A stretch of DNA of 64,000 nucleotides, from positions 186,001-250,000 of the forward strand of contig NZ_JAPDIA010000007.1 in the NCBI RefSeq assembly GCF_029525575.1, read 5' to 3'. The position numbers and the translations under genes are program-made. Shown here in pieces: positions 1 through 64,000 of this stretch. The notes beneath the pieces are model-generated. The model ran no database searches, had not been told where the DNA came from, and was given only the letters and a program-made list of their open reading frames with translations. The stretch is from Cohnella rhizosphaerae. GTDB lineage: Bacteria > Bacillota > Bacilli > Paenibacillales > Paenibacillaceae. Each line of letters starts with the position of its first letter. Within the stretch, counting starts at the first letter, position 1.

Positions 1-2
1 CG

Positions 3-403
3 CGTGCCGAAGCGATTAAGGTCATTGCCACTTACCTGGGACTTGAAGGAAAAGAAAGAGCTTTGCGGACGTATCCTCCACGCACTGGGCGAATAAGTTC
101 ATCGGCGCAACGGCCGAAGCGGGCTTGATGACAGGCTACGGAGATGGAACCTTCCGTCCGGACGAGAAGATGAGCCGCAGCGAGTTGGCGGCGCTCATTG
201 CCAGAGCCTTTAAGCTGACGGGCACCGGACAAACGTCATTCAAAGACGTTAAAGGAAATGCATGGTCGTTCGAATACATCGATGCGCTCGCATCCAATCA
301 GATTATTACAGGCTACACAGACAATTCGTTCAAGCCTGAACAAGGCATTACCAGGGCAGAGTTTGCAACCATCATGGCCAGATTGATAGAAACAAAAAAA
401 TAA
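3..403 (+). CDS. C-terminal part of an SLH-domain surface protein (5' end outside the window)
   Basis: The translated end contains SLH motifs: a partial one at the left edge (RAEAIKVIATYLGLEG), a full one starting FADVSSTHWANKFIGA and followed by TGYGDGTFRPD and SRSELAALIARAF, and another ending ITRAEFATIMARLI. SLH domains bind pyruvylated secondary cell-wall polymer and anchor S-layer and exoenzyme proteins. The frame changes near 51-58, where bases appear to be missing in an A-rich stretch; before it the protein reads in frame 3 and after it in frame 2. The stop at 401-403 is followed directly by a strong terminator, so this is the true C-terminus. The N-terminal function cannot be seen. 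Confidence 0.85.
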
Positions 404-416
404 AAGCGTAACGAAA

Positions 417-447
417 TCCGGCGGCCGCAGGGCCGCCATTTTTTTTC
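417..447 (+). terminator. Rho-independent terminator after the SLH gene
   Basis: A GC-rich hairpin (GGCGGCC / GGGCCGCC around a short loop) is followed by eight T residues, 14 bases after the SLH stop codon. Confidence 0.9.
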
Positions 448-465
448 GGTATTTTGCCTTGGTTT

Positions 466-1299
466 TTAAGGATGTGTAGTCGTCAGATAGTGCGCTAAAC
501 GGGACTTTGTCGCTGGATGAGGGATATAAATCATGATCCGTTGATCGGGTTCATTCGGGAATTGAAGGGTGATATGCTCGAATTCAATGGCTCCCAGAGC
601 GGGGTGGATAAGCTTCTTGTAGCCGTCAAGGGAGCTTGGCGCATCATGATACTGCCACATCCTTGTAAAATCGGCACTCGTTCTCTTCAGATCGTTGATT
701 AATAAGTCAAATGAAACGTCGTTCGGATAGCGCGCTCTTGACGTTCGAAATTCGGCAATGATTTTGCGTGTGACAAGCTCCCAATCCTCCGAGCCTTCTC
801 TCCATACGGGGTCGGTAAACTGGCGCCATATTAAATTATCATGATGAGGAGGCGTCAAGCTCTGGGTTGTGAATACGGCGGCCGCCGCATGATTCCAGGC
901 TAGAAAATCCCACTTTTTCCCGATTACATAGGCTGGATTCGGATCTAGCGCATTCAGCATGTCCTGCGTCGTGGGGCTGATCTTCTCTTCCGTGATCGTC
1001 GATTGAGGAGGCGGCGATTCTCCGGCAAGCAAAAAGAGATGTCTTCGTTTGTTGGGTGTCAGCCGGAGCGCCGAAGCCAAGCTCTCCAGTACGCCTACCG
1101 ACGGACGGATATCGCGGCCTTGCTCAAGACGGGTATACCATGAGAGTCCAATGTTGGCGATCCCGGCGACTTCCTCTCGCCTCAGGCCTTGCGTGCGGCG
1201 GCGATTGCCGGGCGAAATGCCCACCTCAAGGGGAGAAAGAGAGGACCGCAGATCTCGCAAGAAATGACCCAGCGCTAACCGGCGCTCCCTGTCGTTCAA
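466..1299 (-). CDS. XRE-family regulator with MmyB-like ligand-binding domain
   Basis: This is an intact 277-residue protein. Residues about 5-75 form a helix-turn-helix with the hallmark RRRTQGLRREEVA and WYTRLEQGRDIRPS of the MmyB/MLTR family. The remaining 190 residues match the family's PAS-like ligand domain (NPAYVIGKKWDFLAWNHAA, then a FRTSRARYPND-type region). Members are usually repressors or activators of an adjacent divergent oxidoreductase gene. Here the neighbour is the short-chain dehydrogenase at 1427, with 127 bp between the two start codons. An AAGGAGGAGG ribosome site lies just upstream of the ATG at 1299. The effector is unknown. Confidence 0.88.
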   Translation of the reverse strand: MNDRERRLALGHFLRDLRSSLSPLEVGISPGNRRRTQGLRREEVAGIANIGLSWYTRLEQGRDIRPSVGVLESLASALRLTPNKRRHLFLLAGESPPPQSTITEEKISPTTQDMLNALDPNPAYVIGKKWDFLAWNHAAAAVFTTQSLTPPHHDNLIWRQFTDPVWREGSEDWELVTRKIIAEFRTSRARYPNDVSFDLLINDLKRTSADFTRMWQYHDAPSSLDGYKKLIHPALGAIEFEHITLQFPNEPDQRIMIYIPHPATKSRLAHYLTTTHP

Positions 1300-1426
1300 T
1301 TAAATCCTCCTCCTTATCCTATCACCGGCAATCCCACCATCAGGCAGGCTATCGTTACCGCTATATAGTTAAAGTATACTTGGCGCAGTTGACGAGTTCA
1401 ACAAATCCGGGTCAAGGAGAATGAAT

Positions 1427-2202
1427 ATGACAACCATGGCGGGGAAATTATTGGACAGCAAGATCGTGATGATTACAGGTGCGGGACGAGGCATCGGAGC
1501 CGCCGCAGCAAGGCTGTTCGCTCAACAAGGAGCCTCGGTGATGCTTGTCGCAAGAACAGAGTCCGAGCTTGTCAAAGTCAGGAATGAAATTACGGCGTCG
1601 GGCGGAGAGGCGGCTTTTTTTTACAGCGGATGTGACGGATGGCAGCAGCGTCGAAGGAGCAGTTAGAGCTACAGTGGAACGCTATGGTCGTCTTGATGCC
1701 GCTTTTAATAACGCAGGCCTTGGAGTTACTGTATCCTCGCTGGTAGACGAAAAAGAAGAGGATTTCGACCTGATTCAGTCGGTCAACTATAAAGGCGTCT
1801 GGCTGTGTATGAAAGCCCAAATTAAAGCCATAATGGCGACTTCGGGATCGGGCTCGATCGTTAACGTCAGCAGCGTAGGCAGTCTGAAGGGCAATCCGGG
1901 ATTGGGGGCGTACGGGGCATCTAAACGCGCGGTAAACAGCATGACGCAAACGGCTGCGGTCGAATATGGGCCGGCGGGTATCCGCGTCAATGCCATCGCT
2001 CCGGGAACCACGCTGACGGATATGATTCAGCAGTGGGTTTCCATTAACCCTGACATCATTGAACAAATTAGCGCCAAGACCCCTCTTCGGCGTCCGGCCG
2101 AACCTGTTGAGATCGCGAATGCGGCTGCCTGGTTGCTTAGTGACTATTCCTCTTTCGTTACGGGGGGTCGTTCTGCCTGTAGACGGCGGACTGCGTGCAT
2201 AG
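1427..2202 (+). CDS. Short-chain dehydrogenase/reductase (SDR), two frameshifts
   Basis: This is a classical SDR of about 257 residues. The N-terminal Rossmann motif is TGAGRGIG (residues ~18-25), followed by NNAG, a catalytic serine in VNVSSVGS and the YGASK active-site pair. The C-terminus is typical, TGVVLPVDGGLRA. The reading frame is broken at T8 (1615-1622) and at G6 (2162-2167); removing one base from each run gives a continuous SDR. The ATG at 1427 is preferred over 1421 because the AAGGAG at 1414-1419 is correctly spaced only for it. It is divergent from the MmyB-type regulator, which probably controls it. The substrate cannot be told. Confidence 0.88.
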
Positions 2203-2256
2203 CCAAGTCATTGAAATTGAATCGCAGACTGCCAAGAACGAGATAATAAGCGAGCA

Positions 2257-2287
2257 AAGGCCATCCGCAAAGGATGGCCTTAAACTT
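2257..2287 (+). terminator. Hairpin terminator-like element after the SDR gene
   Basis: A perfect 10-bp stem (AAGGCCATCC / GGATGGCCTT) with a 5-base loop is followed by AAACTTG. The T-tail is weak. The right arm plus tail recurs at 57967-57984. Confidence 0.6.
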
Positions 2288-2415
2288 GCCGCTTCAGACA
2301 ACTAACCGTCATCACAGGTTGGATGGGCTGCAAATCCGATTGAAGTTGGATATAAACAGTGTTACGCTAACATCTACTGCGATTCACCAATATCGTTACA
2401 AAGAAAGGTCATACG

Positions 2416-4155
2416 ATGATAAAAGTCGATAAACTATCCTTCTCGTTTCCGCAAAAGGAACTATATCATCATATTTCATTTACGCTTGAAGAAGGACAAC
2501 ATTGCGCTTTCATAGGAACTAGCGGCAATGGGAAAAGTACGTTGATCGACATGCTGATGGATCCGGAGAAATACATGTTCGAGGGCATCTTGGAAATAGA
2601 CCCGGCTTGCAAAATCGGGCATGTCAGTCAATTCTCTCCACTCGATCAAACGAACGACACGACCGTTTTTGAATATATAGGCGAAGAATTGATCAAGATT
2701 CAAAATGAAATTGCATCGATTTGCGCTGAAATGGAATCGTCCTCGGATCTGGAATCGTTGTTGGAAAAGTATCAACACGCTTTGGATGCATTAGAAGCAA
2801 TCGGCGGGGACGACTTCGAAAGCAACATTCATAAGAAACTCCATCTGGCGAGCCTCACGAAGCTAAAAGATCACAGGGTATCCGACCTCAGCGGCGGGGA
2901 ATTTAAGCTTATTCAAGTGATGAAGGAAATGCTTCGTCGTCCCGACGTACTGATTATGGACGAGCCGGATGTATTTTTAGACTTCGAGAACCTGAACGCG
3001 CTCAAAAATCTGATTAATTCCCACAAAGGAACATTGCTCGTCGTTACGCACAACCGATATCTGTTGAATCACTGCTTCAACAAGATCCTGCACCTCGAAA
3101 ACACGGAGATCCAGGAGTTTGACGGGCGGTATATGGATTATAACTTCTCCCTGCTTCAGTCTAAAATCGAGCTGCAGGAGCTTGCGGTCGCCGAGGCCGA
3201 AGAAAGCGAAAGAAACGAGAAAGTCATCCAGAATCTAAGAGCGATTGCAACTTATAATTCAGAAGCCTCCAGAGGCAGAGCGCTAAAAGCTAGAGTCAGG
3301 TTCCAAGAGAGATTGGAAGCGCGCAGAATTAAAGCGCCGTTCGTCGCGATGAAGCAGCCGGCGATTCGTTTCGATATGGATCGTGAAGTGGAAGACCGCA
3401 CCGTGATCCGGGTGAGTAATTACAGGGCTGCCTTCGATGAATTGCTTTTGGACCATGTTAGCTTTGAGATCAAATCGACGGATAAAGTCGCCATTATTGG
3501 CGCGAACGGTACCGGGAAAACGACGTTACTCCGAGATATCTTTAAAAACAATCATGATGCAATTGAAATCCATACTGACGTTAAAGCCGCTTATCTCTCT
3601 CAGATGCAAGGCGAAGTGCTAAAGGATTCGAATACGATATTAGAAGAATTCATCGATGCCGGGTTTAAAACTTATGATGAGGTTAGATCGTATCTTTCAA
3701 GCTATGGCTTCGAAGGAGAGATCGTGAATCAGAAGATCGCCTCTTTATCCGGCGGAGAGAAAAATTTGCTTCAAATCGCCAAAGTGGCCGCCAGTAAAGC
3801 CGACATCCTGCTGCTGGACGAACCGACAAGCCATTTAGATACCTATACGCAAATCGCTTTGGAAAAAGCGATTGAAGGCTATAAAGGCGCGATTCTCATG
3901 ATTTCCCACGATTTCTATTCGGTTGTTAACGGGATGGATTACGTTTTAATCATCGAAGACAAGACGATCCGAAAAATGAGCATGCGAAAATTCAGGCAGA
4001 TGATTTATGCCAGTCATTTTGACCGGGATTACCTGGAAAAGGAAGAAAAGAAAAAATCGGTTGAAATGAAAATAGAATCGGCATTAAAAGATACGGATTT
4101 CGAGCTTGCAAAAGGATGGGTCGACGAGCTTGAAGGGCTGATTAAGCTCCTTTAA
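2416..4155 (+). CDS. ABC-F family ATPase (duplicated ABC domains, cytosolic)
   Basis: This is an intact 579-residue protein with two ABC nucleotide-binding domains and no membrane segments, the ABC-F layout. The first Walker A is GTSGNGKST (about 34-42), with signature LSGGEFKL and Walker B VLIMDEPD. The second is GANGTGKTT, with LSGGEKNL and ILLLDEPTSHLD. A charged, predicted coiled linker (ELQELAVAEAEESERNEK...) lies between the domains. ABC-F proteins act on the ribosome, as translation factors or by protecting it from antibiotics. Whether this one gives resistance cannot be decided from sequence. GAAAGG precedes the ATG at 2416. Codon use is less GC-rich than in neighbours. An A6 run at 4051-4056 is in frame. 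Confidence 0.92.
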   Translation: MIKVDKLSFSFPQKELYHHISFTLEEGQHCAFIGTSGNGKSTLIDMLMDPEKYMFEGILEIDPACKIGHVSQFSPLDQTNDTTVFEYIGEELIKIQNEIASICAEMESSSDLESLLEKYQHALDALEAIGGDDFESNIHKKLHLASLTKLKDHRVSDLSGGEFKLIQVMKEMLRRPDVLIMDEPDVFLDFENLNALKNLINSHKGTLLVVTHNRYLLNHCFNKILHLENTEIQEFDGRYMDYNFSLLQSKIELQELAVAEAEESERNEKVIQNLRAIATYNSEASRGRALKARVRFQERLEARRIKAPFVAMKQPAIRFDMDREVEDRTVIRVSNYRAAFDELLLDHVSFEIKSTDKVAIIGANGTGKTTLLRDIFKNNHDAIEIHTDVKAAYLSQMQGEVLKDSNTILEEFIDAGFKTYDEVRSYLSSYGFEGEIVNQKIASLSGGEKNLLQIAKVAASKADILLLDEPTSHLDTYTQIALEKAIEGYKGAILMISHDFYSVVNGMDYVLIIEDKTIRKMSMRKFRQMIYASHFDRDYLEKEEKKKSVEMKIESALKDTDFELAKGWVDELEGLIKLL

Positions 4156-4784
4156 CGGTGTTGGATGCTGCCCGATTTCAGTTTGCTTCAGTAGCATGCG
4201 CAATCGTGCTCCATCTAGACACGGATAACCCGGGAACTGGGAGCCGCGAGCCGGGAGCCGGTGGCGATAAGTGTTGAAAAGCAGTTAATCGGCGCGCTGA
4301 TCGGGGCTGGGGAGGAAATAAGTGTTCAACCGCATTTAATTTGTTCATGACCGAGTCAAAACGCCTGAAAGTGGGAATTTAATTGCGCTTCAACACTTAT
4401 TTGGCCCAATAACGTCGTGATTAAAGGAAATAAATGCGTTTCAACAGCTAATTGCCGTGAGCGCGAGGACGCCAAGCCCGCCGAGCCCGCCGAGCCCGCC
4501 AGGCCCGCCAAGCCCGCCGAGCCCGCCGAGCCCGCCAGGCCCGCCAAGCCCGCCGAGCCCGCCAGGCGCGCCAGGCCCGCCAAGCCCGCAGGCCTGGCGT
4601 TGTTCAAGGTTAACTGTGGAGGCGTTGGCGCGGTTGGTTGTGCGTTCAGCGTTGACACTCACAATACATTGCGGCTCAAATCGGTAAATGTCCTAGCGGC
4701 GCATTGGAATTCATCATGAAAGAATCCTGACGAAACGTTGCTCGGACAAGAGATTATTTTCGTTGTCCTCCGGAGGGTTGCCAA
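4156..4784. repeat. Non-coding intergenic region with two kinds of repeat
   Basis: No credible gene is seen in these 629 bases. Between 4266 and 4455 a motif of about 25 bp (AATAAGTGTTGAA, then GC and ATTTAAT) occurs four times in imperfect form: twice on the plus strand (about 4268-4291 and 4318-4342) and twice inverted (about 4377-4402 and 4427-4454). Between 4470 and 4590 lies a low-complexity tract built from GAGCCCGCC, AAGCCCGCC and AGGCCCGCC 9-mers. Open frames through this tract give only Pro/Ala/Gly-rich runs and are taken as artefacts. Confidence 0.75.
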
Positions 4785-7131
4785 TTGATTGTCCAGACCA
4801 AGCTATACATTCCCCGTTTGCGTAACGCTTTAGTGCCGCGGCCGCAGTTGATGCGCAAGCTTGACGAGGGGATGGCAGCCAAGTTGACGCTAATCTCCGC
4901 TTCGGCCGGCTACGGGAAGACGACGACGCTCGGCGAATGGGCCAGACAAAGCGGCGTCCTTGTGGCGTGGGTATCGCTGGATAAGCAGGATGACGAATGG
5001 GTGCAGTTCTGGAGCTACGTCGCCGCTTCGATCCAGAAGCGGGTCCCCGGCTTTGCGCGCACGGTCTGGCCGCTGCTGGAGAAGGGGCCATCCGCATCGT
5101 CCGAATCGCAGGAGCCCGCGATCTCCGCATTGCTGAACGAGCTTCGTCGACTGTCCGCCGAGCTTGCGGTCGTTCTCGACGATTTTCATCTGATCGAGCT
5201 GCCCGCCATTCTGAAGTCATTGCGTTATTTGTTGGCGTACCTGCCTCCCCACGTTCATCTGTATATCGCGAGCCGTACCGACTCGTCCGTTTCCGACGCC
5301 GGACTGCTGGACCAGGGGGAAGTGCGGCGCATCACGGTCCAGGATTTGCGGTTTCGTCCGGACGAGGGTTTGACCTTTTTTCCGGGCTACGAACGGTTTG
5401 CCGTTGTCCGAACAGCAGGCGGCCGAATTGTGCGATCGGACCGAAGGCTGGATCAGCGGCCTGCAGCTCGCGGCGCTCGCGCTTAAGAGCAGCGGCGACG
5501 TCGCGAGATTCATCCGGCAATTCGACGGCCATCAGCACCAAATCTCCAATTATTTGCTCGAGGAAGTGTTCCGTCATCTATCGGACGAGCTGCGCGCTTT
5601 TTTGCTCCGAACGTCTATCTTGAGCCGCATGAATCAGGACTTGTGCGAAGCCGTAACGGGACACGCGAACAGCCAGGCATACTTGCAGCAGTTGGAACAA
5701 TGGAATTTGTTCATCGCCCCGCTGGACGACCGGCGGAACTGGTATCGGTATCATCAGCTGCTGTCCGATTTTCTGCAGCGGCTGTTCGCCCAAAGCGCGC
5801 CCGAGGACTGGATGCTGGCGCATGCCCGCGCGGCCGAATGGCTGGAGCGCCATGGCTTCGAGGAGGATGCGGCCAGGCACTATTTGGAGGGCCGGCAGTA
5901 TGACGGCGCCGTTCGCGTGATCGAGAACCATCTGCAAGCGTTCTTGCAGAAGAAGTTCGCTACGCTGAGCAGATGGATCTTGCAGCTGCCTGAGCCCTTC
6001 CTCTCGAAGCGGCCGATGGTCGAGATGTTCTATCTGCTGTTGCTCATCGGCATCCGGCAATGGGATAAGGCCCATGCGCGAGCAGAGCAGGCCAAGCGCC
6101 GCTACGAGAACCTGAAGGGGCAAATGGACGAAGCCGAATGGAACCGAATCATGGGCAATCTCTACTTCGTTTGCGCCTCCGCCAGCTATTTTCAGAAAGA
6201 CCTGGACCGGGTATCGGCATACTTCGAGCTCGCGGACCGGTATACCCCGGAAGGCGGCTTCCTTCAAGCGATCGGGGACAATCGCTATAGCGGTTACGAA
6301 GAGTTCGAGGATCATATGTCGTTCATTAACGATTATCGGGCAGCGGCTGCGTTTCTGTTGAAATGGACGACCAGATGGGCGCATCAGAAGGGACATCCCT
6401 TTGCCGGGCGGCTTTACGCTTCTTACAGCATGCTGTTGTACGAATGGAACCGGATAGAGGAGGCCGAGCGCTGCATTCTTCAGGTCCTTCTCCCTCACGA
6501 TACGGAGCTCAATACGCGGACCTTGATGCAGATTTACATCGCCGGCTCGCGAATTCAGCAGACGCTGGGCAACCCGGCGGCGGCTGCAGAGCTGCTGAAG
6601 CGGTTGGAAGGCCGGATCGAATCTCCCGACTATGCGCTTTTCCGGCGAAAAATAGAAGCGGAGAAGGCTTGTCTGGCCGTGCGCCAAGGCGCCCTGGATG
6701 CGGCTGCGGAATGGCTGGAGCGGTGCGGGATGGCCTCGACGGATGAGGTGTCGTTGAATGGCGTCGCGGAATACATCGCTTTGGGGAGAGTGCTCGCCGC
6801 ATGCGGCCGTACGGAGGAGGCGTGGTCCTTGGCGGAACGTTTGCAGCAGTTGTTCCGGCAAGAGGACCGTCTCCGGGATCGGATTCGAATCCTCATCCTG
6901 CAAAGCGCGATCATGCATCGCGCCGGCCGAACGAAGGAGGCGTTCGATCTGCTGACGACCGCTTTGCGTTTGGCGGAACCGCAGGGGTTCGTTCGCAGCT
7001 TCGTGGACGAAGGCCGGGGGATGGCGGAGCTGCTGACCGCTTATGCGAGCGCGCATCAAGGCCCATCCATAGGGAATGCACATGACGTTCCATTGGATTA
7101 TGTCCATCGATTGCTTCGAATCTCGGAATAG
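4785..7131 (+). CDS. MalT-like STAND ATPase lacking the LuxR DNA-binding domain, one frameshift
   Basis: The N-terminus matches MalT-type regulators: VQTKLYIPRLRNALVPRP, Walker A SASAGYGKTT (residues ~38-47), Walker B AVVLDDFHLI, then the family motif CDRTEGWISGLQLAALAL and a helical TPR-like sensor region. The protein is about 782 residues. Family members are usually 850-900 and end in a LuxR helix-turn-helix. Here the frame stops at 7131 and a hairpin begins 12 bases later, so no DNA-binding domain is encoded. The frame shifts at T6 (5376-5381); removing one T joins LTFF to RATNGLPLSEQQ. The start is TTG at 4785, with GGAGGG seven bases upstream. It could be a signal-sensing ATPase working through a partner, or a truncated regulator. 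Confidence 0.85.
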
Positions 7132-7143
7132 GAATTGCCGGAC

Positions 7144-7178
7144 AAGGGCCATCCCAAGGGATGGCCCTTGAATGTTTT
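7144..7178. terminator. Hairpin between convergent genes
   Basis: A perfect inverted repeat AAGGGCCATCCC / GGGATGGCCCTT lies between the convergent MalT-like and hydrolase genes, followed by a T-rich stretch on the plus strand. Its core is shared with the hairpins at 2257 and 57947. Confidence 0.7.
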
Positions 7179-7182
7179 GCCG

Positions 7183-8574
7183 TTAATTGTTGTTCCCGAT
7201 CCAGCTGGCGATATCCGCGATAACATGCGGATCCACGCTGCCCGGCATCTTGTATTCCGCCGCGGTGCCTTCCCCGCTGCCGGTATAGTCCATGAAGATG
7301 TGGTTCAATCCGGGGTACAGCTTCAAAGCTGCGTTCGGCTTGACCTTCAAGGCTTCCTGCCAGAGAACATAATCTTTGTCGGCAAATACCTGGAAGTCGT
7401 CGCCGCCCTGCAGAACCATGATCGGCTTATGCGATGCGGCTACCAGCTCTCCGGTATCGTGAAGATCCATATCGCGGAGATAATAAGCGGGCATGCCGAA
7501 GACGGATTGGCCGAGCGCTTCCTGTTCCGGCATCGTTTTGATGCTCGCTGCTTTGCGCAGCTCGGCGGCTATCAAATCGGCGTTCGCAGCCTTGGCCGGA
7601 TCTTTGTCATCCATCGTCTCGATATAGGCTTTATTTTGATCGTAGACGAGCTCCCAGAGAGAGCGGGTCGTGCCTGCCATAATGACCAAGCCGGCAAAAT
7701 CGCCGCCTTCCGCATCGATTCTGGGCGCCATCATGCCGCCAAGACTGTGCCCGATCACATAGACTTGGGAGGCGTTTATGCGCTTGTCTTTTTCAAGCAG
7801 CCGAGAGGCTGCGATCGCATCGTCAATCGTTTCTTCCTTGACTGTGAACTTTGCCAGCATCTCGGGGGTGAAGCTGCTCGCGTACGCCAACGTTCTTTTC
7901 TCGTAGCGAAGAACGGCGATGCCCTGCTCCGCCAGTCCCCACGCGATATCGCGGAATGGCTTGTTGGCGCCTATGGTTTCATCCCGATCGTTTGGACCGG
8001 AGCCATGGACAAGTACGGCTGCCGGCAGAGGACCGTCGGCCTCTCTGGGCATCGTTAAAGTCCCCTTCAGCGGGTAGGCCGTTCCCTCGCCGATTACGAC
8101 CTCTTCTTCTACCAGTTGCGACGGCAGCTCTTTTTTGACAGGAGGGGCGGCGCTTGCGATGACAGCTTCGTTAAGGTCGGCGTTGTATGACGTGTACAGA
8201 CCGAGCACCTTCTGGAAGAAGGCAAGCGGCACATAGACGCGGTCTTGTTTCAACAGCGCATCTTCTCCGAACGAGACGGGACCTTCTCCGTTGACGAAGG
8301 CGCTGTTGCCACCGATTTTAAACGTGATGGAGGCTGCGGGTACGAGAAGCAGAATTTCCTTTTCGGCTGCCCGGTATACGGTTTTCATCCCTAAAGCGTC
8401 AGCCGCGGCGCGCACGGGAATCATGACTTCATGGTTATTCAGGTAGGGCTGCGCATCTGCAAAAGGGATGGTTTTACCTTCGAGAAGCACCTTGATGGCG
8501 TTCGCGGACGCCTCGACCGAGAATGTCGTTAAAGGGACGATAAGCGCAATGAACAGTAAAAATGTTTTTTTCAT
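7183..8574 (-). CDS. Exported alpha/beta hydrolase with N-terminal copper-amine-oxidase-like domain
   Basis: An intact exported protein of about 463 residues from the preferred ATG at 8574 (AAAGGCGG lies about 10 bases upstream; the open frame extends six codons further). A signal peptide (KKTFLLFIALIVPLTTFSVEASA) is followed by a copper-amine-oxidase N-like domain (MIPVRAAADALGM ... RVYVPLAFFQKVLG), a wall-associated module common in Paenibacillus. The C-terminal two thirds is an alpha/beta hydrolase: oxyanion region LVHGSGPNDRDE, nucleophile elbow GHSLGG, acid in QGGDDFQV and histidine in GLNHIF. The substrate is unknown, probably an ester or peptide outside the cell. Confidence 0.88.
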   Translation of the reverse strand: MKKTFLLFIALIVPLTTFSVEASANAIKVLLEGKTIPFADAQPYLNNHEVMIPVRAAADALGMKTVYRAAEKEILLLVPAASITFKIGGNSAFVNGEGPVSFGEDALLKQDRVYVPLAFFQKVLGLYTSYNADLNEAVIASAAPPVKKELPSQLVEEEVVIGEGTAYPLKGTLTMPREADGPLPAAVLVHGSGPNDRDETIGANKPFRDIAWGLAEQGIAVLRYEKRTLAYASSFTPEMLAKFTVKEETIDDAIAASRLLEKDKRINASQVYVIGHSLGGMMAPRIDAEGGDFAGLVIMAGTTRSLWELVYDQNKAYIETMDDKDPAKAANADLIAAELRKAASIKTMPEQEALGQSVFGMPAYYLRDMDLHDTGELVAASHKPIMVLQGGDDFQVFADKDYVLWQEALKVKPNAALKLYPGLNHIFMDYTGSGEGTAAEYKMPGSVDPHVIADIASWIGNNN

Positions 8575-8605
8575 GAATGAACCGCCTTTCACTGAGTGGT
8601 TGTAT

Positions 8606-9289
8606 TTATGCTTTGCCTCGGCGCGTGTAGAGCATGTACGAATAAACGAAGGGAACCAAGGCGCTTATGAGGACGCAGATAATCAGGACGGGCAGAATCC
8701 AATCGGAAGGGATGATCCACGCACTTGCAAACATGACGATCCCCGCGATAAACCACAATCTTGCCGATAAACGATGAGTCAGCTTCCAGTTATGCTCATC
8801 CGTCAGCGCCCAGGGTGTTTTTATGCCAAAAAAGAAGTTGCTGCGGAGCTGTCCCATCCGATTTCCGATCACGATCCACAGCAGTCCCAGGCCGCCCAAC
8901 ACCAAGTGAAGCGTGGGTACGTTGTAATCTAAGTTCACAAAAATGACGACAAGCAGGATGACTTGGAGGAACAGGCTGACGGCCCAACGCGTCAAGTAAT
9001 AATAATCATTGAAAAATTTATAATTTTGACGGCGCGGATCGATGGCTCTCAGGAAAGACAGTACGGCAGGAAGAGCTACCGTGACGATGCCGTTGAACAG
9101 CCAGAAGAACGACTTCGACATGGCGCCGTCCTGCTCCCCTTGACCATTGAAGTGAGTGCCTACCTCTGCGGGAAGATCATCGTTAAAGACGACAAACATA
9201 ACGACGAAGATCAGGGCATTGATGCCCAGCAACAGCCAATCCCTGCCGGACCATACATGCTTCTCCTTGGTGTGCTGACGCTCATTCAT
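8606..9289 (-). CDS. SdpI-family membrane protein
   Basis: This is an intact 227-residue protein with about six hydrophobic helices. It has the DUF1648-like N-terminus (LPAEVGTHFNGQGEQDG) and the SdpI signature NFFFGIKTPWALTDEHNWKLTHR. In Bacillus subtilis SdpI gives immunity to the SdpC toxin and inactivates the repressor SdpR by holding it at the membrane. It overlaps the upstream ArsR gene by eight bases, so the two form an operon. No SdpC-like toxin gene is seen nearby, so the role may be general signalling or self-protection. Confidence 0.88.
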   Translation of the reverse strand: MNERQHTKEKHVWSGRDWLLLGINALIFVVMFVVFNDDLPAEVGTHFNGQGEQDGAMSKSFFWLFNGIVTVALPAVLSFLRAIDPRRQNYKFFNDYYYLTRWAVSLFLQVILLVVIFVNLDYNVPTLHLVLGGLGLLWIVIGNRMGQLRSNFFFGIKTPWALTDEHNWKLTHRLSARLWFIAGIVMFASAWIIPSDWILPVLIICVLISALVPFVYSYMLYTRRGKA

Positions 9290-9560
9290 CGGGAGGCCCT
9301 CCTTTGGCTCCGATCAAGCCGAGAAACCAGCCCATGGCTTCCTGCATGACGGACAAATTAATGGAATAGATCATACTCTGGCCTTGCCGCTCATCCTGAA
9401 CGAGACGGGCCTGCTTCAAGATGCCGAGGTGATGGGAGATGCTGGGCTTGGATATGTCGAAATGACTTGCAATTTCCCCCGCGCTAAGATCCTTGTCTTT
9501 AAGCAATTGGAGGATTTTCCTTCGAGTCGGATCGGACAACGCTTTGAAGGTGTCGTTCAT
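9282..9560 (-). CDS. ArsR/SdpR-type winged-helix repressor
   Basis: The protein begins MNDTFKALSDPTRRKILQLL and has the ArsR helix-turn-helix (AGEIASHFDISKPSISHHLGILKQARLV), close to SdpR. It lacks the cysteine metal-binding pattern of arsenic or cadmium sensors. The start at 9560 is chosen by family alignment; an upstream ATG at 9575 in the same frame is too close to the AAAGG. It probably represses its own operon through the palindrome at 9625-9648, and its activity may be governed by the SdpI-like product. Confidence 0.85.
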   Translation of the reverse strand: MNDTFKALSDPTRRKILQLLKDKDLSAGEIASHFDISKPSISHHLGILKQARLVQDERQGQSMIYSINLSVMQEAMGWFLGLIGAKGGPPDE

Positions 9561-9597
9561 GAAATGGCATAACATCCTTTCGTCGATTAAAAATTCG

Positions 9598-9648
9598 ATA
9601 TTTAGATAAACTTCTAATCAACTTATATTTAGATGATAAGCTAAATAT
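9598..9648. promoter_or_regulatory. Probable operator of the SdpR-like repressor
   Basis: An 8-bp perfect inverted repeat ATATTTAG / CTAAATAT (9625-9632 and 9641-9648) lies upstream of the ArsR gene in an AT-rich stretch. A further copy of the half site (ATATTTAGAT) starts near 9598. Confidence 0.6.
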
Positions 9649-9801
9649 TAATTTAATGCAAGGTACAGTAAAATTTTATCCCTAAAGAGTGGGCTTGCCC
9701 CACTCCTTTCCGTTAAGAGGAGGACTATTGTAAATGGTAATGGTAACTGCTTGCGAAAGAATATGAAGGCGGTTACAAGAATTTTATTTTAGGAGGTACA
9801 T

Positions 9802-12800
9802 ATGCTTACGAGAAAAGTATGGAGTCTTTTACTGGTGCTTGCCATCATCTTTACAAGTTGGATTCCCCAGTCGGTCGGCGCGTCCGATTCCGCCTCTGCG
9901 CCGCAGGCCGTCCAGGGATCGGCGATCGTTCAGAGCTACCCGATGCCTTCCATTTATACGGCCTCTCAAGTCTATTCCTTAAAGGCGGGCAGCGAGGCGG
10001 TTCCCGTCATCGAATATTTGCCGGAATACGACTACGCGGAGTTTTCTTTCTCCGGAACGGTCAGCATCGAGGTGACGGCGGACGAACCGATCACCTCTTA
10101 TTCGATCAGCCCGCTGGCCAAGAACATCCAGGGGACGGTCGACGGGAACAAGCTGACGTTTACGCTCTCTTCCTCTACCTATGTCATCGTGGATATCAAT
10201 GAAGTTCCGGGGGGAAAAGGCGGATGAAAGCGACCCGGCGAAGATCCGGAAGAGACTCGTCATTGCGGCCGACCCGCTTGAGACGGATATCCCCGACGCT
10301 TCGGGCCCCGGCGTTTACAACGTGACGGCCGCGCCCTACAATGCGGACAACACAGGGGCCACGATGGCATCGGATGCGATTCAGCAAGCCATCGACGATG
10401 CCAATCAAGCCGGGGGAGGCACGGTGTATATTCCGGCCGGCGTCTATCTCTCCGGCAATCTGACCTTAAAAAAGCAACGTCACCTTCTATCTGGCCGGCG
10501 GCGCCGTCATTGTCGGCACGGGCAGAGGCGAGGACTACCGCAACGACTTCCGCAAAGATTCCATCTCGGACGGCACTTATTTTATCCGCACGGAAGTCGA
10601 CTCCGAGAATATCACCATGCGCGGCCGCGGCACCATCGACGGCAAAGGAATCGAGATGCGCAAGCGCAAGATGACGAATCCGCCGTCCACGCACAAAGCG
10701 GGGGGAAGGGTTCATCAACAACCTGGTGGTGCCGATGGCGACCAGCCACTTTACGTTCGACGGGTTGATCCTGCGGGATGGCGGCTTCTGGGCATTCCTG
10801 GTCGTACGTTCCGACAACGTGACGATTACGAATTATAAAGGCTTCCAGAACCTGCGCGTGCTTGAGGATGACGCGATCGATATCAACGAGAGCCAGAACG
10901 TGCTGGTAAAGCATGCCATCGCCATCTCGGACGACGACACCTTCTCCACCAAGACATGGCCGCAGAAAGGCATGTCCAAAGATTGGCCCGGCGCGATCGA
11001 AAATTTGGTGAATGTCGTGTTCGACGATTGCCTGGCCTGGACCCGCGCGGGGGCCTTCAAGTTGGGCATGGGCATCTGCGTGCCGCAGATCGGCGTCGTC
11101 ATTCGCAATTCATACGTATATCAAAGCGCCAGAGCGCTGCTCGTCGATCATGCTTATACGGAAAATCCGCTTCCGGTAGAAGGCTGGGCCAAGGATATTA
11201 CGTTTGAGAACATCGATATCGAGCGGGTCGGCATTAACCAGTTCGGGAATTATTGGCTTCGGGTCTCTACCAGCACGGCAGGCGACGTCAGCAACGTCCT
11301 GCTCAAAAATATCAATGTCCGCCAAACGGGGGGGAGAATCCCCGATTCAGGGAAACCCGGTCAGAGGCGGCATGGTGAACGGGGTCACGTTTACGGATAT
11401 TTATGTGCGGGGCGCGCTTGCGAAAAGCTTGAGCGACATGAAGGTAGCCGTGAAAAATGAAAATGTGAGCGGCTTGGTCATTGCCAACTCGACGCCGGCC
11501 ATGTTCAGCGACAACTTCGAGGACGGCGATACCGAGGGATGGACAAGCGTTGCAGGCGGCTGGACGGTGGCGGACGACGCTTCGAACGTCGACGCTCCGA
11601 ATAAAGCGTTGTCCAGCTGGAATCAGACCAAGACCTCTCTCCTTACCGCCAACGCCGGCGCTTCCTGGTCGGATTACGCCTATGAAGCCAAAGTGAGACT
11701 GCCTTTTATCAACGGCGAGGAGAACGCAGGTCTTCTCTTCAGGGTACAGGATGAAAATAACTTCTATATGTACCGGATGAACGCCAAGTCCAAAAAAGAT
11801 GGAGCTGTACAAATCCGTAGCCGGAACCATGACCCTCGTAGCCGATACGCCCTTCACGCCCGCGAAGCAGTGGTATACGGTCAAAGCGGTCGTCCACGGG
11901 AATACGGTCAAAGGCTATGTCGACGGCGAGTTAAAGACAGAATGGACGAATCCGGCAGCGGAATTGACCGCGGGCGGAATCGGCTTCCGCACCACCTCGG
12001 CCAAGGTTTTGTTCGACGACGCGCGCGTGTCCGCGATCAATGAAGCGCCGACGGATATTATCCTTTCCCAAGACAGCATCGCCGAAAATACGACTGTAGG
12101 AGGCGTTGTCGGAACGTTCTCCACCGTCGATCCCGACGAGCAGGATACGTCCGCTTATGCGCTGGTGGAGGGGGACGGCGATACGGACAACGGCAGCTTC
12201 TCGATCGCCGTGTTGGGGAATACGCTGATCGTCCGTTCCGAACCGGATTACGAGACGAAGGACAGCTACAGCATCCGGGTGAGAACGACGGATTCGGGCG
12301 GCCTCTATTACGAGAAGCGCTTTACGATTCATATCCTCGACAGGGATGAGACTCCCGTAGATTCGGATCCGAACGCCGTTCTGTACAGCGACGATTTTGA
12401 AGACGGGGATACGACCGGCTGGATGTCCTCCGGCGGCACCTGGAATGTCGCGACGGACGTCACGAAGGCGCTCGTCCAGAAGTCGAGCACGACGGCTTTC
12501 ATTGCGGCCGGCGACGCTTGGACGGATTACGTATTTGAAGCTCAGGTCAAGGTCTCGATTAAGAATGCGAATGCAGGCATTGTTTTCAGAGCGACGGATA
12601 ACAAGAACTTTTATATGTACCGGCTCAACGCCTCCAACCAAAAGCTGGAGCTGTACAAATGCGTGGACGGCACCATGACCCTCGTATCCAGCACGTCCTT
12701 CACGGCTGAGGCGAAGCAATGGTATACGTTAAAAGCGATCGTGCAGGGGAATACGGTAAAGGGTTATGCGGACGGGGAACGGAAGATCGAATGGACCAAT

Positions 12801-14922
12801 CCCGTAAACGAATTGACCGAAGGCCATATCGGCTTCCGAACGACCTCGGCGGATGCCATGTTCGATCAAGTTCTCGTGACGGGCATCGCGCAGGCGCAGT
12901 CCGAGCCGCACAAGGCCGATGAATCCAAAAACGCCGTCACCCTCGACCGCAGCAGCGCGGCGGCAGGGCAAACGGTCGTCCTGACGGCCGAGGGGGACAG
13001 ACAGTCCGCTGACGGCGCCGTTGAGGGAGACGAGAAATTCGTTCCCGCGACCTGGACCTCCACGGAGGCCGGCAAAAACGGCAGCTTTGCCTGGGATGAG
13101 GCGGCGGGCGCGTACACCGCCAGCTATACCGTCTCCGAGGTCGGCTCTCATACCGTAACGGCTACTTTTCAGAAGCAAAGCTGGACAGATTCCGCTTGGG
13201 TTAACGAAACGACGGCTACTAGATCGGTGACCCTATCCGTCTATGCGCCGACGGACGTCAAAGAGAACCTCCTCGGCGTCAGTCCAAGCCAACTGGTGCT
13301 GGGGCAGACCGCCGTCGTGACGGCGGAGGGCTATCATCAGAACGCCGAGCCTTCGATCGTCGGCGAGGAGCGGTATTATCCGATCGCGTGGAGCTCCACG
13401 GAAGCGGGCAAGTCGGGGAAGTTTAGCGTCGTCGGACAAGTTTATCAAGCCGATTACACGCCCGCCGGGACAGGCATTTTTACGATCACGGCGACGTATC
13501 GGAATCAAGTATGGGACGGGGCGGCATGGAACGACGGCGCAACCGACACTAAAACCGTGGATCTGACGGTCGTTGCCCCACCGACAGACGGGGGCGATGG
13601 CGACGGTAACGGGGACGGCGGCGATGGTAGCGGCGATGGGGGGAACGCCTCCTTCGCCTGCACCGGGCACCGGGGGAACAACTACGCCTGCGGAAACGCT
13701 GCTCGATATCGGCAAGGCAACGACCGCGCAAGAAAACGGGAAGACCGTCACGACCGTCTCGATCGACCCGGTCAAATGGGAGCAAAAGCTGGCGCAGGGC
13801 GGCATGGGCGCCACCATCGTCATCCCGGCGGACTCCCCATCCGACAAGGTTGTGGTTGAATTGACCGGACCGTCGGTGAAGGCGATGGAAGCCAAGGAGG
13901 CCGTGCTGCAGATTCGGACGGAGAAGGCCGCCTATACGCTGACCGCGTCGCAAATCGACCTGGATGCCGTGTCGCGGCAGTTGGGGGCGCAGGCTGCCTT
14001 GCAGGATATTAAAGTCGGCATCACGATCGCAAAGCCCGCGGATGAAGTCGTCAAGCAAATGCAGGACATTGCCGGGCAGAAAGGGTACCGGATCGTCGCG
14101 CAGCCGGTTGCGTTCAAGATTACGGCAAGCAGCGGCAGCGGCGCGGTAGAGATCTCGAGCTTTAACGGCTATGTAGAAAGGTCCCTTCTTCTTGAAGAGG
14201 GAGCCGATCCGGGCCGGCTGGCGACGGGCGTCGTTTTCCACGAGGACGGGTCCTTCTCTCCGGTCCCTACCCGGACGGCGGTCGTCGACGGAAAAGCGTA
14301 CGCCAAGATCAACAGTTTGACCAATAGCATCTATGCGGCCGTATACAGCTCCAAGACCTTTACGGATATCGCTTCGCATTGGGCCAAGGATGCGATCGGC
14401 GACCTGGGCGCGAGGCTTGTCGTCGACGGCAGCGGCGACGGGCGGTTCGAACCCGACAGGGAGATGACCCGCGCGGAATTCGCGGCCATTCTCGTCAAGG
14501 GACTCGGGATCGCGCGGCCGGGTGCCGGAACGGATGTCTTTGAGGATGTGACCGGCGACAGCTGGTATTACGATGCCGTCGCGCTCGCGCATGCGTACGG
14601 AATCATCGACGGGTATGGAGACGGATCATTCGGACCGTCGGACACGATTACCCGCGAGCAGGCCATGACCATGACGGCAAAGGCGATGCAAATCACCGGA
14701 CTGAAGGATGAGCTGACGAAGGATGAAGCGGAGCTTCTGCTGGCCGGGTTCGAAGATGCCGGCGATGCTTCCGATTATGCCAGAGGCAGCATCGCATCTT
14801 CTCTGAAGGCCGGTATCATCTCCGGACGGAACGGAACGACGCTGGCGCCGAAGGATCCGATCACCCGCGCGGAGGTTGCCGTCATCGTTCAGCGGCTTTT
14901 GAAGCAATCCGGATTGATCTAG
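9802..14922 (+). CDS. Giant exported SLH protein with right-handed beta-helix (GH28/pectate-lyase-like), six frameshifts
   Basis: With single-base corrections this is one protein of about 1700 residues. Order: signal peptide (VWSLLLVLAIIFTSWIPQSVGA); a right-handed beta-helix (NADNTGATMASDAIQQAIDDA, then FENIDIERVGI-type coils) resembling polysaccharide hydrolases/lyases; two LamG-like jelly-roll modules (both FEDGDTxGW ... NFYMYR ... GFRTTSA) flanking a cadherin-like repeat; two Ig-like repeats; a Gly/Asp linker; and three SLH motifs. It probably binds and degrades polysaccharide at the cell surface. Frame changes at G6 10209-10214, A6 10468-10473, G6 10700-10705, G7 11328-11334, A6 11792-11797 and G6 13638-13643 each step by +1. 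AGGAGG precedes the ATG. The catalytic family is uncertain because the usual GH28 triad is only partly visible (EDDAIDI, SDDDTFS). Confidence 0.85.
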
Positions 14923-14934
14923 GAAGGACTCGCA

Positions 14935-14979
14935 AAGCAGCGTTCCTCTCTTTATCGGGAGGGACGCTGCTCTGTTTTT
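14935..14979 (+). terminator. Rho-independent terminator
   Basis: A long hairpin (AGCAGCGTTCCTCTC pairing with GGGAGGGACGCTGCT) ends in CTGTTTTT, just after the giant SLH gene. Confidence 0.9.
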
Positions 14980-14996
14980 AGCCCCGTCTTACCCGC

Positions 14997-15474
14997 CTAC
15001 TTTTTAACGACCGGAACCCAAAATTCGCCGTAGAAAGTACCGTCGCCGCTTGCTTGGCGATAAGTCGCATTCGGACCGCCGATGTAAGCATAGTCGGTGA
15101 CTTGCGGCAAAACTTCGCCAAATGCACGGTAAGTCAACTGATCGAACAAAGCTTCCTTGTCGCCGGTTCCTGCGACCACGATGTACTCGCTCTCCGGAAA
15201 CTCGATGATGCGCGTGGCGTCAGCCACCGCTTTGCCGGCTTCCACCGCGAAATAATTCCACGGTTTGCCTTGATAAACCTCGTTGACCGACCATTCCCGA
15301 TCGTCTTTCGCCGCCGCTTTGAGCTTGCTAAAACGCCCGTCAGCCTTGAGCCCTCCCCAAAACGCCGCTTTTTCCTTTTGCAAAGCCGGCGCGTCTTGGA
15401 AATTGGACCGAATGGAAAAGCCGTACGCGGTTAATGTGAATGACTTTTTTATATTCAATGGTGTAATTCGCCAT
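14997..15474 (-). CDS. GyrI-like effector-binding domain protein, one frameshift
   Basis: A stand-alone small-molecule-binding domain of about 158 residues, related to the effector domain of AraC-type regulators (GyrI-like/YdeE type). It shows GLKADGRFSKLKAAA, RIIEFPESEYIVVAGTG, DYAYIGGPNATYR and the closing GEFWVPVVKK. It begins MANYTIEYKK at the ATG ending at 15474, with AAAGGAGC upstream; the frame then shifts at T6 on the plus strand (15445-15450). It lies 22 bp after the paralogue at 15497-15976 in the same operon, divergent from a WYL regulator. It may bind or modify the ligand that the regulator responds to. Confidence 0.82.
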
Positions 15475-15496
15475 GCGCGTGCTCCTTTGACTGAGG

Positions 15497-15976
15497 TCAG
15501 CCTGCCGATTTTTTTGCACGAAGCCACATTTCGCCGTAAAAGTTACCGTCTTCAGCCGCTTTGACGAAAGTGGCGTTGCCGGGGCCGACGTATTTGTAGT
15601 CCGTGATTTCTTGCAGCAGGCCGCCGAAAACTTTCCCTGTTATCTCGTCGGCGAGCGCGTCTTGGTCGGCGCCTGTGCCAGGCACCACGAGGTAGTCGCC
15701 GGCGAGGAAGTCGAGGACGACCGCGTCTTCCACGTCGTATTCGCCCATCGCGCCGAAGCCGCGCCAAGCCTTGCCGTCGAGGACGTAATTGATTTGATAC
15801 GCTTGCCCGTCGGCGAGCGCGAGAAGCTCGGCAAGCTTGCCGTTTTCGGTAATTTCGGCTTTTTTCGCTGCCGTTTTAGCCGCATTGCCTGCCCAGTCGT
15901 TGTAGTCTTCCAGTATAACGCCGAAGCCAGTCATTTTGTAGTTTTCCGGGATGGATTGGATGGTGTAGTGAGACAT
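15497..15976 (-). CDS. GyrI-like effector-binding domain protein
   Basis: An intact 159-residue paralogue of the next gene. It begins MSHYTIQSIPENYKMTGFGV and has VLDFLAGDYLVVPGTGADQDAL, DYKYVGPGNATFV and a GEMWLRAKK end. It is the first gene of a two-gene operon divergent from the WYL regulator at 16078, with 101 bp between the starts. An AAGGAGCGAT ribosome site precedes the ATG. No DNA-binding domain is present. The domain family is known for binding hydrophobic cations and drugs; the ligand here is unknown. Confidence 0.85.
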   Translation of the reverse strand: MSHYTIQSIPENYKMTGFGVILEDYNDWAGNAAKTAAKKAEITENGKLAELLALADGQAYQINYVLDGKAWRGFGAMGEYDVEDAVVLDFLAGDYLVVPGTGADQDALADEITGKVFGGLLQEITDYKYVGPGNATFVKAAEDGNFYGEMWLRAKKSAG

Positions 15977-16030
15977 TTTAATCGCTCCTTGGCGGTTTAT
16001 TTCTTACAAGATCGATCCTATTGGCTATAT

Positions 16031-16047
16031 GTATCAAAAAGAGATAC
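16031..16047. promoter_or_regulatory. Possible operator between divergent GyrI-like and WYL genes
   Basis: A 5-bp inverted repeat GTATC-7-GATAC lies in the 101-bp divergent promoter region, with a further CTGATACAAT just downstream. GTATCA also occurs upstream of the second WYL gene (near 53307). Confidence 0.45.
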
Positions 16048-16077
16048 CTTTTACGGCGTTTCTGATACAATAAAACC

Positions 16078-17053
16078 ATGAAAAAAAACAGAACGAGTGA
16101 ACCTGATCATGCGCTTCATCAACAACCGCGCGCGTTTTACGATTGCCGAGATTCAGCGGGAGTTCAAGATTTCCCGTGCGACGGCGATCCGCGACATGAA
16201 CGAGATTCAGGCGATGGGCTTTCCGCTGACGACCGAGCTGGGGCGCGGAGGCGGCTACAATGTCCTGCAAAATCAGTACCTGCCCACTGTCCGATTTACG
16301 CCGGAAGAGCTGAAGGCCATTTTTATCAGCTTTATCGCCTCGAAAAATTCGCAGCTGCCTTATTTGCAAAATCGCCGCTCCATTACTGAAAAGCTCATCG
16401 GCATCGCGTCGCAAACCCAGCACGACGAGCTGATCGAGCTTAATCAGCTCTTGCTTTTTGAAAATACGAATCCGGCGAATCCGAATCTTCTGGAGCTCGA
16501 CGATGCGGCGCCTGCGGAGTTGAACCAGTTGATTTCGCTTGCTGCGCGGGATAAGCACTTGCGCTTGACGTATGAGCCGAGTCCCGGCTGGCCGCAGTTG
16601 ATGGACGTGTATGTGCTTCATATTTTGAACGCGAACGCGCATTGGCTGGTCGAGGTTTATGATCTCGATACGGACGCGTTTCGTTATTTGCCCGTCGAGA
16701 TGCTGCGGGACTCTGCCATTTCCGAACAGAAGCTCATGCGGTCCGAGCAAGAGATTTTAAGCCAAAAACGGCTTGGCGCCCGTGAATCCAATCTGGTAGT
16801 CAAGCTTGATGCGACCGGGATTCAGCGCTTTAAGCGATTGCATCCGCCGGGGATTATTTTGTCCTTTACCGGAATGTTCCAGTCGAGCGGGATTTTTAAC
16901 GTCCAACTGGATGTGACCGATGAAGAGACGCTGACGTACTACGCGGATTGGCTTTTGTTCTTGGGGAAAGGAGTCGCGTTTGAACGGATTCCCGATGAGC
17001 TGCGTTCGATTCTGGAAGAGCGGTTAAGGGGGAAGTGCGGACATTTTAACTAA
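16078..17053 (+). CDS. WYL-domain transcriptional regulator (DeoR-like HTH), one frameshift
   Basis: A regulator of about 324 residues. An N-terminal HTH_11-type helix-turn-helix (KTERVNLIMRFINNRARFTI, EIQREFKISRATAIRDM, EIQAMGFPL) is followed by a middle region and a C-terminal WYL-like ligand domain ending in LLFLGKGVAFERIP. The start at 16078 is inferred by alignment with the paralogue at 52328-53293: A8 at 16081-16088 must lose one A to give MKKTERVNLIM. It is divergent from two GyrI-like genes, which it probably controls. Confidence 0.85.
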
Positions 17054-17238
17054 ATACACGCCAGGACGTTAAGCCTAAATAACTAAGGAGAGACGATAAC
17101 GGCACGGCATGCCGCTAACCCCCTCGAGTCCCGATCGCCGGGGACGATAACCATACCTCTATTACACCGGCTGCCCGGCGGGCGGGCGATTCGAATCTCC
17201 CGCCCCGACCAAGCCTACAGTGAATGCGCCTACCGAGC

Positions 17239-17619
17239 TTACGAGCGGCCTCCGGCCTCATGCGCGCCGTGCACCGAGCTCGCCTCTTCTACCTTTTTTT
17301 GCCGCATATGCTCCTTATGGCGCTCGCCCCACAGGTGCATGGCGACGATAACCGGCTCCAGCGTTCTGCCGTAGTCCGTCACCGAGTACTCGACCTTCGG
17401 CGGAACCTGCGGGTAGACGACGCGCTTTACGATATCCTGTTCTTCAAGCTCCCTCAGCAGGCCCGTCAGGATTTTCTGCGTAATGCCGGGGACGAGCGCC
17501 CGCAGCTCGTTGAATCGTTTCGTCCCGCCGGTGAACAGATGGAACAAGATGTCGCCATTCCATTTGCCGGCAAAAATGTCGACGGCTTCAGCCGCGTGGC
17601 ACTGCTCAGTCGATGCCAT
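17239..17619 (-). CDS. HxlR-family winged-helix regulator
   Basis: An intact 126-residue HxlR protein: FAGKWNGDILFHLFTGGTKRFNELRALVPGITQKILTGLLRELEE is the winged helix, followed by VEYSVTDYGRTLEPVI. It carries a cysteine at residue 7, the position used for redox or quinone sensing by YodB and HypR in Bacillus subtilis. The divergent neighbour is an azoreductase, the classical YodB target, so thiol- or quinone-responsive repression of that gene is likely. It also represents a paralogous type common in Paenibacillus. Confidence 0.9.
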   Translation of the reverse strand: MASTEQCHAAEAVDIFAGKWNGDILFHLFTGGTKRFNELRALVPGITQKILTGLLRELEEQDIVKRVVYPQVPPKVEYSVTDYGRTLEPVIVAMHLWGERHKEHMRQKKVEEASSVHGAHEAGGRS

Positions 17620-17705
17620 GCCGCCACCTCCTCAGTTTCCAAAAGCATACTAAGCCACCTTAAAGTGCGTTCTTCCCAGCGACACGATCTTGTTCCATAA
17701 TAACA

Positions 17706-17727
17706 ACTGTGCTTGTAAAATCACAGT
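17706..17727. promoter_or_regulatory. Inverted repeat in the hxlR-azoR divergent promoter
   Basis: ACTGTG-10-CACAGT lies 36 bases upstream of the azoreductase ATG, a likely site for the HxlR protein. The assignment rests on position only. Confidence 0.5.
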
Positions 17728-17762
17728 ATAAATTTCTTACAACGAATGGGGAGGAAAATAAG

Positions 17763-18389
17763 ATGGCAAATGTACTGTTTGTTAAAGCAAACGACCGCCC
17801 GGCGGATCAAGCCGCAAGCGTAAAATTATACGACGCATTCCTGACCGCCTATAAGGAGACGCATCCGTCCGACACGATTACCGAGTTGGATCTGTTCGCG
17901 GAAAATCTTCCGTATTACGGCAACACGACGATCACCGGTTTGTACAAGCTGAGCCAAGGCTTCGAGCCGACGGCTGAAGAACGGCAGGCGGCAGAGATCT
18001 CGAGCCGTTATCTGGAGCAGTTCCTGGCCGCCGACAAAGTCGTGCTGGCGTTCCCGCTCTGGAACTTCACCGTGCCGGCGCCTCTGATTACGTATGCCTC
18101 CTATTTGTCGCAGACGGGGAAGACGTTCAAATACACGGCCGAGGGTCCCGTCGGCTTGGCCGGCGACAAGAAGGTCATGCTGCTCGCGGCGCGGGGCGGC
18201 GACTACTCCAACGAAGTGATGGCTCCGTTCGAGATGGCCGTTAATTATGTCAAAGTCATTCTCGGCTTCTGGGGCATTACGCAGCCCGAGTCCGTGATCG
18301 TAGAAGGCCACAACCAGTTCCAGGACCGCGCCGCCGACATCGTCGCAGCCGGTATCAAAGAAGCAGCCACAAAAGCGGCTGCGTTCTAA
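17763..18389 (+). CDS. azoR: FMN-dependent NADH-azoreductase
   Basis: An intact protein of about 208 residues with a flavodoxin-like fold. It begins MANVLFVKANDRPADQAASVKLYDAF and shows FPLWNFTVPAPLITY, characteristic of AzoR enzymes, then LLAARGGDYS and an FWGITQPESVIVEGH end. AzoR enzymes reduce azo dyes and quinones using NADH and protect against quinone stress. A GGGGAGG ribosome site lies upstream of the ATG at 17763. It is probably controlled by the divergent HxlR regulator. Confidence 0.93.
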   Translation: MANVLFVKANDRPADQAASVKLYDAFLTAYKETHPSDTITELDLFAENLPYYGNTTITGLYKLSQGFEPTAEERQAAEISSRYLEQFLAADKVVLAFPLWNFTVPAPLITYASYLSQTGKTFKYTAEGPVGLAGDKKVMLLAARGGDYSNEVMAPFEMAVNYVKVILGFWGITQPESVIVEGHNQFQDRAADIVAAGIKEAATKAAAF

Positions 18390-18701
18390 AGGAAGGCTTT
18401 TCGATTCGAGACGGACGGACGCAAAGGAATTCATCGACTCCCCGGGGGGGCGCATACGCCCGCTCCCGGGGGAGTTTGCATGGATTGTAGCACGTCTTTC
18501 TGCATTAACGCCTTCAGCTTCTGGTCAAAGACCAGGCCCTGCATCAGCTTTGACTTCGCCAGGCAAAGTCCTCTCCTTTCCGATTATTCCCGTGCGGCGG
18601 CAAGAATATAAACAAAATCTCAACCGCATTTGCGTTTAGCTGACGGCAGCGGTATACTGGCTTTGTTATTGATCAATCACTATCTTTTGGAGGATCATGC
18701 G
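18390..18701 (+). terminator. Terminator of azoR and upstream region of the TetR gene
   Basis: A hairpin at 18436-18477 (ACTCCCCGGG / CCCGGGGGAGT) followed by TTTGC ends the azoreductase transcript. The rest up to the TetR start holds no recognisable gene; a TetR-type half-palindrome is present at 18666-18683. Confidence 0.75.
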
Positions 18702-19223
18702 TTGGCTAAATCCAATTTTACTTCCGTTAATCGCAAGGCGGAGATTGTTTCCGCGGCGATCGAGGTATTCGCCGAAGTCGGCTATTACCGTGCTACGACG
18801 GCACAGGTGGCACAGCGGGCGAACATTTCACAACCTTACGTTTTCAAGTTTTTCTCGACAAAGGAGCTTTTGCTGCTCGGCGCGTTGGAAGCCTCTTGGT
18901 CCAGAGTAATTCAATCGTTCCGTCAGGTGATAGAGCAAACGTCGCCGGATTTGTTGGAGGCTACGCTGATCCAGGAATACGAGAACATTCAGGCGATGCA
19001 CCATAACGAGATTTTATTGCAGATGCAGGCGCAGACAATTCAGGAGGAAGCGATCCGGCAGTCGATGAGGAACGGCTTTAAGGAAGTTCGCGAAATGGTG
19101 CTCGCCGCATTCCAGGAGGCCGGTGTCGACAAAGCCGAGGAGCGAACGATGCTGTTTCTCGCGCGAGGCTTGCTGTGCAACGTCGCTGTGGCGCTAAGTA
19201 TGCCCGAATTAATGAAGAGATGA
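18702..19223 (+). CDS. TetR-family repressor
   Basis: An intact protein of about 173 residues from the TTG at 18702, chosen because GGAGGA lies seven bases upstream and the family start fits (MAKSNFTSVNRKAEIVSAA). The helix-turn-helix is EVGYYRATTAQVAQRANISQPYVFKFFSTKELLL. Its likely operator, TGATTGATCAATCA-like, occurs upstream of itself and three times before the downstream dehydrogenase gene, so it probably represses both. The inducer is unknown. Confidence 0.9.
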   Translation: MAKSNFTSVNRKAEIVSAAIEVFAEVGYYRATTAQVAQRANISQPYVFKFFSTKELLLLGALEASWSRVIQSFRQVIEQTSPDLLEATLIQEYENIQAMHHNEILLQMQAQTIQEEAIRQSMRNGFKEVREMVLAAFQEAGVDKAEERTMLFLARGLLCNVAVALSMPELMKR

Positions 19224-19251
19224 GGAGAGGCGGTTTTTATTTCAAAATTGG

Positions 19252-19394
19252 TTATTGACCAATCACTCACAAATCGTTATAGTCAAATTGCAGATTAGTG
19301 ATTGATCAATCACTAATGGAAAGAAATCTGAATAGATTCCATTGGGCAAAGGTGCTCGTCATCTGGCGCGCAAAATGAGTGACTAATCAATCAC
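19252..19394. promoter_or_regulatory. Cluster of TetR operator palindromes
   Basis: A perfect 22-bp palindrome spans 19295-19316 (half site TTAGTGATTGA). Related copies lie at 19252-19267 (TTATTGACCAATCACT) and 19379-19394 (GTGACTAATCAATCAC), with a fourth upstream of the TetR gene at 18666-18683. All share the GATCAATCAC-like half site. Confidence 0.8.
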
Positions 19395-19416
19395 AATGCG
19401 AAAGAGGTCGAGTGGG

Positions 19417-20382
19417 ATGATGATGATAACGAAGGCAATGGTCATTGGAGCAACCGGCGGAACGGGTGCCGCGATCACGGAAGAGCTGGTTAGACGCGGG
19501 ATCGACACGATTGCGTTCGGGCGTTCACGTCACAAATTAGAGCAATTCGCGAGTCGGCTAGGCAACCCGGTACATCTGTCTGTTGCCGTTGGGGACGCTA
19601 TGCGACCGGACGATATCGCTTCTCAAGCAGGCGGAGCGGACGTGTGGTTCCATTGCGCGAATGTTCCGTACCACGAGATGTCGAGCAAGCTGATTCCGCT
19701 GGGCGAGTCGGTGATGGAGGCGGCGGACCGCCTGGCTGCCCGAGTCGTTGCGATTGACGGAATCTATCCTTACGGAAGGAGACAATCGAACCCCGTAACC
19801 GAGGAGCATCCGAAAGCGCCGCATACGCGAAAAGGCAAAGTTCGGTTGGACTTCGAGCGGATGTTGTTCAGCAAGCGGTGGAAAAAGGCCAAGGTTGCGA
19901 TCGCACGCTTGCCGGATTATTACGGACCTACCGCTAACGAAGCTTCTTATTTGGGCTCGACGCTCGAAGCGATCGCGGCGGGCAAGATGGCTTTTTATAT
20001 CGGGAATATGCATATTCCCCGTGAATTCGTCTACCTGCCGGACGCGGCCCCCATGATCGTCGAGTTGGCCGGTAGAGACTTAGCCTACGGCCAAAATTGG
20101 CATATCCCGGGTGCCGGATTAATCGCTGGGCGAGACATCGTGAAGATCGCGCAATCGGCAAGCGGCAGCGCCAAATCGGTTATTCCGTTAAAGAAACTGG
20201 GCTTGTCCCTGCTCGGAATCGGCTTGCCTGTGATGAGGGAAGTGGTGGAGATGCTTTACTTAACCGAAGAGCCTCTGACGCTTAGCCGAGACAAGTACGA
20301 GCAGTCGATCGGCCCGGTCAAAGCAACGCCGTTCCAGGAAGGGATCACTTCAACGATAAGAGCGCTGCAGAAGAGGAAATAA
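19417..20382 (+). CDS. NAD(P)-binding extended SDR / NmrA-like dehydrogenase
   Basis: An intact protein of about 321 residues. The nucleotide motif is [21 protein letters not shown]. The rest follows extended SDRs (VVAIDGIYPYGR, then REFVYLPDAAPMIVELA), but the strict YxxxK active site is not obvious, so it may be an NmrA-like redox sensor or an epimerase relative. Several in-frame ATGs exist; 19417 fits the AAAGAGG upstream. It follows the TetR gene and sits directly behind its operator cluster, so it is probably the regulated target. Confidence 0.85.
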   Translation: MMMITKAMVIGATGGTGAAITEELVRRGIDTIAFGRSRHKLEQFASRLGNPVHLSVAVGDAMRPDDIASQAGGADVWFHCANVPYHEMSSKLIPLGESVMEAADRLAARVVAIDGIYPYGRRQSNPVTEEHPKAPHTRKGKVRLDFERMLFSKRWKKAKVAIARLPDYYGPTANEASYLGSTLEAIAAGKMAFYIGNMHIPREFVYLPDAAPMIVELAGRDLAYGQNWHIPGAGLIAGRDIVKIAQSASGSAKSVIPLKKLGLSLLGIGLPVMREVVEMLYLTEEPLTLSRDKYEQSIGPVKATPFQEGITSTIRALQKRK

Positions 20383-20425
20383 CTAACGGGTTGACGGAAA
20401 TGTTCTGTATTCGAATATCAATATA

Positions 20426-20536
20426 ATGAATAAGCCGGTGGCCTTGCACATCCCGATCCCCAGTGTGGTTAAGATCGTTGGGGTTAATGTGGCGCCGGTC
20501 AATTCCTCCAACGCATACAAGCTAGCCGACAGATAA
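20426..20536 (+). CDS. Possible 36-residue small protein
   Basis: An ATG frame reads MNKPVALHIPIPSVVKIVGV and continues to a stop at 20534-20536, after which a terminator starts 15 bases later. No Shine-Dalgarno sequence is seen, so it may be untranslated 3' sequence of the upstream gene. The Val/Ile/Pro-rich composition and the flanking terminator are the only support. No family was recognised. Confidence 0.3.
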   Translation: MNKPVALHIPIPSVVKIVGVNVAPVNSSNAYKLADR

Positions 20537-20550
20537 TGAAATGAGCGATT

Positions 20551-20575
20551 GGCACCTGTGGGGGGTGCCTTTTTT
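20551..20575 (+). terminator. Rho-independent terminator
   Basis: The hairpin GGCACC / GGTGCC is followed by six T residues. It ends the TetR-regulated transcript. The next 235 bases, up to the glycosyltransferase at 20811, hold no recognisable gene. Confidence 0.9.
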
Positions 20576-20810
20576 AAGTTTGGAGGAAAAAGCAGAAAGC
20601 TTGAGGAAAGGCCAACATCTTTTTTTGCAATAGCCGCAACAATTAGTCCGCTTTGTTAGAGACAGGCGACCAATTTGCCGCCGCGCGCGTACGTCTAACC
20701 GCGGGCCGGAATAAGGTATCTCATGTACGTGTACATGTTCCGTTTTCTCATGCACGGCTCGCAGTTGGGCTTCACGGCCCCGAATTTTCATTCAGACGGG
20801 GGCTGCCGCG

Positions 20811-22319
20811 ATGGATCCCAAGAGAATCTGTTTTATCGTCGACGTGGATAACGAAGAGCAGAAACGGAAGTCCTTGTCCGCCATTCAAGCGCTCGCCATG
20901 CCCGAGGACATGGAGCTGGACATCATCCTTGTCGACGTCGGCGCTGGCGCCGCGCCGGTATACAACGAGGCCATGAAGGCCTCCGACGCCAAATACAAAG
21001 TATATGTGCAGCGGAATGCCCGGATCGTGAACCCAAACTTTATTGTCGACGCGGTGGCGCTCTTTCGGTCCCATGCCCGGCTCGGTCTGATCGGTATGGC
21101 CGGCGCAGATCAACTGCCGGCGAGCGGCAGCTGGCAGGATGCCGCGCACAAATACGGCAAAATGTACGAAAACCGGGACGGCACCATGGCGCCGGTCGTT
21201 TACGGAGAGGTGGACGCCGATTATCGCCGGGTCGCCGCCGTGGATGGCCTGCTCATGGCTACGCAGTACGATGTGCCGTGGCAGGCGGAGCCTTGCGGGG
21301 GACGGCAGTCCTGCGGCCCGTCGCAGGCGTTGGCGTTCATGAAGGCGGGGTACGAGGCCGGGGTGCCGTCGCAGGCGTACCCTTGGTGCGTACGGGAGGG
21401 CGGCATGCATACGGATTCATCGCGTGTCGAGCCGAATTCCCCGCTGCTGTCGATCGCCATTCCCACGTATAACCGCGCGGATATTTTGGAGCAGTGCCTG
21501 GCGTCTATTTATTCGCAGATCGGCGACGACGCGAATTTCGAAGTCGTCGTGTCGAACAACGCTTCGACGGATCATACGGAGCGGGTCGCATTGGCGTTCG
21601 CAAGCCGATACCCGACGATGAGGTACAGCAGGACCGGCGAGAATATCGGCGCCGACCGGAATGTCGTCCGCGTCCTGCAGGAGGCGTCGGGCCGATTCGT
21701 CCTGCTGCACGGCGACGACGATTACTTTATCGCGGGCACGCTGTACGACATTCTCCATGTGGCCGACCGGCACAGGAGCTGCGGCATGCTGTTCTTGAAC
21801 GTGCTGGCCGAGCCGCAGGCGCCCCGGCGCTTTACGGGCATGGACAGCTACTTGAGGGAAGCGTCGATCCATGCCACGTTCATCTCTTCCCTGGTCTTCA
21901 ACAGGAAGCAGCTTGCCGGAATCCCCGATCCGCTGCGGTTCGCGGGAAGCTTGTTGAACCAGCTTCATCTCCAGTACAGCGTATTGGAGCAGAACCCCGA
22001 ATTCTGCGTTCGTTACGGGCCTGTCTTCTACCCTTCCGCCAGCATCAGCGAATACAGCTACGCAGAGGTCTTCATCAAAAACTACCTGCGTATTATATCC
22101 GACTTCATCGGCAGGGGATTGACGAGCGAGGCGGTGTCCGCCGACAAGTTCAACATTTTGGGCCGTCATCTATTCCCGCAGTTCCAATATATTCGCCGGA
22201 GCGGCCTGACGCAGTTCGAGCCGGAGAAGTTCGTGGACGTTTTTATTGAACAATATGCCGGCGAGCCGTACTTCGAGGAGGCTTACCGCGTTTTGCTTGA
22301 CTTAATGAAGCAGGACTGA
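20811..22319 (+). CDS. Two-domain glycosyltransferase (GT2)
   Basis: An intact 502-residue protein. Residues 1 to about 200 form a GT-A-like domain of the glycosyltransferase-like type (ICFIVDVDNEEQ, VYNEAMKASDAKYKVYVQRN, LGLIGMAGA). Residues about 210-500 form a second GT2 domain beginning LSIAIPTYNRADILEQCLASI, with VVSNNASTDHT and the DxD-like LLHGDDDYF, similar to O-antigen abequosyltransferases. It is the first gene of the dideoxysugar operon, 37 bases before rfbF, and may transfer the sugar this operon makes. Confidence 0.88.
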   Translation: MDPKRICFIVDVDNEEQKRKSLSAIQALAMPEDMELDIILVDVGAGAAPVYNEAMKASDAKYKVYVQRNARIVNPNFIVDAVALFRSHARLGLIGMAGADQLPASGSWQDAAHKYGKMYENRDGTMAPVVYGEVDADYRRVAAVDGLLMATQYDVPWQAEPCGGRQSCGPSQALAFMKAGYEAGVPSQAYPWCVREGGMHTDSSRVEPNSPLLSIAIPTYNRADILEQCLASIYSQIGDDANFEVVVSNNASTDHTERVALAFASRYPTMRYSRTGENIGADRNVVRVLQEASGRFVLLHGDDDYFIAGTLYDILHVADRHRSCGMLFLNVLAEPQAPRRFTGMDSYLREASIHATFISSLVFNRKQLAGIPDPLRFAGSLLNQLHLQYSVLEQNPEFCVRYGPVFYPSASISEYSYAEVFIKNYLRIISDFIGRGLTSEAVSADKFNILGRHLFPQFQYIRRSGLTQFEPEKFVDVFIEQYAGEPYFEEAYRVLLDLMKQD

Positions 22320-22356
22320 CGGGGACTGTATTTTATACGCAAAAGGATGAGGGTCC

Positions 22357-23135
22357 ATGAAGGTTGTGATACTGGCGGGCGGGCTCGGCACGAGAATCAG
22401 CGAGGAATCCCATCTGCGGCCGAAGCCCATGGTCGAGATCGGGGGCAGGCCGCTGCTATGGCATATCATGAAGATCTACTCCCACTACGGCTATCAGGAC
22501 TTTATTATTTGCCTGGGCTACAAGGGATATTGCATCAAGGAATATTTCGCCCACTATTTTTTGCATGAATCGGACGTCACCTTTGACTTCACGAACGCCA
22601 ATCATCAAGTCATCCATCACCATGACGCCGAGCCGTGGCGCGTCACGCTGGTCAATACGGGGCTGGATACGATGACCGGGGGGGAGAGTGAGGCGCATCC
22701 GGCCCTATATCGGCGACGAGACGTTCATGCTGACGTACGGCGACGGCGTCGGCGACGTCGACATCGGGGAGCTGGCGCGGTTCCACAAGAGCCATGGGCG
22801 GCTGGCGACGGTAACGGCGGTGCAGCCCGGCGGCCGATTCGGCTCGCTCCGGCTGGGGGAGGACCGCGTCGTGCAAGGGTTCATCGAGAAGCCCAGAGGC
22901 GATCATGCCTGGGTGAACGGCGGATTTTTTGTTTTGGAGCCGGGGGGTTTTCGATCTCCTGGGCGGCGACGATACGGCGTTCGAGACCGGACCGCTCGAG
23001 ACGTTAGCCGCGAGCCGGCAGCTGATGGCCTACCGGCACTCCGGCTTCTGGCAGCCGATGGATACGCTGAGGGACAAGAATCATCTGGAGCAATTGTGGA
23101 AATCGGGCGCGGCCCCATGGAGGCGCTGGGCATGA
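22357..23135 (+). CDS. rfbF: Glucose-1-phosphate cytidylyltransferase, two frameshifts
   Basis: Makes CDP-glucose from CTP and glucose-1-phosphate. The nucleotide-binding start is [20 protein letters not shown], followed by [31 protein letters not shown] and [22 protein letters not shown]. It ends [21 protein letters not shown], as in RfbF. Frames shift at G7 22678-22684 and G6 22942-22947, one extra G each; a T6 run at 22925-22930 is in frame. The stop TGA at 23133 overlaps the rfbG start. Confidence 0.93.
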
Positions 23136-24263
23136 TCGACATCGACGCGGCGTTTTGGAGCGGGCGGAAGGTGTTCGTGACCGGCCATACCGGATTCAAG
23201 GGCTCCTGGCTGTGCCTCTGGCTGCGCGCCCTCGGGGCGGAGGTCACGGGCTACGGCCGGATGCCGCCGGCCGGGCCGTCGCTGTTCGAGCTGGCGCGGA
23301 TCGGCCGTACGATGACCTCGGTCATCGGAGACGTCAGAGATCCGGAGGGTCTCGCCGGCGCCATGCGGCGCGCGGCGCCAGAGGTCGTCCTTCATCTGGC
23401 GGCCCAGCCGCTCGTCCGGACTTCCTACAGGCAGCCCGTCGAGACGTATGCCACCAACGTCATGGGCACGGTCCACCTGCTCGAGGCCGTGCGCGCGTGC
23501 GGCTCCGTCAGGGCGGTCGTGATCGTCACGACGGATAAATGCTACGAGAACGACGAGCGGGATACCGGATATGCGGAGCACGACCGGCTGGGCGGGCGCG
23601 ACCCGTATTCGAGCAGCAAGGCCTGCGCGGAGCTGGTGGCGGCCGCGTACCGAAGCTCCTATTTTCATCCGGCGCACGATACGAGCCATGGCGCGGCCGT
23701 GGCCACCGCCAGGTCCGGCAACGTCATCGGAGGCGGGGACTGGGCGCAGGACCGGCTCGTGCCGGACTGCCTGGATGCCCTGCTGAACGGCGAGCGGATC
23801 CGCCTCCGCAGTCCGGGCGCCATACGCCCCTGGCAGCATGTGCTCGAGCCGCTCGGCGGCTATTTGCTGCTTGCGCAGCGCCTTTTCCGGGGAGGGATCC
23901 GCATTTGCGGAAGCCTGGAACTTCGGTCCGGCGGAGCGGGATATGAAGCCGGTATCCGAGCTGGTCGAGACACTGTGCGGGATGTGGGACGGCGCGGCCG
24001 GCTATGCGCCGGACGACGGAGACGGGAACCGTCCGCACGAAGCGCATGTGCTGAAGCTCATCTGCACGAAAGCGACGGCAAGGCTGGGCTGGCGGCCGAA
24101 GTGGGACCTCGATACGGCCCTCGGCAAAGTCGTGGAGTGGGCGCGCGCGTACAGGGACGGCGAGGACGCGGCGAAGCTATGCCTGGCGCAGATTGAACAA
24201 TACGGCCGACACGGGACGACGAGGCGAGGGGGAAGGACATGGATAACGAAGAGGCCGCTCTGA
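23132..24263 (+). CDS. rfbG: CDP-glucose 4,6-dehydratase, one frameshift
   Basis: Converts CDP-glucose to CDP-4-keto-6-deoxyglucose using bound NAD. It begins [20 protein letters not shown], with the Rossmann TGHTGFKG motif, HLAAQPLVRTSY, a TTDKCYEN active-site segment and YSSSKACAE (catalytic YxxxK). The start at 23132 overlaps the rfbF stop as ATGA, with GGAGG upstream. The frame shifts near G4 23889-23892, joining RLFR to EGSAFAEAWNFGPAE. The last 25 bases overlap rfbH. Confidence 0.93.
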
Positions 24264-25598
24264 GGCAGCAAGTGTTCGAAGCCGTCAAAAAAGCATTATG
24301 CGGTCAAGCACCGGAGGAAGCCGTATAAGCCCGGCGACGCCATCTCCTACGGGGGCCGCGTGTTCGACGAGAAGGATGTCCTCAACCTGGTCGATTCCGC
24401 GCTGGATTTCTGGCTCACGTCCGGCAAATATACGGCCGAATTCGAGAAGCGGTTCGCCCGTTTTTTAGGCGTGAAGTATTGCCTGACGACGAATTCGGGC
24501 TCCTCCGCCAATTTGCTGGCTTTTATGGCCCTCACCTCGCCCAAGCTAGGCGAACGGAGAATCCGCCGGGGAGACGAGGTCATCACCGTGGCCGCAGGGT
24601 TCCCGACGACGATCGCGCCCGCGATTCAGTTCGGAGCCGTCCCGGTATTCGTCGACGTCGAGATCCCTTCTTACAATGTAGATTGCTCGATGCTGGAACG
24701 GGCCGTGTCCGACCGGACCAAGGCGGTGATCATCGCCCATGCGCTCGGCAATCCGTTCGATCTGCGGCAGGTCAAGCGATTCTGCGACGCGCACGGCCTA
24801 TGGCTGATCGAGGACAATTGCGACGCGCTCGGCTCCCGGTACCTGTACGATTCGGTCTGGCGGTATACGGGCACGGTCGGCCATATCGGCACGTCCAGCT
24901 TCTATCCGCCCCATCATATGACGATGGGCGAGGGCGGCGCCGTCTATACGAACGATCCGCTGCTCAAGCGGCTGCTGGAGTCGTTCCGCGATTGGGGGCG
25001 CGATTGCTGGTGCGCCTCCGGCTGCGACAACACCTGCAGGCGGCGGTTCGGCCAGCAGTTCGGCGAGCTGCCGTTCGGATACGATCACAAGTACGTATAC
25101 GCCCACTTGGGCTATAACCTGAAAATCACCGATATGCAGGCCGCCGTAGGCTGCGCCCAGCTGGAGAAGCTGCCCGGATTCATCGCCGCCAGAAGACGCA
25201 ACTGGGAGCTGCTGCGCGCGGGCCTCGCCCCGCTGTCGGACGTATTCGTCCTGCCCGAGGCCGCGGACCATGCCGAGCCCAGCTGGTTCGGATTTGTCCT
25301 GACGCTGTCCGATGCCGCGCCGTTCAGCCGCGCGGAGCTCGTCGCGCATCTGGAATCGAAAGGCATCCAGACCCGGATGCTGTTCGCCGGGAATCTGATC
25401 AAGCATCCCTGCTTCGACGAGCTGAGGGCCGGCGGCGGCGGATTCCGGACGATCGGCGACCTGCCCCGTTCGAACCGGATCATGGAGCGCACCTTCTGGT
25501 TAGGCGTGTATCCGGGACTGACGGAGACGATGATCGCGCATACGGTCCAGTGCATCCGGCAGTTCTGCGCGGATCGCCGGCAGCGTGATCCGCTATGA
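24239..25598 (+). CDS. rfbH: CDP-4-keto-6-deoxyglucose 3-dehydrase (E1), one frameshift
   Basis: A PMP-dependent, iron-sulfur 3-dehydrase of about 452 residues that removes the C3 hydroxyl on the way to 3,6-dideoxysugars. The usual aminotransferase lysine is replaced by histidine in SSFYPPHHMTMGEGGAV, the E1 hallmark. The cluster cysteines are visible in DCWCASGCDNTC. The N-terminus LRQQVFEAVKKHYAVKHR becomes continuous after removing one A from A6 24287-24292. The partner reductase E3 (rfbI/ddhD) is not in this window. Confidence 0.93.
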
Positions 25599-26684
25599 AT
25601 CGGCTGCCCGAGGACGACTTTGCGTCGCTGCTTCCTTATATTCCGGAGCCGGAGGCATGGCGGGGGACCGCGTGGTTCATCACCGGCGGCACCGGCATGC
25701 TGGGCTCGTATGTGCTCCGGTTCCTCGGCTGGCTCAACGAGACGCGGCTCGACCGGACCATGAGCGTCACGGCGGTGCATCGAGGCGAGCTCGGGCCGGA
25801 CCATCCGAACATCGGGTGCCTGTGGGATCGCCCCTGCATTCGGTTCGTGCGGATGGATCTCCGGGAGACGCGTCATCTCGACCTGGACGGGTACGACTAC
25901 GTGATCCACGCCGCCTCCAACGCGGCGCCTGCCTCTTATATGGACGATCCGATCGGGACGATCAACAGCAATGCGGCGGCGCTGCAGGCGATGCTGGAGG
26001 GCTGCAAGGGCAAGGCGCGGTTACAGAAATTCGTATTCGTAAGCTCCGGGGAAATATACGGCGACCCGGATGCCGGCCATGTGCCGACCGGCGAATCGTA
26101 TATCGGCGCTACCGATCACTTGAGCCCGCGGTCTTGTTACGTCGAGTCCAAGCGGTTCGGGGAGACGCTCTGCGCGGCTTACGCGCGAGTCCATCGGATC
26201 CCGATCACCGTCGTAAGGCCGGTTCACATTTTCGGACCGGGGTTCAGGCCGCGCGACGGCCGGGCTTGGGCGGACTTTATCGGGAAAGCGGCCGACGGCC
26301 GGGATATCGACATTTGGAGCGACGGCACGGCGCGCCGCGGCTTTTGCTATTTGGCCGATGCCCTGTCGCAGCTGTTCGCCGTCGTGCAGAAGGGGGGCGC
26401 CGGGGGAGGCGTACAACATCGGCAGCGACGAGTCCGTATCGATCAAGGACTTCGCCGGCATGGTCGCGGCTTGCGCGGAGCAGCCCGTGCAGGTGCATAT
26501 TCGCAACCGTCTGCCGGATTATATGATCGGCAGCCCGCGCATCTCGTGCCCGGCCATAGCGAAGGTATCGGCGTTGTCTCCCCCGCTGAAGACGCCGCTT
26601 GCCGTAGGCATCCGCAAAACGATGGACTGGTACCGGGCGCAGTATGTCTCCCGCGGTCAGGAAAGCGAGGGTGAATCACGATGA
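25595..26684 (+). CDS. NAD(P)-dependent epimerase/reductase, likely CDP-sugar C4-reductase, one frameshift
   Basis: An extended SDR of about 362 residues. The Rossmann motif is ITGGTGMLGSYVL, the catalytic serine lies in FVSSGEIYGDP and the active pair in CYVESKRFGE; VVRPVHIFGPGFRPRDGRA follows. It resembles CDP-abequose/paratose synthases and UDP-glucuronate decarboxylases. From its place directly after rfbH it probably reduces or epimerises the 4-keto group of the CDP-dideoxysugar. The frame shifts at G6 26392-26397. Both ends overlap neighbours as ATGA. Confidence 0.86.
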
Positions 26685-27912
26685 CGGATCAGGTCTATGC
26701 GGCGATCAAGCGCTGCCGCGCCTGCCGCAGCGAGCGGTTGACGGAGTTGCTCCGCCTGCGCGATGTTCCCGCAGCGGGGGATCTACGCCGAAGAGAACGA
26801 GAGGCTCGATATCAGACTGCCGCTGACGCTCGCGCATTGTTCCTCGTGCGGACTGGTTCAGCTGAGAGAGACGATCGGTCCGGAAATATACCGTCACTAC
26901 AGCTTTGCCGGCGGCACGTCGGCGTCCTACCAAGCCTATCTGGACCGGCTGGCCAAGCAAATCGTCGTCGAGTACGAGCTGCGCGAAAAAAGAGTGTACG
27001 AGGTAGGCGCGGGGGGACGGTACCTTCCTAAAATGCCTGGCGGAGCACGGGGACAACGAAGCCGCCGGCATCGAGCCTTCGCAGAAACTGTGCGCTGCCG
27101 CGGCGGAAAAAGGCGTTCAGGTACGGCAGGGCTACTTCAACGCGGCGTCTGTCGCGGATGCCCGGCCGGAGCCGTACGACTGCGTCGTCGTCCGGCATGT
27201 CCTCGAGCACATCGACGACCTCCACGATATGATAACGTCCCTGCGGTTCATTCTCAAGGAAGACGGCGTACTGCTCGTCGAGGTGCCGAGCTTGGAGAAG
27301 ACGGTGGAGAACCGCAGCTACTCCAATCTGTTTCACGAGCATCTGAATTATTTCTCCGTTCCGGTATTAAGCCGGCTTTTCGGGCGATACGGGTTTACCG
27401 TGGATCGCGGTCGGTTCGTCGATATCCACGGGGGCTCCATTCTCATGCTGTTCAGGCTTGGGCATGCATCGGCCGAGCCGATCGCCACGACCGGCGGACC
27501 GGTCGCGGCGGCTGCGGCTGCCGATCCGGAGCCGGTCCGCGCGTTTGCGGCCGATGCACCGCGTTATTTCGCGCGCGTGCGCGAGCGAATCGCATCGCTG
27601 GCGTCCGGCGGGAAGGTCGTGCACGGGTACGGAGCCTCGCACCGGACCTTTGCCCTGCTGGGCGGCGCGGGGCTGGACGAACGCCAGGTGCCGGTCATCT
27701 ACGACGTCAATCCGTTTTTGCGCCGCAAGAGGCTGAACGGAATCGGGTCTCTGGTGCTGTCCGCCGACGGGCTGCAGCAGGCTTCGGATCATCCGGACGC
27801 CATCGTCATTCTCGCCCTCTCCTATCAGGCGGAGCTCGTTCGTCTTTTAAGGGATCAGTACGGCTATGCGGGCGACATCGTGACGCTCGGCGCGGAGGTG
27901 AACCTTCCATGA
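26681..27912 (+). CDS. Zinc-site sugar C-methyltransferase (NovU/TylCIII type), two frameshifts
   Basis: An SAM-dependent C-methyltransferase of about 410 residues. The N-terminal zinc site uses CRACRSERL and CSSCGLVQL (paired CxxC). The SAM-binding glycine motif is VYEVGAGDGTFLKCL, then VRHVLEHIDDLHDM and FHEHLNYFSVPVLSRLF. The C-terminal domain has GYGASHRTFALLGG and YDVNPFLRRKRLNG, as in enzymes that methylate carbon atoms of 4-keto nucleotide sugars. Shifts occur at G5 26776-26780 and G6 27011-27016. It suggests a methyl branch on the sugar. Confidence 0.9.
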
Positions 27913-28701
27913 GCCAGGCGGTTAACATCCGGAAGGCGCTTGTGCGCATGATGCACAGCTCCGGTTCTTCGCATATCGGCACATGCCTGTCGATGGTGGA
28001 CATCTTATACGTGCTTTACTTCCGCATCCTGCGGATCGAACCCGGGGAGCCGAAGAAGCCCGACCGGGACAAATTCATATTAAGCAAGGGACATGGCAGC
28101 GCGGCCTTGTACGCCACGCTTGCGGAGCGGGGCTTTTTTTGCGGCGGACGTGCTGGACGGATATTACGTGGACGGCGGATCGCTCCCCGGCCATCTCGAC
28201 AAGGATGCGGTCCCCGGCATCGAAGCATCGGCAGGCTCTCTCGGGCACGGGCTGTCGATCGGGCTCGGGATGGCGCTCGCCAACCGCCAGACGGGGAACC
28301 CGGGGCGCGTCTACGTGCTCGTCGGAGACGGGGAGTGCAACGAGGGGAGCATCTGGGAGGCCGCGATGCTGGCTGCTCATCTGCGGCTCGGCGGGCTGAC
28401 CGTCATCGTCGACTTCAACAAGCTTCAAGGCTTCGGCAGAACGAACGAGGTGATCGACCAGTCGAACCTGTCGGACCGGTGGCGGGTATTCGGCTGGGAA
28501 GCGCACGAGGTCGACGGTCATGACGCCGATGAACTGGAGCGGGTCCTCCGACTGCCTCAGACAGGCCCCAAGGCGATTATCGCCCACACGGTCAAGGGCA
28601 AGGGCGTATCGTTCATGGAGGATCGGCTGGAGTGGCATTACCGATCGCCGGACGACGCGCAGAAGTCGCTTGCGATCTCGGAGCTCGAGGGACGCGTATG
28701 A
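27909..28701 (+). CDS. Transketolase N-terminal (TPP-binding) subunit, one frameshift
   Basis: A protein of about 263 residues equal to the N-terminal third of transketolase. Thiamine pyrophosphate contacts are visible in ILSKGHGSAALYA, SLGHGLSIGLGMA, the GDGECNEGSIWEA motif, and DFNKLQGFG. The frame shifts at T7 28134-28140; removing one T joins ERGFF to AADVLDG. The ATG overlaps the methyltransferase stop. Split transketolases often act in secondary and surface-sugar pathways. Here it may transfer a two-carbon unit to a keto-sugar. Confidence 0.92.
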
Positions 28702-29586
28702 GGAGCACGTTTATCCGGGAGCTTCTTTCGCAGGCGGCCGTCGACGATCGCGTTTTCCTCATTACGCCGGATATGGGCTTCTCGGTGCTGGAGCCGTTCG
28801 CCGCCCGGTACCCGGACCGCTTCCTGAATGCCGGCATCGCCGAGCAGAATGCCGCCGGCATCGCGGCCGGGCTGGCACTGTCGGGGAAAATCGTCTATGT
28901 GTACAGCATCATTCCCTTTATCACGATGCGGTGCTTCGAGCAGGTCAGAGTCGATATCGCCTATATGAACACGAACGTCAGGCTGATCGGCGTCGGAGCC
29001 GGCCTAAGCTACGGTCCCGCGGGAGCGACGCATCATGCGATCGAGGATATCGCCGTCATGAGGGCCCTGCCCAACATGACCGTATGCTGTCCGGGAGATC
29101 CCGTCGAGACGAGGGAGCTGATCAGGCGCAGCTTCGCGCACGACGGGCCGATGTACTTCCGGCTGGGCAAGAACGGCGAGCCCCGTATTCATGCGGATGA
29201 ACGCACGATCCCGATCGGAGAGGCCGTCACGGTGGCGGAGGGCACGGACATGGCCTGCTTCGTCACCAGCACGATGCTCGAGCCGGCCTGCCGATGGGTC
29301 CGGGAGTGGCAGCGGGCGGGGAAGTCGGTGCTGCTGGCCAGCTTCCCGACGGTCAAGCCGCTCGATGTCCCGTACATTCAACGCGTGATCGACAGCGGCA
29401 TGCCGATCCTGACCGTCGAAGAGCACAGCGTCATCGGGGGGACTCGGCAGCGCCGTGGCCGAGGTCGTCGCGGAATACGGGAAGGCGGTCTCCTTCAGAC
29501 GCGTCGGGATTCCCGACCGGTATTCGCATGTCGTGGGCAGCCAGGATTTTCTCCGGACCCGGATGGGCGTGGTGAGGCCCGAGTGA
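28698..29586 (+). CDS. Transketolase C-terminal subunit, one frameshift
   Basis: The partner of the preceding gene, about 295 residues. It has the pyrimidine-binding domain (FLNAGIAEQNAAGIAAGLAL, with the conserved glutamate) and the C-terminal domain (EAVTVAEGTDMACFVTSTM ... ILTVEEHSVIGG). The frame shifts at G6 29436-29441; after correction it ends RYSHVVGSQDFLRTRMGVVR. The start overlaps the previous stop as ATGA. It is the last gene of the dideoxysugar operon. Confidence 0.92.
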
Positions 29587-29617
29587 GCGCCTGAGCGCTC
29601 GCCGTACTTTTCCTTGC

Positions 29618-29869
29618 GTGGGAACGTACTGCCGTTGTATTTTGATATGGCGCCGGAGGCGTCGGTGCCACGCCTGGGCCGGCGCGCCCATTCCCGTCCT
29701 TATCGAGCATCTGGCGGGGCTCACCCCCAAGCAGGCCGGTTGGGGCGATGTGAATTTTGCGGCACAGCTTCCACAAGGGATGAAGCCCTTCCGGATTCAG
29801 TTTACGGTACCGACAGGACGGATAACGATTAACTACGACGGGGAAAGAGCGAGCTATGATCTAGCGTAA
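29618..29869 (+). CDS. Unrecognised short open frame, possibly a remnant
   Basis: The second half reads like coding sequence (GWGDVNFAAQLPQGMKPF, then QFTVPTGRITINYDG), while the first 20 residues are Arg/Cys-rich and look out of frame. It may be the 3' remnant of a lost gene or a small gene with a damaged start. No ribosome site is clear and no family was recognised. Confidence 0.35.
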   Translation: MGTYCRCILIWRRRRRCHAWAGAPIPVLIEHLAGLTPKQAGWGDVNFAAQLPQGMKPFRIQFTVPTGRITINYDGERASYDLA

Positions 29870-29896
29870 ATAAGCATGACAAGGAAGTGGAAGGCC

Positions 29897-30848
29897 ATGA
29901 ACAAGACCGAGCGCATGCTGGCCATCGTCATCGAGCTGCAGCGCAAAGGGGTGCTCCGGGCCGAGGATCTGGCCGGCCGGTTCGAGACGAGCGTCCGCAC
30001 GATTTATCGCGACATGCAAGCGATCAGCGAGATGGGCGTTCCGGTAACCGGCGCGCCGGGCATAGGCTACTCCCTGATGGCGGGCTACTTCCTTCCCCCC
30101 GGTCAGCTTCACGGCGGAGGAAGCGACGGCGCTGCTCGTCGGGGCGGACTTCGTCGAGATGAGGCTGGACGCGGCGTACGGCGCGAACGCCCGCAGCGCG
30201 CAAGAGAAGATCGAGGCTATTTTACCGGAGCGCGTACGCGAGGACACCGCCCGGCTGCGATCGGCGATCCGGCTGATGAACGATCGAACGGGGGGGGTGC
30301 GCGCGGAGAGGAAAAGGAAACGTTCGAGCGGCTGCGCCGGGCGATCGTGCAGAAGCGCAAGATTCGTTTCCGCTATTCCAAGCACCTGCCGGGACCGGAC
30401 GGCCATCGTCACAGCGAGCGGACCGCCGACCCTTACGGGCTCGTTTTTTCCCAAGGGGCGTGGGTGCTTGTCGCGTTCTGCGAGTTGAGGGGCGACGTTC
30501 GCCACTTTCGGCTGTCCCGCATGAATGAGCTTGTCGTCCTAGACGCGCCGTTCGAAGTCCTGCCCGGCTTTAACCTTCAGGACCGGCGGCCCGCGGACGA
30601 CCGCAACGTCATCGTGCGGATGCTGGTCGATCCGGCCGTCGCGGACCTCGTGCAGGGCGCGGACAACTTCTATATGGAATCGTTCGAGCCGGGGGGAGGA
30701 AGGTTGGCTGGCGACGTTCCGCGTCCGGCGGATCGAGGAGCTGCTTCAGTGGACGCTCGGCTGGGGCGCGGCGGTGCGCGTGCTGGAGCCTGCGTCGCTG
30801 CGGGACCGCATGCGCGCGGAAATCGAGAGCATGCGAAAAAGGTACTGA
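29897..30848 (+). CDS. WYL-domain regulator (YafY family), three frameshifts
   Basis: A regulator of about 316 residues. It begins MNKTERMLAIVIELQRKGVL with the HTH_11 helix LAGRFETSVRTIYRDMQAIS, followed by a spacer region and the WYL domain (AIVQKRKIRFRYSKH, PYGLVFSQGAWVLVAFCEL, RHFRLSRMNELVVL), ending ATFRVRRIEELLQWTLGW. Shifts occur at C6 30095-30100 (+1), G8 30290-30297 (two extra bases fit) and G6 30691-30696 (+1). It is followed by a DinB gene, a pairing often seen in Bacilli, and probably regulates it. Confidence 0.85.
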
Positions 30849-30862
30849 CACGCTTGTGTCAG
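30845..30862. promoter_or_regulatory. Inverted repeat at the WYL stop codon, upstream of dinB-like gene
   Basis: CTGACAC-4-GTGTCAG, a perfect 7-bp inverted repeat, overlaps the stop codon of the WYL gene and lies about 50 bases before the DinB start. It may be the WYL operator. Confidence 0.45.
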
Positions 30863-30912
30863 GAGCGATGTCGTATGCTGGAGCCAACTCAGACAAAGGA
30901 GTGGTTCCGGCC

Positions 30913-31509
30913 ATGAATACGAAGGAAACGCTGCGCCAATTCGAAGAGACGGTGAACGGCTATTTGCGGGAATTGGAGGGCTTCAGCCTCGAGCAGCTGC
31001 TATGGAAGCCGGCGGAGGATGAATGGTCGCTTGGCCAGATGCATATGCATCTGATCCGCTCGGCACAATTCATGCATCTGCGGAATGTCGGGCTGTGCCT
31101 GACGCCGAATGGCGCCCCGGCAGGGTCGCCAACGGGGAAGACCGAGCAGGGGGAGGCGATGTTCAGGACGGGCAGCTTCCCGCCGGAGCGCATTCAGGTT
31201 CCGCCATCGCCGCAGTACACGCCGCCGCAGCCGGAGAGCAAGGAACAGATCGTAGACGGGCTGCGCGAGACGGTGAGCCGGATGACCGGGATCGAGCCGA
31301 TGGTGGCGGCCGTTTTTGAACCGGTTGCCCGCGACGACTCGGAGCCGGGCAAGGACGCGGCATTCGAGCTGGCGCAAAATACGGTCGCTCACCCGCGGCT
31401 CGGCGGCTTGAATGCGCTCGAGTGGTTCCGGCTGGTCGAGATGCACTACCGCCACCATCTGCTGCAGAAAAAGCGGCTGGTCAACGCCTGGAGGCAAGCG
31501 AGGGCATGA
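30913..31509 (+). CDS. DinB-family protein
   Basis: An intact protein of about 198 residues with the DinB four-helix fold. The metal-ligand histidines are visible in GQMHMHLIRSAQF and in the C-terminal EMHYRHHLLQKKRL. DinB/YfiT-like proteins are metal-dependent hydrolases or thiol transferases; the substrate is unknown. AAAGGAG lies about 12 bases upstream of the ATG. Co-transcription with the WYL regulator is likely. Confidence 0.85.
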   Translation: MNTKETLRQFEETVNGYLRELEGFSLEQLLWKPAEDEWSLGQMHMHLIRSAQFMHLRNVGLCLTPNGAPAGSPTGKTEQGEAMFRTGSFPPERIQVPPSPQYTPPQPESKEQIVDGLRETVSRMTGIEPMVAAVFEPVARDDSEPGKDAAFELAQNTVAHPRLGGLNALEWFRLVEMHYRHHLLQKKRLVNAWRQARA

Positions 31510-31568
31510 GGTTGTGCAGGCCGCCGACGCCTCGAAGCGGGCTTCGAGTGGGTGCAGCGCGCCAGCGG

Positions 31569-32395
31569 TCAGATCCCGAACGTCCGATTGAGAATACGAT
31601 CGAACATTTTATCGGACAAGACCTTCCGCATGAATAATACGGGTCGCGCGTTGCCTGCCACATATCGTGTTTTTGGCTTTTTTTGCGCGGATCGCTTCGG
31701 CTACCAATCGCGCGATCCGATCGGGAGGATACACCCCGCTCGATTTTTCAAGCTTTTCGAAGGTGCGTACAAAAGCATCGGCGATCTTGCGGTATGCGGT
31801 GTTTCCCGACGTTTTTTGTACATGCTGCAGGACAACCTCGGACCATTCGCTTGCCGTAGCGCCCGGCTCAATAATAACGACGTCTATGCCGAACGGCTTG
31901 ACTTCCAGACGCAGACAATCGGAGAATCCCTCCAGCGCATGCTTGGCGGCATGGTACCAGGCGCCGAGCAGCGTATAAACCTTGCCGCCGGCGGACGAAG
32001 TATTGATGATCTTCCCCGATCCCTGCCGTCTCATCACGGGCAGAACCAATTGCGTCAGACGGCTCAATCCAAAAAAGGTTTACTTCGAATTGGCGCCTTG
32101 CTTCCTCCAGCGGCACGTCTTCGACCGATCCGTAGGCGCCATAGCCGGCATTGTTGAACAGGACGTCGATGCGGCCTTGCTCCTGCATAATTCGGTCGAC
32201 CCCTTGAACCATGGACATGTCGTCGGTGACATCCATCGCGATGATCCGCGCGCCTTGGGATTCGATGTCCTTCATCTGCTCGACGCGTCTGGCAGCGCCG
32301 TATACGATGAACCCTTCCCGTAAAAGCAGTTCCACGGTGGCTTTGCCGATGCCTGCCGATGCCCCTGTGACCAATACGACCTGCTGGTTTTTCAT
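31569..32395 (-). CDS. Short-chain dehydrogenase/reductase, two frameshifts
   Basis: An SDR of about 274 residues. TGASAGIGKATVELLLREG, FNNAGYGAYGSVEDVPLEEA, NTSSAGGKVYTLLGAWYHAA (YHAAK active site) and IEPGATASEW are all present. Correcting A6 on the plus strand at 32071-32076 joins VNLF to GLSRLTQLV. Correcting T7 at 31678-31684 gives the family-typical tail VLFMRKVLSDKMFDRIL and moves the stop to 31569. GGGAGGAG precedes the ATG. Divergent from a TetR gene across a strong palindrome, it is the likely target of that repressor. Confidence 0.88.
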
Positions 32396-32452
32396 GTGCG
32401 TGCTCCTCCCTTTATGAATCATCCGACTGGACGCAGCAAATGTAAGCCCCCT

Positions 32453-32484
32453 CATTAAGTAACGTGACGTCACGTTATTTAATG
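32453..32484. promoter_or_regulatory. Operator palindrome between SDR and TetR genes
   Basis: A perfect 18-bp palindrome (TAACGTGAC and its reverse complement, 32460-32477) extends with one mismatch pair to 32 bp. It is centred in the 160-bp divergent promoter region. Confidence 0.8.
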
Positions 32485-32555
32485 ATATTATAAGTCGCCG
32501 GTTAAGGTTGCGCAAGCGTTGTATGCTATACTTTTGGCGAAGGGGGGCACTATCG

Positions 32556-33222
32556 ATGGAGTTTGATCGCGTTAGAAATGACGAGCAACGAAAAATCAGA
32601 ATAGAGCAGATTAAAAATGCGGCGATCAAGCTGCTGGATACAGAGGAATTCCATAAAATCGACCTGGCCAAAATCGCGAACGAAACGACCTTTACGCGCG
32701 GGAATTTATATAAATATATCGCTTCGAAAGAAGAAATTTATCTTTGGGTCGCGCTCGATGAATTCGCGGATTGGCTTCATGATATCCGCCAGACCTTTGA
32801 CACGGAGAGAACGCGAGATATTCAAAATTTTTCGCGTCAGTGGGCACAAGTTTTGGATCGACATCCAAGGTTTTTAAAGCTTATTTCGATGCTTTTTACG
32901 ATGATTGAGCGGAACGTATCGCTCGAAAAGCTGGTAGATTTCAAAAAAGAAATACCTTCATATCATGTCCGGGGCCAATGACGTGCTTCAAATCGTTTTT
33001 CCCGCTTGGGACGATCGAACGATCGAAAAATTTTTCCAGCTGCAATCCTATTATGTGATCGGGCTGTTCCCCTATACATCTCCGGCACCGATCCAAAAAC
33101 AAGCGATGGCGCAAGCCGGCATCCCTTATGAGTCGTTTGACTTTGTTGACGATGTCTCCGAATTCGTGGCCTATACGGCCGAATATTTGAATACGAGGCT
33201 GAACGATGACGTAAACGACTAA
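32556..33222 (+). CDS. TetR-family repressor, one frameshift
   Basis: A repressor of about 221 residues. The helix-turn-helix is LAKIANETTFTRGNLYKYIASKEEIY. The frame shifts at A6 32943-32948; removing one A joins LVDFKKKYLHI to MSGANDVLQIVFPAWDD. An AGGGGGG stretch precedes the ATG at 32556. It probably represses the divergent SDR and itself through the palindrome at 32453-32484. Confidence 0.87.
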
Positions 33223-33324
33223 AAACAGAGGGTATCGCACGCAGAACCGCCGCATGGTAGCGGAAAAGGTATCAACGTCTCCCTGCGCGCTAGACAATAC
33301 AATGCCTGCAAAGCGGATCCTATG

Positions 33325-33358
33325 GAAAAACAGTCGGACCGGGTTACCGGCCCGACTG
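33325..33358 (-). terminator. Terminator of the nitroreductase gene
   Basis: The hairpin CAGTCGG / CCGACTG with an inner CCGG pairing is followed on the minus strand by TTTTT. It lies between the convergent TetR and nitroreductase genes. Confidence 0.8.
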
Positions 33359-33386
33359 CTGCCGTATCTGGAGACGCCGATTCGCA

Positions 33387-34026
33387 TCAGCGCCAAAAGG
33401 TAATGTCCTCGCCGGGCAAGCGCACGGATTCGTGCCCCGGTTCTTTTGCTTTTCCGATCGACAGAATCATGACCGGCACGTACCGTTCGTCGTCCAGACC
33501 GAATGCGCGAACGACCTGATCGCGTTCAAAGCCGCCTATCGGGTTCGTATCGTATCCATGCGCGCGGGCGACCAGCATAAGCTGCATGGCAAACAAGCTG
33601 GCATCGACTTTGGCGATCTCGATCTTTAATTCTCGCGGCAATTGGGGGGAACATGGTCATGATTTGTCCGACCTGCTTGTCACGTACGTCGCCGGGCATT
33701 TTCCCTGCTTCCACAGCAGCATTATAAATTTTTTCTACGTACAATTCACTCTGCGTATCCCCCAATATAATGAGCATCGCCGCAGAAGTATCGTTTTGTC
33801 GCGTATTAAACTGTACGAGAGGCCGAAGCGTGCGCTTCCCTTCAGCGGAATGAACGACGATCACCCGCCACGGCTGCATGTTCGCGGAGGAAGGCGCCAA
33901 GCTTGCTTCCTCGATGATCGCTTGCAACGCTTCCTTCGCAATTTTGACGTTCTCATCGTAAAGCTTCACGGACCGCCGCCCGGTCACGATGTCGGTAAAA
34001 TCGTTATTCTTGATTGGCTCCGGCAT
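33387..34026 (-). CDS. Nitroreductase-family flavoprotein, one frameshift
   Basis: An FMN-dependent oxidoreductase of about 212 residues (YodC/MhqN-like). It shows FTDIVTGRRSVKLYDENV, the FMN-binding EEASLAPSSANMQPWRVIVV, and ARAHGYDTNPIGGFERDQV. The frame shifts at G6 on the plus strand (33644-33649), joining TMFP to PRELKIEIAK. AAGGAGAG precedes the ATG at 34026. A MerR-type gene is divergent, so control by it is possible. Confidence 0.9.
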
Positions 34027-34056
34027 GTCGTCTCTCCTTCGATACAACCAGTTATT

Positions 34057-34085
34057 TTGACAATGGCGATGTCTCTGGTTATCCT
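34057..34085 (+). promoter_or_regulatory. Sigma-A-like promoter of the MerR gene
   Basis: TTGACA (34057-34062) and TATCCT (34080-34085) are separated by 17 bases, 72 bases upstream of the MerR ATG. Confidence 0.6.
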
Positions 34086-34157
34086 GTACGTGAGTATGAA
34101 CTATGAACCTTGGTTTATAGCAAGAGCCAATTTCGATAAGCCGGGAAGGGATTGGAT

Positions 34158-34520
34158 ATGAGAGCGAACGAGGTTTCCAGACGGACGGCGCTGCCCGTTT
34201 CCACGCTGCGATTTTACGAACGCAAGCAGTTGATCCCGGAGACGTTTATTTCAAGAGATGAAAATAACTATCGCGTTTACGATGAAGAAGTGGTTCAGTA
34301 TTTGCAGGACGTGAGGATGCTGCTTACGTTAGGTTTTACGATTGAGGAACTACTCGTGCTTGTAAGCGAAAGTTCCCCTGCAGCGAAAACAGCCCTGGTT
34401 AGGGACAAAATCACGTATATCCAAGAGCTGGAGGCAAAATTGGAAGCATCCAAAAACTTCTTGAACGATGTATTGGCGGGCAAGGCGAATTTTCAGACGC
34501 GATGCCGCGCCGCGCATTAA
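34158..34520 (+). CDS. MerR-family regulator
   Basis: An intact protein of about 120 residues. The winged helix is ANEVSRRTALPVSTLRFYERKQLI, then NNYRVYDEEVVQYLQDVRML, followed by a short coiled dimer helix and a C-terminal cysteine (TRCRAAH). The ATG at 34158 fits the GGGAAGG eight bases upstream. It ends seven bases from the convergent kinase gene. The target may be the divergent nitroreductase. Confidence 0.88.
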   Translation: MRANEVSRRTALPVSTLRFYERKQLIPETFISRDENNYRVYDEEVVQYLQDVRMLLTLGFTIEELLVLVSESSPAAKTALVRDKITYIQELEAKLEASKNFLNDVLAGKANFQTRCRAAH

Positions 34521-34527
34521 ACGCGTA

Positions 34528-37500
34528 TCATCGATGCTGCTGGGGAATGGAAAACGTGACGGAGGTGCCTTCGGACAGGCTGCTCTCGATCCATAGCGTC
34601 TCGTTGTACAGATGCATGAGGCGCTTTCGGATATTTTCCAGACCGACATTCGCCCCTCGGCCGTCAACGCCGGACGTGCTTTTGGCAGCAAAACCTACGC
34701 CGTCGTCCCGTACGTTCACGTGCAGCCGGCCGTCGCGAAGGTGGACGGAGATCCGGACGGTCCCGCCTTCCTCTCTGCGCATGACGCCGTGATGGATGGC
34801 GTTCTCGACGATCGGCTGAAGCATAAGGGAAGGCATCCTGCAGGCGCCGGCTTCCGGATCGATATCGTACGCCACCTTAAGCTCGCTGCCGAATCGCGCG
34901 AGTTCGATATCCACGTAAGCCCTGATCAAAGTCAGCTCCTGACGGACCTCGGACAGCTCCGTTTCGCCTCTGAAGTCGAAGCTGTAGCGCAGGTAAGCGC
35001 TGAAGTTCTGGAGCACCGTACGAGATTTGGCGTGATCCGTATGACTTAACGACAGAATGGTATTGAGCGTATTAAACAAAAAGTGCGGCTTGATCTGCGC
35101 TTGCAGGAAAGCCAGTTCCTTCTGCACGACCTGTCCCATGGCTTGCTTAAGCGCGATGAGCGTCCTGACGCGGGTACGCAGCTCCGACATATCGTAGGGC
35201 TTCAGCAGAAAATCATTGGCTCCGGCTTCAAAGCCGTATGCCATGCCTTCCCGGCTTGAACCCGCGGTAACGAGCAGCACGGGCAATTCGGGCAAGGCGT
35301 AGCGTTCTCTGATCCGTTTGCACAGCTCGTAACCGGTCATTCCCGGCATCATGATGTCCAAAATGCACAAATCGTAAGGCTGCTCGTCGATTCGGCGCAG
35401 CGCCTCTTCTCCGCTTCCCACTGCCGTCACCGTGTAACCGTCCAGCGCAAGGACGTTCAGCAGCGTGCGCAGGTTGCTGTAGTCGTCGTCCACGATCAGC
35501 ACGTTCGTCGGGCCGTGGCCTTCCGTAGCGGAGAATTCATCCGACGCCATCGATGGTTCGGCCTGCACGGCCGGCGCCGCTTCGGCCCCCATCGGGGCCG
35601 CCGGCAGCGTGAGCACCATTTGCGTGCCGCCGGTCGAAGAAGCCGCAGCGATCGTACCGCCCTGCAGCTCGGCCAGCTGCCGCGCGATAAACAAGCCGAG
35701 ACCGACGCCGCCGGAGAGCTGGGTGTTCGTGCCGGCCGCCTGTTCGTAGGACATAAAAACGGATTCCAGCCGATCCGGCGGAATGCCTCTGCCGGTATCG
35801 GATACCGTAATCTTGACGCTGCCGGCCGCGGCGCTCGCAGTGACGGTGACGCTGCCCCGTTCCGTATACTTGACGGCATTGTCGATCAGATTGCGGATGA
35901 TCTGATACAGCCTGTTTTCATCCGCCAGCACGAAAAATTCGGCGGGCGCAATCCGATTGTCGAGCAGCAGCGGCTTGCTTTTGATGGCATAACCGTATAG
36001 GCCGATGACCGCCCCGACGACCGCGGACAGATCTACCGGGGCGATATGAAGGACGAGATCGCGATGCTTCATGCGCGAGTAGTCCAGAATGTCGTTGACC
36101 AATATCGTAAGCCGCCGGCCGATGTCCCTGACCAGCTGCAGATCTTCGGACTGCTCGCGGCCGAGCGGCCCCCGCGCGCCTTCGATCAGGGATTGCGAGA
36201 TATTGATGATGCCGTTGAGCGGCGATTTGAATTCATGCGAAGTGTTGGCCAAAAATTCGTCCTTCAGCTTGTCCGCCGCCGACAGCTTGTCCGTTAAGCG
36301 CCTGACTTGGTTGTAGTCGTTCGTAAATTGCAGCGACATGTACAGCGCCTGGGAGATGACCAGAATCGGCTGGGCGATGGGCAGGAAAAAGTGGCCGTCG
36401 AGCTGCCAGAGCGTGTTGAGCGCGGAAGTGAACATCATGATAAAGCAGCTCATGGCGGAGAGCGTCAGATAGACGGCGCCGGGCCTGCGCTTGAGCGAAG
36501 CCTTGTACATATAATAGCCGTTCAGTCCCATGACGAAGGCGGACATCGGCAGGATCGAATAAATATAAGGCGCGTAGTACGTGGCTTTGGTGAAGATCAC
36601 GAGCGCCGCGCACGCCGCCAGTACGACTTCCAGCACCCGCAGCGCCTTGCGGGAGAATACGCCGGGCAGCAGATAGTAGGTGAATCTGGAGAAGAAAAAC
36701 AATACGCCGAGCGCGGACAAGTTTTCAATCCACAGTTGCGGCATGACATCGAGCGAGGGCAGCAGCTTCATGAGAAGGCGCTCCGAATGCGTCATCTGAT
36801 AGATACCGCCGGAGAAGCTGACGAAGGCGAAGTAGATAAGCTCCTTGCTATTGTTGCGCTGGAAGTACAAGACGAAGAAGTAGAGTCCGATAAATAGAAA
36901 CCCCGAGGAGACGATACCGTCCAACAGGACGTTGTACTCGCTTAGATGGGCGATCACGTCCTGCCTGCCAAGCGTAATCGTCTGCACCATGCCCGAGTTG
37001 AAGCTCTTGAAGCTCGCGACCTGAACGACGATATCGAGCTCGCTGCTCCCTCGCAGTTGAAAGTACCCTGCGTAAGGGGTGTTGCGATGGATGATCGCCG
37101 AAGCTGTCGCGGCCGGGGATCCGCTGTGCCCGATCTCGTCGCCGTTGACGAATATCCGGTTGGATGCCCGGATATTGGACGTCTTGAGCGCTAGCGTGCC
37201 CTGATTGCAGGATAGCTTGGCTTGAAGGCGGTAGGTGGCATAACCGTTGATCGGCAGCTCGACGTCCCCGACGCGCTGGCCGTTCCAGTGCCCCGGCACG
37301 TTCATATAGGTCTGTGGCTGTATGGCGCCTGCCTCCAGATCGGAGGGCGTTAAGAGCCTGGACCAATAAAACGCCCATTCTCCGTTAAGCGGAACGGTAA
37401 CGTCCGAGGCGCAGTCCCATTCCCGGAGATCGATGATGCCGGCCGCGGCGACCGGTCTGTAGGCGTGTTGATGCTGATAGATGGGAACAAAAAAAGGTGG

Positions 37501-37576
37501 CGGCGTAGACGAGCGCGGAAATGATAAAAACGAGACGCGGCTTATTTTCAAGCCATGCGCGCAAGTTGAGTTTAAT
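34528..37576 (-). CDS. Hybrid sensor histidine kinase, 7TMR-DISM type with two kinase cores, one frameshift
   Basis: About 1016 residues. Order: an N-terminal membrane helix (LVFIISALVYAATFFVPIY); an extracellular 7TMR-DISM beta domain (LNGEWAFYWSRLL, GYATYRLQAKL); seven membrane helices; a HisKA box LANTSHEFKSPLNGIINISQ; a HATPase (DNAVKYTERG, GLGLFIARQLAELQGG); a receiver domain (VLIVDDDYSNLR, LCILDIMMPGMTGYE); and a second LytS-type kinase core (QAQIKPHFLFNTLNTI, then QPIVENAIHHG). The frame shifts at A7 on the plus strand, 37489-37495. GGGAGG is correctly spaced only for a non-canonical ATT (37574-37576); the next legal start is a TTG at 37562-37564. It lies directly behind a response regulator. 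Confidence 0.88.
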
Positions 37577-37606
37577 GATCGGCGCCCTCCCGGCTGGCGA
37601 AAAGTT

Positions 37607-38780
37607 TTAGCCGGAGGCTTTCCCGGCATTTAAAACGCGCTCGTACAATTGCTTGACGCCATCGCCAGGCTGCAGACCGAACTCTTGTTCAAGAATATCG
37701 GAGAGTCGATGATAATGCTGGATGAACCCGGTGCGGTCGCCGCGCCTCTCCAGCAAGCCCAGCATCAGTTCATGGAAGCCTTCGTCGAGCGGATAGCGCC
37801 GGAGCAGTTCAACCAGCTTGCGCTCCGCCCCGTCCTCGTCGCCTTGCTTCAAGAGATAGCGGCAGTATTGGCGGGAGCGATCGAGATACAGCACGAGCAG
37901 ACGCTCGCGTTTGTCGATGCACCAGGTCGCGTCCATATCTCCGTAAAGCTCTCCCGCATACAAAGCGAGCATGCGCTCGAACGGCTGGGCGTTGTCCCTG
38001 TCCACCTTCAAGCAGGTCGTAAAAAAAGGCTTCGAACCGCTTAAAGTCCGCAGGCTCTCCCGACCACGACAAACGATACTTGCCGGAGGCGAACAGCAGG
38101 TCGGCGCGCAGCCCCGAAGCCTTCAAAGCTTTGCGCGACTGATATACGGTGGTATGGAGCATCGTCAGCGCCTTGTCGACGTCCAGGTCGGGCCAGAGCT
38201 GCTCGATAATCTCCCATTTGGACATCGGCTGGTCGCCGTAAAGCGCCAGAAAGGCGATGAGCTCTTCGCATTTGGCCGTTCGCCACTTGATCGGAGCCGA
38301 ATCCCGCGACTCGATCTTGAAGCCGCCGAACCCTTTAACGACGGTATATTCGTCCTGGGGCGCCGGACCGGGCTTTTCCCCTACGGGATTGATATGAAGG
38401 CGAGGATGAGCTCGGGATATACGTCGCAGCACGCGGTCTACCGTCTGCCTGACGCTCTCTTCGTCCGCGGGCTTGAGCAAGTAATGGATCGCATTCAGGC
38501 GAAACGCCTCGACGGCATAATGTCCGTAGCCCGTGACGAAGACGATGTCGGCTTCAAGATCGGGATAACGCGCGAACAGCCGCTCGGCCAGCTCCAGGCC
38601 GCTCATGCTCGGCATATGGACATCGAGATATATGGCGTCCGGCGCCAGCTCGCCAAGCCGCTCCAGCGCTTCGGAAGGACGCCGGAAAGCGGCGACGACT
38701 TCCGTTCGCCCGTCCGAGGCGAGCAATATTTTGAGCAGGTCGATCGCAGGCTGCTCGTCGTCTATAATTATCGCTCTCAT
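37607..38780 (-). CDS. Response regulator with winged helix and BTAD domain, one frameshift
   Basis: About 390 residues. A receiver domain (IIIDDEQPAIDLLKI, phospho-acceptor Asp ~53 in AIYLDVHMPSMSG) is joined to an OmpR/SARP-like winged helix (WRTAKCEELIAFLALYGDQP, TTVYQSRKALKASGL) and a C-terminal bacterial transcriptional activation domain (YAGELYGDMDATWCIDKRERL, ELLRRYPLDEGFHELML). The frame shifts at A7 38021-38027, joining FEAFF to TTCLKVDRDNAQPF. It probably receives phosphate from the kinase at 34528 and is divergent from the SLH gene at 38953, a possible target. Confidence 0.88.
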
Positions 38781-38899
38781 TCGGTGAAAGCCCCATTCGT
38801 CGAGAAAATCAATACCTCCTTTTTACCACATCCGTTCTTTCTTTTCGACATCGAATCAAGAATTTCGTCGAATATTGTTCAGAGAATGTCCAGAATCGG

Positions 38900-38909
38900 T
38901 TGGTATAAT
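38900..38909 (+). promoter_or_regulatory. Extended -10 promoter of the SLH gene
   Basis: TTGGTATAAT carries the extended -10 form TGn-TATAAT, 44 bases upstream of the ATG at 38953. No good -35 is visible, which suggests activator dependence. Confidence 0.5.
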
Positions 38910-38952
38910 TTGAGAAGCGACGATAGATTCAACAGGAGGTTCCACCATTCAA

Positions 38953-41900
38953 ATGAAAAACTACGCAAAGCTCAGACGATCGTTGGCGCTGTTGCTTATT
39001 TTGGCGCTCGTGCTGCCGTTTGTACGCCTTCCGGCTGCCTCGGCTTCATTCGCGCCGCTTTACGACACGATTAATTACGACAATCCGCCTTCGGCGCCCG
39101 CGTATCGGTCGCTGCCGTCGGGCAGCTATGTGGCTGCGCCGTTTCGCATCAACAACGCATACGGCGAGATTAGCGCGGTCATGCTGAACGCCAAATACGA
39201 AAATACGAGCCGGCCGACCGTCACGAAGGCCAAGATGTCGGTCGCGATTTTCGCCGACGACGGCGGCAAACCGGGCGCGATGCTCGCCGGAGCGGTCGGC
39301 AGCTACGAGCTGGAGGATCAGGTCGATCTGGGCGGCCAGTCCAACCCCTTTAGCCTTTTTTTACATTTCGCTTGAGGAGCCTGCCAAGTTGTACCGCGAC
39401 CGGCAATATTGGATCGTCTACGGCACGACCGATGCCGACGCCGCCAGAGCGAGCCTGGTCGGCGTCAACGAGCAGCCGCTGTCGGAGCAGCAGGGGACCA
39501 ATAACTATGTCGCCGATCTCTATCAGCCTGCCCGCGTCGAGGAGAGCTCGCGCGTCATTTACAGCCTTCAAGACGCCGGCTCGGACATCGCGGGCACGGA
39601 CTGGAGCGGCGCCCAGCGGACCGACGGCCAGATCTTGCCGTTCGTGCTGAACGGCTGGGTGTCGGAGCCGCACGAGAATTTGAGCGTGCAATTCGCGACC
39701 GACACGATGGCGCGCGTCTTTTTTCGGTCCGTCCGCCGACGCGACGGAAGTCGTGCTGGAGCAGTCGGAAGATGAGGGCGCCACCTGGACCGTCGCGAAT
39801 GCCGGCCCGCTGGACCAGTATTCGAACGACGCCACCGTGACCGGACTTAAACCGGAGACAGCTTACTGGTTCCGGCTGGTCGTCAAGGACGGCAGCAGCG
39901 GCGGCATCTCCAATACGGGGCAGATCACGACGCTGCCGGATAGCGGATGGCGGCTGGTGGGCGAGGCGGGCTTCAGCGGACAACTGGTGCGCGACACCGA
40001 GCTCGTTCTGGACGCCGCGGGCATTCCTTATATCGCTTATGTCGATCAAGCGATGACGGGCAAGATTATCGTGAAAAAGTTTACGGGAGCGGCCTGGGCG
40101 TCCGTCGGCGCCGAGGCGACCGACGAACAGGCGTCCAGCGTCTCGCTGGCGCTCGACGGCGAAGGCCGACCGTACATTGCTTATACGGCAGTGGCCGACA
40201 GCTTGCTGACCGTGCGCAAATTCGACGGAACGGCATGGACGACGGTAGGACAAGCCGGCATCGGAGAGGGCGATCTGCCCGATCTCAAGCTGGATGCCGC
40301 GAACCGTCCGTATGTCGCCTACCGCGATCTGGCCGGCCCGCTCGGCGGCGCCATCACCGTATCGACATTCGCCGACGGTTCCTGGCAGCCGGCCGGCGCC
40401 GCTCAGTTTACCCCCGAGACCAGCGTGCAGCGCCTTTCGCTCGCCATCGGCAAGGACGGCGTTCCGTACGTCGGTTACTTTGCCGTCCCGGACGGCTCGT
40501 ACAACAGCTACAAACCGTTCGTGTACCGGTTGGCCGGGGGCGCCTGGACGGACATCGGCTATTCGGGCTTCGGTACGCCTCATTCGGCGTCCGTTCGAAT
40601 CTCGCTGGCCGCAAGCCCGGTAGACGGCGCGATATACGCCGTCTTCGACGACACGAACGTTAGCCGCATGCCGAGCGTCATCCGTTGGAACGGCAGCGAC
40701 TGGGATGCGATCGGATCTCCGGGCATCGCCCCGCGCGCGGATTCGCTGCGGATTGCGGTAGACAGCCAAGGCGTGCCTTATGTCGCGTACTCCAAACGCA
40801 ACGAGGGCGGAGGGCCGGTCAGCGTGCTGCGCTGGAGCGGCACCGCATGGGAGAATGTAGGGGGGCGCCGATTTTTCCGGCGGCGCCGCCTACGACATTT
40901 CGCTTGCGATCGATGCCGGGGGAAGACCTTACGTATCCTACGCGGATCAATTGGAAGGCCAGAATTCGACGGTCAAAGTATATCCGAAGCCGATCTCGAA
41001 TCTGTCCGCGGCGCGGAGCGGCGACCAGGTGCTGCTTAGCTTCGACAAGCCGTCCGGCGCCATGCAGGTTGCCGTGCTAGTATCCGCCGACGGGGGGACG
41101 AGCTGGGTGCCGGCGGCCACGCTGCAGCCGCTCGATTATGCCTCCGGCACGGCGACCGTGACGGGGCTGTCGGCGGGGACGGACTACCTGTTCAAGCTGG
41201 CGGTCGTCGGAGGCAGCCGCGGCGGCGATTCGAACACCGCGGCGGTGGCGGCCCTGGCGCAAGTCGCGGCCGTGACGGCCGCGCCGGCCGCCGGCGCGGT
41301 CGCCTCGGGTACGACCGTTGCGCTCTTCTCGCCGACCGAGGGCGCCGTGATCCGCTACACGACGGACGGCAGCGAGCCGACGGCGGACAGTCCGGTCTAC
41401 GAGGGGCCGATCGCGATCGACGCCGCCAAGACGATCCGGGCGATCGCCTGGAAAGACGGCATGGTCAAAAGCGCAGTCGCCAGCTTCGCTTATACCATCG
41501 CGGTGGCCGGCGCGCCGGCGACGGTGTCGCCTGCCGTCCAATCGGTGACGCTTAACGTGGTGGACGACAAGGGCGCGGTACTGAGCGATCCGCTCACCAA
41601 GCTCGTCGGGTCGCAGCTCGCGCTCGCAGGACAGCTGCTGTCCGCAGACGGCAAAAGCCTCGGCTATGCGCCCGTGACGATCAAGAGCGGGCAGCCGATT
41701 CAACTGCCGGCGCTTGCCGCGGGCACTTACAAGCTCGTGCTGAACGTGGTCGCGCCGAACGGAGAAAAGCTCGCGGGCAAGATCGCGAAGCTGACCGTCG
41801 ATGCCGCGGGGAACGCCACGATCTCGTCCGAGCTGATCGATCCGTACGGTATCGTGACGGACGCTCTGACGGGCAAGACGGTAGATGGCGTCAAGACGAC

Positions 41901-42846
41901 GCTTCACTGGAGCGACACCGCGCTGAACAAGTCGAAGGGCCGTACCCCGGGCGCGCTGGTCGAACTGCCCGAGCTGCCGGACTTCGCGCCGAACCAGAAT
42001 CGCGATCCGCAGACGAGCACGGACGGCGGCAAGTACGGATGGATGGTTTATCCGGACGGCGACTATTACATTCTGGGCGAGAAGGACGGCTATGTCGCAT
42101 ACGACAGCCGCCAGGATACGCGCACCGAGCAGCATGGCGAGGACAGCTACGTAAAAGACGGCAATATCCACGTCGGCCAATCCATCGTCGAATACAGCTT
42201 CAAGATCATGCCGAAGGCCAGCGGTTCCGGCACGCACGCAGCCTATATGAAGGGCTATCCGGACGGCAGCTTCAAGCCGGCCAAGGGCGTGAGCCGGGCC
42301 GAGTTGGCCGCCGTCCTGACCCGCACGATGGCGCAGAAGGAGACGGGCGAAAAGGCGATCGCCTTCAAGGACGTGTCCGCCAAGCATTGGGCGTCCGCCG
42401 GCATCCGAACCGCTGCCGCGCAGGGCTGGATGAAGGGCTACGCCGGCGGCTTGTTTAAGCCCGAAGGCCAGGTCACGCGAGCCGAGCTTGCGCAGGCGCT
42501 GACCAATCTGTACGGCTGGGACGAGGCCGGGAACGGCGCGTCGACGTTCGCCGATACCGCCTCGCACTGGGCGAGCGAAGCGATCGCGGCCGTCCGGGCC
42601 CAAGGCATTATGCAAGGCTACGAGGACGGCACCTTCCGTCCCGACCAGGCCGTCACGAGAGCCGAGGCGGTGAAGGTGTTCAACCAACTGCTTAAGCGAA
42701 GCCCGGGCCAGACGGTCGGCGTGCCCGCCGTGTGGAACGATGTATCCGACACGCACTGGGCTTACGCGGATATTATGGAGGCTTCCGTCAACCACAGCTA
42801 CGTCTTGTACGAGACGGGTCTGGAACAGTGGGGCAAATCAAACTGA
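38953..42846 (+). CDS. Exported SLH protein with propeller-like repeats and chitobiase-C-type domain, three frameshifts
   Basis: About 1297 residues. Order: a signal peptide (RRSLALLLILALVLPFVRLPAASA); a jelly-roll-like N-domain; a fibronectin-type segment (ATVTGLKPETAYWFRLVV); six to seven repeats around the motif GIPYIAYVD / RPYVAYRD / GVPYVAYSK, likely a beta-propeller; another FN3-like segment; a CHB_HEX_C-type domain (GAVIRYTTDGSEPTADSPVY); a carboxypeptidase-regulatory-like module; and three SLH motifs at the end. Shifts occur at T7 39356-39362, T6 39719-39724 and G6 40860-40865. Probably a cell-surface binding protein without an evident catalytic domain. Confidence 0.88.
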
Positions 42847-42854
42847 AAACCGAT

Positions 42855-42896
42855 AAAACGGGACGAACAGGACATTCCCTGTCTCGTCCCGTTTTT
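42855..42896 (+). terminator. Rho-independent terminator
   Basis: A long stem (AAAACGGGACGAACAGG pairing with CCTGTCTCGTCCCGTTTT) is followed by T residues, nine bases after the SLH stop. Confidence 0.92.
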
Positions 42897-42991
42897 CGTC
42901 CGGCTCGTCGGATCGTACGGTTCTTTCGTCGGATATTCTATGTTAATCTGAAAATAACTTTGGCTGAAGCGAAGAATAGGAGTTCATGAAC

Positions 42992-45065
42992 ATGACCATC
43001 ACCAGACTATTGTTAGGCAGTCCGATCAGGCAGCAAGCACCCGTTCTCGCCGCCTTCCTTGAATCGCTCGAGCGGCTGGATCTGAGCGGCATCGAGCTTG
43101 GCTATTATTTTATCGACGATAACGAACAACCGGATTCCTCTGCGCTGCTGGAACGCTTCGCTCTCCGATACGCTTCGGCCCGCATTGTTAAAGGCAGAGC
43201 GGCCGACGAAGACAGTCCGCCGGATCATTACCGGAACGAATATACGCACATCTGGAAGGAAGCGCTCGTTTGGAAAGTGGCGGCCTATAAGGATACGATT
43301 CTATCCGCTGCCGGAAACGAAGGATTTGACGGCGTATTTTTAATCGACTCGGATTTGATCCTTCATCCACAGACGCTCCAGAGGCTTGTCCGCTCGAATA
43401 AAGATATCGTGTCCAATGTTTTTTGGACCAGCTGGCAGCCCGGGACGCGACCCATGCCTCAGGTTTGGCTTCATGGCGAATACGAGCAATATCCGCTTGA
43501 GCGCCGCCAGGCGCTTACCGAAGAGCAAAAGACGCTGGAAACCGAGTTGTTTTACGGACGGATGCGCGTGCCCGGCCTTTATGAGGTAGGAGGCTTGGGC
43601 GCCTGCACGCTGATCTCCAAAAAAAGCGATCCAGGCCGGCGTCTCGTTCGCCGAAATTCCGAACCTCGGCTATTGGGGAGAGGATCGGCACTTTTGCGTC
43701 CGTGCCGCCGCGCTTGGCTTGCGGCTGTATGTCGAGACGACGTATCCTGCCTACCATTTATACCGCGACACTGACCTTGAAGGTTTGCCGGCTTTCATTG
43801 AGCGTTGTGTTGCGGATGACGCGCCGGACGCCGCCGGCAGTCCGGCTTCTCCCTATGAAGATGCGCTCCGTCTGGCAAGCTTCGGCTATGAGACTGCGGC
43901 GGCATACCGAATGCAACAATATCTGGCATTGGGGGGAAGCGGACTCGCTGCCCGTATGCCGGGCGCATGCTTGTCTTTTTCTTGACGAGTTTCATTCGCG
44001 AAGGGGAAACGGAGACGAAGGCAGGGCGATTCTGCTCAAGGAGCTGTTGAATCATAAGCGGGCGGAGCTGTATTGCAGGCTTGGCGCCAAATGCATGGAT
44101 CAGAAAGACTGGAAAGAAGCCGCCATTTGGTTCAAACAGGCGACGAAAGCTTACAAGCCTTTCTCCGAAGCGACCTCCCCCTGATCCGGCAGCATGGACA
44201 TGGAAGCCGTATATCCAGCTTTGCGTGTGCTATGAAAATCTCGGAGATCGCAATCTGGCCTACCACTATAATAATGAAGGCTTGCGTTTTGATCCCCGGC
44301 ATCCCGGGATGCTGTCCAATAAAGAATTTCTCGAAAGGGTTATGAGCGCCAATGCTGCGGAACAGCAACGGGCAGAAGAGAGCCGGACGTACGATGTTCT
44401 GCCGGACGAGGACGCCATATCCCGATTTATACGCGTGGACGATGAGCGCATGGCTCATTTTACTTACGATCTGCCTGAAGCATGGTGGAGCAGGGGGGTA
44501 TGAATATGCCTGGGCCGCGAAGTATTTGGATCCTGGAGACACGGTCCTTGATGCGGCTTGCGGGATATGCCATCCATTCAAATTTTATGCGGCATCCCGA
44601 ACGACTGCGACCTTTGCGTTCGATCTAGATCCGCGCATTCTCTCCCGGGACGCAATCCTGGAGGATATCGCGCAATCCGTTAGTCTGCGGGCCAAGTCCG
44701 AATTCGACCCTGGCCTTTTCGATCGCATAAGCTTCTCGCAGTGCGATATGACGCATTTGCCTTATGCGAATGCGCTTTTCGACAAAATCTTCTGTATCTC
44801 CGTGCTCGAGCATGTGGACGCGCAAACCTTGCGGGGCGCGCTGGAAGAGTTCCGCCGGGTGCTTAAGAACGACGGCTTGCTTGTGCTCACCGTCGACTAT
44901 CCAAATGTCGATATGACGATGTTTCAAGCGCAAATGGATGCTGTCGGCTGGCGTTTTGCCGGGCTGCATGATTTCGGGGAGCCGGCCGATGCGATCTCTA
45001 CGGCAATGTGGGGGCCCGAGATTAAGTGCATCCGGTTGCTGCTAGCCAAGCGCTTGGCGTCCTGA
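42992..45065 (+). CDS. Fusion of glycosyltransferase, TPR-like linker and SAM methyltransferase, four frameshifts
   Basis: Removing one base from each of four runs (A7 43619-43625, G6 43931-43936, C5 44177-44181, G6 44493-44498) gives one continuous frame of about 690 residues. The N-terminal ~270 residues are a GT-A-like transferase (VFLIDSDLILHPQTLQRLV, a DxD motif, and FAEIPNLGYWGEDRHFC). A middle helical region (LLNHKRAELYCRLGAKCMDQ ... YIQLCVCYENLGDRNLAYHY) is TPR-like. The C-terminal ~200 residues are a class I methyltransferase (GDTVLDAACGICHPFKFYA, FCISVLEHVD). The ATG at 42992 is preferred over 42986 because of AGGAG spacing. Likely adds and methylates sugars on a surface glycan or glycoprotein. 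Confidence 0.85.
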
Positions 45066-45072
45066 TAACACA

Positions 45073-45112
45073 AGAACCTCCTGTCCGTCTTACGGAATGG
45101 AGGTTCGTCTTA
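45073..45112. terminator. Bidirectional terminator
   Basis: The hairpin GAACCTCC / GGAGGTTC is followed by GTCTTATTATT. It lies between the convergent GT-methyltransferase and GT2 genes. Confidence 0.75.
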
Positions 45113-45826
45113 TTATTCCGACCAAGCGACAAGAGAAGGATGCTCATCCATGATCGACAGATATTGTTCTCTCCAGCCATGTTCGCCTTTCGGATCGAGC
45201 AGCATATAGCGGATGAACTTATTTTCCCGGTCTACGGACGATGACCAGCCCATATGCTTCAGCCGGAGTTCGGACTTTGCCGACGGGAGCTCCAATATGT
45301 TCTCCGGAAAACGTCCGCAATGTTGGGCCGCGGCCCGCCACCGATAGTCGAAATCCGGCCGGTAACGAAGGAGAAACGGGCGGTAGTAATGGTGAGCCTG
45401 CCAGTATTCGTCGTCCCGATAGGCTTCCTTGCTCCAGAAGTCGTATAATCGGAAGCATAGGACATCCGCTTGCTCGCCCGCGAGCAGTCGATGAATCTCG
45501 CCGGCAAACCGATCTTCGAACCATTCGTCCGCGTCCATATTCAAGATCCATTCCGGATTTTCGCGAATCGTCTCCTCCCATTGTTGAAGCCTCAGTTCGA
45601 TCTCGTTTTGGAAGCGCGACGCGCGATTGCGGACTAACTTGACCGGAATGCCCTCCAGAAGACGCAAGCATTCTTCCGCCGTGCGATCGGTACTGCCATC
45701 GTCGATGATGACGGCATTGCTGATGTATTCCCTGTGCTTCTTCAGCGCCTGCTCCAGGTATCTGCCGCATTCGTTCTTGACGATCATGGAAAGCGTTATT
45801 CGCTTTTGCATAGCGATCGCACTCAT
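45113..45826 (-). CDS. Glycosyltransferase family 2
   Basis: An intact 237-residue GT2: ITLSMIVKNECGRYLEQAL, then VIIDDGSTDRTAEE and the metal-binding ILNMDADEWFED. Lengths and motifs match the SunS/waaE-like group of GT2 enzymes. The ATG at 45826 overlaps the stop of the upstream TPR glycosyltransferase as ATGA, with GGGAGGAA before it. The two are translationally coupled and probably act on the same acceptor. Confidence 0.9.
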   Translation of the reverse strand: MSAIAMQKRITLSMIVKNECGRYLEQALKKHREYISNAVIIDDGSTDRTAEECLRLLEGIPVKLVRNRASRFQNEIELRLQQWEETIRENPEWILNMDADEWFEDRFAGEIHRLLAGEQADVLCFRLYDFWSKEAYRDDEYWQAHHYYRPFLLRYRPDFDYRWRAAAQHCGRFPENILELPSAKSELRLKHMGWSSSVDRENKFIRYMLLDPKGEHGWREQYLSIMDEHPSLVAWSE

Positions 45827-47662
45827 GAGATTCCTCCCGCGTGTTCTCCTCGTCCGAGACGACTTTGCAAATAGGAGCGATTCGCCACGATCCGAGCGTC
45901 GCGAGGGATGTAGGCCGCCGCCTGTTCGTTCTCTTCATAGGCCAGCGCGTACTCCCCCCATGCGATCGTAGCAAACGCATAGTTGCAGACGCGGCAGCCA
46001 GGTCCAGCATGAGTGCTGCAGCAACGCGGAAGAATCCGAAGGCATCTCGACTTCGGTGGCCAACCGATACCACCAGGCGGCCTCCTTATAGTTATCCTCG
46101 GATAAATAAAACGAGCCGAGCCGGCAGCAATTTTCGGCGCGGGGCAGCGCGTAGGCGAAGGACTGCAGCGCTTTGATCTTGGCGAGTTGCGTATGGCCGA
46201 GCGCATGGTAACATTCGGCCGCGCGTCCGCAAGCGCCGATCCTGTCCTCCATCCATACTTCCGATTCAGCCAACAGCTTTTCGTATTGCTCGGCGGCGCG
46301 TTCCCATAAGCCATGATCGTATAACTCGTTGGCGTAGTAGTAGATGTCTCTAGGGTTAAAGGTTTCGCCCGAACGCTGCTTGCGCTCGTAGATATGAAGA
46401 TTGCGGTCCGAATGGCCGTGCACTCTGTCATGCGTCACCGCAATCTCACTGTGCACGATATGGCCATGTACCTGCAGATACTCGTGAACGATGCCGATCC
46501 ACTTGAAGTTCATGCTGCGACGGACTAGACGATTCCGGCGGAGACTGCTTGTCACGTTGCCGTATTCGTCTTTCCCGAGATGGTAGTGCATGGATATCGC
46601 GTCGGCTTGAGTCGGCAGGGCTGCCGTCAATTCGGCAAAAGCCGCTTGGTCTTTAGGCAGCAGGACGTCGTCAGCATCCAACCATAGGATATAGTCCTGC
46701 GTGGCTTGGTCAAAGGCATAATTCCTGGCTTTGGCGAAGTCGTCGACCCATTCAAAATCAAAAATGCGCGCCCCAAAGCGAGCGGCAACCTGCTTCGTGG
46801 CATCCGTCGATCCCGTATCGACGACGATAATCTCCTGAACGAGATCTGAGACGCTGGACAAGCAGCGATCGAGCGTTTCCTCCTCGTTTTTAACGATCAT
46901 GCACAGACTGACCGTCGCAGGCAGCTTCCAATTTTGCAACAGCTCGGTCAGGTCGCTTCCCCATTTGGCTGTGGCTACCCGTTTATTCTTCGACATGTTA
47001 TCGCTGAACGCATGCCATTCGGCCGTCGTCAGGTACGGCGAGTTGTATGCGACGAAGCTACCGCACGCAATATACAGGGAATATCCCGCAAGCAGCGCTC
47101 TGTAGCATAGATCGTCGTCTTCGTAGCTCTCGCCCTCGAACCGTTCGTCGAATCCGCCCAGCTGCGCCAGCGCGGCGCTTCGAATAGCGATCGTCAGACC
47201 GATCAATCTGGAGGCCCGCCGATCCGCTCTGACCGCTTCCCGGCTCGCGCGGTCCAGCTCCAGCAGTTCCCCGACGTCCCCTGTCGCATGCTGCGCACCG
47301 CTGACGCCGTGGCTCAAAGGTCCGGCCGCTGCGGCTTCCGGATGCGCTTCAAGACAATCGACCAACGGCTCCAGCCAATCCTTGCCGACCGCAACGGTAT
47401 CCCGCATGAAGACAACGACTTCTCCACGGGCCTGCGCCGCGCCCAGGTTGTAGCCCGCCGCTACGCCAAAGCCCTTAGGTGCCAGTACGACAAGCGTATT
47501 TACATTCTTTAGGGTCCCAACTTTTTTGGCGATTGCGGTTGCGCCGGACTCAAGGACGACGATGAGTTCGTAAGGCTGCTTCGTCCGGTTATACAACGCA
47601 GTCAAGCAGCCCTCGACCAAATTCTCGTGTTGTGCGAGTAGAACGATACTTACGGATTTCAT
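45823..47662 (-). CDS. Tandem glycosyltransferase 2 protein with TPR tail, one frameshift
   Basis: About 613 residues. A first GT2-like domain (VSIVLLAQHENLVEGCLTAL, GFGVAAGYNLGAAQARGEVV, GGFDERFEGESYEDDDLCYR) is followed by a second (ATVSLCMIVKNEEETLDRCL, VVDTGSTDATKQVA, ILWLDADDVLLP), and then TPR-like repeats (YYYANELYDHGLWERAAEQY ... LPRLQLCVCYDRMGEYALAY). This matches the multi-domain TPR glycosyltransferases found beside collagen-like or flagellin substrates. The frame shifts at C6 on the plus strand, 45954-45959, close to the C-terminus. GGAGG precedes the ATG at 47662. Confidence 0.88.
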
Positions 47663-47743
47663 GACGAACCTCCGTTACATACAGTCTCTATTTTGCTAGT
47701 ATCCCAGATCAAAAATGAATTTGTCCAGGAAGTCTTGCTTCTT

Positions 47744-47788
47744 GAAAATAAAGCGTCCACGCGCACGGTAAATCCGTAGCGTGGACGC
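47744..47788 (-). terminator. Terminator of the collagen-like SLH gene
   Basis: The 9-bp stem GCGTCCACG / CGTGGACGC is followed on the minus strand by TTTATTTTC. Confidence 0.85.
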
Positions 47789-47825
47789 GTTGTGGTGATT
47801 AGCGAATCTTCATATACAAGCGGTC

Positions 47826-49928
<2,103 letters not shown>

Positions 49929-49959
49929 CTACACTGAACATTCGCTGAACAGGGGCGGG

Positions 49960-49991
49960 ATTGCTTTTTAAAGCGCGAGATGTGCTATAGT
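49960..49991 (+). promoter_or_regulatory. Possible secDF promoter
   Basis: TTGCTT (49961-49966) and TATAGT (49986-49991, preceded by TGTGC) lie about 50 bases upstream of the secDF start. The 19-base spacer is long, so this is tentative. Confidence 0.35.
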
Positions 49992-50037
49992 TGGTACTAA
50001 ATTAATAGGAACCGATGGCTGCGAGAGGAGCTAAAAC

Positions 50038-52266
50038 GTGTTGCTGCTAAAAAAGATTGGCGGGACTGGCGCTAACAGTCGTCCTAACACTCGGGGTTGT
50101 CTTCTTCACCTCGCCGGGCATTGTCAATCAGGTTCGTCTGGGACTCGACTTGAAAGGCGGCTTCGAGATTTTGTACGAAGCTTCGCCCGTTCAGGGCGAA
50201 GGCGAGATTCCGGTCGATACGCTCCGACAGACGGCCAAAAGCCTGGAAAAGCGAATCAACGCGCTAGGCACGGCCGAGCCCGAAATCTGGACCGAGGGTA
50301 CGGACAGAATTCGCGTTAGAATCGCCGGCGTCACCGACGAGGAACAAGTCAGAGAAATGCTGAAGAAGCCGTCGGAATTGACGGTTCGGGGTCCGGACAA
50401 CCAAGTCGAACTGACGGGAACCGATTTTGTCGAGGGGGCTGCCCAGGTTGTTTACGACGAGATGCGGAATCCTAATATACAAGTCACCGTTAAAAATAAA
50501 GAAAAGCTGGAATCGCTGTCCAAGCGGCTGCTTGGGCAGACCATCAGCATCAATCTGGATGAACGGGTGCTGACGGCGCCGGTTATTCAAGCGGTTCTGA
50601 CCAACGGGATATGCCGGATTACGGGCCAATTTACTTACGACGACGCAAAAAACATTGTCGATACCATCAATATGGGCGCTCTGCCTCTTAAGTTGACTGA
50701 AAAGTTCAGCCAGTCCGTCGGCGCTTCGCTGGGACAACAATCGTTGGAGCAGACCTTGACGGCCGGGGCGGCGGGCTCCATTCTCATCTTGTTGTTCATG
50801 CTGGCTTTATATCGGCTTCCCGGCATCGTGGCCAGTATTACATTGATAACCTATTCGTGGCTGCTGCTGCTCTTCATGAATTTGATGCAGGCCACGCTGA
50901 CGTTGCCCGGCATTGCAGCGTTCGTTCTGGGGATTGGCATGGCCGTAGACGCCAACATTATCAATTACGAACGATTTCGCGAAGAGTTGAGGACGGGCAA
51001 AACGCCCTTGTCCGCATTCAAGGCCGGCTCCAAAAGGTCTTTCAAGACGATTATGGATGCCAACGTGACGACGCTCATCGCGGGCTTCGTTTTGTTTTCT
51101 CTCGGCTCGGGGGGCGATTAAAGGCTTTGCCATTACTTTAATCATGAGCATCGTTTTAAGTATTTTTACGAATATTTATTTTTCCCAATGGCTTCTTCGT
51201 ATGCTGTTGCGCACAGGGCTGGCCGATCATACTAGGTTTTATGGCGTCAAGCCTGAGCACATCGTTTTTCAAGCAGAGGCAGCGGAAATGCCGGCCATTC
51301 GCGGGAGAATTGACTTTGTAAGCAGGCGCAACGTTTTCTTTTCCATATCCGCCATCGCCACTTTAGCCGGCATCGCCAGCCTCCTTCTTTTTTAATCTGA
51401 ATTACGGCGTGGACTTCAAGGCAGGCACGTCACTGGACATTACGCTTAGCCGCTCTATCGAGTCGTCGTCCGCCAGCCAGATCGTCAGGAGCGCAGGCTT
51501 CGAGCCTTCGGTCTTATCCGTTGGCGGCAATGGGCAGAATCGCGTGTCCATGCGTTTTGACCATGTTTTGGACCCGTCGGGCAAAGACTCCGCCAAGATC
51601 GTCTCCGCATTTGTCGCGACATATGGAAATGACGTAAGCAAAGAGGAGAATACGGTAGATCCGGGCATCGCCCGCGAATTAGCGCTTCAAGCGCTGTATG
51701 CCGTCGGTCTTGCCAGTCTTGGCATCTTACTGTATGTAAGCATTCGATTCGAATGGCGATTTGCTTTGGCCGCGATCGTAGCTCTGCTCCACGATGCGTT
51801 TTTTGTCGTTAGCGTATTCTCCGTGTTCAAATTGGAAGTCAATCTGCCTTTTGTCGCCGCGATGCTTACGATCATCGGCTATTCAATCAACGATACGGTC
51901 GTTATCTTTGACCGGATAAGGGAAAATATGCGTTTCGCGAGAGCCCGGACGTTCGAGGACCTCGTTGAAATCGTCAACCGAAGCGTGAATCAAACGCTTG
52001 GCCGATCGATCAATACCGTTATCGCCGTTCTCTTCGCTTCGCTTGCTCTGTTATTCTGGGGCAGCGAATCGATAAGAATGTTCTCGCTCGCAATGTCGAT
52101 CGGACTGATCGTCGGAATGTATTCTTCCATTTGCATTGCCAGCCAGGTATGGCTGATTATGAAGAATCGCTCCTTGCATCGGCGCTTTAATCGAGAACAG
52201 AAGACGTCGGATGGACTCTATCCGCTTCCCGTACTGCCGATTTCCTATGAAGACGAGGAAGACTGA
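50038..52266 (+). CDS. secDF: Fused SecDF protein-export membrane protein, three frameshifts
   Basis: About 742 residues, the size of the Bacillus SecDF fusion, with 12 membrane helices expected. SecD half: VRLGLDLKGGFEILYEA, AALPLKL-type region, and GIGMAVDANIINYERFREEL. SecF half: NYGVDFKAGTSLDITL and IIGYSINDTVVIFDRIREN. It uses the proton gradient to help complete Sec-dependent export. The GTG start at 50038 follows GAGAGGAG. Shifts occur at A6 50049-50054, G6 51109-51114 and T6 51388-51393. Its place beside several exported SLH proteins may be chance. Confidence 0.94.
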
Positions 52267-52286
52267 CAGGCTTCGGATAAATGCAA

Positions 52287-52322
52287 CAAGGCTGCTTTGA
52301 AGTCTTCTTCAAGGCAGCCTTG
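52287..52322. terminator. Bidirectional terminator
   Basis: A near-perfect 16-bp stem (CAAGGCTGC... / ...GCAGCCTTG) lies between convergent secDF and the WYL gene. Confidence 0.88.
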
Positions 52323-52327
52323 TATTC

Positions 52328-53293
52328 TTATTTCCCCCACACCTCCTGCCTGTCCTTCAATCCCTCTACAACCTCCTTCGGCATTTCCCTGACCTTGATA
52401 TCCGCGCCCAAGAAAAGCAGCCAGTTCGTGGTCTCGGCCAATTCGTCCGGACGATGAACAGGGAGCGACGCCTTCAGGATGGCCGTCGTCTGATACGGAT
52501 TCGTATAGGAAATCGTCATTTTGAGCGGATGGTACTTTTTGAACTGGGCGATCGCCTGAGGACCGAGCTCGACGACGAGGTTGAAGGCTTCTTCGCGTTT
52601 GCTTAGCTGCTCCGCGATTTTCTTCGGGCTTATTCTTTTTTTTCTCCGGATAGGGTCGGACCTCGGCGAGACGGTCGACGGGAATGATCCGCCGCTTCTC
52701 CTCAACGAGGTCGAAGCCTTCGATTTGCCAGGCGCTTTTTTTCGCGATACAGGCGCATGAGATAGACCGAATAAGTCTTGATTTCCTTTCCTTCTTCGAC
52801 GGAAGCCGCGAGGTAGCGATCTTCGAGAAGAATCTGTATGAGCTGCTCCAGCATCGGATGGGGCAGATCCGACAGATCGAGCAGGTCGGGATTGTGGGGG
52901 TTCGTCCCTTCGAACAGCAGGATTTGATTCAACAGTACCAGATCGTCCTGCTGATTCTGCGAGATGAGGCCGAGCAATTTTTCCGCCAAGGAGTGACGGC
53001 TCTTGAGATAAGGGAGCTGCAGATTGCGCGTGGCCATGAAGGCGATAAAAAAGCGCCTTAATCTCATTGTCGGTGAAGCGGACCGTGGGCAGGACGGAGT
53101 TGTTCATCACAAAGTAGCCCCCGTCCCGCCCGACCTCGGCGACGAGCGGCATGCCCATCGCTTCGATCTCGCGGATGTCCCGGATCGCCGTCGAACGGGA
53201 GATGTTGAACTCGTGCATGATTTCCGAAATCGTGAAATGGGCGCGGTTGTTGATGTACCGCATGATTACGTTAATCCGTTCTACTTTTTTCAT
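52328..53293 (-). CDS. WYL-domain regulator, paralogue of 16078, three frameshifts
   Basis: About 320 residues, the same architecture as the regulator at 16078: MKKVERINVIMRYINNRAHF, the helix EIMHEFNISRSTAIRDIREI, EIEAMGMPLVAEVGRDGGYF, a shared middle block (ATRNLQLPYLKSRHSLAEKL, QILLFEGTNPHNPDLLDL), and a C-terminal WYL-like part ending WLLFLGADIKVREMP. Shifts at A6 53047-53052, T7 52736-52742 and T8 52636-52643 (plus-strand runs) are each +1 and together restore the frame. It is divergent from a DoxX-like and a GyrI-like gene, its likely targets. Confidence 0.85.
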   Translation of the reverse strand: MKKVERINVIMRYINNRAHFTISEIMHEFNISRSTAIRDIREIEAMGMPLVAEVGRDGGYFVMNNSVLPTVRFTDNEIKALFYRLHGHAQSAAPLSQEPSLLGGKIARPHLAESAGRSGTVESNPAVRRDEPPQSRPARSVGSAPSDAGAAHTDSSRRSLPRGFRRRRKGNQDLFGLSHAPVSRKKAPGKSKASTSLRRSGGSFPSTVSPRSDPIRRKKRISPKKIAEQLSKREEAFNLVVELGPQAIAQFKKYHPLKMTISYTNPYQTTAILKASLPVHRPDELAETTNWLLFLGADIKVREMPKEVVEGLKDRQEVWGK

Positions 53294-53389
53294 GGGGTCC
53301 TCTAAACAGTATCATATTTTGACATGATTACTCGTTATTATAAGCGCATCAAGAGAAAAAACAAATCGATACGAAAAGGAGCTTGGGCA

Positions 53390-53812
53390 ATGGCAACCTA
53401 TACCCTTGAAGAAAAAGACGGTTTGAGCAAGTCTCGCCCGATCGGAAGGACGGCCGCTTATTGGATCGTCACCGCCGTTCTCGCATTTTCTATCGCGTTA
53501 AGCGGGATCGGGCAATTGATGCGGTACGGCGGCAACGTCGATTTGGTCACCGCTATCGGGTTCCCGCTGTATATCACGAACATTCTGGGTACGTGGAAGC
53601 TGCTTGGCATCATCGCGATCCTCATCCCGGGCTTCCCCCGGCTGAAGGAATGGGCGTACAGCGGCATTTTCTTCCTCATGACTGGCGCGTCTCTGTCCCA
53701 TATGTTCGCTCATGATTACGGCGATGGCGGGTTCAACGTGATTTTGCCGCTCTTGTATGCCGCGCTTGCCGTCGCCTCCTGGGCGCTTCGTCCGAAAAGC
53801 CGCAAACTTTAA
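53390..53812 (+). CDS. DoxX-like membrane protein
   Basis: An intact 140-residue protein with four hydrophobic helices (WIVTAVLAFSIALSGIGQLM, LLGIIAILIPGF, WAYSGIFFLMTGASLSHMFA, FNVILPLLYAALAVASW), matching the DoxX-like family. Its first residues, MATYTLEEKD, almost copy the start of the GyrI-like gene at 53921 (MATYTFEEKD). AAAGGAG precedes the ATG. It is divergent from a WYL regulator and first in a three-gene set. Confidence 0.85.
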   Translation: MATYTLEEKDGLSKSRPIGRTAAYWIVTAVLAFSIALSGIGQLMRYGGNVDLVTAIGFPLYITNILGTWKLLGIIAILIPGFPRLKEWAYSGIFFLMTGASLSHMFAHDYGDGGFNVILPLLYAALAVASWALRPKSRKL

Positions 53813-53920
53813 TAAGTCGCACGCTAAACGTAGCAGATTTTGACACCATTTATGGTTATGATAGATCTATCAGGCGGTTAACCCATCCAATCGACCATTT
53901 AAAAAAGGGAGCTGGAATTC

Positions 53921-54400
53921 ATGGCAACGTATACCTTCGAGGAAAAAGACAGCTTTATCGTGCTCGGGATCGGAACGGAGCTGAAGAGCGACTACACGGA
54001 CTATGCCGCTATGAATAAGGAGAAAGAAAGCTTCTGGCGGTCCGTGGAGCAGGATGGACGGCTCGACACGCTCAAGGCGATCGCCGCGAACGACTATATT
54101 TTTGCCGTCAACGAAGCGGTCAACCACAAGATGATGTATTACGCCGGCGTCATGTCGGACGCATCGTTGCCGGAGGAGCACAGAGTGATCCAATTTCCCA
54201 AGGGACAGTATCTCGTCGTAAAAGGCGAAGGGAAGTCGGCCGATGAGCTCGGCAGCATGCTGACCGGCATCGCCTTCGGTCAAGCCTTGCCTGCGGCCGA
54301 TCAATACGCTTACGTCGGCGGTCCCAATGCAACGGTCGAGATGGGGCAGCGGGACGGTCTCGTATACGGCGAGATGTGGGTCCCGGTTGTACAGAAGTAA
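53921..54400 (+). CDS. GyrI-like effector-binding domain protein
   Basis: An intact 159-residue protein, the third of its family in the window. It shows FWRSVEQDGRLDTLKAIA, RVIQFPKGQYLVVKGEG, QYAYVGGPNATVEM and GEMWVPVVQK. AAAGGGAG precedes the ATG. It follows the DoxX-like gene by 108 bases, and a separate upstream AT-rich segment (53820-53880) may carry its own promoter. A ligand-binding role is inferred from the family. Confidence 0.85.
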   Translation: MATYTFEEKDSFIVLGIGTELKSDYTDYAAMNKEKESFWRSVEQDGRLDTLKAIAANDYIFAVNEAVNHKMMYYAGVMSDASLPEEHRVIQFPKGQYLVVKGEGKSADELGSMLTGIAFGQALPAADQYAYVGGPNATVEMGQRDGLVYGEMWVPVVQK

Positions 54401-54425
54401 TCGAAAACGATAGGAGGAATGAGCC

Positions 54426-54893
54426 ATGTCCATGATCGTCGATTTTAAAAACGTGTCTACGGCCGGTCTGGAATCTTCGCCGGTGGCAGAAGCGCTGGCA
54501 GGGTTGCGCGCGAACGAAGCCCGTTATTTCATGAACAAATACAAGCATGAATTCACCGTCGTACCCGCAGCCGAAAGCCGGGACACGCTGGATTACGTAG
54601 AGCGGGTATTGCGAGAAGAACGCGGCATCGCGTTCGCGGCCCGACCGCTGGAAACGTCGCGTTTTCAAGTCGAAAATATCGATTGGGCCTTCGTCTTCTA
54701 TGAGGACGGCCTGGGGGTCAACGTGCTGTACACGCTGGACGATCCGAAGAAGCGCGCCGTGGGGTTCAAGCTGTCCGAGGGGATGGAAGTGCCCCGGGAG
54801 CTGGAAGAAAAGAAGTTCAAATTCGCCAGACAGAAGTCCAAGCTGGCCGGGACCATCCGCGGTTCGTTCTTCGTCATTAAAGGCGAGTACTGA
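54426..54893 (+). CDS. Conserved-looking hypothetical protein
   Basis: An intact 155-residue protein, 25 bases after the GyrI-like gene, with AGGAGG before the ATG. It is predicted soluble, rich in charged residues, with segments DTLDYVERVLREERGIAFAA, NIDWAFVFYEDGLGVNVLY and a basic C-terminus (EEKKFKFARQKSKLAGTIRG). No membrane segment, signal peptide or known motif was recognised. Operon context suggests a role with the GyrI-like protein. Confidence 0.7.
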   Translation: MSMIVDFKNVSTAGLESSPVAEALAGLRANEARYFMNKYKHEFTVVPAAESRDTLDYVERVLREERGIAFAARPLETSRFQVENIDWAFVFYEDGLGVNVLYTLDDPKKRAVGFKLSEGMEVPRELEEKKFKFARQKSKLAGTIRGSFFVIKGEY

Positions 54894-54911
54894 GGCAAGC
54901 AAGCACGTAAA

Positions 54912-54944
54912 GACCGTCAGGGCGATCTTCCCTGGCGGTTTTAA
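54912..54944 (+). terminator. Rho-independent terminator
   Basis: The hairpin ACCGTCAGGG / CCCTGGCGGT is followed by TTTTAATTT, 18 bases after the hypothetical gene. Confidence 0.88.
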
Positions 54945-55033
54945 TTTATGGCGTGCCCAGGTAAGCACGTATTTTCTTGCCGGTGAAAGTCCGGTCGCGG
55001 GAGGGGCCAAGCCTCGGCCTCCGTGTCACCTGG

Positions 55034-55450
55034 AATGGCGCCGATAAGCGCCTATGGGCATTATCTCGGTCCCCGTCGCACCCTGAAAGGTGCCGATAAG
55101 CGCCTATGGGCATTATCTCGGCCTCCGCCGCACCCTGAATGGTGCCGATAAGCGCCTATGGGCATCATCTCGGTCCCCGTCGCACCCTGAAAGGTGCCGA
55201 TAAGTGCATATGGGCATTATCTCGGTCCCCGCCGCACCCTGAATGGTGCCGATAAGCGCCTATGGGCATGATCTCGGCCTCCGTGTCACCTGGAATGGCG
55301 CCGATAAGCGCCTATGGTCATTATCTCGGTCCCCGTCGCACCCTGAATGGTGCCGATAAGCGCCTATGGTCATTATCTCGGTCCCCGTCGCACCCTGAAT
55401 GGCGCCGATAAGCGCCTATGGGCATGATCTCGGCCTCCGTAACACCCAAA
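55034..55450. repeat. Eight-copy 52-bp tandem hairpin repeat
   Basis: The unit contains CCGATAAGCGCC, a TATGG centre, and GGCATTATCTCGG, which can fold on itself, followed by a spacer of CCTCCG/CCCCGTCGCACCCTGAA. GATAAG marks recur at 55043, 55095, 55147, 55199, 55251, 55303, 55355 and 55407, exactly 52 bases apart. Variation is confined to a few positions. It fills the gap before the rhamnosidase gene. No gene is seen at 54949-55524. Confidence 0.9.
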
Positions 55451-55524
55451 TCCCGCGGCATAGGCATTGAATGTACTAGTGATACATAATAGTATTAGGG
55501 CATCAACGTAAAGGAGCCCCCCTC

Positions 55525-57967
55525 ATGCTGCAAAGTGAAGCGTTGCTTGCCCATGATACCCGCGACTGGCGCGGGGAATGGATCTGGTTCGAGAGCCCGG
55601 ATCGGGATATTCGGCCGGGCCGCCACACGATGGCGCTGTTTCGCCGGACGTTCCAGGCGGCAGGAGATGAGCGTCTGATCGTCCGGGTCAGCGCGAACAG
55701 CCGGTACCGGCTGTTCTTGAACGGCGAGTCGGTATCGATCGGCCCTTGCAAGGGCGACGCGAACCGGCGTTTTTACGAGACGGTGGAGATCGGCGGACTG
55801 CTGCGCGACGGCATGAACGTGCTGGCCGCCCAAGTTGTGCATTATGTCGGGACGGAGCCTTGGACGATGGGCGTCTCCGGGCCGATCTCGATCTGGAGCG
55901 AGCGGAACGGCGGCTTCCTGCTGGACGGCGCGCTGTCCGATGACGGGGGGCCGCATGAAGGAGGAGCTGCATACGGGCGACAGCTGGCTGTGCATGGCAG
56001 CGGAAGGATACGCCGTCGAGCCGAGCGAGCTCATCCAGTGGCTGGGCGGGCTGGAGCGCATCGAGGGCGCGAAGCTTCCGCACGGCTGGGCGCAGCCGGC
56101 GTTCGACGCAGCCGGCTGGCAGCCGGCGGTTCCGTTTGCGCCCATGCGCAATCCGTATGGCGAGCGCGTGGGCTGGGCGCTTCAGCCGCGCCCGATTCCG
56201 CCGCTTTACGAACGGGAGACCGCGTTTGCCGGTATCGTGCGCGCCGAGGGGTGCGCGGCGGAACGGCTTGAAGCGATGCGCGGTCCTGAACGGGTCCCCG
56301 TGGTCGTGCCCGCGGCGGCAAAGATTTGGCTCGAGCTGGACGCCGCCCTGCTCACGACCGGTTATTTGCATGTGGCCTTCAGCGGCGGCGCCGGCGCCGA
56401 GATTCGATTGATCTGCGCGGAATGCTACGAGCCGGAAGCGTCGGATATCGGCGATGGACGGATCAAGGGCGTACGGACGATGGCCGAAGGCGGCAAGCTG
56501 GTCGGCGATCCGGACGTCTATTCGGCAGCCGGCGTCGGTACGCCCGAGCGCCCCGAAGTTTACGAGCCGTTCTGGTTCCGGACGTTCCGGTACGTTCGCG
56601 TGGAGATCGCGGCCGGCAATGAGCCGATCGCGCTTCATGGCATCGGCTACCGGGAGACCGGCTATCCGTTGGAGCCGACAGGCGCGTTCGACTGCTCGGA
56701 CGACGAGCTCAATCAGATCTGGCGCATGTCGCTCAACACGCTGCGCCGCTGCATGCACGAGACGTACGAGGACTGCCCGTATTACGAACAGCTGCAATAT
56801 ACGATGGATACGCGGCTGCAGATGCTGTACACGTACCATTTGACCACCGACGACCGGCTGGCGCGCAAGGCGATCGAAGATTTCCACAGCTCCCAGCTGC
56901 CTTCCGGCATGCTGCAATGCCGGTTCCCTTCTATGCTGACGCAGGTGATTCCCGGCTTCTCCTTGTATTGGATCGACATGCTGGACGAACATTATCGGTA
57001 CTTCGGGGATATCGCCCTCGTGAACCGGTACCGCGCGTCCATGCTGAAGCTGCTTGACTGGTTCGAGCGGTACCGGACGCCCGAGGGCATCGTGGGCATG
57101 CTGCCTTACGAGCTGTGGACGCATTTCGACTGGGTCGAGAGCTGGCCCTACGGCGCGCCGCCGACGCAGGACGATGGACCGATGACGCTGCATAGCCTTA
57201 TGTACGCCGCCGGACTGCGCAAGGCGGCGGGCCTGCTCGAAGCCGGCGGCTGGCGCGATGCGGCCGGCGAGCTGCGAGGGCGCGCCGAAGCGGTTATTGA
57301 AGCGGTACATCGGCTTTGCTGGTCGGCCGAGCGGCAGTTGTACGCGAACTGCCCGGGGACGGGCGACTTTAGCGTGCATGCGCAGATTTGGGCGGTGCTG
57401 GCCGGCGCGGTCGCCGGCGAGGCCGCGGCGGAGCTGCTTCGCCGGACCTTCGCCGACGATACGCTGCCGGTTGCCTCGCTGCCGCAGACCTTCGCGTCCA
57501 TGCGCGCGCTGGAATCGTGCGGCCTGCACGCGCTGGCCTTTAAGGAATGGGACCGCTGGAGACTGTTCCTCGGCCTCGAGCTGACGACGCTCCCGGAGAT
57601 GGCGCACGGCACGCCCCGCAGCGATTGCCATGCGTGGAGCGCGCTGCCGCTGTACGAATTCTCCGCGACGGTGCTCGGCGTGCGTCCGGGAGCCCCCGGC
57701 TTCGCGCGCATCCGGATTGCGCCGAGGCCGGAAGGCCTCGCATGGGCGAACGGAACGACGCCGACGCCGCACGGACCCGTGAAGACGGCCTGGCGGCTGG
57801 ACGGCGACGCCTTTATCTTGACGGTGGATGCCCCGACGGATATTCCCGTGGACATCGTTCTTCCGGACGGCGCGATACAAGAAGCGAAGGGCGGACAAAC
57901 GATTCACGCCCGTTGCAGTCTGCGGCGGCAAGCCGGTATGATTCAAAAGTTTAAGGCCATCCAATGA
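55525..57967 (+). CDS. GH78-type alpha-L-rhamnosidase, one frameshift
   Basis: About 813 residues without a signal peptide, so probably cytosolic. N-terminal beta-sandwich domains (WRGEWIWFESPDRDIRPGRH, SANSRYRLFLNGESVSIGPC) precede an (alpha/alpha)6 barrel with the family segment HETYEDCPYYEQLQYTMDTR carrying acidic catalytic residues, then DWFERYRTPEGIVGMLPYEL, and a C-terminal sandwich (SDCHAWSALPLYEF). It removes terminal L-rhamnose from oligosaccharides or glycosides. The frame shifts at G6 55945-55950. AAAGGAG precedes the ATG. The stop lies inside the terminator hairpin. Confidence 0.9.
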
Positions 57968-57990
57968 AGGATGGCCTTAAACTTTTGTCC
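57947..57990 (+). terminator. Terminator overlapping the rhamnosidase stop codon
   Basis: A perfect 16-bp stem (AAGTTTAAGGCCATCC / GGATGGCCTTAAACTT) with the loop AATGAA, which holds the TGA stop, is followed by TTG. The next 214 bases show no gene. Confidence 0.85.
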
Positions 57991-58204
57991 GCGCAGGCTT
58001 CGCATCGCGCCATGCGCCGTCGGCTGCAGCAATGTCGAGCATTTCAACCGCACCTTTAAAAGCTCACGGGCCGCTTCCCGGCTCCTTCCGCGCGCGCAAC
58101 TAGACGATGAGCGTGCACGCGCTTCGCCATTCATTCGCAAGCTCGCTTTCTTAGATGTACTTGTATAATATAGGATTCAAATACAAGCAAGGGAGATTTG
58201 AAGG

Positions 58205-58986
58205 ATGCCTAGCATGCACGTTTGGGTAGGATATTTTGAATCTGAAGAACAGTTTAAGCACTATGTAGACCAAGAATCATATTTAAAAGCTTGGGCCATT
58301 TACGATAACGAACCTCCAACAGGCGGAGAGGAAGATGCAGAACCGAGTCCTGCGTTAAGATGTGAATTTTGCAAGGAAGTAGATCTGGATATGTATGACG
58401 AAGACTGTGCACAGTTAAAATATTTTGAAAAATCAGTGGATATAGATCGCATAGCCGATGCTATTCTTGCCGATAAGGAGGAGCTCGCAAGGTTGTGGAA
58501 TCAACGTCCGGCAGACAGGGTGAACGCGCTGATCGCCTATGAAGACAAAGAATTAAGCGCGGAGAGCGCTTCAAAATCCATTCGCGCAACATACTTGGGC
58601 AAGGTGAACAGGATTACTGAAAATAAAGAAGCCGACCGTGCTTCCGTTCATTATTTATGGGTTGGAGAAAGCGAGACGCCGTCCATACAAACGTCCGCAG
58701 CGGTAAAAAAAAGAATTGAAGAAAATGAACATCGACGAAGATACGCTTGTAAATATTCATTTCTACTATCGTCGTAAAAAAGGAAAAACTGGACGAAATG
58801 ATCATCATGCAAGTGGAAGACTTTCAGGTTGCGGAAAGTATGATTTTAAAAGCCGACGAAATGCAAATATCCCCCACAGCCAACGCTATTCTCGATTTAA
58901 TTGTAGATGAACCCTCTAAAATAGACGGTTTGGCAATCGGTACTGCTTTAGGGATGACGTATATCGGAAAATTCGATTCTGAATGA
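58205..58986 (+). CDS. Imm22-like immunity protein, two frameshifts
   Basis: About 260 residues. The start MPSMHVWVGYFESEEQFKHY matches immunity protein 22 (VHVWVG motif), a family guarding against polymorphic-toxin nucleases. The second half (ESMILKADEMQISPTANAIL ... GLAIGTALGMTYIGKF) is less clear. Shifts at A8 58705-58712 and A6 58776-58781 are each +1. The gene is notably AT-rich against its neighbours, a sign of transfer. No toxin gene lies next to it. A GGGAG precedes the ATG. Confidence 0.75.
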
Positions 58987-59012
58987 ATCGCCTCAACTCT
59001 AAATGAATCGCC

Positions 59013-59546
59013 TCAACGATGAAAAAGCCGAATGAGGTTCGAGATTTCCTCCAGCGTTTCCTGTTGACCGTTTTTGATCCACGTGATCCAAACCTCAAAG
59101 ACGCCGGCGCTCATATAGTGAATCCAATAGTTTCGTTTCGCGCCCGTCCAGTCGGGGAACGGATTTAATCCATCGTAAAACCGCGCAATATGGCTTTTGA
59201 AAACTTGATACAGCAAATCGGTGCAGCCGGCCTCGATCGCCAATCGGATCTCGCTTGTCATGGCGTGAAAAAAATGCGTCAAGTCCGCTATTTTCTGCTC
59301 ATGGCTGATTTGATTGGCGATTTTATTAAAGATATCCGCGAATTTCGGTTCGTAGTGCGCCATAAATACTTGGTCCAGGCTTTCGTAATTTCGATAAAAC
59401 GCCATTAGGCTGACGCCGGCCTTCTTGACGACTTCCGAAACGGTCAATTTCGCGATTTTCTTTGTTTTCAAAAGCTCAAGCAGAGCCAAGGCGATCCATT
59501 CCTTGGTGTCTTTTCGTATCGCTTGCGCGTGCTCGGTCGCTGCCAT
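59013..59546 (-). CDS. TetR/AcrR-family repressor
   Basis: An intact 177-residue protein. The helix-turn-helix is LTVSEVVKKAGVSLMAFYRNYESLDQVF and the C-terminal ligand domain has a WTGAKRNYWIHYMSAGVFEV region. GGAGG precedes the ATG at 59546. It is divergent from the reductase at 59664 across an operator-like inverted repeat, so it probably represses that gene. Confidence 0.9.
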   Translation of the reverse strand: MAATEHAQAIRKDTKEWIALALLELLKTKKIAKLTVSEVVKKAGVSLMAFYRNYESLDQVFMAHYEPKFADIFNKIANQISHEQKIADLTHFFHAMTSEIRLAIEAGCTDLLYQVFKSHIARFYDGLNPFPDWTGAKRNYWIHYMSAGVFEVWITWIKNGQQETLEEISNLIRLFHR

Positions 59547-59626
59547 AACAGATCCTCCATTTTGTCACACATGCCTGTTTGCCGCTTGTACGGAATAAGC
59601 TTCGGTCTTATTATAAGGGCAAATCC

Positions 59627-59640
59627 GTTACATGTGTAAC
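59627..59640. promoter_or_regulatory. Probable TetR operator
   Basis: GTTACA-2-TGTAAC, an inverted repeat 24 bases upstream of the reductase start, in the divergent promoter. Confidence 0.55.
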
Positions 59641-59663
59641 GTCAAATAAATGGAGGCTTCGCG

Positions 59664-60707
59664 ATGCCGGAAAATAACAACCCGCTCGTTTTAGTAACCG
59701 GAGGCTCGGGCTTTATTGCGGTTCATATTATCTTGAATTTGCTGGCGAAGAAGTACCGCGTACGGACGACGCTCCGCACGTTGGACAGACAGGACGAAGT
59801 CCGGGCGATGCTGAGATCGGGCGGGATCTCCGATGTTAGCAGCTTGTCGTTTATTCAAGCCGACCTTACTTCCGATACGAACTGGAAGAATGCGACCGCG
59901 GGAGCGGACTATGTCATCCATGTCGCTTCTCCGACGCCCAATCGCATTTATAAAGACGAAGACGAAATGATTCGACCCGCGGTCGAAGGCGTACTGCGCG
60001 TGCTGAGAGCCGCGCGCGATGCGGGCGCGAAGCGCTTCGTGCTGACCTCCGCGTTCGGCGCGATCGGCGTGGGGCATCGTCATCACGTCGGTCCGTATAC
60101 CGAAGCGGATTGGTCGAATACGGACGCCAACATTCATCCCTACCAAAAGTCCAAGACGCTCGCCGAACGGGCGGCCTGGCGGTTTGTTCAACAAGAAGGA
60201 AAGGGATTGGAGTTGGCCACGGTAAATCCCGTTGGAGTGATGGGACCGATCTTGGGCCAGGATTATTCCCATTCCAACGACATCGTTCGCCAGATGCTGG
60301 AGGGCAAGCTGAAGGCGGTCCCCAAAATTTACTCGGATTACGTGGACGCCCGGGACGTTGCCGAGCTGCATGTTTTGGCCATGACGCGTCCCGAAGCCAA
60401 AGGCGAACGCTTTATCGCCTCTACCGCAGAGAATCTTTCCACGCTGCAGGTCGCGAACATTTTGAGGAAGCATCTGGGGGACGATGCGAAAAACGTGCCA
60501 AAGAAGGAAGTTGCGAATACGATCGTTCGCGCGGCGGCCATATTTAATCCCAAGCTCAGAATGATCGCGACGCTTTTGGGCCAAGACTTGTCGACGAGCA
60601 ACGAGAAGGCCAAACGTCTGCTGGGATGGAGGCCGCGTTCGGCGGAGGAAGCGATTGTCGCGACCGGGAGAAGCATGATCAAGGTCATGAAGGGGCATAT
60701 GAAATAG
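59664..60707 (+). CDS. NAD(P)-dependent aldehyde/ketone reductase (extended SDR)
   Basis: An intact 347-residue extended SDR of the cinnamoyl-CoA/dihydroflavonol-reductase-like group. It has VTGGSGFIAVHIILNLL, RTTLRTLDRQDEVRAML, VIHVASPTPNRIYKDEDEM, the YQKSK active-site pair and VNPVGVMGPILGQDYSHSN. It probably reduces small aldehydes or ketones. It is likely controlled by the divergent TetR protein. Confidence 0.88.
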   Translation: MPENNNPLVLVTGGSGFIAVHIILNLLAKKYRVRTTLRTLDRQDEVRAMLRSGGISDVSSLSFIQADLTSDTNWKNATAGADYVIHVASPTPNRIYKDEDEMIRPAVEGVLRVLRAARDAGAKRFVLTSAFGAIGVGHRHHVGPYTEADWSNTDANIHPYQKSKTLAERAAWRFVQQEGKGLELATVNPVGVMGPILGQDYSHSNDIVRQMLEGKLKAVPKIYSDYVDARDVAELHVLAMTRPEAKGERFIASTAENLSTLQVANILRKHLGDDAKNVPKKEVANTIVRAAAIFNPKLRMIATLLGQDLSTSNEKAKRLLGWRPRSAEEAIVATGRSMIKVMKGHMK

Positions 60708-60737
60708 TACATTCTGCAAACCTCGCCAAGCGAGCCT

Positions 60738-60768
60738 CAGCCGGCTCTCTGCCGGCGAGATTTTTTTG
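60738..60768 (+). terminator. Rho-independent terminator
   Basis: CCGGC / GCCGG hairpin followed by GAGATTTTTTT, 30 bases after the reductase stop. Confidence 0.85.
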
Positions 60769-60912
60769 GCTTGCGCTCTTGTTCGGCTTCCGGCAACGAC
60801 GCAGCGCTTCGGGGCCGTCGTCAAGAGGGGGGTTGACCGCCGGACGCACAATTGTGGTAGCCTATAAGGGCATGCAAGCGTTTTATCGAAAAGAAGAAGG
60901 AGGCTGCCGGCT

Positions 60913-62687
60913 ATGTTCACCGGCTATTGGAGCAGGGTCCGGCTGCTTCGGAAGCTGATCTTGATCGTGGTGCTGTTTCTGATCCTGCCGGTGCTCGTCA
61001 GCGGCTATTATCTTTTCTCGACCAGTCTGCCGCTCGCCCAGAAGGAAAGCCGCGAGATGCTGGAGACGGTGGCCTACCAACTGAATGAGAACATCGAATA
61101 CCGGATTATCGGGTATCAAAATATTTTGATGCAGCTCTCGCTCGATTCGGGGATTACGGCGACGCTTACGCAGCAGTACCGATCGCTTCAGGAGGAAGTG
61201 ACGGGCCTGCAGCAGATCAACGCGGCCGTCAACCGGATTCGCTCGTATTTTCCGATGAAAACGATCCAGTTCTACAAGAGCAACGACACGCTGCACGAGG
61301 ACGGCGGAACGGTGCTGAATCTGGAGAAAGCCGAAACGAAGAGCTGGTATCCGCCGATGGAGGACAACGACAAGCAGTTCTACTGGTATTTCGAATGGAA
61401 GACGGACGGGTCGGAGCCTTCCCTGCATTTGAGCAAATGGCTCGTGGACTACTTATCCAACGAGAAGTTCGGTCTCATCCATGTCGAAGTGACCAACCGG
61501 GCGCTGTTCGACCAGATCACCAACCCGCTGGCGCTCAAAAAAGGGCAGGTTCGTCGTGGCCGACGCCCATGGCAAAGTGCTCGCCGACTATCTGGATCGG
61601 CAGGACGGCGACGATATCGGCAAGATTCCGTACTTGCAAAGGGTTTACGAATCGAATCACGGCTGGTATACGGCGAAGATCGACGGCGTGCCGAGCATGA
61701 TCGTTTACGATACGAACCGTCTGGGCTGGAAGGTCGTGACGATCGTCAGCCAGGAGGAGTTCTGGAAGAAGCTGCAGTTGGTCAAAAAAAGCGGCCATCA
61801 TCGTCTGCGTGCTGTTCGTCGTCCTGACGTTTGTCGTGCTGACCGGCTTCGGCTTGCGCATCACCAACCGTCTCAATTCCTTGATCCGCAACATGAGAAG
61901 GGTGCGCAGCGGGGATCTGGGACTGACGATCAAAGTGCACGGCAAGGATGAGCTGGCCAGCGTGGAGGAGGAGTTCAATGCGATGTCCATCCGGCTGGAC
62001 ACGTCGCTAAAGACGGCGGCCGAAGCCATGAGCCGGGCGGAGACGGAGAAGCTGAAGCTGCTGCAGGCGCAGATCAATCCGCATTTCCTCTACAACACGC
62101 TCGCGCTCGTCAAAAGCATGGCTATGGACGTTGGATCGGCCGAGATCGGCAGCACGGTGGACGCGCTGGCGAAGTTCTACAGACTGGCGCTCAATCGCGG
62201 CGTCGACACGCTGACGCTCCGGGAGGAGCTCGCGCATGTCCAAGCTTACCTGGACATTCACGAATCGCGGTACCCCCGCCGAGTGACGACCGTATTCGAG
62301 GTGGAGCCGGAGGCGCTGACTTGCGAGATCGTCAAGATCACGCTGCAGCCGCTCGTGGAAAATGCCCTGCTGCATGCCTTCGTGCATGCCCGGGGAAGAG
62401 GCCGCCTCCTGCTGTCCGCCCGCCTGGACGATCAGATCTTGTGCATAACCATCGCCGACGACGGCTCCGGCATGTCGCCGGAGCAGCTGCGGCAGCTGCT
62501 CGAGAATGCCAACGGCGCGAGGGAGCGCGAGGGGTTCGGCATTTACAACGTGAACGAACGGCTGAAGCGCCATTATGGAGCGGCTTATCGTATGGAGATC
62601 GATAGCGCGCCGGGACAAGGAACCGCCATTCGGCTGTTCATCCCTCAGCAGCACGCGCAGATGCCGCAGATGTCGCAGACAAGCTGA
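60913..62687 (+). CDS. YesM-like sensor histidine kinase, two frameshifts
   Basis: About 591 residues. An N-terminal membrane helix (LILIVVLFLILPVLVSGYYL), an extracellular sensor of about 260 residues, a second membrane helix (IIVCVLFVVLTFVVLTGFGL), a HAMP domain, a His_kinase box with LQAQINPHFLYNTLALVKS, and a HATPase (LQPLVENALLHAFVH, DDGSGMSPEQL, GFGIYNVNERL). Shifts occur at A6 61537-61542 and A7 61784-61790. AAGGAGG precedes the ATG. It pairs with the regulator 16 bases downstream; such pairs usually sense sugars or polysaccharides. Confidence 0.92.
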
Positions 62688-62703
62688 AGGAAGGAGGACT
62701 GGC

Positions 62704-64000
62704 ATGGAGATCAAGGTCATGGTGGTAGACGACGAGGAGCGTCAGCGCCGCTCGATTGTCCGTCACGTCGACTGGGAGCGATATCGGATGCAGGTCGTGG
62801 GGGGAAGCCGAGGACGCCGCGGAGGCATTGGAGCTGGCCGGGCGCGCCGCGCCGGATCTGCTGATCACCGACATACGCCTGCTTGGCGCGAGCGGGCTTG
62901 AGCTGGCGGCCCGGATGAGGGAGATTAATCCCCGGTTGCGCATCATTCTGGTCACGGGATACGAAGAATTCGAATATGCCAAGTCGGCGCTGGATATCGG
63001 CGTCGATGCGTTTCTGGTCAAGCCGATTATGTTCGACGAGCTGAAGGCCTTGCTGGCGTCAATCTGTCAGGCCGATGCCGCCGAACGTACCAGGAGCAGG
63101 GAAGAGCGGCAGCTGAAGGAGCAGCTGAGCGCCTTCAAGCCCGTAGCCCAGGAGCAATTTTTCCAGGAATTGATTCAGGGGCTGGTGGTCGGCGAGGAGA
63201 CGATCCGTCTGAGAGCGGACGCTTTCGGTCTGTTCGCCCGCGAGGGACTGCGGCGCGTGCTGATTGCAGTGATCGACGCCGATCCGGACGCGGCGCTGCC
63301 CAAGGAGGAGCAGATTCGGCGGGCCAGAGGCCTGCTCGGCGAGGCTGCAGCGGCCGTCTGCGGGGCGCTGCTCGAAGAGCGGACGACGACGCAGCGCGGC
63401 AGCCTTGTGCTGATATTGAGCGAGCGGGAGACCGGCGGCTTCGACCGCGATACGGAGGCCTGCATCGAGCGCCTTCGTCTGGAGGCCGAGAAGATCGAGG
63501 GTTGTACCGTGTCGATCGGCATCGGTCCGCCCGTCCCTGCGCTGAACCAATTGAGCCGGAGCTTCCGGCTGGCCCAGCATGCGGTCAATCAGAGGCTGCT
63601 GGGCGGCGGCGAGCGGACGTACAGCTGGAAGACGCTCATTCAGCCGGAGGATCGCCCGGACAAGAGTATAGAGGCGCTGGTCGGGGATTTTTTTGAGGTG
63701 CTTGGGGCCGGCGATAGCCAGAACAGCCTGAATCTGCTGGGAGAAATTCTGAGCGGGATCGCCGGCAATCTGGAGGTGCAGGGCGCGAAGCTGAGAAGCC
63801 TGTGCCTGCAGCTCGTCACCGGCGCTTACCGGACGGCCGCGGAGATCGGGGACGCAGCCCGTCAGCTTGGCCCGGAGAGTGCCCTGTGGGAACGCATCCT
63901 CGAATGCGGCGAGGAGACGGAGCAGCTGCAGGAGACGGTCGACATCCTGAACGGCATCTGCGCCTTTATCGCGGAGCGCAAAAAAAAGCCATACGCAGCT
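62704..64000 (+). CDS. YesN-like response regulator, cut by the window edge, one frameshift
   Basis: The receiver domain (EIKVMVVDDEERQRRSIVRH, phospho-acceptor Asp in LLITDIRLLGASG, LKPI-type VDAFLVKPIMFDELKAL) is followed by a long helical middle region typical of YesN proteins. The AraC-type helix-turn-helix expected at the C-terminus lies beyond the window. The frame shifts at G6 62799-62804, joining QVVG to EAEDAAEALELAG. AAGGAGG precedes the ATG at 62704. Confidence 0.9.

Follow-up and report, generated by a model that had tools for sequence, protein, structure and literature searches.

The window, by which we mean the whole 64,000-nucleotide stretch of DNA that was analysed, carries at positions 20811-29586 an operon in the order glycosyltransferase, rfbF, rfbG, rfbH, an extended SDR, a sugar C-methyltransferase (CMT) and the N- and C-terminal subunits of a split transketolase (TKN and TKC). 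Pfam, NCBIfam and frame searches bore out the genes that an earlier note on this DNA had named at this place, confirming that the operon is real (Table 1). The note had also described ATGA overlaps running from rfbH through SDR, CMT and TKN to TKC, and four were located: those between SDR and CMT (26681-26684), CMT and TKN (27909-27912) and TKN and TKC (28698-28701) were read directly, and that between rfbH and SDR (25595-25598) was deduced from the ORF ends.

Table 1. Genes of the operon and the evidence for their assignment.
Feature	Position in window	Strand	Evidence
Glycosyltransferase (Glyco_tranf_2_5 + GT2)	20811..22319	+	Pfam; same-place homologue in L095 (L095:2090-3679), 185/516 identical
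rfbF, glucose-1-phosphate cytidylyltransferase, frame broken	22357..23135, end from sequence	+	TIGR02623 in two pieces; three tblastn frames
rfbG, CDP-glucose 4,6-dehydratase, frame broken	23132..24263, end approximate	+	TIGR02622, 390.4 bits; two frames
rfbH, CDP-6-deoxyhexulose 3-dehydrase (E1)	24239..25598, start inferred; analysed as the clean open frame from 24306	+	NF011936, 701.8 bits; genome search 705.8 bits
Extended SDR, last third frame broken	25595..26684	+	PF01370; first segment 52% identity to L095 SDR
Sugar C-methyltransferase, TylC3/TcaB9 type, frame broken	26681..27912	+	PF08484 (Methyltransf_14); intact L095 homologue matches 4rv9, TcaB9, 5t64
TKN, frame broken	27909..28701	+	PF00456 (Transketolase_N); closest solved chain 6yak; longer segment 69.5% identity to L044
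TKC, frame broken near 3' end	28698..29586	+	PF02779/PF02780 (Transket_pyr, Transketolase_C); closest solved chain 6yaj; residue map

Scored against NCBIfam models, RfbH exceeded the cut-off of its equivalog (701.8 versus 423 bits), as did RfbG that of CDP-glucose 4,6-dehydratase (390.4 versus 278.45 bits); the two RfbF pieces (192.9 and 110.8 bits) both fell below the glucose-1-phosphate cytidylyltransferase cut-off of 300.25 because the frame of the gene is broken. RfbH works with an E3 reductase partner of about 330 amino acids, which the earlier note had reported as absent from the window. E3 combines Fer2 and flavin domains, and the absence held well beyond the window: in the genome itself the two Fer2 matches lay in frames of just 175 and 195 amino acids, and no E3-sized frame was found in 12 RfbH-bearing Paenibacillaceae genomes, where the largest Fer2 frame among the 21 matches listed was 195 amino acids and one genome had no Fer2 match among those listed.

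The TKN/TKC pair retains equivalents of the ThDP motif (GDG..E..N), the catalytic E411, the histidines H26, H66, H100, H261 and H473, and R358 (E. coli numbering; the H26 and H66 equivalents of the window were read in their own frame of the sequence), residues with known roles in the transketolase active site. In the residue map, E. coli H461, D469 and R520 are replaced by G, A and K in the window TKC. S385 is replaced by F or Y in the sole alignment that places it, a placement that depends on the alignment, the window showing F there and a gap in another. Loss of H461, D469 and R520 should weaken the use of phosphorylated donors too, which counts against a clear choice of donor. Among the closest 80 GTDB loci kept, all 51 Rfb-linked TKCs carry R358, E411, G461 and H473 and lack D469, and 40 of the 51 carry K520. 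We rejected this signature as proof of Rfb function, as G461 is also present in 28 of the 29 GTDB loci that have at most one Rfb gene, where K520 occurs in 15 of 29; the changes mark a wider TKC clade, Rfb-linked or not, and do not track Rfb linkage.

The catabolic-looking transketolase pair of the same genome has S461/L469. Apulose-4-phosphate transketolase, considered as a precedent for a ketone acceptor, stays a lead only: we found no support for it in open-licence PMC papers, and NCBIfam gives the relative of the second pair no such name. Against TIGR00232 (cut-off 682.25), the best piece of the window pair reached 76 bits and the intact halves of L044 reached 159.6 and 50.6 bits, all below threshold, and a transketolase on contig C4 of the same genome reached 937.6 bits. 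A housekeeping transketolase was rejected as the main reading because this canonical gene is encoded elsewhere and the acceptor site is altered. The separate canonical gene likewise disfavours a pair acting only on pentose phosphates, the case that the earlier note had named as contrary to its proposal.

The genome search that the earlier note had suggested, for rfbFGH beside split transketolase and CMT genes, was run and showed that the set is widespread outside this genome. GTDB was scanned with patterns from four Rfb-linked TKCs, so that the scan favours close relatives; within the closest 80 TKC loci kept, at least two of RfbF, RfbG and RfbH are present at 51, RfbF and RfbG at 47 and all three at 37. 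Where more than 7 kb was available on both sides (44 of the 80 loci), the corresponding counts were 32, 31 and 25, and 12 of the 44 had no Rfb gene. The Rfb-linked loci span 12 named phyla plus five records without a phylum name. The coupling of the Rfb route to a split transketolase, which the earlier note had described, is thus a conserved, widespread unit (51/80 GTDB loci), of which RfbH and CMT are optional parts. On the tree the Rfb label changed four times, against a shuffled mean of 18.1, and none of 500 shuffles was as low; partial or divergent rows (L092, L126, L131, L146, L158, L224 and L226) and duplicate rows (L039, L054 and L129) were left out, and the frame-shifted tail of the window row, kept as is, accounts for the length of that row. 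Within the Paenibacillaceae, the family of this genome, RfbF and RfbG lay close to each of the 11 best TKC matches and not to the 12th, and near none of 12 fetched lower-scoring matches (12 of 78; Fisher 7e-7 for 11/11 versus 0/12, among related rows). The order from glycosyltransferase to TKC is kept in L095 (Thermolongibacillus altinsuensis) and L102; the genera that share the window order are Thermolongibacillus and Anoxybacillus. The soil species Paenibacillus chibensis (L090) also carries a TKC.

RfbH is not constant: L208-L214 have RfbF, RfbG, CMT, SDR and the transketolase with no RfbH nearby, and in six of these seven genomes a search at E 1e-150 detected none. The pair occurs with three 4-keto sources, namely the CDP route with RfbH, the CDP route without it and a GDP-mannose-dehydratase family gene (L116). 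As RfbH is dispensable, the constant element is the 4-keto sugar. Furthermore, TKN is fused to an SDR in six Paenibacillaceae genomes (L209-L214) and to the CMT in one record (L125). These fusions speak against the idea that the pair only shares the operon and supplies a sugar phosphate (sedoheptulose 7-phosphate, for example) from which a different monomer of the glycan, such as a heptose, is built. The catalytic His and Glu residues are retained, and the nearest solved chains bear the title split-chain transketolase, so that split types can be genuine; however, no heptose-pathway gene was recognised in the operon, apart from a generic SDR match below threshold (21 bits versus 274.6), and both the canonical transketolase elsewhere and the altered acceptor site point away from this role, which we consider unlikely.

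In 41 of 46 GTDB loci with RfbF and RfbG, a non-RfbG SDR-family gene lies no further than three genes upstream or two genes downstream of the transketolase pair, and none was found close by in the other five, as counted by family labels in GTDB loci only, with L169, whose transketolase frame is unlabelled, dropped and with RmlB-type neighbours possibly included. A strict motif rule gave 27 of 53 loci with RfbF and RfbG (80 GTDB plus fetched family loci); family labels were used instead because the strict rule missed SDRs recognised by Pfam. The earlier note had called the gene a C4 reductase-like SDR: the SDR assignment stands, and the C4 reductase label is not established because the solved structures that its intact orthologue matches best are UDP-glucuronate decarboxylases and further extended SDRs. 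Were it a C4 reductase, its product from CDP-4-keto-3,6-dideoxyglucose, with or without C-methylation, would be a dideoxyhexose that is unbranched or carries a 3-C-methyl group, with the transketolase acting on another substrate or after glycosyl transfer. Extended SDRs do include C4 reductases, and the orthologue matches the solved GDP-6-deoxy-D-lyxo-4-hexulose reductase 2pk3 at 6e-11, but C4 reduction would leave the conserved pair no acceptor to act on, and the pairing with three different 4-keto sources also argues against this scheme, which we regard as quite improbable. The CMT has the features of the TylC3 type, namely the C-terminal C-methyltransferase domain (PF08484) and similarity to solved sugar 3-C-methyltransferases (L095 homologue versus 4rv9, 1e-28).

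The reading frames of six operon genes (rfbF, rfbG, SDR, CMT, TKN and TKC) are broken in this assembly (completeness 91.5%, 9 contigs), and intact relatives exist; the frame changes are absent from the earlier note. Runs of at least five equal bases occur in six of the seven inspected frame-change stretches, the operon holding 23 such runs in 7,238 bases, and the second, canonical-type transketolase of the same genome is likewise split across two frames. Protein similarity between the window genes and their relatives continues past the breaks. Sequencing indels look likelier than decay, because the breaks fall mostly at homopolymer runs and the other transketolase is split too. That the six frame changes mark a decaying pseudogene cluster in this strain is, against the homopolymer runs, the two-frame canonical gene, the state of the assembly and the intact copies in relatives, highly improbable.

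In 15 of 46 other RfbH loci of the family, an acetolactate-synthase/YerE-superfamily ThDP gene lies no more than 200 bases after rfbG, the corresponding place in these sister clusters. The 64-kb window contains no acetolactate-synthase-type match, and the TPP_enzyme_N/M/C architecture is absent from its pair, which has Transketolase_N and Transket_pyr in two chains. Both ThDP types together were found in none of 47 family RfbH loci (P = 0.07 for that count alone) and in four of the closest 80 GTDB loci (L110, L118, L120 and L142); given these four, we do not claim that the transketolase strictly excludes the YerE type.

Collectively, our findings support the idea that the operon probably makes a branched CDP-3,6-dideoxyhexose by a route that parallels yersiniose synthesis but uses a transketolase; that the transketolase acts in the CDP-sugar pathway is very likely. 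RfbF would supply CDP-glucose and RfbG would convert it to CDP-4-keto-6-deoxyglucose, from which RfbH, using electrons from a donor encoded outside the operon, would form CDP-4-keto-3,6-dideoxyglucose. TKN/TKC would then use ThDP to transfer hydroxyacetyl, a ketol unit, from hydroxypyruvate or a ketose phosphate to C4. Addition to the ketone there would leave a tertiary alcohol that bears a 4-C-hydroxyacetyl branch. We favour this C2 transfer to C4 with reasonable confidence; two-carbon ketol transfer, which the earlier note had raised, is the best reading of the changed acceptor-site residues, the YerE-superfamily genes at the corresponding place and the TKN fusions. More tentatively, the SDR might reduce the ketone introduced with this arm, leaving a 1,2-dihydroxyethyl branch, and the CMT might methylate a carbon beside a ketone, which could be C3 if it acts before branching or a position on the hydroxyacetyl arm if it acts afterwards. 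The single glycosyltransferase of the operon could use the branched CDP-sugar. The S-layer or wall glycan that the earlier note had envisaged as its destination found no support, and two relatives have flagellar genes no more than about 6-9 kb from the cassette, namely flaG, fliD and fliS in L095 and a flagellin gene in L054.

More broadly, we lean towards the view that a broad split-transketolase family of bacteria and archaea evolved to accept NDP-4-keto-deoxysugar ketones, adding to the YerE-type and alpha-keto-acid-dehydrogenase-type enzymes a further way of making branched surface sugars with ThDP. In clusters that are otherwise alike, its genes and those of the YerE type would replace one another, and SDRs and CMTs would elaborate the hydroxyacetyl arm. 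If so, glycans of Bacteroidota, Bacillota and Campylobacterota, among others, would be predicted to contain a class of branched sugars, and the enzymes would offer natural templates for tertiary-alcohol biocatalysis. Dozens of candidates lie in sugar clusters, their acceptor is well defined and enzymatically accessible, and the Thermolongibacillus and Anoxybacillus homologues are suited to assay.

Among known systems, the split transketolase of Carboxydothermus hydrogenoformans (6yaj/6yak) provides the closest solved chains for both subunits, yet it keeps H461, D469 and R520 where the window pair has G, A and K. In E. coli transketolase, propionaldehyde is the only substrate on which D469T and D469A raise activity (PMC3657141). 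The gene set is not described in the transketolase passages of PMC3692452 and PMC13042536. Among the sugar 3-C-methyltransferases TylC3, TcaB9 and 5t64, the L095 CMT has its known counterparts: the D-mycarose 3-C-methyltransferase 4rv9 matches it along most of the protein and shares its HEH stretch, whereas here the CMT belongs to a CDP route with 3-deoxygenation, beside a transketolase. In yersiniose synthesis, the reductase YerF reduces the branch after YerE has acted. According to the part of PMC12247030 that covers yersiniose A and erwiniose, YerE and ErwE are ThDP enzymes that make a tertiary alcohol on CDP-4-keto-3,6-dideoxyglucose, the same acceptor as proposed here; YerE-like enzymes, however, belong to the decarboxylase superfamily and use alpha-keto acids, in contrast to the two-chain transketolase, sometimes with a CMT, of the present clusters. 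Because ErwE accepts a hydroxylated alpha-keto acid (PMC12247030), a hydroxylated branch alone would not be unique to a transketolase. For miharamycin and amipurimycin, a split-gene transketolase has been proposed to move hydroxyacetyl to a keto sugar, which is not yet shown in vitro; in section 2.3 of that review, transketolase action on the ketone of a nucleotide sugar stands at the proposal stage, with the answer on keto-sugar acceptors still pending. The candidates there come from Streptomycetes only, including all 13 sequences of the Krug et al. 2024 survey as the review reports it (PMC12247030), whereas those described here lie in CDP-sugar clusters of many phyla.

The window is part of contig C8 in an 8.5-Mb genome assembled in 9 contigs and 91.5% complete. 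Four junctions of the operon (rfbH/SDR, SDR/CMT, CMT/TKN and TKN/TKC) carry ATGA overlaps, in agreement with the earlier description of Rfb genes followed by an SDR, a C-methyltransferase (CMT) and a split transketolase, whose N- and C-terminal subunits are called TKN and TKC below. The scanned flanking genes look unrelated, so the operon seems to be self-contained, with a single glycosyltransferase. Using intact relatives as tblastn queries, we located an internal frame change in each of rfbF, rfbG, SDR, CMT, TKN and TKC. Six of the seven inspected frame-change stretches contain a homopolymer of five or more bases (23 such runs per 7,238 operon bases), and another transketolase of the same genome is likewise split over two frames; we therefore interpret the breaks as sequencing indels. 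Given these breaks, the operon proteins were analyzed through intact relatives.

Location of the operon, its neighbors and related features
Feature	Sequence	Position	Strand
Glycosyltransferase, rfbF, rfbG, rfbH, extended SDR, CMT, TKN, TKC	window	20811-29586	all one strand
Flavodoxin-fold protein, TetR regulator, NAD(P)-binding protein	window	upstream neighbors of operon	
WYL regulator, DinB protein	window	downstream neighbors of operon	
SLH-domain proteins	window	13573-14922; 40951-42846	
ORF with collagen triple-helix repeats and SLH domains	window	47826-49853	-
RfbH	L039	9320-10903	
RfbH	L044	9347-10906	
RfbH	L054	9101-10660	
Second split transketolase pair (L227 / L171)	window's genome	G000:C5:1236742	

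RfbH scored above the cut-off in 46 of 295 Paenibacillaceae genomes, the window's own included, and the other 46 RfbH loci were fetched from 45 genomes (L039-L084). Three of these loci (L039, L044 and L054) also contain both transketolase subunit genes, arranged as rfbH-rfbF-rfbG-SDR-TKN-TKC. Their RfbH proteins, of 519-527 aa, have an N-terminal extension, and the DegT domain of the L044 protein begins at residue 124. Scanning GTDB genome contigs with a TKC alignment yielded 248 relatives, the nearest named ones including several Paenibacillus; the family name given to the genome sample rests on these. Among the best 80 of the 248, a sample that favors kin of Rfb-linked sequences because the patterns were built from four Rfb-linked TKCs, at least two of RfbF, RfbG and RfbH were present in 51 loci, RfbF with RfbG in 47 and all three in 37. 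When counting was restricted to the 44 loci flanked by over 7 kb on each side, the corresponding figures were 32, 31 and 25, with none in 12. The 51 Rfb-linked loci span 12 named phyla, with Bacteroidota (18), Bacillota (9), Melainabacteria (5) and, at 3 each, Pseudomonadota and Campylobacterota among them; five of the 51 records give no phylum. Three carry the label Archaea, and single taxon labels are unsafe since many are metagenome bins. The window's gene order, glycosyltransferase first, recurs in Thermolongibacillus altinsuensis (L095), whose glycosyltransferase is 36% identical to the window's, and in Anoxybacillus thermarum (L102).

A search for TKC across the 295 family genomes gave matches with E up to 1e-55 at 90 places, spread over 80 genomes. 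RfbF and RfbG lay close by in all 11 best matches, were not found near the 12th-best (L215), and were near 0 of 12 fetched lower matches (L216-L227; 12 of 78), giving a Fisher value of 7e-7 for 11/11 vs 0/12 among rows that are related to one another. The Rfb label needs 4 changes on a 96-row TKC tree; shuffled labels needed 18.1 on average, and none of the 500 shuffles came as low. Rfb linkage therefore follows TKC phylogeny.

The composition around the pair varies. In 41 of the 46 loci with RfbF and RfbG, the pair is accompanied by an SDR-family gene distinct from RfbG, no more than three genes ahead of it or two behind it. In six family genomes (L209-L214; Pfam run on L211 and L214), TKN is fused to SDR in one protein, within clusters that hold rfbF, rfbG, CMT and TKC without rfbH; TKN and CMT form one protein in L125, a record titled as a Klebsiella pneumoniae bin. 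RfbH was not found near the pair in L208-L214 and, at E 1e-150, was absent from six of those seven genomes, the exception (G141) having one elsewhere; RfbH is thus an optional part of the unit. The genome search proposed in the earlier note recovered rfbFGH beside split transketolase, as counted above; a relative of CMT was present in 7 of the 80 GTDB loci, so that CMT is optional rather than core. RfbF, RfbG and RfbH were not found in loci L116 and L119, where the pair adjoins a GDP-mannose-dehydratase-like gene, SDRs and a DegT-family gene (Pfam for L116). The order there is GDP-mannose-dehydratase-like gene, SDR, TKN, TKC, SDR, DegT-family gene; L127 resembles it in part, the GDP-mannose-dehydratase-like gene being unlabeled. 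These loci, L127 in part, are probably a GDP-sugar version of the unit, and the common factor of the clusters is an NDP-4-keto-6-deoxysugar.

Among the 46 fetched family RfbH loci, 22 encode an acetolactate-synthase-type ThDP enzyme, 3 the transketolase pair and none both; since chance would give an overlap of just 1.9 loci (P = 0.07 for no overlap), the weight lies in shared position, not exclusion. The acetolactate-synthase-type gene follows rfbG on the same strand, within 200 bases, in 15 of the 46 (e.g. L040, L041, L057 and L065), and no such enzyme was found in the 64-kb window. The one protein scanned, from L041, has a TPP_enzyme_N/M/C architecture; these genes would be YerE-like in function, and the 15 loci are possibly yersiniose-type clusters in Gram-positives. 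In L057, the gene after the acetolactate-synthase-type one belongs to the NAD-dependent epimerase/dehydratase family. Four of the 80 GTDB loci (L110, L118, L120 and L142) contain both enzyme types, which suggests two branching steps or two sugars.

Residues of TKN/TKC were mapped on E. coli TktA numbering, in which H461, D469, R520 and S385 are acceptor or phosphate residues. The pair retains H26, H66, H100, H261, the GDG motif with its Asn, R358, E411 and H473, while the window and three relatives share H461 to G, D469 to A and R520 to K; S385 aligns with F or Y in one alignment and has no placeable counterpart in the other. The split C. hydrogenoformans enzyme retains all three of H461, D469 and R520. 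Rfb-linked TKCs have G461 and H473 in 51/51, D469 in 0/51 and K520 in 40/51. G461 also occurs in 28/29 and K520 in 15/29 of the other GTDB loci, indicating that the change marks a wider TKC clade. According to PMC3657141, D469T and D469A improve activity on propionaldehyde only, whereas H461S and R520V do so on propionaldehyde as well as glycolaldehyde. The substitutions found in nature thus point towards an acceptor without an alpha-hydroxyl, which would fit C3 of CDP-4-keto-3,6-dideoxyglucose. The second split pair of the window's genome has the non-canonical acceptor residues S461/L469; its relative L218 adjoins an isomerase-like gene (below the family cut-off) and a kinase above the glycerol-kinase cut-off.

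From the gene families and their linkage, we infer a route in which RfbF/G/H would produce the 4-keto sugar, the transketolase would add a ketol unit at the C4 ketone, the SDR would reduce the resulting branch, CMT would methylate a carbon next to a ketone, and the glycosyltransferase would attach the sugar. The ketol donor is uncertain because the presumed phosphate-binding residues are partly lost. The E3 partner of RfbH, previously claimed to be absent from the window, was not found further afield: no Fer2 protein of E3 size was found in the window's genome or 11 other RfbH-bearing family genomes, so RfbH in this family seems to be served by another electron donor, although a divergent or frame-broken E3 may be present.

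Regarding the destination, flaG, fliD and fliS lie about 6 kb past the operon end in L095, and a flagellin gene lies about 8.5 kb before rfbH in L054, so that in the relatives a flagellin glycan and a wall or S-layer glycan are equally plausible. For the operon in the window, either may apply; the collagen-repeat ORF is a possible glycosylated surface protein.

Our searches of open-licence papers showed no description of the rfbFGH and split transketolase gene set. PMC5013579 covers a Campylobacter fetus recombination region whose listed genes include a pair of transketolase subunits and a methyltransferase, with no function given. Section 2.3 of PMC12247030 describes transketolases with keto-sugar acceptors as only proposed, and mentions 13 split-gene sequences, all from Streptomycetes and none characterized in vitro. 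The same source assigns YerE and ErwE to the decarboxylase superfamily, ErwE coupling CDP-4-keto-3,6-dideoxyglucose with a hydroxylated alpha-keto acid, whereas the operon here carries a transketolase instead. It would thus be a ThDP-dependent route to branch a CDP-4-keto-dideoxysugar in which a transketolase takes the role of YerE.
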